This document shows, one piece after another, positions 1 to 17,266 of a stretch of DNA of 17,266 nt (the first letter of the stretch is position 1; the number at the start of each line of letters is the position of its first letter). Where the stretch lies: the NCBI GenBank assembly GCA_023228225.1, contig JALOBO010000029.1, forward strand, positions 1 to 17,266, written 5' to 3'. Both the position numbers and the translations under genes were made by a program. The notes under the pieces are model-generated. The model saw nothing but the letters and a program-made list of their open reading frames with translations. It was not told the origin of the DNA and ran no database searches. This stretch comes from Clostridia bacterium. Lineage in GTDB: Bacteria; Bacillota; Clostridia; Christensenellales; UBA1242.

Positions 1-1
1 T

Positions 2-436
2 GTTGCTGGTAATATTACTGTTGATGGAACTGTAGATGGCAGAGATGTTTCAGTAGATGGTGCGAAATTAGATACGTTAAAGAAAGATACATATATTAAC
101 ATTATAGATGGAGTAGCTGCAGGTTCTCAAACAATTATACCAGCAGGCACTGGATATAGAGGTATTTCAGATATAATTATTAAATGTACTTCAAGTGTTA
201 ACGTAACATACCCAACTTCAATAGATGTTAAATATTATGATTACACAAATACTCTAAGAACTATTAGTTGCCCTATTACAGCGGTACCTGGTATTATCCA
301 AAGAGTTACTTCGATATTTGGTATCAGTCCATTACCACAAGCAGATTTAAGCTACGGACCAATAACAGTTGAATGGGCTAAATCAGGAGGAACACCAACT
401 GAACATAAGTATGAAATAATTTGCAAAATTGATTAA
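2..436 (+). CDS. Phage tail-fibre / receptor-binding protein, C-terminal part (5' end outside window)
   Basis: Open from the window edge in the frame starting at base 2, ending in TAA at 434-436; 144 residues are visible. The first 25 residues contain GTVDGRDVSVDGAKLDT, a motif that recurs in phage tail-fibre and appendage proteins just before a short C-terminal domain. The remainder is rich in Thr, Ile, Ser and Gly, as expected for a beta-rich fibre tip, and ends in a strand-like EHKYEIICKID. It has no membrane segment. It is followed after 2 nt by a holin-like gene, the usual order tail fibre then lysis. Function as adhesin is inferred from the motif; the binding target cannot be read from the sequence. 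Confidence 0.8.
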   Translation, partial: VAGNITVDGTVDGRDVSVDGAKLDTLKKDTYINIIDGVAAGSQTIIPAGTGYRGISDIIIKCTSSVNVTYPTSIDVKYYDYTNTLRTISCPITAVPGIIQRVTSIFGISPLPQADLSYGPITVEWAKSGGTPTEHKYEIICKID

Positions 437-438
437 AT

Positions 439-662
439 ATGATAAAGAAGTTTTTAAAATCAATGTTTAGTTCCGATAATGATATATCCTGTAAAAGAGT
501 TATCGGAACTATTATACTTATTTCTATTTTATTAAGTACACTAGTATTAGAATTTAATGAACTAGATATAAAGCAAAATACATTTACATTAATGTTAACA
601 CTTATTATATAGGAGGTTCTTTAATTATAACAGAAAATGCAAAAGTCAAAAACATTAGATGA
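439..662 (+). pseudogene. Small holin-like membrane protein, frameshifted
   Basis: ATG at 439 opens a 57-codon frame that stops at TAG 610-612. It has the layout of small Bacteroidota-phage holin-like proteins: a charged start (MIKKFLKSMFSS, then CKR), a long hydrophobic helix (VIGTIILISILLSTLVLEF), and the beginning of a second helix (FTLMLTLII). The natural continuation GGSLIITENAKVKNIR is present in another frame from 612 to the TGA at 660-662. The frames join if the 2-nt TA in ATTATATAGG is removed, so a slippage in a TA repeat is the simplest explanation. No slippery heptamer for programmed shifting is visible. The reconstructed protein would be about 74 residues. A real truncated 57-residue product is the alternative. 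Confidence 0.6.
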
Positions 663-783
663 CCAGTTTAAAAAAGGTAATTTTAATGCGATAATGAATG
701 TTGATACAACAACACTAGACAATCCTTATAGTTTAATAAATTGGATGAATCACTTAATTCCAAATGAGACAATTACTATTTAA
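637..783 (+). CDS. Small unknown protein (48 aa)
   Basis: ATG at 637, stop TAA at 781-783, product MQKSKTLDDQFKKGNFNAIM and on, ending NHLIPNETITI. It overlaps the frameshifted tail of the preceding holin-like gene by 26 nt in a different frame. There is no recognisable domain and no membrane segment. The sequence composition is normal for a protein, but its short length makes it only a candidate; it could also be the remnant of a longer gene disturbed by the same rearrangement that broke the holin-like gene. Confidence 0.4.
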   Translation: MQKSKTLDDQFKKGNFNAIMNVDTTTLDNPYSLINWMNHLIPNETITI

Positions 784-1050
784 TAGATTTATAACATGGA
801 ATTGCTAAAAGAATCCTAGAACTACCTTAGTGTATCTATCTTTCTATATTACCCTTTCCGTAAATTGAGTAATTATTATATTCACATTTTAGAAATAGTT
901 TCAAATTTTGAAAATTATTTTTAAACAACTGAATACTATTGTATTTCTAATGATTTTAGAATATCTATAGATGAACTTTAATAAACTTTATATTGACAAC
1001 TACAGTAAAATAAAAAGTTCATTTAATGTTAAAAATAATTAGCATTTTAG
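784..1050. other. Gene-free AT-rich stretch
   Basis: No ORF with protein-like composition and no strong inverted repeat was found between the 48-aa ORF and the promoter at 1051. The stretch is very AT-rich and contains frequent stops in all frames. Confidence 0.6.
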
Positions 1051-1081
1051 TTGCTATTGCTTATTAAATAGTTTATATTTG
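1051..1081 (+). promoter_or_regulatory. Host-type (Bacteroidota) promoter for nadD
   Basis: TTG at 1051 and TATATTTG at 1074-1081 match the Bacteroidota housekeeping sigma pattern (TTG near -33, TAnnTTTG near -7). The same TTGCTATT...TTTATATTTG block recurs at 2185 and, with small changes, at 2078 and 15805. It lies 22 nt upstream of the nadD ATG. Confidence 0.75.
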
Positions 1082-1103
1082 TTTCAAATTAAAAATTCAC
1101 ATT

Positions 1104-1697
1104 ATGAAAACAGTAGGAATACTTGGAGGTTCATTTGACCCAATAACACGTGGACATATTTTTATTGCAAATCATGTTCTTAAAGAAACCCATGTCGATG
1201 AAATTTGGGTTATTCCATGCAATACGCATAAGCAAGGCAAAAATCTTACAGCTTATGAAAATAGAATCGAAATGATTCAAGCTGCATTGAACGATGAAGA
1301 TCCTCGAATCATAGTTAATGATATTGAATTAAGAATGCAGCTGTCAGGTTATACACGAGATTTATTTGCAGCGTTAAAATCTGAATATCCTGATATTGAT
1401 TTTTACTTTATCATGGGACAAGATGTTGCAAATAATTTCGATACATTTTACCAAAGCGCATATCTAAAAGAACATGCAAAATTTATTGTGATATCGCGAA
1501 CAGGAATTCAGCCTGTTATTGATAAACAATGGTATGTAAAGTCTCCTAACATATATTTAGGTAAAGCAAACGTAATTGAAGAAACTTCTTCAACAAAAGC
1601 ACGCGACTTCTTCAAATTGAAAAAATATCAAGATGTACTTTCGCAAGTGCCATTACCAGTTCTGTCATACATGCTAGATAAAGAACTTTATAAATAA
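1104..1697 (+). CDS. nadD: Nicotinate/nicotinamide-nucleotide adenylyltransferase (NadD-like)
   Basis: This 197-residue protein belongs to the nucleotidyltransferase alpha/beta phosphodiesterase superfamily. It carries the ATP-binding GGSFDPITRGH block at residues 8-18 (a TxGH version of HxGH) and the second signature SSTKAR at 162-167, equivalent to the ISSTxIR motif. The VDEIWVIPCNTHK segment at 31-43 and the FYFIMGQDV segment around 100-108 match NadD more than the shorter CoaD. NadD transfers AMP from ATP to nicotinate mononucleotide (NaMN) in NAD synthesis in the cytoplasm. Length is normal for the family. The start is fixed by the host-type promoter just upstream. It is monocistronic, followed by tandem promoters. 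In phages such genes are thought to raise NAD levels or restore NAD depleted by defence systems; which applies here is unknown. Confidence 0.87.
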   Translation: MKTVGILGGSFDPITRGHIFIANHVLKETHVDEIWVIPCNTHKQGKNLTAYENRIEMIQAALNDEDPRIIVNDIELRMQLSGYTRDLFAALKSEYPDIDFYFIMGQDVANNFDTFYQSAYLKEHAKFIVISRTGIQPVIDKQWYVKSPNIYLGKANVIEETSSTKARDFFKLKKYQDVLSQVPLPVLSYMLDKELYK

Positions 1698-1727
1698 TTG
1701 AAACTATTTAAAACTTGTGTATATTAA
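1698..1727 (+). promoter_or_regulatory. Phage-type promoter
   Basis: Consists of TTGAAACTATTTAAAAC followed by TTGTGTATATTAA. One of eight copies of the block TTGAAACTATTnAA...TnnTGTATATAA in this window. This copy has TATATTAA in place of TATATAA. Confidence 0.6.
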
Positions 1728-1785
1728 AATTGTTTTTAATTACTGAAACATAAAAAATAAAACTTTTCAAATAATTTTAAAACAA

Positions 1786-1815
1786 ATGAAACTATTTAAA
1801 ACTTGTGTATATAAT
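1786..1815 (+). promoter_or_regulatory. Phage-type promoter, tandem copy
   Basis: ATGAAACTATTTAAAACTTG then TGTATATAA. It is a near-perfect duplicate of the block at 1698, 88 nt downstream, and precedes the 31-codon ORF at 1880. Confidence 0.65.
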
Positions 1816-1879
1816 TTTTAAATAATTCAAATTTTTACTTTGATATATAAAATAAAATAAAACATTTAAACAAACAGTC

Positions 1880-1975
1880 ATGAGAACATTTTTCGGAAAT
1901 ATTAATGTGGAATTTAATTCCAATTTTATTGAGGATTGGAAACAATCTTTTCAACCGAAACTCTTATGTGTATAA
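1880..1975 (+). CDS. Small unknown protein (31 aa)
   Basis: ATG at 1880, TAA at 1973-1975. The product begins MRTFFGNINVEFNSNF and ends QPKLLCV. It is preceded by the phage-type promoter at 1786 and by the TTTGATATATAAAATAAA block also seen before the homing endonucleases, and followed at once by a strong terminator. The complete promoter-ORF-terminator arrangement supports a real transcription unit, though the ORF may be only the visible part of a small regulatory RNA. No domain recognised. Confidence 0.5.
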   Translation: MRTFFGNINVEFNSNFIEDWKQSFQPKLLCV

Positions 1976-2001
1976 ATGAATAATTCTTTTTCACAATAAT
2001 G

Positions 2002-2034
2002 AATCCGGTTGATGCAAATCTTCCGGATTTTTTT
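2002..2034 (+). terminator. Rho-independent terminator
   Basis: AATCCGG (2002-2008) pairs with CCGGATT (2023-2029), with a 14-nt loop, followed by a run of T to 2034. It closes the 1786-1975 unit. Confidence 0.85.
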
Positions 2035-2077
2035 ATTTTATATGGCTAAAATATTTTGAAAATAAATGACAAAACTA

Positions 2078-2107
2078 TTGCTATTACATTAAAAAGTTGT
2101 ATATTTG
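2078..2107 (+). promoter_or_regulatory. Host-type promoter
   Basis: TTGCTATTACATTAAAAAG then TTGTATATTTG at 2097-2107. It resembles the copy at 15805 (both preceded by AAAACTA). No ORF starts close downstream; it sits about 80 nt before a second host-type promoter, so the two probably drive the noncoding/tRNA region together. Confidence 0.6.
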
Positions 2108-2184
2108 ATTTTAATTAATTGTTCATTTACATATTGAAATAAAAAAATAAATGCAAATAAAATACAAAATAAATTCATAAAAAT

Positions 2185-2215
2185 TTGCTATTTCTTATTA
2201 AATGGTTTATATTTG
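2185..2215 (+). promoter_or_regulatory. Host-type promoter of the ncRNA/tRNA region
   Basis: TTGCTATTTCTTATTAAATG then GTTTATATTTG (2205-2215), nearly the same as the nadD promoter at 1051. There is no gene for 600 nt downstream, only hairpins and then tRNA-Glu, so its transcript must begin with noncoding RNA. Confidence 0.75.
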
Positions 2216-2806
2216 TATATACATATTTGATAAAACAAATATTAAAAACGAGTTCTTTAAAATATTGGAAAAATAAAAATGATTTTGGTGATAAATCCGG
2301 GCTTAATCGCTAAGGCATAAATCAAAATCAAAAAATTACTGAAGCATAATTATAATGCTTTGATTAATTGAGATAATTTGACTAAAATTGATTGTTTGAA
2401 AGGCGCAAATGGGATCATACCCCATATACCATACTCATGAAAACGTGGTATAAACATTTGTGGATGATGTAACTGATTAAAACAAAAGATTGAATTTGGG
2501 TTCGAGCCCCAAAGTACAATTGAAGTACAAGTATTGTGGATGATACTAAACAAGTTAAAGGATGTAAATTAATACGGGAAATGAATAAAGGTTTATTTGA
2601 GGGAGCAAATTGTTTAGGAGTCATGACCAAAGACAAATTGAGTAATGCAGAGTCAATCTCGATTTTTAACACCGGTTAAAATCTAATTCATTGAAACGCT
2701 AATCGACGCGTGGAATCCAATTAACCATCATTGGACAGTAATTTTTAAAAATATATTTGAGTTATCGGTAGGCAAGTCTCAATAAAAACAAAATGTTGCC
2801 TTTCTA
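2216..2806 (+). ncRNA. Candidate large structured noncoding RNA leading into the tRNA array
   Basis: About 590 nt between a host-type promoter and the first tRNA contain no credible protein. Perfect or nearly perfect stems seen by eye: TGATTTTG 2280-2287 with CAAAATCA 2323-2330; AAGCAT with ATGCTT at 2342-2361; TATACCA with TGGTATA around 2425-2453; GATTTTTAAC with GTTAAAATC at 2661-2683 (one bulge); TCCAAT 2716-2721 with ATTGGA 2730-2735; AGGCAA 2770-2775 with TTGCCT 2796-2801. A tRNA-like domain lies inside (separate entry). Large ornate RNAs such as GOLLD and ROOL are known beside phage tRNA genes and are similar in size, but no family-specific motif was confirmed here. It may instead be several small RNAs. 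Confidence 0.5.
2386..2521 (+). ncRNA. tRNA-like domain or decayed tRNA with CAT anticodon arm
   Basis: TTTG/CAAA (2395-2398, 2406-2409) forms a D-arm-like hairpin with GG in the loop. It is followed directly by an anticodon-like arm, ATGGG-ATCATAC-CCCAT (2409-2425), whose 7-base loop would expose CAT. After about 70 nt, including a 7-bp hairpin, comes a canonical T arm TTGGG-TTCGAGC-CCCAA (2496-2512). Only a weak acceptor is possible (AATTG 2386-2390 with CAATT 2517-2521). It is either a relic of a tRNA with a long variable-region insertion or a tRNA mimic inside the larger RNA. Confidence 0.4.
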
Positions 2807-2808
2807 AC

Positions 2809-2880
2809 CACCCATTCGTCTAACGGTTAGGACAACAGACCTTCAATCTGTAAATACGAGTTCGATTCTCGTATGGGTGA
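2809..2880 (+). tRNA. tRNA-Glu (TTC), first copy
   Basis: Acceptor CACCCAT/ATGGGTG, D arm GTCTAACGGTTAGGAC, anticodon arm ACAGA-CCTTCAA-TCTGT, T arm ACGAG-TTCGATT-CTCGT, A73. All stems are complete. CCA is not encoded. It reads GAA/GAG and has a second isoacceptor at 4207. Confidence 0.93.
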
Positions 2881-2886
2881 CAAATT

Positions 2887-2941
2887 ATAAATCGGTGCCA
2901 GTAATGGTTAAATGCTCGGAGGATAGCTCCAGCCGATTTAT
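2887..2941 (+). ncRNA. Short tRNA-spaced structured RNA with 9-bp closing stem
   Basis: ATAAATCGG (2887-2895) pairs perfectly with CCGATTTAT (2933-2941). Inside are a small hairpin GCCA-GTAA-TGGT with a GNRA-type loop and a second hairpin GGAG-GATAG-CTCC. At 55 nt it is too small for a tRNA and lacks a T arm. It sits exactly where a tRNA would be, 6 nt after tRNA-Glu. Confidence 0.5.
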
Positions 2942-2991
2942 TTAAATGTTCTTTGACAAATTGGAATAACTAAAAATTAAATGTTCTTTGA
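2942..2991 (+). repeat. Direct repeat TTAAATGTTCTTTGA (2942-2956 and 2977-2991)
   Basis: The 15-nt unit occurs twice, 35 nt apart, each followed by a TTTGGA/ATTGGA block. A looser version (GTTCTTTAAAATATTGGAA) follows the promoter at 2185. Related GTTCTTTGA leaders are common ahead of stable RNA operons in Bacteroidota, so a leader or processing role is likely (inference). Confidence 0.6.
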
Positions 2992-3000
2992 GATTTGGAC

Positions 3001-3057
3001 GCCGGCATAATGCCCCGGCTGAAATGTTCGATGAATATTATAGAGTGCATCTCTATA
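3001..3057 (+). other. Two hairpins upstream of tRNA-Asp
   Basis: GCCGG (3001-3005) pairs with CCGGC near 3015-3019, and TATAGAG (3039-3045) pairs perfectly with CTCTATA (3051-3057) around a TGCAT loop. No protein is encoded. They fill the space before the aberrant tRNA-Asp at 3063 and may be its leader or a remnant of another RNA. Confidence 0.4.
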
Positions 3058-3062
3058 CATTT

Positions 3063-3136
3063 ACCACCGTAGGGGAGCGGCCGTCCCTGTCGCCCTGTCA
3101 CGGCGAAGATCGCGGGTTCAAATCCCGTCGGTACCG
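3063..3136 (+). tRNA. tRNA-Asp (GTC), first copy, with unpaired acceptor positions 1-3
   Basis: D arm GGGG...TCCC, anticodon arm TCGCC-CTGTCAC-GGCGA, T arm GCGGG-TTCAAAT-CCCGT and G73 are all good. The 3' acceptor strand is CGGTACC, but the 5' strand directly before TA is ACCACCG, so only positions 4-7 pair; positions 1-3 are ACC where GGT is expected. No GGT lies in the preceding 100 nt that could be joined. It is either a decayed gene or one needing 5'-end repair. Confidence 0.75.
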
Positions 3137-3146
3137 CAAATAATAA

Positions 3147-3218
3147 GGTCATATGGAGTAGGGGTTATCCTCCGGCACTGTCTATGCTGGGACACGAGTT
3201 CGAATCTCGTTATGACCG
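3147..3218 (+). tRNA. tRNA-Asp (GTC), second copy
   Basis: Acceptor GGTCATA/TATGACC perfect, D arm GGAG...CTCC, anticodon arm CGGCA-CTGTCTA-TGCTG, T arm ACGAG-TTCGAAT-CTCGT, G73. The base after the anticodon is T rather than a purine, which is unusual. Its 3' end TGACCGAA is repeated after the adjacent GIY-YIG gene at 3942-3949. Confidence 0.85.
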
Positions 3219-3268
3219 AAGTAAAAAATGTACCTCAACTTTGATATATAAAATAAAACTAATTTTAT

Positions 3269-3916
3269 ATGCCAAGGAAACAGTACACGATTCATTACAT
3301 TTATAAGATAACAAATCTTATAAATGAAAAATACTATATAGGCATGCATTCTACATTTAACTTAGATGATGGATATATGGGTTCAGGAAAATATTTATGG
3401 AATGCAATTCGCAAACATGGCATTGAAAATTTTAAAAAGGAAATTTTAGAGTTTCTTCCTGATAGATGTTCATTGAAGATTAGAGAAAAGGAATTAATTT
3501 CATCATTATGGCAAACCGATTGTATGTGTATGAATTTACGACCTGACGGCGAAGGCGGATTTATTTCTGTTGAAAATCAACGAATACGTTCAATTGCCGG
3601 TGGATTGGTTCATAAACGTAAAATGGAAACTGATACCGAATATATGAAAGAATGTTCTAATAGAATGCGTAATACTATAGTAAAATTACATAACGAAGGA
3701 AAAATAAAAGTACCAGATAAAACTGGAACTAAACATAGTGAAGAAACAAAAGAAAAAATGAGATTATCTGCGTGTGGGAAACACGCAGGTGAAAAAAATT
3801 CGCAATTTGGTTTTATGTGGATTCATAACATTTCTTTAAAACAAAACAAAAAAATAAAGAAAGATGAATCAATTCCGGAAGGATGGAATAAAGGAAGAAA
3901 AATGAAATTTGAATAA
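3269..3916 (+). CDS. GIY-YIG homing endonuclease with NUMOD3-type DNA-binding motif
   Basis: A free-standing homing nuclease of 215 residues. The GIY-YIG domain occupies about residues 8-95: IYK at 11-13, YYIG at 22-25, the catalytic Arg in RKHG at 48, and REKELI at 72-77 with the metal-binding Glu. A NUMOD3-type module, GTKHSEETKEKM, is at 153-164, followed by a basic C-terminus that resembles the phage Seg-type nucleases. It acts by cutting a cognate DNA site to copy its own gene. It lies between tRNA-Asp (3147) and tRNA-Val (4025). The 8-nt 3' end of tRNA-Asp recurs after its stop, which fits insertion beside that tRNA. It is preceded by TTTGATATATAAAATAAA, a block shared with the other homing genes. 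The tail before the next RNA holds three tandem TTGAATAAA-like units. Confidence 0.9.
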   Translation: MPRKQYTIHYIYKITNLINEKYYIGMHSTFNLDDGYMGSGKYLWNAIRKHGIENFKKEILEFLPDRCSLKIREKELISSLWQTDCMCMNLRPDGEGGFISVENQRIRSIAGGLVHKRKMETDTEYMKECSNRMRNTIVKLHNEGKIKVPDKTGTKHSEETKEKMRLSACGKHAGEKNSQFGFMWIHNISLKQNKKIKKDESIPEGWNKGRKMKFE

Positions 3917-3941
3917 ATTGAATAAATTGAATAAAAATTAG

Positions 3942-4016
3942 TGACCGAATGCTGCCATCAGGACATTCATTAAACAAGGTTCCTGCTGAATTTATTGAAT
4001 GGGTGTGCGCGGTCCG
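3942..4016 (+). ncRNA. Structured RNA element between homing gene and tRNA-Val
   Basis: GACCG (3943-3947) can pair with CGGTC near 4012-4016. Inside, CATTCA (about 3964-3969) pairs with TGAATG, or alternatively CAGGA with TCCTG. It begins with a copy of the 3' end of tRNA-Asp. Several competing stems are visible, so the fold is uncertain. No protein is encoded. Confidence 0.35.
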
Positions 4017-4024
4017 GTTATTAT

Positions 4025-4099
4025 AGGAGATTAGCTCAGCGGTACAGAGCGGCTGATTTACATTCAGCGGGTCGGGGGGTTCGAATCCCTCATCTCCTA
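4025..4099 (+). tRNA. tRNA-Val (TAC)
   Basis: Acceptor AGGAGAT/ATCTCCT, D arm GCTCAGCGGTACAGAGC, anticodon arm GCTGA-TTTACAT-TCAGC, T arm ending CCCTC, A73. All stems pair; it reads GTA/GTG. Confidence 0.92.
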
Positions 4100-4129
4100 C
4101 TAAATTAAATGTTAAAATAATATAAAGTT

Positions 4130-4201
4130 ATGGAAACAACAATTACAACAGACGAAATTGAGATTTACGAAGAAATCATGGAAAATTTTCCACGAACATA
4201 A
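4130..4201 (+). CDS. Possible 23-codon ORF
   Basis: ATG at 4130, TAA at 4199-4201; product METTITTDEIEIYEEIMENF plus PRT. It is acidic, with balanced composition, and fills the gap between tRNA-Val and tRNA-Glu. There is no promoter or domain, so it is only a candidate. Confidence 0.25.
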   Translation: METTITTDEIEIYEEIMENFPRT

Positions 4202-4206
4202 TACAC

Positions 4207-4278
4207 GGCCCGTTCGTCTATCGGTTAGGACATCAGGTTTTCAACCTGGAAAGGCGAGTTCGATTCTCGCACGGGCTA
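4207..4278 (+). tRNA. tRNA-Glu (TTC), second copy
   Basis: Acceptor GGCCCGT/ACGGGCT (G-T at the end), D arm GTCTATCGGTTAGGAC, anticodon arm TCAGG-TTTTCAA-CCTGG, T arm GCGAG-TTCGATT-CTCGC, A73. It has the same anticodon as 2809 but a clearly different body, so it is not a recent duplicate. Confidence 0.93.
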
Positions 4279-4288
4279 CATTGCATTT

Positions 4289-4338
4289 AATTGAAGAATT
4301 CTGTATTGGACTGTTTCCTTTAACGAGGGTCTTCAATT
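4289..4338 (+). ncRNA. 50-nt element with 9-bp closing stem
   Basis: AATTGAAGA (4289-4297) pairs perfectly with TCTTCAATT (4330-4338). Inside, GGA-CTGTT-TCC is a small hairpin. It follows tRNA-Glu by 10 nt and encodes nothing credible. Confidence 0.45.
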
Positions 4339-4351
4339 GATAAAATATAAA

Positions 4352-4409
4352 AGGTTGAGTTCAGCAAACAATAAAAACTCAAATTTTCATTTTGACAAAA
4401 GTTCAACCT
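4352..4409 (+). other. Region with two alternative 7-bp stems
   Basis: TTGAGTT (4355-4361) pairs perfectly with AACTCAA (4376-4382), while AGGTTGA (4352-4358) pairs with TCAACCT (4403-4409). The two stems share bases 4355-4358 and so exclude each other. The loop holds TTCAGCAAAC, similar to the CAGCAAC of the tRNA insertions. It ends 7 nt before tRNA-Phe. Confidence 0.4.
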
Positions 4410-4416
4410 GTAATTT

Positions 4417-4489
4417 GCGGATGTAGCAAAGATGGTCATTGCATGTGCCTGAAGAGCACACCATATCGGTTCGAGTCCGGTCATCCGCA
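4417..4489 (+). tRNA. tRNA-Phe (GAA), intact copy
   Basis: Acceptor GCGGATG/CATCCGC, D arm GCAA...TTGC, anticodon arm TGTGC-CTGAAGA-GCACA, T arm ending TCCGG, A73. All stems pair. Confidence 0.92.
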
Positions 4490-4557
4490 CAATTTGGTAG
4501 TGCGTTAGTGCTTTTATATATTTTTTGGTAATGCATTGAATATATAAATAAAAACAA

Positions 4558-5214
4558 ATGATAAAAGAAACAAAAATATGTCCCCATTGTGGTAAAGAAT
4601 TTCCATATAAAGGAATTGCTACACATATATGGCGAATGCATGGTGATGGTCAAAATCATAATCCTAATATAGGTTATGCTAATGGTTCCAGAGAAATTTG
4701 GAATAAAGGTTTATCAAAAGAAACAAGCGATGCTGTTGCACAAATGGGTAAAACGTTATCAGCAAAAATTGCAAATGGCGAAATAACGCCATCATTTTTA
4801 GGTAAAACTCACACTGCTGAACAACGTAAAAAAACGTCAGAACGAATGAGTTTGCATAATCCTGGTGGGAAATGCAAATGGTTCGAATATGAAAAAGCGA
4901 ATGGTGATAAAGTAAAGGTACAAGGAACATGGGAACTTCGATTTGCAAAGGTTCTCGATTTAATTGACAATGAATGGATAAAAATAGGTGTAGGAAATTC
5001 GACGCATTCATATGAATGGGAAGATGAAAGCGGTATAACACATATGTACACACCAGATTTTTATAGCCCAAAATTAAATAAGTATTTCGAAGTAAAAGGA
5101 TATTGGTGGGGTGATGATAAAAATAAAATGATTAAAGTTCAGGAACAACATAACCTGAATATTGAAATAATACAAAAAAAGGAATTAGCAATATACGAAA
5201 AGCTAATAACATAA
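4558..5214 (+). CDS. PD-(D/E)XK homing endonuclease with N-terminal zinc finger (copy 1)
   Basis: 218 residues. The N-terminus has a C2H2-like finger: CPHC at 8-11, H23 and H28 in HIWRMH. The middle holds GKTHTAEQRKKTSERM (82-97), a NUMOD3-like DNA-contacting motif. The C-terminal third carries a restriction-endonuclease-fold signature: E126 in GTWELRFA, YTPDFY with P166-D167, and FEVKGY with E178-K180. That is a PD...ExK active site like those of some phage and cyanobacterial homing enzymes. The gene is followed after 3 nt by a decayed tRNA-Phe, while an intact tRNA-Phe lies 68 nt upstream, suggesting that tRNA-Phe is its home site. The leader GAATATATAAATAAAA is shared with other homing genes. 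It is homologous to 5798-6460 (same finger and NGD-like spacer) but diverged. Confidence 0.82.
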   Translation: MIKETKICPHCGKEFPYKGIATHIWRMHGDGQNHNPNIGYANGSREIWNKGLSKETSDAVAQMGKTLSAKIANGEITPSFLGKTHTAEQRKKTSERMSLHNPGGKCKWFEYEKANGDKVKVQGTWELRFAKVLDLIDNEWIKIGVGNSTHSYEWEDESGITHMYTPDFYSPKLNKYFEVKGYWWGDDKNKMIKVQEQHNLNIEIIQKKELAIYEKLIT

Positions 5215-5217
5215 ATT

Positions 5218-5292
5218 GGGAAGTTAGCGCAGATGGTCAGTTCGCGCAGGACTGAAAAGCCTGAGATGTGGGTTCAAATCCGTCTCGTTCCA
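5218..5292 (+). tRNA. tRNA-Phe (GAA), decaying copy
   Basis: D arm GCGCAGATGGTCAGTTCGCGC is perfect and the anticodon loop CTGAAAA reads Phe. The acceptor (GGGAAGT/TCGTTCC) has two mismatches and a wobble, the T stem (GTGGG/CCGTC) has two mismatches, and the anticodon stem has an A-G pair at 31-39. It begins 4 nt after the stop of the homing gene. Probably a nonfunctional remnant; the intact copy is at 4417. Confidence 0.65.
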
Positions 5293-5295
5293 CAA

Positions 5296-5311
5296 GTTTG
5301 CAATTGCAAAC
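5296..5311 (+). repeat. Perfect 16-nt palindrome
   Basis: GTTTGCAATTGCAAAC, followed by AAAAA. It lies between the decayed tRNA-Phe and a tRNA 3' half. It might be a protein-binding site or a hairpin; role unknown. Confidence 0.5.
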
Positions 5312-5316
5312 AAAAA

Positions 5317-5352
5317 TCTCGGAAAGTATTGGTTCGAATCCAATCTGGGCGT
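5317..5352 (+). pseudogene. 3' half of a tRNA (orphan)
   Basis: TCTCG resembles the 3' strand of an anticodon stem. A perfect T arm ATTGG-TTCGAAT-CCAAT (5328-5344) and 3' acceptor strand CTGGGCG follow. No matching 5' strand (CGCCCAG) was found nearby. Remnant of a tRNA broken by rearrangement. Confidence 0.55.
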
Positions 5353-5355
5353 AAT

Positions 5356-5457
5356 GGCCTGGTAGTGTAACGGTGAGCACGTCTGACTTGGTCCTGAAGT
5401 TTCCAGGGAAATACCGGCAGAGGCCGGTGATGAAAGGTTCGACTCCTTTTAGGACCG
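5356..5457 (+). pseudogene. Composite tRNA locus: 5' half joined to an aberrant short tRNA
   Basis: 5356-5383 reads as a normal tRNA 5' half: GGCCTGG, TA, D arm GTGTAACGGTGAGCAC, G, TC. From 5390 a second acceptor GGTCCTG pairs with TAGGACC (5450-5456) and encloses GTTTC-CAGG-GAAAT, an arm ACCGG-CAGAGG-CCGGT with a six-base loop lacking T33, and a T arm AAAGG-TTCGACT-CCTTT. Neither reading gives a standard tRNA. A TCACC/GGTGA stem interrupted after its second base would put a 29-nt insert at the same 28/29 site as the other split tRNAs, but the loop and acceptor then do not fit. The amino acid cannot be assigned. Confidence 0.45.
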
Positions 5458-5467
5458 CAAATTTTAT

Positions 5468-5541
5468 TGTCGTGTATATCAGTTGGTTAGATTACGAACC
5501 TGATAAGTTCGGGGTCACTGGTTCAAGTCCAGTCACGACAA
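5468..5541 (+). tRNA. tRNA-Ile (GAT), first copy
   Basis: Acceptor TGTCGTG/CACGACA, D arm with short ATC/GAT stem, anticodon arm CGAAC-CTGATAA-GTTCG, T arm ACTGG-TTCAAGT-CCAGT, A73. Confidence 0.9.
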
Positions 5542-5546
5542 CATAT

Positions 5547-5620
5547 AGGCTGTTAGCTCAATTGGTTAGAGCACTTGACTGATACTCAAGAGGTTCTGGG
5601 TTCAACTCCCAGGCAGCCTA
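5547..5620 (+). tRNA. tRNA-Ile (GAT), second copy
   Basis: Acceptor AGGCTGT/GCAGCCT, D arm GCTCAATTGGTTAGAGC, anticodon arm CTTGA-CTGATAC-TCAAG, T arm CTGGG-TTCAACT-CCCAG, A73. Position 38 is C, unlike the first copy. It starts 5 nt after the first copy, so the two are surely cotranscribed. Confidence 0.9.
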
Positions 5621-5623
5621 CAA

Positions 5624-5672
5624 AACGGAAAGATGTTCAGCAACGTTATTCCCGTTCAAGTTTAAACGTTGC
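5624..5672 (+). ncRNA. Candidate H-type pseudoknot RNA between tRNA-Ile and tRNA-Asn
   Basis: Stem 1 AACGG (5624-5628) with CCGTT (5652-5656); stem 2 GCAACGTT (5640-5647) with AACGTTGC (5665-5672), 8 bp perfect. The stems cross, with loops of 11, 4 and 8 nt, a feasible H-type geometry. The element fills the whole gap between two tRNAs. Confidence 0.45.
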
Positions 5673-5677
5673 AATAT

Positions 5678-5749
5678 TCTCTTATGGTGAAATGGTTATC
5701 ACGTGGGACTGTTAATCCCTTGTTTCTGGTTCGAGTCCAGGTGAGAGAG
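5678..5749 (+). tRNA. tRNA-Asn (GTT)
   Basis: Acceptor TCTCTTA/TGAGAGA, D arm GTGAAATGGTTATCAC, anticodon arm TGGGA-CTGTTAA-TCCCT (T-T at 27-43), T arm TCTGG-TTCGAGT-CCAGG, G73. Confidence 0.9.
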
Positions 5750-5797
5750 CAAATTTGGTAAAGCATATGAATATATAAATTATAAAATAAAAATCAT

Positions 5798-6460
5798 ATG
5801 CACAACCAAAAAATTAAATGTCCGCATTGTAATAAAGAATATTCAAAACATGGTATAGGAACGCATATTTGGCGCGTTCACGGCGATGGAAAAGAATTTG
5901 ACCCCAATGAAGGATTTAAAAAAGGAACTAGAAAACAATGGAACAATGGAAAGACAAAAGAAACCGATGAACGAGTTGCGAATAATGGAAATTCATATTC
6001 TATTGCACATAAAGAAGGCAGAATAAAAACATGGTGCGAAGGATTAACAAAAGAAACTGACGAACGTATCGCAGCAATATCAAAAGTTGTTGCTGAATCA
6101 GTTTTAACTAAAGTAAAAAATGGAACTTGGCATTTATCATTTGCACATTCTAGAATTATTGAATATAATGGAATTAAGTTTCATGGGTCTTGGGAAGTTG
6201 CGTACGCAAAATATCTTGACGCAAACAACATTAAATGGCGTAGACCTACTGAACGATTTGAATATTACTTTGAAAATAAGAAACGTCATTATACACCAGA
6301 TTTTTATTTAATAGATGAAAAAAAGTATATTGAAATAAAAGGATATCCTACTGATAAAGATAGAGCAAAATGGCAAAATTTTCCATTAGATTTACAAATT
6401 ATATTAGGTAAAGAATTATTTGAAATGAAACTTATTGAACATTATAAAGAAATAAAATAA
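5798..6460 (+). CDS. PD-(D/E)XK homing endonuclease with N-terminal zinc finger (copy 2)
   Basis: 220 residues, a diverged paralogue of 4558-5214. Finger CPHC at 8-11, H23 and H28 in HIWRVH. Two TKETDER segments (at 53-59 and 84-90) form an internal repeat that may be duplicated DNA-contacting units in place of the NUMOD3-like motif. The nuclease core has E133 in GSWEVAYA, YTPDFY with P167-D168, and IEIKGY with E179-K181. The gene starts 48 nt after tRNA-Asn and ends one base before a 3' half of an Asn-like tRNA (6462-6500), indicating insertion at a tRNA-Asn-type gene with a donor tRNA fragment carried along. The leader GAATATATAAATTATAAAAT matches that of copy 1. Confidence 0.82.
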   Translation: MHNQKIKCPHCNKEYSKHGIGTHIWRVHGDGKEFDPNEGFKKGTRKQWNNGKTKETDERVANNGNSYSIAHKEGRIKTWCEGLTKETDERIAAISKVVAESVLTKVKNGTWHLSFAHSRIIEYNGIKFHGSWEVAYAKYLDANNIKWRRPTERFEYYFENKKRHYTPDFYLIDEKKYIEIKGYPTDKDRAKWQNFPLDLQIILGKELFEMKLIEHYKEIK

Positions 6461-6461
6461 C

Positions 6462-6500
6462 GGCAATCCTTGGCGTAGGTTCAAGTCCTTCTGGGAGAGC
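6462..6500 (+). pseudogene. 3' half of an Asn-like tRNA (orphan)
   Basis: AATCC (anticodon stem 3' side), TTGGC, T arm GTAGG-TTCAAGT-CCTTC (one mismatch), then TGGGAGA-G. It aligns with the 3' half of tRNA-Asn 5678-5749 (AATCCCTTG... GAGAGAG), but its acceptor strand needs TCTCCCA, which is absent nearby. It abuts the stop codon of the homing gene. Confidence 0.6.
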
Positions 6501-6501
6501 T

Positions 6502-6616
6502 AGTTACATGGTGTAATGGCAACATGCTTAAAAATTGAATCTGCATAAAGATTCTATTCAGCAACCAATATTTCCCTGTCACGGAAGAGTTTCAGGTTCG
6601 ATTCCTGATGTAACTA
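6502..6616 (+). tRNA. tRNA-Asp (GTC) split by a 44-nt insertion in the anticodon stem
   Basis: Acceptor AGTTACA/TGTAACT perfect, T arm TCAGG-TTCGATT-CCTGA, A73, anticodon loop CTGTCAC (6576-6582). The 3' anticodon strand GGAAG (6583-6587) needs CTTCC. C6527-T6528 and T6573-C-C6575 supply it if 6529-6572 is removed, giving a 71-nt tRNA. Run-on T residues leave the exact junction ambiguous by 1-2 nt. An unspliced stem TTTCC/GGAAG is also possible, but it would leave the D and anticodon arms 45 nt apart. Confidence 0.8.
6529..6572 (+). other. tRNA insertion element A (44 nt)
   Basis: Starts TAAAAATT, forms GAATCT-GCATAA-AGATTC, then TATTCAGCAACCAATATT. Outside the hairpin, TTG can pair with CAG across a small bulge. 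It aligns throughout with the insertion in tRNA-Arg (7966-8019). It is too short for a self-splicing intron of any known class. Confidence 0.7.
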
Positions 6617-6629
6617 CAAATAAAAAATG

Positions 6630-6723
6630 TGCGCCGCATACGCTCTATTTTCAATATCGAGCGGTGTTCCCATGAGTTTCATTCTATATGAAACTATTGT
6701 TGAATCAAATCATGCGCAGGAAC
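6630..6723 (+). ncRNA. Candidate pseudoknotted RNA upstream of tRNA-Trp
   Basis: Hairpins CGCTC/GAGCG (about 6641-6663) and GTTTCAT/ATGAAAC (6676-6682, 6688-6694). TGCGC (6630-6634) pairs with GCGCA (6714-6718) and GTTCC (6666-6670) with GGAAC (6719-6723); these two cross, implying a pseudoknot. No protein is encoded. Confidence 0.4.
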
Positions 6724-6727
6724 GTAA

Positions 6728-6746
6728 CGAAATCTAATAAATTTCG
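6728..6746 (+). other. Isolated hairpin with 7-base loop
   Basis: CGAAAT-CTAATAA-ATTTCG, 6 bp with a loop that looks like an anticodon loop (C, T, then AAT). No D or T arm accompanies it. It lies 6 nt before tRNA-Trp. Confidence 0.4.
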
Positions 6747-6752
6747 CAATAC

Positions 6753-6825
6753 ACGTCTGTGGCCCAATTGGTGGGGCAGCGGTCTCCAAAACCGAAGGTT
6801 CCAGGTTCGAGTCCTGGCAGGCGTG
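6753..6825 (+). tRNA. tRNA-Trp (CCA)
   Basis: Acceptor ACGTCTG/CAGGCGT, D arm GCCC-AATTGGTG-GGGC, anticodon arm CGGT-CTCCAAA-ACCG, T arm CCAGG-TTCGAGT-CCTGG, G73 as usual for bacterial Trp. Confidence 0.92.
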
Positions 6826-6890
6826 CAAAAGGAATGTCAACCTTTTTGAAAAAATGATGTAGGGGGCGCGGCCTGAAAAACGCGCGATAT

Positions 6891-7035
6891 AGGGAGTTAG
6901 TTTAAAATGAGGCAAGACGACAGATGCTGAAAGGCTGAAACATTGTTTCTAGCGTAAAACAACAGGCGGCCAAGCCTGTAGATGGTAAAGATTTTGTACA
7001 TCGTATGGAATTGGGTTCGAATCCCTCACACCCTG
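6891..7035 (+). tRNA. tRNA-Thr (TGT) split by a 68-nt insertion in the anticodon stem
   Basis: Acceptor AGGGAGT/ACACCCT (one A-A mismatch), TA, D arm GTTT-AAAATGAGGCA-AGAC, G26. A6920-C6921 plus G6990-A-T6992 make ACGAT, which pairs perfectly with ATCGT (7000-7004) around loop TTTGTAC; 6922-6989 is the insertion. The T stem (TTGGG/CCCTC) has two mismatches and the variable region six bases, so the tRNA may be partly decayed. The insertion site is the same as in tRNA-Arg and tRNA-Asp. Confidence 0.55.
6922..6989 (+). other. tRNA insertion element C (68 nt)
   Basis: Contains CTGAAAC-ATT-GTTTC followed by TAGCG and AACAAC, reminiscent of the CTGAA-hairpin-CAGCAAC plan of the other two, plus an extra hairpin CAGGC-GGCCAA-GCCTG. 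Relationship by sequence is weak; by position it is exact. Confidence 0.45.
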
Positions 7036-7050
7036 CTAAAATATTTAATT

Positions 7051-7245
7051 ATGTCAAATTGGAAATGTAATTTATTAGGACATGATTGGAACACTGAAAA
7101 TAAATGTAAACATCACTGCAATAGAAAAGGATGTTTAAATGAAAGAGTTCTAATGTATAAAAGATATGGGAAGATTGATGAACCCGCATGTATGTGGGTT
7201 GAAATTGATTGGAATAGAATTTTAAGTCCTGGATATTTTATTTAA
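7051..7245 (+). CDS. Small zinc-binding protein, DUF1660-like (64 aa)
   Basis: The ATG at 7051 is chosen over an in-frame upstream ATG at 6982 because the latter lies inside the split tRNA-Thr. The product starts MSNWKCNLLGHDWN and has C6, the GHDW segment, then CKHHCNRKGC, so it holds enough Cys and His for one zinc site. A CxLxGHxW start followed by a Cys cluster is typical of DUF1660-type small prophage proteins. No catalytic domain is visible. It lies 15 nt after tRNA-Thr with no promoter of its own and so is probably read from the tRNA transcript. Confidence 0.65.
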   Translation: MSNWKCNLLGHDWNTENKCKHHCNRKGCLNERVLMYKRYGKIDEPACMWVEIDWNRILSPGYFI

Positions 7246-7250
7246 TAAAA

Positions 7251-7279
7251 TTGAAACTATTAAAAAGTTCTGTATATAA
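7251..7279 (+). promoter_or_regulatory. Phage-type promoter of the YqeY-like gene
   Basis: TTGAAACTATTAAAAAGTTC followed by TGTATATAA, 21 nt before the ATG at 7301. Confidence 0.7.
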
Positions 7280-7300
7280 ATAACAATTAAATTAAAAACA

Positions 7301-7711
7301 ATGACACTCAAGGAAACAATTGCAACTGACCGTATGACGGCAATGAAACAAGGAAATTCTGTTCAAAAAAATGTTTTATCGACATTACTTTCTGAAGTTG
7401 ATAAAAAATCAAAAGAACCAAAACGTGAATCACCAATTGTTTCAGATACAGAAGTGCAAGTTATTATCAAAAAGTTAATATCATCAAATATTGAATGTAA
7501 TGTAACTGATGAAAATATATATCTTGAATGTTATTTGCCGAAAATGTTAAACGAATCAGAATTACAAAAAATTATCGAAAAACAAATTAAAGATAATTCA
7601 TATAGTTCAATGAAAGACATGGGTAAAATAATGTCGTATTTAACATCAAATTATACAGGTCAATACGACGGTAAAGTTGCAAGTGAACTAGTGAAAAAAT
7701 CTTTTATTTAA
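7301..7711 (+). CDS. YqeY / GatB C-terminal-domain-like protein
   Basis: 136 residues. The start (LKETIATDRMTAMKQGN) and especially the end (SSMKDMGKIMSYLTSN at 102-117, then GQYDGKVASELVKK) match the YqeY family, which shares its helical C-terminal domain with GatB of the tRNA-dependent amidotransferase. YLPKMLNESEL at 78-88 is the family's central hinge. The middle is about 10 residues shorter than in cellular YqeY. GatB uses this domain to bind the tRNA of Glu-tRNA(Gln), so a tRNA-binding or tRNA-metabolism role is likely, but the free-standing protein has no proven activity. Location inside a phage tRNA array supports that idea. It has its own phage-type promoter and ends before a 26-codon ORF and a terminator. 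Confidence 0.85.
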   Translation: MTLKETIATDRMTAMKQGNSVQKNVLSTLLSEVDKKSKEPKRESPIVSDTEVQVIIKKLISSNIECNVTDENIYLECYLPKMLNESELQKIIEKQIKDNSYSSMKDMGKIMSYLTSNYTGQYDGKVASELVKKSFI

Positions 7712-7774
7712 AAGAATATATAATACTGATAATACAAAAAAAGTTAAACTAATAAAACATAACAATCTTCGAAA

Positions 7775-7855
7775 ATGAAAACAATCATAACAATAAAACG
7801 TAGAACAATAAAACGTATGATGAGAAAGATGATAATCTTCTCAAACCAGGTATGA
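7775..7855 (+). CDS. Possible small basic peptide (26 aa)
   Basis: ATG at 7775, TGA at 7853-7855; product starts MKTIITIKRRTIKRMMRK. Strongly basic. It lies directly before a terminator, which gives it a plausible transcription unit with the YqeY-like gene. Length alone does not exclude chance. Confidence 0.35.
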   Translation: MKTIITIKRRTIKRMMRKMIIFSNQV

Positions 7856-7879
7856 TAATGTTTAAATAAGAATATTCTC

Positions 7880-7911
7880 AAGGTCCTGGTTTTTAATCAG
7901 GACCTTTTTTT
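7880..7911 (+). terminator. Rho-independent terminator
   Basis: AAGGTCCTG (7880-7888) pairs with CAGGACCTT (7898-7906), followed by TTTTT. It ends the YqeY unit just before the second tRNA block. Confidence 0.88.
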
Positions 7912-7937
7912 GTCCGTTTATTAAAGAAAAAACATAT

Positions 7938-8064
7938 TGCGAGGTAGCTCAGTTGGTAGAGCACGTATTCAAAAAACTGAAATCTGATTAAAGATTTCAT
8001 ACAGCAACAAATACGAAATAGACTCCTAATCTCGTGGTCGTCGGTTCGAGTCCGGCCCTCGCAA
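7938..8064 (+). tRNA. tRNA-Arg (CCT) split by a 54-nt insertion in the anticodon stem
   Basis: Acceptor TGCGAGG/CCTCGCA, D arm GCTCAGTTGGTAGAGC, T arm GTCGG-TTCGAGT-CCGGC and A73 are perfect. The 3' anticodon strand TCTCG (8030-8034) needs CGAGA; C7964-G7965 and A8020-G-A8022 supply it on either side of 7966-8019. Loop CTCCTAA. Removing the insert gives a 73-nt tRNA without any mismatch, and the junction between bases 28 and 29 is unambiguous. Confidence 0.9.
7966..8019 (+). other. tRNA insertion element B (54 nt)
   Basis: Core ACTGAAATCT-GATTAA-AGATTTC, then ATACAGCAACAAATACG. The hairpin GAAATCT/AGATTTC is 7 bp; CTG pairs with CAG below a 3-nt bulge; TATT plus the upstream exon CG pairs with AATACG near the insert end, so the folded precursor competes with the mature anticodon stem. 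Clearly related to element A (6529-6572). Confidence 0.8.
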
Positions 8065-8086
8065 CAAATTGAAATTGAAAACATAT

Positions 8087-8178
8087 CGCGAGTTGGAGAA
8101 GTTAGGTCATCTCACCTGCCTCATAAGCACGGAGTCCCTTAATTAGGGTATACACAGGTTCGAATCCTGTACTCGCTA
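8087..8178 (+). tRNA. tRNA-Met (CAT), initiator-like, with 17-nt variable-region insertion
   Basis: Acceptor CGCGAGT/ACTCGCT with an unpaired C1-T72, D stem GAGA/TCTC (A11-T24 as in initiators), loop CTCATAA, stem CCTGC/GCACG with a C-C mismatch at 28-42, T arm ACAGG-TTCGAAT-CCTGT, A73. After the normal 5-base variable loop GAGTC, 17 extra bases (8137-8153) follow, with a CCCT/AGGG hairpin that uses the last C of the loop. Lacks the GGG/CCC run of true initiators. Confidence 0.8.
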
Positions 8179-8192
8179 CAAAAATAACATAT

Positions 8193-8265
8193 CGTGGTGT
8201 AGGGTATTGGTCCCCTAGCGAGTCTCATAAACTTGCCAATATGCGTTCGATTCGCATCACCGCAA
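8193..8265 (+). tRNA. tRNA-Met (CAT), initiator-like acceptor
   Basis: Acceptor CGTGGTG/CACCGCA with C1-A72 unpaired, the classical bacterial initiator mismatch. D stem AGGG/CCCT (purine at 11), with only one base between acceptor and D arm. Anticodon arm CGAGT-CTCATAA-ACTTG, T arm ATGCG-TTCGATT-CGCAT, A73. No GGG/CCC run. Confidence 0.82.
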
Positions 8266-8277
8266 CAAAACATAAAT

Positions 8278-8350
8278 GGCGAGGTAGCTCAGTTGGCAGA
8301 GCGCGGGTGTCATAAACCTGAGGTCACCAGTTCGAACCTGGTCCTCGCTA
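8278..8350 (+). tRNA. tRNA with CAT anticodon (elongator Met or Ile2)
   Basis: Acceptor GGCGAGG/CCTCGCT, D arm GCTCAGTTGGCAGAGC (C11-G24, elongator type), anticodon arm CGGGT-GTCATAA-ACCTG, T arm ACCAG-TTCGAAC-CTGGT, A73. Met versus lysidine-modified Ile cannot be decided by eye. Confidence 0.9.
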
Positions 8351-8405
8351 CATATAAATTATTAAAAAGTAAATAAAATGAAGAAGTACAAAAAACATAA
8401 CTGAT

Positions 8406-8443
8406 AAGTAACTTACGGATACGTGACAATCTACGAGTTGCTT
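8406..8443 (+). ncRNA. Hairpin element with 8-bp stem before tRNA-Lys
   Basis: AAGTAACT (8406-8413) pairs with AGTTGCTT (8436-8443), one G-T. The loop is 22 nt. It lies 12 nt before tRNA-Lys. No ORF longer than 8 codons is present in the 105-nt gap. Confidence 0.4.
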
Positions 8444-8455
8444 TTAATAATAATT

Positions 8456-8526
8456 GCAATCGTAGCAAAGCGGCCATGCTCTGGGCCTTTAACCCGGCGA
8501 GGTGAGTTCGACTCTCACCGGTTGCA
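8456..8526 (+). tRNA. tRNA-Lys (TTT), standard form
   Basis: Acceptor GCAATCG/CGGTTGC, D arm GCA...TGC, anticodon arm CTGGG-CCTTTAA-CCCGG, T arm GTGAG-TTCGACT-CTCAC, A73. Confidence 0.92.
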
Positions 8527-8532
8527 CAACAC

Positions 8533-8619
8533 GTATCTGTGGCCGAGTAGGAACGAGGCACCACACTTTTAATGTGGGATTCCAAAAGATGTACGTGGGT
8601 TCGAGTCCCACCGGATACA
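8533..8619 (+). tRNA. tRNA with Lys anticodon (TTT) on a class II-like body
   Basis: Acceptor GTATCTG/CGGATAC perfect, 3-bp D stem GCC/GGC with a 12-base loop (GAGTAGGAACGA), anticodon arm CCACA-CTTTTAA-TGTGG, 17-base variable region (8578-8594), T arm GTGGG-TTCGAGT-CCCAC, A73. The short D stem, large D loop and long variable region are those of Leu/Ser tRNAs, yet the anticodon is Lys. The variable region forms no strong stem. What amino acid it accepts cannot be stated. Confidence 0.8.
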
Positions 8620-8676
8620 CTTCGAACTATATGAACTTGATTAAAAACTTTTAATCATTTGAATATATAAAATAAA

Positions 8677-9492
8677 ATGGTAAATAAAATTTGTGAAAAT
8701 TGTGGAAAACCGAATAGCGGCGAATACGGTTCAGGAAGATTTTGTTCTGCAAAATGTTCAAGATCTTTTAGTACGAAAGATAAACGGAAAGAAATAAATG
8801 AAAAAGTAAAACAAACTTTTAAATTAACAAGACATGTACGAATAGATTTATGCGATTGTGGCAAAAACTGTGATAACGGCAAATGCATATGTTCGGATTG
8901 TTCTCCGTATCGAATGAATAAAGAATTATTCAATAAGTTAAATATTGATACAAAAGATTTAAAGATGGCTAATGATATTGCAATAAATAAGTTGAAAAAA
9001 ATGTACTTTGATGATAATATGTCGTCATGCCAAATATATGAGAAATACAAAATTAAAGAAAACTCACTTTTTAATTTTTTTAAAAAGAACGGCATAAATT
9101 TAAGAGATAATAAAAAAGCAGGTGTACTTGCATTGTTACAAAATAGGCGAACGCTATTACCAAACAATTTTAAGTTTCATAGTGAATGGCATGAATCGTG
9201 GGATAATAAAAAAATGTTTTTAAGAAGTTCTTATGAAAAGAAATTTGCGGAACACTTGGATAAACTAAAAATAGTGTATGAAGTAGAATCAAAACGTGTA
9301 TCATATGAATATGATAATACGATTCATGTTTACATTCCTGATTTTTATATACCATCATTGAATTTAATTGTTGAAACAAAATGTTCGTATTTTATGAACA
9401 AAGAATTAGAACAAAATACTGCTAAGTTAAAAGCGGTAGAAGATTTAGGATATAAAGTATTATTGCTTCTCGATGGCGAAATAAATTTTTAA
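8677..9492 (+). CDS. PD-(D/E)XK homing endonuclease with zinc-ribbon N-terminus
   Basis: 271 residues. The N-terminus has a four-Cys knuckle (C6, C9, C23, C27 in CENCGK and FCSAKC), then a second Cys cluster at 59-75 (CDCGKNC ... CICSDC). A helix-turn-helix-like stretch is at 115-140 (MSSCQIYEKYKIKENSLFNF). The nuclease part has SSYEKKFAEHL (184-194) with a candidate Glu, YIPDFYIP with P221-D222, and VETKC with E233-K235. Compared with the two finger-type copies upstream the catalytic core is alike but the DNA-binding half is different, so the core has been recombined with other modules. It lies between tRNA-Lys (8533) and tRNA-Arg (9511) and carries the same TTTGAATATATAAAATAAA leader just before its ATG. 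Confidence 0.8.
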   Translation: MVNKICENCGKPNSGEYGSGRFCSAKCSRSFSTKDKRKEINEKVKQTFKLTRHVRIDLCDCGKNCDNGKCICSDCSPYRMNKELFNKLNIDTKDLKMANDIAINKLKKMYFDDNMSSCQIYEKYKIKENSLFNFFKKNGINLRDNKKAGVLALLQNRRTLLPNNFKFHSEWHESWDNKKMFLRSSYEKKFAEHLDKLKIVYEVESKRVSYEYDNTIHVYIPDFYIPSLNLIVETKCSYFMNKELEQNTAKLKAVEDLGYKVLLLLDGEINF

Positions 9493-9510
9493 AGATGGAC
9501 AACAATAAAT

Positions 9511-9582
9511 GCCTCCGTAGTTCAACGGATAGAACGAGAAACTTCTAATTTCTAAATTCAGGTTCGATTCCTGGTGGGGGTA
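9511..9582 (+). tRNA. tRNA-Arg (TCT), first copy
   Basis: Acceptor GCCTCCG/TGGGGGT (several G-T), D arm GTTCAACGGATAGAAC, anticodon arm AGAAA-CTTCTAA-TTTCT, T arm TCAGG-TTCGATT-CCTGG, A73. Confidence 0.9.
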
Positions 9583-9599
9583 CAATAATTGCAAAATAT

Positions 9600-9672
9600 G
9601 CACTATAGCTCAATGGATTAGAGCAGCGCACTTCTAATGCGCAGGTTGAATGTTCGACTCATTCTAGGTGTA
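9600..9672 (+). tRNA. tRNA-Arg (TCT), second copy, imperfect acceptor
   Basis: D arm GCTCAATGGATTAGAGC, anticodon arm GCGCA-CTTCTAA-TGCGC and T arm GAATG-TTCGACT-CATTC are perfect. The acceptor is poor at its base: GCACTA against the 3' strand leaves an A-A at the inner end and one extra base. Possibly a decaying duplicate of the Arg-TCT tRNA 17 nt upstream, or one that tolerates a 6-bp acceptor. Confidence 0.8.
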
Positions 9673-9734
9673 CAAGATATAGCACAAACGACTTGACAAA
9701 AGTTAAGATTTGAATTTGATATATAAAATAAACT

Positions 9735-10586
9735 ATGTGGACATGCAGATTTTGCAATAAGGAATTTGATTTTGATACAAATGAACATGGAAAAAAAGGT
9801 GGACATGCAAAACATTGTTTATCTAATCCAAATTATGAAATAAATAAAGAAAAAATGAAACTTAGCGTAGAAGTTTCAAAGAAAACTAGAGAAATAAATA
9901 AAGCAAATGGTAAAGTGTATGGACATAATCATACAGAAGAACAGCGTAAACATTTATCAGAAAAAAGGAAAGAATACTTAAGAAATAACCCAGACGCACA
10001 TGTATGGAAGCGAGCAACAAAATTTAAGTCGGGACCATGCGAATATTTGAAAAGTTATTTAAAAGAAAATAATATAGAATTTGAAGAAGAAGTGTCAATA
10101 TCTCATGATAGATTTTTTTCAATTGATATTTTGATTCCATCTAAAAATTTAATATTAGAAGTAAATGGAAATCAACATTATAATTCAGATGGCAGTTTAT
10201 CAGATTATTATAAAGAACGACATGAGTATTTATTAATGAAAGGATTTAATGTAATAGAGATTCATTATTCTAAAGTTTATAACAAAGAAGAAATATTTAG
10301 TATAATTCAAAATGTCAAGGAACAATCTATAATTTTGCCATTCCGTATGAAGGAAAAAATAATGCCAAAATATGGAACGAAAGAAAAATATCTAGATGCT
10401 AGGCGCGTATTAGCAGAAGAAAAAGAAATAGAAAATATAGAGAAAGTAAGAAACTCGGACATAGACTTTACAAAATATGGTTGGTCAACGCAAGTTGCAT
10501 TGTTGATTAATAAAGGAAAAATAAGTAATTATATGAAAAAGTATCTTCCTGATATATATGAAATCGCATTTAAAAGAAAACATTAG
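9735..10586 (+). CDS. Vsr/DUF559-fold homing endonuclease with zinc finger and NUMOD3-like motif
   Basis: 283 residues. Zinc finger at the N-terminus (C4, C7, H24, then H27/C28 in GGHAKHC). A NUMOD3-like GHNHTEEQRKHLSEKRKEY at 63-81. The nuclease core around 100-195 has SIDILIP with D131, LEVNGNQHY with E142 and H148, D157, and ERHEYLLMKGFNVIEIHY. That pattern (D...ExxGxxHY...D...R...L...G) is the DUF559/Vsr-like fold used by some phage homing enzymes. The C-terminal 85 residues (FTKYGWSTQVALLINK) look like an additional DNA-binding module. It stops in TAG 4 nt before the next ORF. The leader TTTGATATATAAAATAAA links it to the other homing genes although the catalytic core is unrelated in detail. 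Confidence 0.83.
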   Translation: MWTCRFCNKEFDFDTNEHGKKGGHAKHCLSNPNYEINKEKMKLSVEVSKKTREINKANGKVYGHNHTEEQRKHLSEKRKEYLRNNPDAHVWKRATKFKSGPCEYLKSYLKENNIEFEEEVSISHDRFFSIDILIPSKNLILEVNGNQHYNSDGSLSDYYKERHEYLLMKGFNVIEIHYSKVYNKEEIFSIIQNVKEQSIILPFRMKEKIMPKYGTKEKYLDARRVLAEEKEIENIEKVRNSDIDFTKYGWSTQVALLINKGKISNYMKKYLPDIYEIAFKRKH

Positions 10587-10590
10587 AATT

Positions 10591-10818
10591 ATGAAATTAA
10601 ATAAAGCAGCACAAGAAAGAATAGAGCATTATCGAAAATTGCTAACAGATAATGGTTACACGCCATGTTTTGATATATCAAGCGTAACATTAAATCCAAA
10701 TTTGAAAAACGATGAAAATCGAGAAGCAAAAATAATTGAAGATTTAATTTCATTGCAAGAAGCAATTAAAAATAATGATCCTAGTATAAAATTATATTAT
10801 TCAACAAAAGGAAAATAA
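10591..10818 (+). CDS. Unknown protein (75 aa)
   Basis: ATG at 10591 chosen because it follows the preceding stop by 4 nt; an upstream in-frame ATG (10558) would overlap the homing gene. The product begins MKLNKAAQERIEHYRKLL and is predicted mostly helical and acidic (EAKIIEDLISLQEAIKNND). No domain recognised. Tight spacing suggests cotranscription with the homing gene, and it ends 7 nt before the next tRNA. Confidence 0.65.
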   Translation: MKLNKAAQERIEHYRKLLTDNGYTPCFDISSVTLNPNLKNDENREAKIIEDLISLQEAIKNNDPSIKLYYSTKGK

Positions 10819-10824
10819 ATAAAC

Positions 10825-10898
10825 TGGCCCTTGGCGTAGTTGGTTAACGCAAGTTCCTCATAAGAACAAGATCGGGGGTTCGAATCCCTCAGGGCCAA
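10825..10898 (+). tRNA. tRNA with CAT anticodon (Met/Ile2)
   Basis: Acceptor TGGCCCT/AGGGCCA perfect, D arm GCGTAGTTGGTTAACGC (C11-G24, elongator type), anticodon arm AGTTC-CTCATAA-GAACA (A-A at 27-43), T arm GGGGG-TTCGAAT-CCCTC, A73. Confidence 0.92.
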
Positions 10899-10924
10899 CT
10901 TAACAATTAAAATAAAGTAAAATT

Positions 10925-11236
10925 ATGGATTCAGACCCCATCAAGAATTTCTTAGTAAATTCATCGGAAACAGGAAAGCATATCGTATTTTCGATACGCA
11001 CAGGAAAAAAATATTATGTAGAGCCTATCGGTAATGGCCGTTCAGATTGGGGTGACATTGATGTTGCAACAAAAACTGTAACTGGCGATTATGGACAAAA
11101 ATACACAGGTTCTGTATTAGCAAAAGATTCTGTTATCACTGAAGAAAATGGGTTTAAGAATATTCAATTTGTAGAATCTGGAAGTCCATATCATTTAATT
11201 GATGAGATTGATGCAAAATACCCATCATTAAAATGA
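10925..11236 (+). CDS. Unknown protein (103 aa)
   Basis: ATG at 10925 after an AAATAAAGTAAAATT leader; stop TGA 11234-11236. The product MDSDPIKNFLVNSSETGKH ... is beta-rich with many Gly and Asp (GRSDWGDIDVATKTVTGDYG) and no membrane segment. SIRTGKKYYVEPIGNGRSDWGDI recalls small phage accessory proteins, but no family could be named. The stop codon overlaps the start of the phage-type promoter for the next RNA unit. Confidence 0.75.
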   Translation: MDSDPIKNFLVNSSETGKHIVFSIRTGKKYYVEPIGNGRSDWGDIDVATKTVTGDYGQKYTGSVLAKDSVITEENGFKNIQFVESGSPYHLIDEIDAKYPSLK

Positions 11237-11262
11237 AACTATTAAAAAATTCTGTATATAAA
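11234..11262 (+). promoter_or_regulatory. Phage-type promoter of a small RNA
   Basis: TGAAACTATTAAAAAATTC then TGTATATAA. What follows is not a gene but a long hairpin (11262-11340) and then a second promoter. Confidence 0.65.
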
Positions 11263-11340
11263 ATAAAATTGAAAAATATTGACGTATACTTCGGTATAAG
11301 TACGAGGATTCCAGAGAGTCTAATAATTTTCAATTTTATT
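11262..11340 (+). ncRNA. 79-nt hairpin RNA with its own phage-type promoter
   Basis: AATAAAATTGAAAA (11262-11275) pairs perfectly with TTTTCAATTTTATT (11327-11340); after one A-A mismatch TATT pairs with AATA, and after a bulged T GAC pairs with GTC (11318-11320). The apical part holds TATAC-TTCG-GTATA, a stem capped by the very stable UUCG loop. An in-frame ORF through here begins inside the promoter and is not credible. A T-rich stretch follows. Confidence 0.65.
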
Positions 11341-11349
11341 TTAATATTT

Positions 11350-11378
11350 TTGAAACTAATGAATGTTCTTGTATATAA
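11350..11378 (+). promoter_or_regulatory. Phage-type promoter
   Basis: TTGAAACTAATGAATGTTC then TTGTATATAA, 24 nt before the ATG at 11402. Confidence 0.65.
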
Positions 11379-11401
11379 TATAAAATTAAAATTGACAAAT
11401 T

Positions 11402-11599
11402 ATGAAAATCATTGAACGGTACAAAAACTTGAGATTGAAAATAACAAATTTTAAAGTTCGTTATTTTTATCAGCCTTTTGCTGATATCATTTTGATTTAT
11501 TTAGCAAATGCAAAATCTCAAAGAGAATTTGAAATTGGTTATAACATGGGTTTGGTTCTTGATACGTATTGTTCGTATTTGGGAATCGAATTACAATAA
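11402..11599 (+). CDS. Unknown protein (65 aa)
   Basis: ATG at 11402 behind a phage-type promoter. The product is MKIIERYKNLRLKITNFKVR and on, with a hydrophobic patch FADIILIYLANA that is too short and charged at the edges for a sure membrane helix, and FEIGYNMGLVLDTYCSYLGI near the end. It has no recognisable domain and is followed by the structured RNA region. Confidence 0.65.
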   Translation: MKIIERYKNLRLKITNFKVRYFYQPFADIILIYLANAKSQREFEIGYNMGLVLDTYCSYLGIELQ

Positions 11600-11604
11600 A
11601 ATTC

Positions 11605-11735
11605 GTATTGCAGAATCAGATTAAGTTCTGGAGTGCCAAGATAAAGCCTTCAGTCGAAATTGTTGCTTGAGGATCCTAACCCGATCTGAGACTTTCTAGG
11701 CTGCGCTAATGTACCGGTGGGTGATTTTGCAATAC
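11605..11735 (+). ncRNA. 131-nt structured RNA with 8-bp closing stem
   Basis: GTATTGCA (11605-11612) pairs perfectly with TGCAATAC (11728-11735). Inside, TCAGAT pairs with ATCTGA, and CCTT-C-AG with CT-T-GAGG; AGCCT and AGGCT could add a long-range pair. No protein reading is credible. It does not show RNase P, tmRNA or 6S signatures. Confidence 0.6.
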
Positions 11736-11742
11736 AAAATAT

Positions 11743-11823
11743 AAGAGAAACAGGGTGCTCTTTACCAGAAATCTGGTGATAAAATTGAGCCTTTCCGTTC
11801 TGGATAGATAATCTGTTTCTTTT
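11743..11823 (+). ncRNA. 81-nt structured RNA with 11-bp closing stem
   Basis: AAGAGAAACAG (11743-11753) pairs with CTGTTTCTTTT (11813-11823) with a single G-T. Inside: GCTC...GAGC enclosing ACCAG-AAAT-CTGGT. It starts 8 nt after the preceding element. The 3' T-rich end may help termination. Confidence 0.6.
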
Positions 11824-11885
11824 AACTCTTTAACAAGGTACGGCAAATATCTTGTTAGAAACGTTGAAGTGAACTTTGCCGAGTT
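11824..11885 (+). ncRNA. 62-nt structured RNA
   Basis: AACTC (11824-11828) with GAGTT (11881-11885) and, inside, GGCAAA (11842-11847) with TTTGCC (11875-11880). An alternative hairpin AACAAG/CTTGTT (11832-11837, 11851-11856) competes. It directly abuts the 81-nt element and precedes a tRNA by 13 nt. Confidence 0.45.
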
Positions 11886-11898
11886 CAAACAAACGTTC

Positions 11899-11969
11899 GA
11901 CGCATTAGTCTAGGGGTAAGGGCGCAATCGCTGACGGTTGAAACATAGGTTCGAATCCTATATGCGTTA
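11899..11969 (+). tRNA. tRNA, amino acid uncertain (six-base anticodon loop; GAC or CTG)
   Basis: Acceptor GACGCAT/ATGCGTT, D arm GTCT...GGGC, T arm ATAGG-TTCGAAT-CCTAT and A73 are good. The anticodon arm CAATC-GCTGAC-GGTTG has five pairs (one T-G) but only a six-base loop. Reading after the T gives GAC (Val); reading the centre gives CTG (Gln). A one-base deletion in the loop would explain it. Confidence 0.75.
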
Positions 11970-11974
11970 CAAAT

Positions 11975-12048
11975 AAACGATGCCGAAGTTGTAGGCCTTT
12001 AGAAACAGTTATTGAATTGTGGATTATGTTTGAGTAGTCATCGTTTTT
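11975..12048 (+). ncRNA. tRNA-sized RNA with 8-bp closing stem and U-run
   Basis: AAACGATG (11975-11982) pairs perfectly with CATCGTTT (12039-12046), and T residues continue to 12048, so the stem could also stop transcription. Inside, ACAGTT pairs with AATTGT. TTTGAGT near the 3' side resembles a T loop but lacks a stem. At 74 nt it is the size of a tRNA without being one. Confidence 0.55.
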
Positions 12049-12056
12049 AAAAAATT

Positions 12057-12158
12057 AAATATAGGTCCAAGCTTTAACATTAGTGGACAACTAGACGGGT
12101 GTTATTTTATAACATGTAGTTCTTCGGAACGAGCTTACGCCAGACATCCTATATTTTT
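12057..12158 (+). ncRNA. 102-nt structured RNA with 9-bp closing stem and UUCG hairpin
   Basis: AAATATAGG (12057-12065) pairs perfectly with CCTATATTT (12148-12156). Three internal hairpins: GTCCA/TGGAC, TGTTAT-TTT-ATAACA, and GTTC-TTCG-GAAC with the stable UUCG loop. A multi-branched fold of this quality is unlikely by chance in such AT-rich DNA. It lies between the previous element and a CAT-anticodon tRNA. Confidence 0.7.
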
Positions 12159-12167
12159 AAGATACAT

Positions 12168-12239
12168 TGCGGGATAGAGCAGGGGTAGCTCGCCAGCCTC
12201 ATAAGCTGGAGGCCGCAGGTTCGAATCCTGCTCCCGCAA
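12168..12239 (+). tRNA. tRNA with CAT anticodon, initiator-type D arm
   Basis: Acceptor TGCGGGA/TCCCGCA fully paired, D arm GAGCAGGGGTAGCTC with A11-T24 as in initiators, anticodon arm CCAGC-CTCATAA-GCTGG, T arm GCAGG-TTCGAAT-CCTGC, A73. Paired 1-72 and no GGG/CCC run speak against full initiator function. Confidence 0.92.
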
Positions 12240-12247
12240 CAAAAAAG

Positions 12248-12261
12248 TTGCACGCGTGCAA
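12248..12261 (+). repeat. Perfect 14-nt palindrome
   Basis: TTGCACGCGTGCAA, flanked by a run of A upstream. It is GC-rich in an AT-rich region and could be a hairpin or a dimeric protein site. Confidence 0.55.
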
Positions 12262-12262
12262 T

Positions 12263-12324
12263 AATTACATTAGAAGATTTGAACATTATTTATAACAGTT
12301 CAACTTAAAGAAGTTAATGTAATT
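12263..12324 (+). ncRNA. 62-nt three-way-junction RNA
   Basis: Closing stem AATTACATTA (12263-12272) with TAATGTAATT (12315-12324), 10 bp perfect. Branch 1 TTGAAC (12279-12284) with GTTCAA (12298-12303). Branch 2 ACTT-AAAG-AAGT (12303-12314), directly abutting. No hammerhead core (CTGATGA / GAAA) is present. Confidence 0.6.
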
Positions 12325-12335
12325 TGAAAATACAT

Positions 12336-12409
12336 TGCGAGATGTTAGCAGTTGGAAGCTAGCTGGGCTCATAACCCAGAGGTCGACGGTTCGAGTCCGT
12401 CTCTCGCTA
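12336..12409 (+). tRNA. Initiator tRNA-fMet (CAT)
   Basis: Position 1-72 is an unpaired T-T (TGCGAGA/TCTCGCT), D stem TAGC/GCTA has A11-T24, and the anticodon stem CTGGG/CCCAG has three consecutive G-C pairs next to the loop. These are the three hallmarks of bacterial initiator tRNA. T arm GACGG-TTCGAGT-CCGTC, A73. Confidence 0.88.
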
Positions 12410-12416
12410 CAAGATA

Positions 12417-12445
12417 TTGAAACTATTTAATGTTTCTGTATATAA
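12417..12445 (+). promoter_or_regulatory. Phage-type promoter
   Basis: TTGAAACTATTTAATGTTTC then TGTATATAA, 34 nt before the ATG at 12479. It probably drives the operon of the unknown zinc protein, NfeD and flotillin. Confidence 0.7.
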
Positions 12446-12478
12446 AATAAAATTGATAATACAAGTTAATTGATTGAT

Positions 12479-12964
12479 ATGATCTTTAAAGAAATAAATC
12501 CAACGTCACAACACCTTATTCGGGTGTATTCGATTAGCGAAAATATCTCAACTAAAATTTCAAAATTATTCAGGAAAGAAAACTCAGATTCTTGTACCTG
12601 CACAAAAATCCTTCCAAATAAACGCGATTATTATTACGGTAAAACCGGCTGGTATCGTGTACCCAATTCGCATGACATGATATATAAATGTCCGTATTGC
12701 AATAAACAATACATTTTAATATCTGAAGAACAAACGTACGGAACAAATTCGTACGAATCATCTTTAATTAGTATTCGCGAAATTTCTGTTCAAGAAATTG
12801 GTTTGAAAATTAAAAATGCTCACAATAGTTATTTATCGCATTGTCGTGATTATGACCCAAATCGTTATTTTGAATTAACAGGCAGTAATCAACGATATAC
12901 AGAAGAAGAGGAAACTGAACACATAAATCGAGTAACACAAACAATTATTAATATGAATTTATAA
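12479..12964 (+). CDS. Unknown protein with zinc-ribbon-like Cys pairs (161 aa)
   Basis: The ATG at 12479 is preferred over a TTG 9 nt upstream. It has CTC near residue 40 and CPYC (YKCPYCNKQY) near 72, the usual spacing for a zinc ribbon with about 30 residues between knuckles. The C-terminal half is charged and helical (RYTEEEETEHINRVTQTI). No enzyme motif recognised. It is the first gene of an apparent operon: one base separates its stop from the ATG of the NfeD-like gene, so translational coupling is likely. A role with that membrane pair is possible but not shown. Confidence 0.75.
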   Translation: MIFKEINPTSQHLIRVYSISENISTKISKLFRKENSDSCTCTKILPNKRDYYYGKTGWYRVPNSHDMIYKCPYCNKQYILISEEQTYGTNSYESSLISIREISVQEIGLKIKNAHNSYLSHCRDYDPNRYFELTGSNQRYTEEEETEHINRVTQTIINMNL

Positions 12965-12965
12965 T

Positions 12966-13514
12966 ATGAATTTTACAAATTATCTTTCAACATGTTCCGG
13001 GTTTGAATATACATTAATTTTTATTGCTATATTCTCCGGTATTATTTTCTTGGCAATGTTTGTTGCAAATTTATTTGGAATCAATAGTGACCACGATACT
13101 GATGGTGATTCATTAGATCATAATTTTACTTGGTTTACATATACAAACCTTGTTAAGTTATTACTTGTCACATCGTTATCAACATTGCAATTTCATAATA
13201 TAGGATTCTCACAAGGAATCTCATTATTATTAGGAACAATCTGTGGCGTACTAACAATTGTTGTATTGGTTTTAACAATGTATGGAATGCGAAAATTTCG
13301 ACAAGATGGCACACCTGATATAAATACACTTATCGGTAGAGTGGGTACTGTGTATTTAAAAATACCAGAGAATAGCAAAGGAAAAATAAAAATTGATTTT
13401 GGCGGTTCTGTAAAAATTCTTGATGCAATATCAAATTGTGGTACAATTGAAACCGGACGGTCAGTAACAGTTTATGAAATCAATGATGGCAACATTATTG
13501 TAACTTATCAGTAA
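12966..13514 (+). CDS. NfeD-like membrane protein
   Basis: 182 residues. Three membrane helices at about 13-39 (FEYTLIFIAIFSGIIFLAMF), 61-80 (NLVKLLLVTSLSTLQF) and 84-108 (GISLLLGTICGVLTIVVLVL). The loop after helix 1 is acidic (DHDTDGDSLDH). The C-terminus from about 122 is an NfeD-type OB fold: IGRVGTVYLKIP, then GSVKILDAISN, GRSVTVYEINDGNIIV. In cells, short NfeD proteins (such as YuaF of Bacillus) are encoded next to a flotillin and modulate the membrane microdomains it builds; the N-terminal protease domain of long NfeD is absent. The next gene here is indeed a flotillin, 49 nt downstream. Confidence 0.82.
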   Translation: MNFTNYLSTCSGFEYTLIFIAIFSGIIFLAMFVANLFGINSDHDTDGDSLDHNFTWFTYTNLVKLLLVTSLSTLQFHNIGFSQGISLLLGTICGVLTIVVLVLTMYGMRKFRQDGTPDINTLIGRVGTVYLKIPENSKGKIKIDFGGSVKILDAISNCGTIETGRSVTVYEINDGNIIVTYQ

Positions 13515-13563
13515 TTTCTAATCTTAAATATATCTTTAATTTCTAACTTAATCTTAATTACTT

Positions 13564-15147
13564 ATGGTGTACACTTTAATTCTAGTTTGCGTCGCCGCAT
13601 TGTCGGTATTCGCATTAATCGCAGCAATGGTAAAACGTTATCAACGCTGTCCGTCAGATAAACTTTTGGTTGTTTATGGGAAGACGGGAAAATCTGCATC
13701 GGGCGAAACAACAACTGCTCATGTTACACACGGTGGCGGTCAATTTATATGGCCCGTTATTCAGGACTTTGCGTTTCTTGATTTGAAACCTATTGCTCTT
13801 GATGTAAATTTAAAAAATGCGTTATCAAAACAAAACATTCGTATTGATGTGCCTTCAACATTTACTGTTGCTATTTCTGCTGAAGACGGTGTTCGACAAA
13901 ATGCAGCTGAACGATTACTTGGACTTGACCGTGCAACAATTGCATCACTTGCTCAAGATATCATCTTTGGTCAAATGCGTCTTGTTATTGCAACAATGGA
14001 CATTGAGGAAATCAATTCAGACCGTGATAAATTTTTAACAGCAATTCAAACAAATCTTGAGGATGAGTTACAAAAAATTGGTTTGAAACTTATCAACGTT
14101 AACGTAACTGACATCAATGATGAATCGGGATATCTTAATGCTCTTGGTAAAGAAGCTGCTGCTCGTGTTATAAATGAAGCTGCTGTATCTGTTGCAAATA
14201 AACAACGTGAAGGAGCAATCGGTGTTGCAACTGCAGAAAAACAAAAACGTACTGAAGTTGCTGCTCTTGAAGCAGATACAGAAATCGGTGAAGCAAATGC
14301 TGACCAGGTTCGACGTAAATCAATTGCTGCTGCAACCGCTGCTGCTGAAGTAGGTGAAGCTGAAGCTGCACAATCGAAACGTGTACAAACTGCTGCTGCA
14401 AATGCAAAAGCAATTGAAGGAGAAAATACTGCAGCCATTGCAATTGCTAAAACATCTGCTGATAGACAAGTTGCTGAAGCTGAAGCAAACAAAAAGGCAA
14501 TAACTGCTCAAAAGGTATCAACTGCTGAAGCTCTTAAAGATTCTTACGAAGCAGAACGTCTTGCTGAGGTAAAACGTGCAGAAAAAGATAAAGCAACACA
14601 ATATGCAAATACTGTTGTTCCTGCTGAAATTGCAAAACAAAAACAAATCGTTGAAGCTGAAGCAACTGCTGATGCAACTCGTAAAATTGCTCAAGGTGAG
14701 GCTGATGCTGTATTCCTTAAAATGGAAGCTGAAGCGAAAGGACACCAAGAAATCTTAACAAAACAAGCGGAAGGTTTTGCTAAAATCGTTGCGGCTGCAG
14801 GTTCTGCTGAAAAGGCTGCACAATTGATGATTGCTGATAAATTACCTGAAATCATGAGAATTCAAGTGGACGCAATCAAAAATATCAAATTTGATAAAAT
14901 CACTGTATGGGATTCTGGCAACGGCGGTTCTAACGGCGATTCTAACTCTACTGCAGGTTTCATGAAAAATCTGTTTGCAATGTTACCTCCTATGAAGGAC
15001 GTATTCAATCAAGTAGGCGCTGAACTACCTGGTTTCATGCAAGGAGCAGGTGAAAAGGCAACAAACGAATCAGTTGCCGCTCATAAAGTGACAAAGGCAA
15101 TTACTGATAATGCTAAAAAATCGGATAAAACTGATTTATCTGCATAA
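13564..15147 (+). CDS. Flotillin-like SPFH/band 7 protein
   Basis: 527 residues. An N-terminal hydrophobic anchor at 3-22 (YTLILVCVAALSVFALIAAM) precedes KRYQRCPSDKLLVVYGKTG. The SPFH domain follows at about 25-210, with GGGQFIWPVIQ, PSTFTVAISAEDG and LINVNVTDINDESGYLNALG, matching flotillins of the YuaG/FloT type. Residues about 210-440 are a very long Ala/Glu-rich coiled coil (repeats such as AEANKKAI, AEATADATRKIAQGEAD) with AEKAAQLMIADKLPEIMRIQ at its end, typical of flotillin oligomerisation. The tail has Gly/Ser and GFMQGAG. It would form membrane scaffolds at the host inner membrane. Codon use is enriched in GCT and GAA compared with neighbours, reflecting the composition. Terminator follows at 15167. 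Confidence 0.9.
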   Translation: MVYTLILVCVAALSVFALIAAMVKRYQRCPSDKLLVVYGKTGKSASGETTTAHVTHGGGQFIWPVIQDFAFLDLKPIALDVNLKNALSKQNIRIDVPSTFTVAISAEDGVRQNAAERLLGLDRATIASLAQDIIFGQMRLVIATMDIEEINSDRDKFLTAIQTNLEDELQKIGLKLINVNVTDINDESGYLNALGKEAAARVINEAAVSVANKQREGAIGVATAEKQKRTEVAALEADTEIGEANADQVRRKSIAAATAAAEVGEAEAAQSKRVQTAAANAKAIEGENTAAIAIAKTSADRQVAEAEANKKAITAQKVSTAEALKDSYEAERLAEVKRAEKDKATQYANTVVPAEIAKQKQIVEAEATADATRKIAQGEADAVFLKMEAEAKGHQEILTKQAEGFAKIVAAAGSAEKAAQLMIADKLPEIMRIQVDAIKNIKFDKITVWDSGNGGSNGDSNSTAGFMKNLFAMLPPMKDVFNQVGAELPGFMQGAGEKATNESVAAHKVTKAITDNAKKSDKTDLSA

Positions 15148-15166
15148 TTGTAATAAATTAATAATC

Positions 15167-15200
15167 AAAACACTGGAATCGAAAGGTTCCAGTGTTTTTT
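15167..15200 (+). terminator. Rho-independent terminator after flotillin
   Basis: AAAACACTGGAA (15167-15178) pairs with TTCCAGTGTTTT, with a run of T to 15200. Perfect 12-bp stem. Confidence 0.9.
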
Positions 15201-15227
15201 AGTTTATAATACATTGAATCGAAAATG

Positions 15228-15256
15228 CCGTAGAATTAATTCTAAAGATAATACGG
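15228..15256 (+). other. Small hairpin upstream of the 2H phosphoesterase gene
   Basis: CCGTA (15228-15232) pairs with TACGG (15252-15256); the loop contains the palindrome AGAATTAATTCT. It could be in the 5' leader of the next gene. No clear promoter was found in 15201-15309. Confidence 0.35.
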
Positions 15257-15309
15257 AAACTCAATAAACTTTATTGTAGTTGTTATTATCATTTATAAAA
15301 GTTCATTTA

Positions 15310-15792
15310 ATGCAACATTATGAACTTAAACTATTTGTATGTTATGTATATAACAATAAATTAAATCAGATGGGAATATCATATCACGCATTCGTTATTG
15401 ACGAAAAAGACAGAGCAAATAAACTTTGTAAACTTGTTGTTGACAATTGGGAACAAACACAAGCTTGGGAAACAATTGCGCATCACGTAACTGTTGGAAT
15501 GGGTCCTACACCAAATAACTTATTGCCTGACCTTGGCAAGCAATTCGACATTACATTAACACATATAGGTTTGATAAACGGTAGAGTTCTTGCTGTAAAA
15601 GTTATTGTAAAAGGATTTGACCAATTTGCAAGTTCAATTGCATTTCCACATATAACGTTAGCAATAAATAGAGCAGACGGAGCAAAACCGTATGATTCAA
15701 ATAAAATAACTGATTGGACTCAGTTAAAAGAAAAGATTCTTGTAAAAGGAACTTTATGTAATTTAGACAATAATAGTAAAATTGTAAAATAA
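15310..15792 (+). CDS. 2H phosphoesterase (LigT / tRNA-ligase CPDase-like)
   Basis: 160 residues from ATG 15310; a TTG start 30 nt earlier is less likely. Two HxT motifs define the 2H superfamily: H59-V-T61 in AHHVTVGMG and H114-I-T116 in FPHITLAIN. The segment after the second motif, GAKPYDSNKITDW, recalls the phosphodiesterase domain of fungal and plant tRNA ligases, which opens 2',3'-cyclic phosphates during tRNA splicing. Phage 2H proteins also include Acb1, which destroys cyclic nucleotide signals of CBASS defence, so either RNA end healing or anti-defence is possible. Order of elements and size (about 160 aa) fit the superfamily. It stands alone, before a host-type promoter at 15805. 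Confidence 0.72.
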   Translation: MQHYELKLFVCYVYNNKLNQMGISYHAFVIDEKDRANKLCKLVVDNWEQTQAWETIAHHVTVGMGPTPNNLLPDLGKQFDITLTHIGLINGRVLAVKVIVKGFDQFASSIAFPHITLAINRADGAKPYDSNKITDWTQLKEKILVKGTLCNLDNNSKIVK

Positions 15793-15804
15793 ATAATAAA
15801 ACTA

Positions 15805-15835
15805 TTGCTATTGCATAAAAAATAGTTTATATTTG
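15805..15835 (+). promoter_or_regulatory. Host-type promoter
   Basis: TTGCTATTGCATAAAAAATA then GTTTATATTTG. Nearly the same as the copies at 1051 and 2185. It drives the leader ORF and gene at 15920. Confidence 0.72.
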
Positions 15836-15868
15836 TTTCAATTAATATAACTTAAAATAATCATATAA

Positions 15869-15895
15869 ATGAAAGGCAAGGGTATCGTTTTCTAA
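15869..15895 (+). CDS. Possible leader peptide (8 aa)
   Basis: ATG AAA GGC AAG GGT ATC GTT TTC TAA encodes MKGKGIVF. It is the first ATG after the promoter at 15805. Its stop codon lies inside the 5' arm of the hairpin that ends at the next start codon, the arrangement expected of a translated leader controlling the downstream gene. Confidence 0.4.
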   Translation: MKGKGIVF

Positions 15896-15919
15896 GTAAA
15901 TTAAAATAACTTAGAAAAC
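15887..15919 (+). promoter_or_regulatory. Translation-control hairpin abutting a start codon
   Basis: GTTTTCTAAGT (15887-15897) pairs perfectly, 11 bp, with ACTTAGAAAAC (15909-15919), with an 11-nt AT-only loop. The ATG of the next gene follows immediately at 15920. No T-run follows, so it is not a terminator. Confidence 0.6.
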
Positions 15920-16183
15920 ATGAGCAGATCTTACAAAAAAACTCCAATATGCGGTCATGGCGGAGGAAGCGAAAAAAAGGACAAACGAATTAATAATCGA
16001 ATGTTCAGAAAACAGTCTAAAGTTTCAATTCTTATTGACGACTTTGATTTAATGTTGTTACCAATAAATATGAATGAAGTTCGAAATTTATGGTGCATGC
16101 GCAAAGATGGCAAATCTTGGTTCGGATATATGAAATATGAGGATGAAGATATATCTTGGTACAAAAAATTAATGCGTAAATAG
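15920..16183 (+). CDS. Unknown phage protein (87 aa)
   Basis: The start MSRSYKKTPICGHGGGSEKK is typical of a small protein family seen in many large phages and plasmids, always of unknown function. Basic N-terminal half (KDKRINNRMFRKQSK), more acidic C-terminus (YEDEDISWYKKLMRK). No membrane segment. Could bind nucleic acid, judged only from charge. Its ATG sits right after an 11-bp hairpin and an 8-codon leader ORF, so its translation is probably regulated. Ends in TAG. Confidence 0.75.
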   Translation: MSRSYKKTPICGHGGGSEKKDKRINNRMFRKQSKVSILIDDFDLMLLPINMNEVRNLWCMRKDGKSWFGYMKYEDEDISWYKKLMRK

Positions 16184-16210
16184 CAAACTAATTTAAAGTT
16201 CTGTATATAA
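16183..16210 (+). promoter_or_regulatory. Phage-type promoter
   Basis: GCAAACTAATTTAAAGTTC then TGTATATAA, 21 nt before the ATG at 16232. The first base is the last base of the preceding stop codon; TTGAAA is replaced by GCAAA here. Confidence 0.6.
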
Positions 16211-16231
16211 CAATAAATTAAAATTGACAAT

Positions 16232-16702
16232 ATGATTTACGACGATTTGGAATTTGATGGAACAAATGATATTCGTATCGACCCATGGAAAATTAGAGAA
16301 TGTGAAATGCATTCCATACAACATGGCGAAACTATTAGACAGATATCATTATTCTGTAGCAAATACCCAGGTAATACTGATTTGTACGATAGAATAGATA
16401 GCATGTTTCAATTTGCTGGACTTTATCCGCATGTAATGAAACGTTTTGATATTTTACCGTATGATAAAGAAACTGCTGAAGCAATAACAGAATCTGGAAG
16501 AAAAATGATGGAGGACATTAATACAAAATTAGTATCTGAAAGATTATCGAAAAAATATGAAACAGCAGGCAATTGGATTATAACTGATGAACGTAAAGCG
16601 CAATTTCTTAATGAAATTGCAAATGTTGAATATGACGATACTAAAACGTTAAAAGAAATTGCATTAAAAATACTTAATGAAAATATTTCAAAAAATATTT
16701 AA
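16232..16702 (+). CDS. Unknown protein (156 aa)
   Basis: ATG at 16232 behind a phage-type promoter. It begins MIYDDLEFDGTNDIRIDPWK and is largely helical and acidic, with no membrane segment, no Cys cluster beyond two isolated residues, and no catalytic motif I recognise. The second half (ERKAQFLNEIANVEYDDTK) may form a short coiled coil. Followed by another phage-type promoter, so it is a single-gene unit. Confidence 0.75.
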   Translation: MIYDDLEFDGTNDIRIDPWKIRECEMHSIQHGETIRQISLFCSKYPGNTDLYDRIDSMFQFAGLYPHVMKRFDILPYDKETAEAITESGRKMMEDINTKLVSERLSKKYETAGNWIITDERKAQFLNEIANVEYDDTKTLKEIALKILNENISKNI

Positions 16703-16708
16703 AATAAA

Positions 16709-16737
16709 TTGAAACTTTTAAATACTTGTGTATATAA
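16709..16737 (+). promoter_or_regulatory. Phage-type promoter
   Basis: TTGAAACTTTTAAATACTTG then TGTATATAA, 38 nt before the ATG at 16776. Confidence 0.68.
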
Positions 16738-16775
16738 TTATTACAAATCAAAATTAACAATTAAAATTTATAAAA

Positions 16776-17210
16776 ATGGCTGAAATTATTGACAACGTTG
16801 AAGTTGATGAAACTGTAAAATTCCAATCTGCACATTCTGGCAAATCGGAAACAGAAACTGTGGATAGCAAAGGCGACCACAAAAAAAGAAAGCACGACGA
16901 TAACGCTGAATTCATGAAGGGATTTGCACGCGGAGATTACGGTCCTGACTACGAAAGACGCAAGGCTGAAATCCACAGAGAAATCAATTTGCGTGTTATC
17001 AAACCTGAGGATATGGTTACAGGCAAAACGTGGGAAAAAACTGCAGCAGAACGTGCTGAGGTGAAAATGGCAAAAGCAAAACATAATGCCTTGTTAAGAT
17101 CATATGGCGTTGACCCAAAGAAACAAATTAATTTGCTTCCTGGTGATTCATTAAAACTTGAAGAATTCAAGGCAAAAGAAACAAAAAAACAAAAAGCTGC
17201 AAGAAAATAA
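16776..17210 (+). CDS. Unknown highly charged protein (144 aa)
   Basis: MAEIIDNVEVDETVKFQSAH is followed by a Lys/His/Asp-rich disordered stretch (KGDHKKRKHDDNAEF), a central helical part (DYGPDYERRKAEIHREINLR) and a Lys-rich tail (KLEEFKAKETKKQKAARK). No enzyme motif. The composition suits a nucleic-acid-binding or virion-associated protein, but this is only an impression. Codon use is slightly more GC-rich than its neighbours. Good promoter and clean stop support a real gene. Confidence 0.75.
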   Translation: MAEIIDNVEVDETVKFQSAHSGKSETETVDSKGDHKKRKHDDNAEFMKGFARGDYGPDYERRKAEIHREINLRVIKPEDMVTGKTWEKTAAERAEVKMAKAKHNALLRSYGVDPKKQINLLPGDSLKLEEFKAKETKKQKAARK

Positions 17211-17266
17211 TTCTTGTAAAAAAAGAAAAATAAAAAGTAATATATAATAAAATTAATCATAAAAAA

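Follow-up and report, generated by a model that had tools for sequence, protein, structure and literature searches.

Group I and group II introns are hundreds of nucleotides long and have known ribozyme cores, the tRNA introns of archaea and eukaryotes are short inserts, and circularly permuted tRNA genes are known from algae and archaea. YrlA is a Y RNA that is described as a mimic of tRNA and as a ligand of the Ro60-like protein Rsr (PMC8394870), and its tRNA-like domain is suggested to inhibit an anticodon nuclease competitively (PMC7790460). In Listeria phage CKA15, the putative Y RNAs are three strongly transcribed regions in the 2 kb upstream of an Rsr-like gene (PMC12282133). Introns in phage tRNAs were reported earlier for the Lak phages (PMC6784885), and circularly permuted tRNA genes are mentioned in PMC10085705. 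As far as we found, the RNA partners of the phage Ro60-like DUF2828 proteins are mostly undescribed in the literature.

We analysed a stretch of 17,266 nt from a Clostridia bacterium assembly (the window), in which a tRNA-Arg and a tRNA-Asp gene carry short inserts in the anticodon stem (Table 1). We conclude that both inserts are Y-RNA-like, putative Ro60-type binding elements built into tRNA genes. A docking-site-like element in a tRNA would therefore suggest either an unknown bacterial-type splicing or a tRNA-shaped partner of a Ro60-like protein; removal of the insert as an intron is slightly favoured over an unspliced, tRNA-shaped Y RNA.

Table 1. Insert-bearing tRNA genes of the window and their parts.
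Feature	Position	Strand	Basis
tRNA-Arg(CCT) gene with insert, intact arms	7938..8064	+	Rfam, junction parse, R1 model
tRNA-Arg 54-nt insert, between nt 28 and 29	7966..8019	+	read from sequence; single fitting junction
Arg-insert hairpin (TGAAATCT/AGATTTCA)	7978..7999	+	class catalogue, R1 model
Arg-insert core motif CAGCAAC	8002..8008	+	motif search, class catalogue
tRNA-Asp(GTC) gene with insert, intact arms	6502..6616	+	Rfam, junction parse, R1 model
tRNA-Asp 44-nt insert, 28/29, ambiguous by ±1 base	6529..6572	+	read from sequence; junction parse
Asp-insert hairpin (GAATCT/AGATTC)	6537..6554	+	class catalogue, R1 model
Asp-insert core motif CAGCAAC	6559..6565	+	motif search, class catalogue
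Putative tRNA-Thr(TGT), 68-nt insert 6922-6989 without core motif, doubtful member	6891..7037	+	sequence; weak R1

The Arg gene, insert included, matches the Rfam tRNA model along its whole length (44.7 bits, E 7.9e-7) and scores 108 bits (E 6.9e-25) with R1, a covariance model of the insert class whose 13 training rows include the window Arg gene and not the Asp gene. Because it aligns, insert included, with a tRNA found in Serratia phage BF and its relatives (96% of the query, E 3e-9), it is more than a chance arrangement. Its exons, once joined, align without gaps over 99% with an ordinary phage tRNA at 83% identity. The Asp gene is also matched with its insert by the Rfam tRNA model (6502-6616, 42.6 bits, E 2.8e-6); its R1 score of 54.9 bits (E 5.5e-12) is mostly due to the tRNA, since this model gives the window's ordinary tRNAs as much as 52.1 bits. 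The Arg (54-nt) and Asp (44-nt) inserts are alike.

The preliminary description had claimed three tRNA genes split at 28/29 by inserts other than group I or II introns, removal of which gives a perfect 5-bp stem. For Arg and Asp, the arms of which are intact, the split stands, and the junction parse returns the perfect stem; 28/29 is the sole fit in Arg and one of three in Asp (27/28, 28/29, 29/30). The Thr gene can be read as giving such a stem, and is not retained as a third case: its insert lacks the C-N-GCA core, it reaches just 18.6 bits (E 0.0037) with R1, its acceptor has one mismatch, its T stem is weak, and it is not among the Rfam matches of the window scan at E<=1. It may be a diverged member of the class or else an unrelated insertion. 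The separation from group I and II introns is borne out by the length of the inserts (44-54 nt) and by the Rfam scan of the window, where neither such an intron, nor YrlA, nor any other class for the insert was found at E<=1.

The class comprises at least 69 members, the number of non-redundant insert-bearing tRNA genes catalogued, and is hosted by phages of Serratia, Erwinia, Cronobacter, Xanthomonas, Aeromonas and Vibrio, among others; QD01, a phage of Vibrio natriegens, has at least four insert tRNAs. The catalogue was reached by dropping 6 of 83 candidates because they had two T arms, then 5 of 77 that were unparsed and 3 of 72 that were redundant, and it may include a few false positives. 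Common to the inserts is a hairpin that precedes C-N-GCA, usually CAGCAAC; all 69 genes have both features, which were part of the search, and the motif frequency is biased upward because many loci were fetched with motif-containing patterns. Among 82 candidates picked by their tRNA arms alone, the core is present in 73, and in 65 of these 73 a hairpin lies just 5' of it (shuffled mean 10.5, maximum 18). The four-base hairpin loops are G-headed in 36 of 42, and the position of the junction relative to the core is variable. Short inserts thus recur near one anticodon-stem site, as first proposed, and further examples sought in other phages were found. The site is not one fixed position, the resolvable junctions being mostly 28/29 or 29/30 with a few further along, in the anticodon loop; nor is the class without known counterpart, as had been supposed, since the motif and the accompanying protein gene point to the Ro60/Y RNA system. 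Two RNAs of phage T4, in which DUF2828 gave no match, were rejected as members: rnaC is without C-N-GCA, and rnaD has it near the 3' end, yet no insert-tRNA architecture was seen. A P1-like helix pairing the 5' junction with the 3' portion of the insert was also rejected (3.17 vs 3.10 ± 0.12 permuted); it had been visible by eye in the window Arg gene and a few others.

Removal of the insert leaves a complete tRNA, as for a tRNA intron, in window Arg and Asp, in the joined Arg exons and in much of the class: 45 of the 69 genes, any junction being allowed, give a perfect stem with U33, compared with 171 of 246 ordinary tRNAs of the same loci, read at one junction. Restoration is thus about as frequent as a perfect stem is among the ordinary tRNAs nearby. 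Pairing of bases 27-28 with 42-43, across the junction, is seen in 28 of 30 testable loci (12.4 ± 2.0 when permuted, maximum 20 in 2000). Of the 69 genes, 41 were selected because their joined stem is perfect, and structure prediction gives these an anticodon stem in 41/41 joined and 0/41 unjoined sequences. On the other side, 24/69 genes give no perfect stem with U33 at any junction, and the unusual anticodon AGG occurs in 5 of the 41 perfect-stem genes; both observations count against removal.

At least 34 records bear inserts, and 23 were searched for protein families; the other eleven (G007, G009, G012, G013, G015, G019, G021-G025) are short contigs, apart from G023, whose length and matches are those of W04. 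DUF2828 is encoded in 22 of the 23 records and in 9/9 isolates, and its tblastn matches cover 681 of 50,697 phage records. Compared with the PDB by Foldseek, a DUF2828 model has ten best matches that are all Ro60/TROVE (E 8e-10 to 7.5e-7; entries 9kop, 9l5y, 2nvo, 2i91, 9nfa, 1yvr, 9nep and 9nf8; TM 0.47-0.59, rmsd 7.3-8.4), so that the protein is predicted to have the Ro60 fold, a TROVE-type helical domain plus vWA. The inserts are thus co-encoded, in the manner of Y RNAs, with a protein that appears to be of Ro60 type. The Pfam TROVE family itself (PF05731) was rejected as the partner, being found in 0/23 records. DUF2828 is not among the ten window ORFs scanned and would be expected elsewhere in this phage's genome. 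Counting against the removal of inserts with the help of DUF2828 are one record (G002) with inserts in which DUF2828 was not found, Salmonella phage Munch, with DUF2828 and no R1 match of at least 100 nt, and BF- and GAP32-type phages, whose DUF2828 gene and insert tRNAs are over 100 kb apart.

Free-standing RNAs with a like motif adjoin the DUF2828 genes of Listeria, Mycobacterium, Enterococcus and other phages. Within the 1.5-kb flanks of DUF2828, ACAGCAAY occurs 13 times, spread over 9 of 11 phages and always on the sense strand, and the 7 nt 5' of it have a perfect complement nearby in 11 of 13 cases, compared with 5.7% of positions drawn at random from these flanks. The flanks in Campylobacter F368 and Lak-A2, which have DUF2828, contain no ACAGCAAY, a point against the favoured reading. 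In Listeria phage A511, the place corresponding to the transcribed regions of CKA15 has two ACAGCAAU sites with 7-bp helices; these are probably the same RNAs, and they differ from the insert tRNAs in that no tRNA part is seen at the A511 place.

Some of the free-standing RNAs are circularly permuted tRNAs, split at the insert site and related to Rfam YrlA. Those in CELFI and Ben are split at 28/29 and 29/30; they resemble known permuted tRNA genes in having reversed halves joined in the anticodon arm, and differ from the algal and archaeal ones in being phage-borne with a Y-like helix at their ends. The RNAs beside DUF2828 in Enterococcus phage Ben match YrlA (RF02553) with 47.8 and 34.4 bits, and the best matches in 12 insert loci reach 17.8 to 18.6 bits, all below the gathering threshold of 69 bits. 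Like YrlA, the insert tRNAs combine a D arm, a T arm and an acceptor with a putative Ro60-type-binding helix attached on the anticodon-stem side, and are encoded together with a Ro60-like gene. However, circular permutation, a closed acceptor and the lack of an anticodon loop mark the YrlA consensus, whereas the insert tRNAs have normal order, free acceptor ends and anticodons, and their CAGCAAC differs from the consensus at the same place. The insertions of the Lak phages (PMC6784885) are also within tRNA genes, and Lak-A2 encodes a DUF2828-like protein (E 7e-22); however, none of its four long matches read by eye shows a hairpin-plus-core inside a tRNA. One apparently has a nested tRNA in the anticodon loop, and another resembles an ordinary tRNA over-extended by the model. 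The Lak-A2 candidates examined are of another kind. From archaeal and eukaryotic tRNA introns, the inserts differ in their site and in their hairpin-plus-core structure.

We favour removal because of the hairpin and core, the cross-junction pairing, the predicted joined stem, its frequency and the joined Arg exons, together with the DUF2828 association, the Ro60-like model, the flank motifs, the permuted versions and the RNA ligase families. The element would form a helix which an A-rich strand enters and a UNA-CAGCAAY-type strand leaves at the same end. DUF2828, with its TROVE-like helices and vWA, would bind it within the precursor tRNA, the RNA would be cut at both insert junctions, and phage Rnl1- and Rnl2-type ligases would seal the halves into mature tRNA; the freed element could then act as the Y RNA of the DUF2828 protein. 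That DUF2828 binds the element, that both junctions are cut and that phage RNA-end repair seals the halves seems to us the likeliest course, at about an even chance. The ligase families PF09511 and PF09414 are found in 9/9 isolates; neither is present in 5 of the 23 records, which counts against sealing, as does, against removal, the description of the YrlA relatives as tRNA mimics rather than introns (PMC8394870). Protein-dependent tRNA splicing as a whole, with a Ro60-like RNP, a Y element as intron or permuted ends, ligase-joined halves and an intron that becomes a Y RNA, is put forward tentatively, at somewhat below an even chance.

Alternatively, the whole insert-containing RNA may be the DUF2828 protein's Y RNA in the shape of a tRNA, its tRNA part serving as effector or anticodon-nuclease decoy. 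The Rsr-bound mimic YrlA and the inhibitor role suggested for its tRNA-like domain (PMC8394870, PMC7790460) would fit this, as would the closed acceptor stem of the permuted relatives next to DUF2828 and the association with DUF2828 itself. In addition, Vibrio D479 has an ordinary and an inserted Glu(TTC) and, by eye, both kinds of Asn(GTT). A scan of bacterial genomes yielded at least 118 stretches, and a script marked insert-bearing tRNA-like genes in at least four, among the matches listed L352, L363, L389 and L397, the last with two genes; DUF2828 is directly upstream in two of these four (L363 and L397), and the genes of these two restore, by eye, no plain anticodon arm. However, the anticodon stem is absent from the unspliced predictions and yet kept about as in ordinary tRNAs, and the 41 genes have 15 different anticodons; a mimic would need none of this, although a decoy might. 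We regard an unspliced Y RNA as quite possible and lean mildly against it.

A new small ribozyme of insert and tRNA body, splicing without protein, would suit the small inserts, the strict core and the G-headed loops, and is very improbable, as the junction varies relative to the core, the splice-site helix is unsupported by permutation, and a like motif occurs in RNAs without tRNA, where self-splicing makes no sense. Equally improbable is that these are functionless, decaying tRNA genes hit by insertions, a view that the degenerate anticodon arms of some members and one annotated tRNA-Pseudo suggest and that recurrence in distant phages, the cross-junction pairing, the hairpins relative to shuffles and the DUF2828 association oppose.

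The insert class ties together the unexplained long tRNA genes of jumbo and T4-like phages, the DUF2828 proteins and the origin of YrlA. Removal of the inserts would give bacteria and phages a tRNA splicing route other than that of group I and II introns; if the inserts stay in place, phages produce tRNA-shaped Y RNAs with many different specificities, which may be anticodon-nuclease decoys. The window also encodes a possible cyclic phosphodiesterase, a candidate RNA-end repair enzyme.

In the phage-like 17-kb window, ARAGORN predicts 22 tRNA genes, and several endonuclease-like ORFs sit among them (see the table). According to the preliminary description, three tRNA genes are split alike. For tRNA-Arg and tRNA-Asp this holds, with their end-to-end model matches and similar inserts; the Thr candidate is treated as doubtful, because its insert lacks the core motif and its score is weak. 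In the Arg and Asp inserts, an A-rich lead is followed by a hairpin (TGAAATCT/AGATTTCA in Arg and GAATCT/AGATTC in Asp), TA or TATT, and CAGCAAC. When the Arg exons are joined, they align with an ordinary phage tRNA without gaps over 99%, at 83% identity.

Insert-bearing tRNA genes and neighbouring features of the window
Feature	Position	Remarks
tRNA-Asp(GTC), 44-nt insert	6502-6616	End-to-end match of the Rfam tRNA model
Thr candidate, 68-nt insert	6891-7037	Insert without CAGCAAC core; weak score
tRNA-Arg(CCT), 54-nt insert	7938-8064	End-to-end match of the Rfam tRNA model
tRNAs of 92 and 87 nt	8087-8178, 8533-8619	Long variable arms; ARAGORN anticodons CAT, TTT look odd
Endonuclease-like ORFs between tRNA genes	3269-3916, 4558-5214, 5798-6460, 8677-9492, 9735-10586	Weak matches to GIY-YIG, Phage_endo_I-like, DUF559/RAP-like; no Pfam match for 5798-6460, whose start is similar by eye to 4558-5214
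YqeY-like protein	7301-7711	PF09424, 72 bits; between insert-bearing tRNAs
NfeD-like protein, then Band_7/flotillin protein	12966-15147	NfeD match weak
Phosphodiesterase-like ORF	15280-15792	Weak match to fungal tRNA-ligase cyclic phosphodiesterase domain (PF08302), 21.4 bits, just below cut-off 23

R1, a covariance model of the insert-bearing class built from 13 training rows including the window tRNA-Arg, gives at least 33 matches of at least 105 nt in nine isolate records. BLAST relatives of the Arg gene whose alignments span the insert occur in Serratia phage BF, in Erwinia, Cronobacter and Xanthomonas jumbo phages, in the Aeromonas phages Aeh1 and PX29, and in Vibrio D479; public annotation of the relatives contains several unusually long tRNAs, one pseudo and one joined from two pieces. 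Pattern scans of IMG/VR, together with a scanner requiring acceptor, D and T arms and the core with an upstream hairpin, yielded a catalogue of at least 77 genes; 69 of these, non-redundant and from 46 loci, parse. The core C-N-G-C-A is present in 69/69, being a selection criterion, and CAGCAAC in 39/69, a frequency biased by scan patterns that include the motif; the isolate phages came from BLAST instead. The hairpin stem has 5-9 bp, and the loop has four bases in 42/69 genes, with G first in 36 and GNNA in 25 of these 42. A motif-free selection on tRNA arms only (105-135 nt, arms near perfect) gave 82 candidates; 73 of them carry the core, with a hairpin just upstream in 65, compared with a mean of 10.5 and a maximum of 18 after shuffling of the upstream letters.

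The insertion site is not confined to the 28/29 position that was described initially. A perfect 5-bp anticodon stem with U33 is restored at 28/29 or 29/30 in 41/69 genes and at any junction in 45/69; four of the 45 fit only from 33/34 onward, most of them at more than one possible junction. The same test is passed by 171/246 ordinary tRNAs of these loci, so that the anticodon arms of the insert genes are about as intact as those of ordinary tRNAs (65% vs 70%, the insert genes having many junctions to choose among). In the loci with a clear 3' hairpin, bases 27-28 pair with 42-43 in 28 of 30, compared with 12.4 ± 2.0 (maximum 20 in 2000) under partner permutation. Nearest-neighbour folding, which leaves out protein and tertiary contacts, forms the anticodon stem in 41/41 joined and 0/41 unjoined sequences, the latter being the informative figure since these 41 were selected for a perfect joined stem. 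A helix of the 5' junction with the 3' part of the insert, suspected at first, found no support when tested.

DUF2828 (PF11443), a protein family with TROVE-like helices and a vWA domain, was found in 22/23 insert-bearing phage records (21 above the cut-off), including 9/9 isolates, and in 0/14 control genomes by the same search; classic TROVE (PF05731) was found in 0/23 insert-bearing records. The distance between this gene and insert tRNAs is at most about 3.5 kb in Aeh1, PX29, G001, G003, G006, G010, G017 and G018 (eight records), 10-15 kb in D479 and QD01, and more than 100 kb in the BF and GAP32 type. Among records picked by DUF2828 rather than by inserts, KVP40 carries five insert tRNAs, and LPCS28 has two that immediately follow the gene; Klebsiella KP13-26, chosen as a control, has DUF2828 and, about 1 kb after the gene, a 136-nt match with CAGCAAC. 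In the DUF2828-negative, tRNA-bearing phages T4, RHph_X66, BillNye and PaGz-1, the longest of 31 R1 matches is 87 nt. The rule is not perfect: DUF2828 was not found in the insert-bearing record G002, and Munch has DUF2828 with no R1 match of 100 nt. Likewise, the R1 lists contain no insert tRNA for Campylobacter F368, A511 and a Staphylococcus phage, all of which have DUF2828.

An AlphaFold model of DUF2828 (mean pLDDT 80.7, pTM 0.73) has Ro60/TROVE structures as all of its ten best PDB matches (E 8e-10 to 7.5e-7, TM 0.47-0.59, rmsd 7.3-8.4), among them the Thermus phage phiLo Ro60 and D. radiodurans Rsr, and DUF2828-type proteins are named RNA-binding or Ro-like RNA binding in public records. 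Iyer et al. reported that a small minority of jumbo phages have ROT/TROVE proteins, and that these have a tRNA-like partner in cellular organisms (PMC7824862).

In bacterial genome contigs, which may be host, prophage or phage, insert-bearing tRNA-like genes occur in at least four loci; in two of these, a DUF2828 gene lies directly upstream. Two Clostridia MAG contigs (L352 and L389) each have one such gene; that of L352 adjoins an ORF resembling release factor 2, and DUF2828 was not noticed in the 8-kb stretch examined. In a Neisseriaceae MAG (L397), two such genes lie downstream of the DUF2828 gene, and two short stem-like stretches with ACAGCAAT lie upstream of it, at 2900-3100.

The motif also occurs outside tRNAs. 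In the 1.5-kb DUF2828 flanks of 11 diverse phages, ACAGCAAY has 13 sites in nine, all 13 in the sense direction relative to the gene. The other sites in these loci are two within DUF2828 genes, one sense and one antisense, and three sense sites further out. The 7 nt before the motif are perfectly complemented nearby, as a rule downstream, in 11/13 (one complement, in phiM12, is only 19 nt off and doubtful), compared with 5.7% of random flank places, and an A-rich stretch often precedes the complement. Geometrically, this arrangement is the helix end of the insert, where an A-rich strand enters and UNA-CAGCAAY leaves; unlike in the insert, the loop is on the other side. Listeria phage A511 has two motif-bearing RNAs upstream of DUF2828. 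CKA15, a P100-like Listeria phage, has three regions of high measured transcription up to 2 kb upstream of an Rsr-like gene, and Y RNAs are one explanation offered for them (PMC12282133); we infer that the A511 RNAs correspond to these regions.

Mycobacteriophage CELFI and Enterococcus phage Ben have, next to DUF2828, RNAs in which the 3' tRNA half precedes the 5' half, a short linker joins the acceptor strands, and the RNA ends form a motif-bearing helix. Reordered, the CELFI RNA reads as a complete tRNA Ile(GAT) split at 28/29, with several G-U pairs in the acceptor and the anticodon arm present in the predicted fold. The Ben RNA likewise reads as a complete tRNA, its stem ACGGC/GCCGT split at 29/30, where the predicted fold has another hairpin. 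The Rfam model of YrlA (RF02553), the tRNA-like Y RNA of bacterial Rsr, matches the Ben RNAs with 47.8 and 34.4 bits, under the threshold of 69, and the YrlA consensus is ordered alike, with a T arm, a closed acceptor and a D arm in turn. Because of this match and common order, YrlA and the insert tRNAs appear to share one architecture in circularly permuted forms; compared with YrlA, the insert tRNAs retain the anticodon and an acceptor that is free. The 2014 YrlA study of Chen et al. may already contain some of the stand-alone or permuted RNAs. The gene association, the common motif and the permuted relatives together make the insert a probable Ro60-type binding site.

Removal of the insert from a precursor tRNA, to which we give even odds, is slightly favoured over an unspliced Y RNA. 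Restored stems, cross-junction pairing, many kinds of anticodon and RNA ligase families argue for removal. The ligase families PF09511 and PF09414 are present in 9/9 isolates, and neither was found in contigs G001, G002, G003, G016 and G017; such ligases are common to T4-type phages in general. The phosphodiesterase-like ORF of the window is, from its sequence, a possible RNA-end repair enzyme, and would suit such repair. It is somewhat less likely that the RNA instead stays unspliced and acts as a Y RNA: YrlA offers a precedent (PMC8394870) and has been proposed to inhibit an anticodon nuclease (PMC7790460), D479 has an extra ordinary Glu tRNA of the same isoacceptor as its insert-bearing one, and the anticodon is AGG in 5 of the 41 genes restored at 28/29 or 29/30.

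Introns in tRNAs have already been described in Lak phages (PMC6784885); the four long matches read in Lak-A2 all differ from window-type inserts. The Lak paper aside, no title or opening text describing such inserts was found in a largely open-access literature without preprints. By eye, the anticodon-loop insert of a Lak-A2 tRNA (417503-417666) seems to hold its own T arm and closing stem, like one tRNA within the intron of another. A 118-nt tRNA of Sinorhizobium phage phiM12 (94960-95077), also read by eye, has a complete anticodon stem, and its insert bears a second T-arm-like hairpin, resembling the Lak type.
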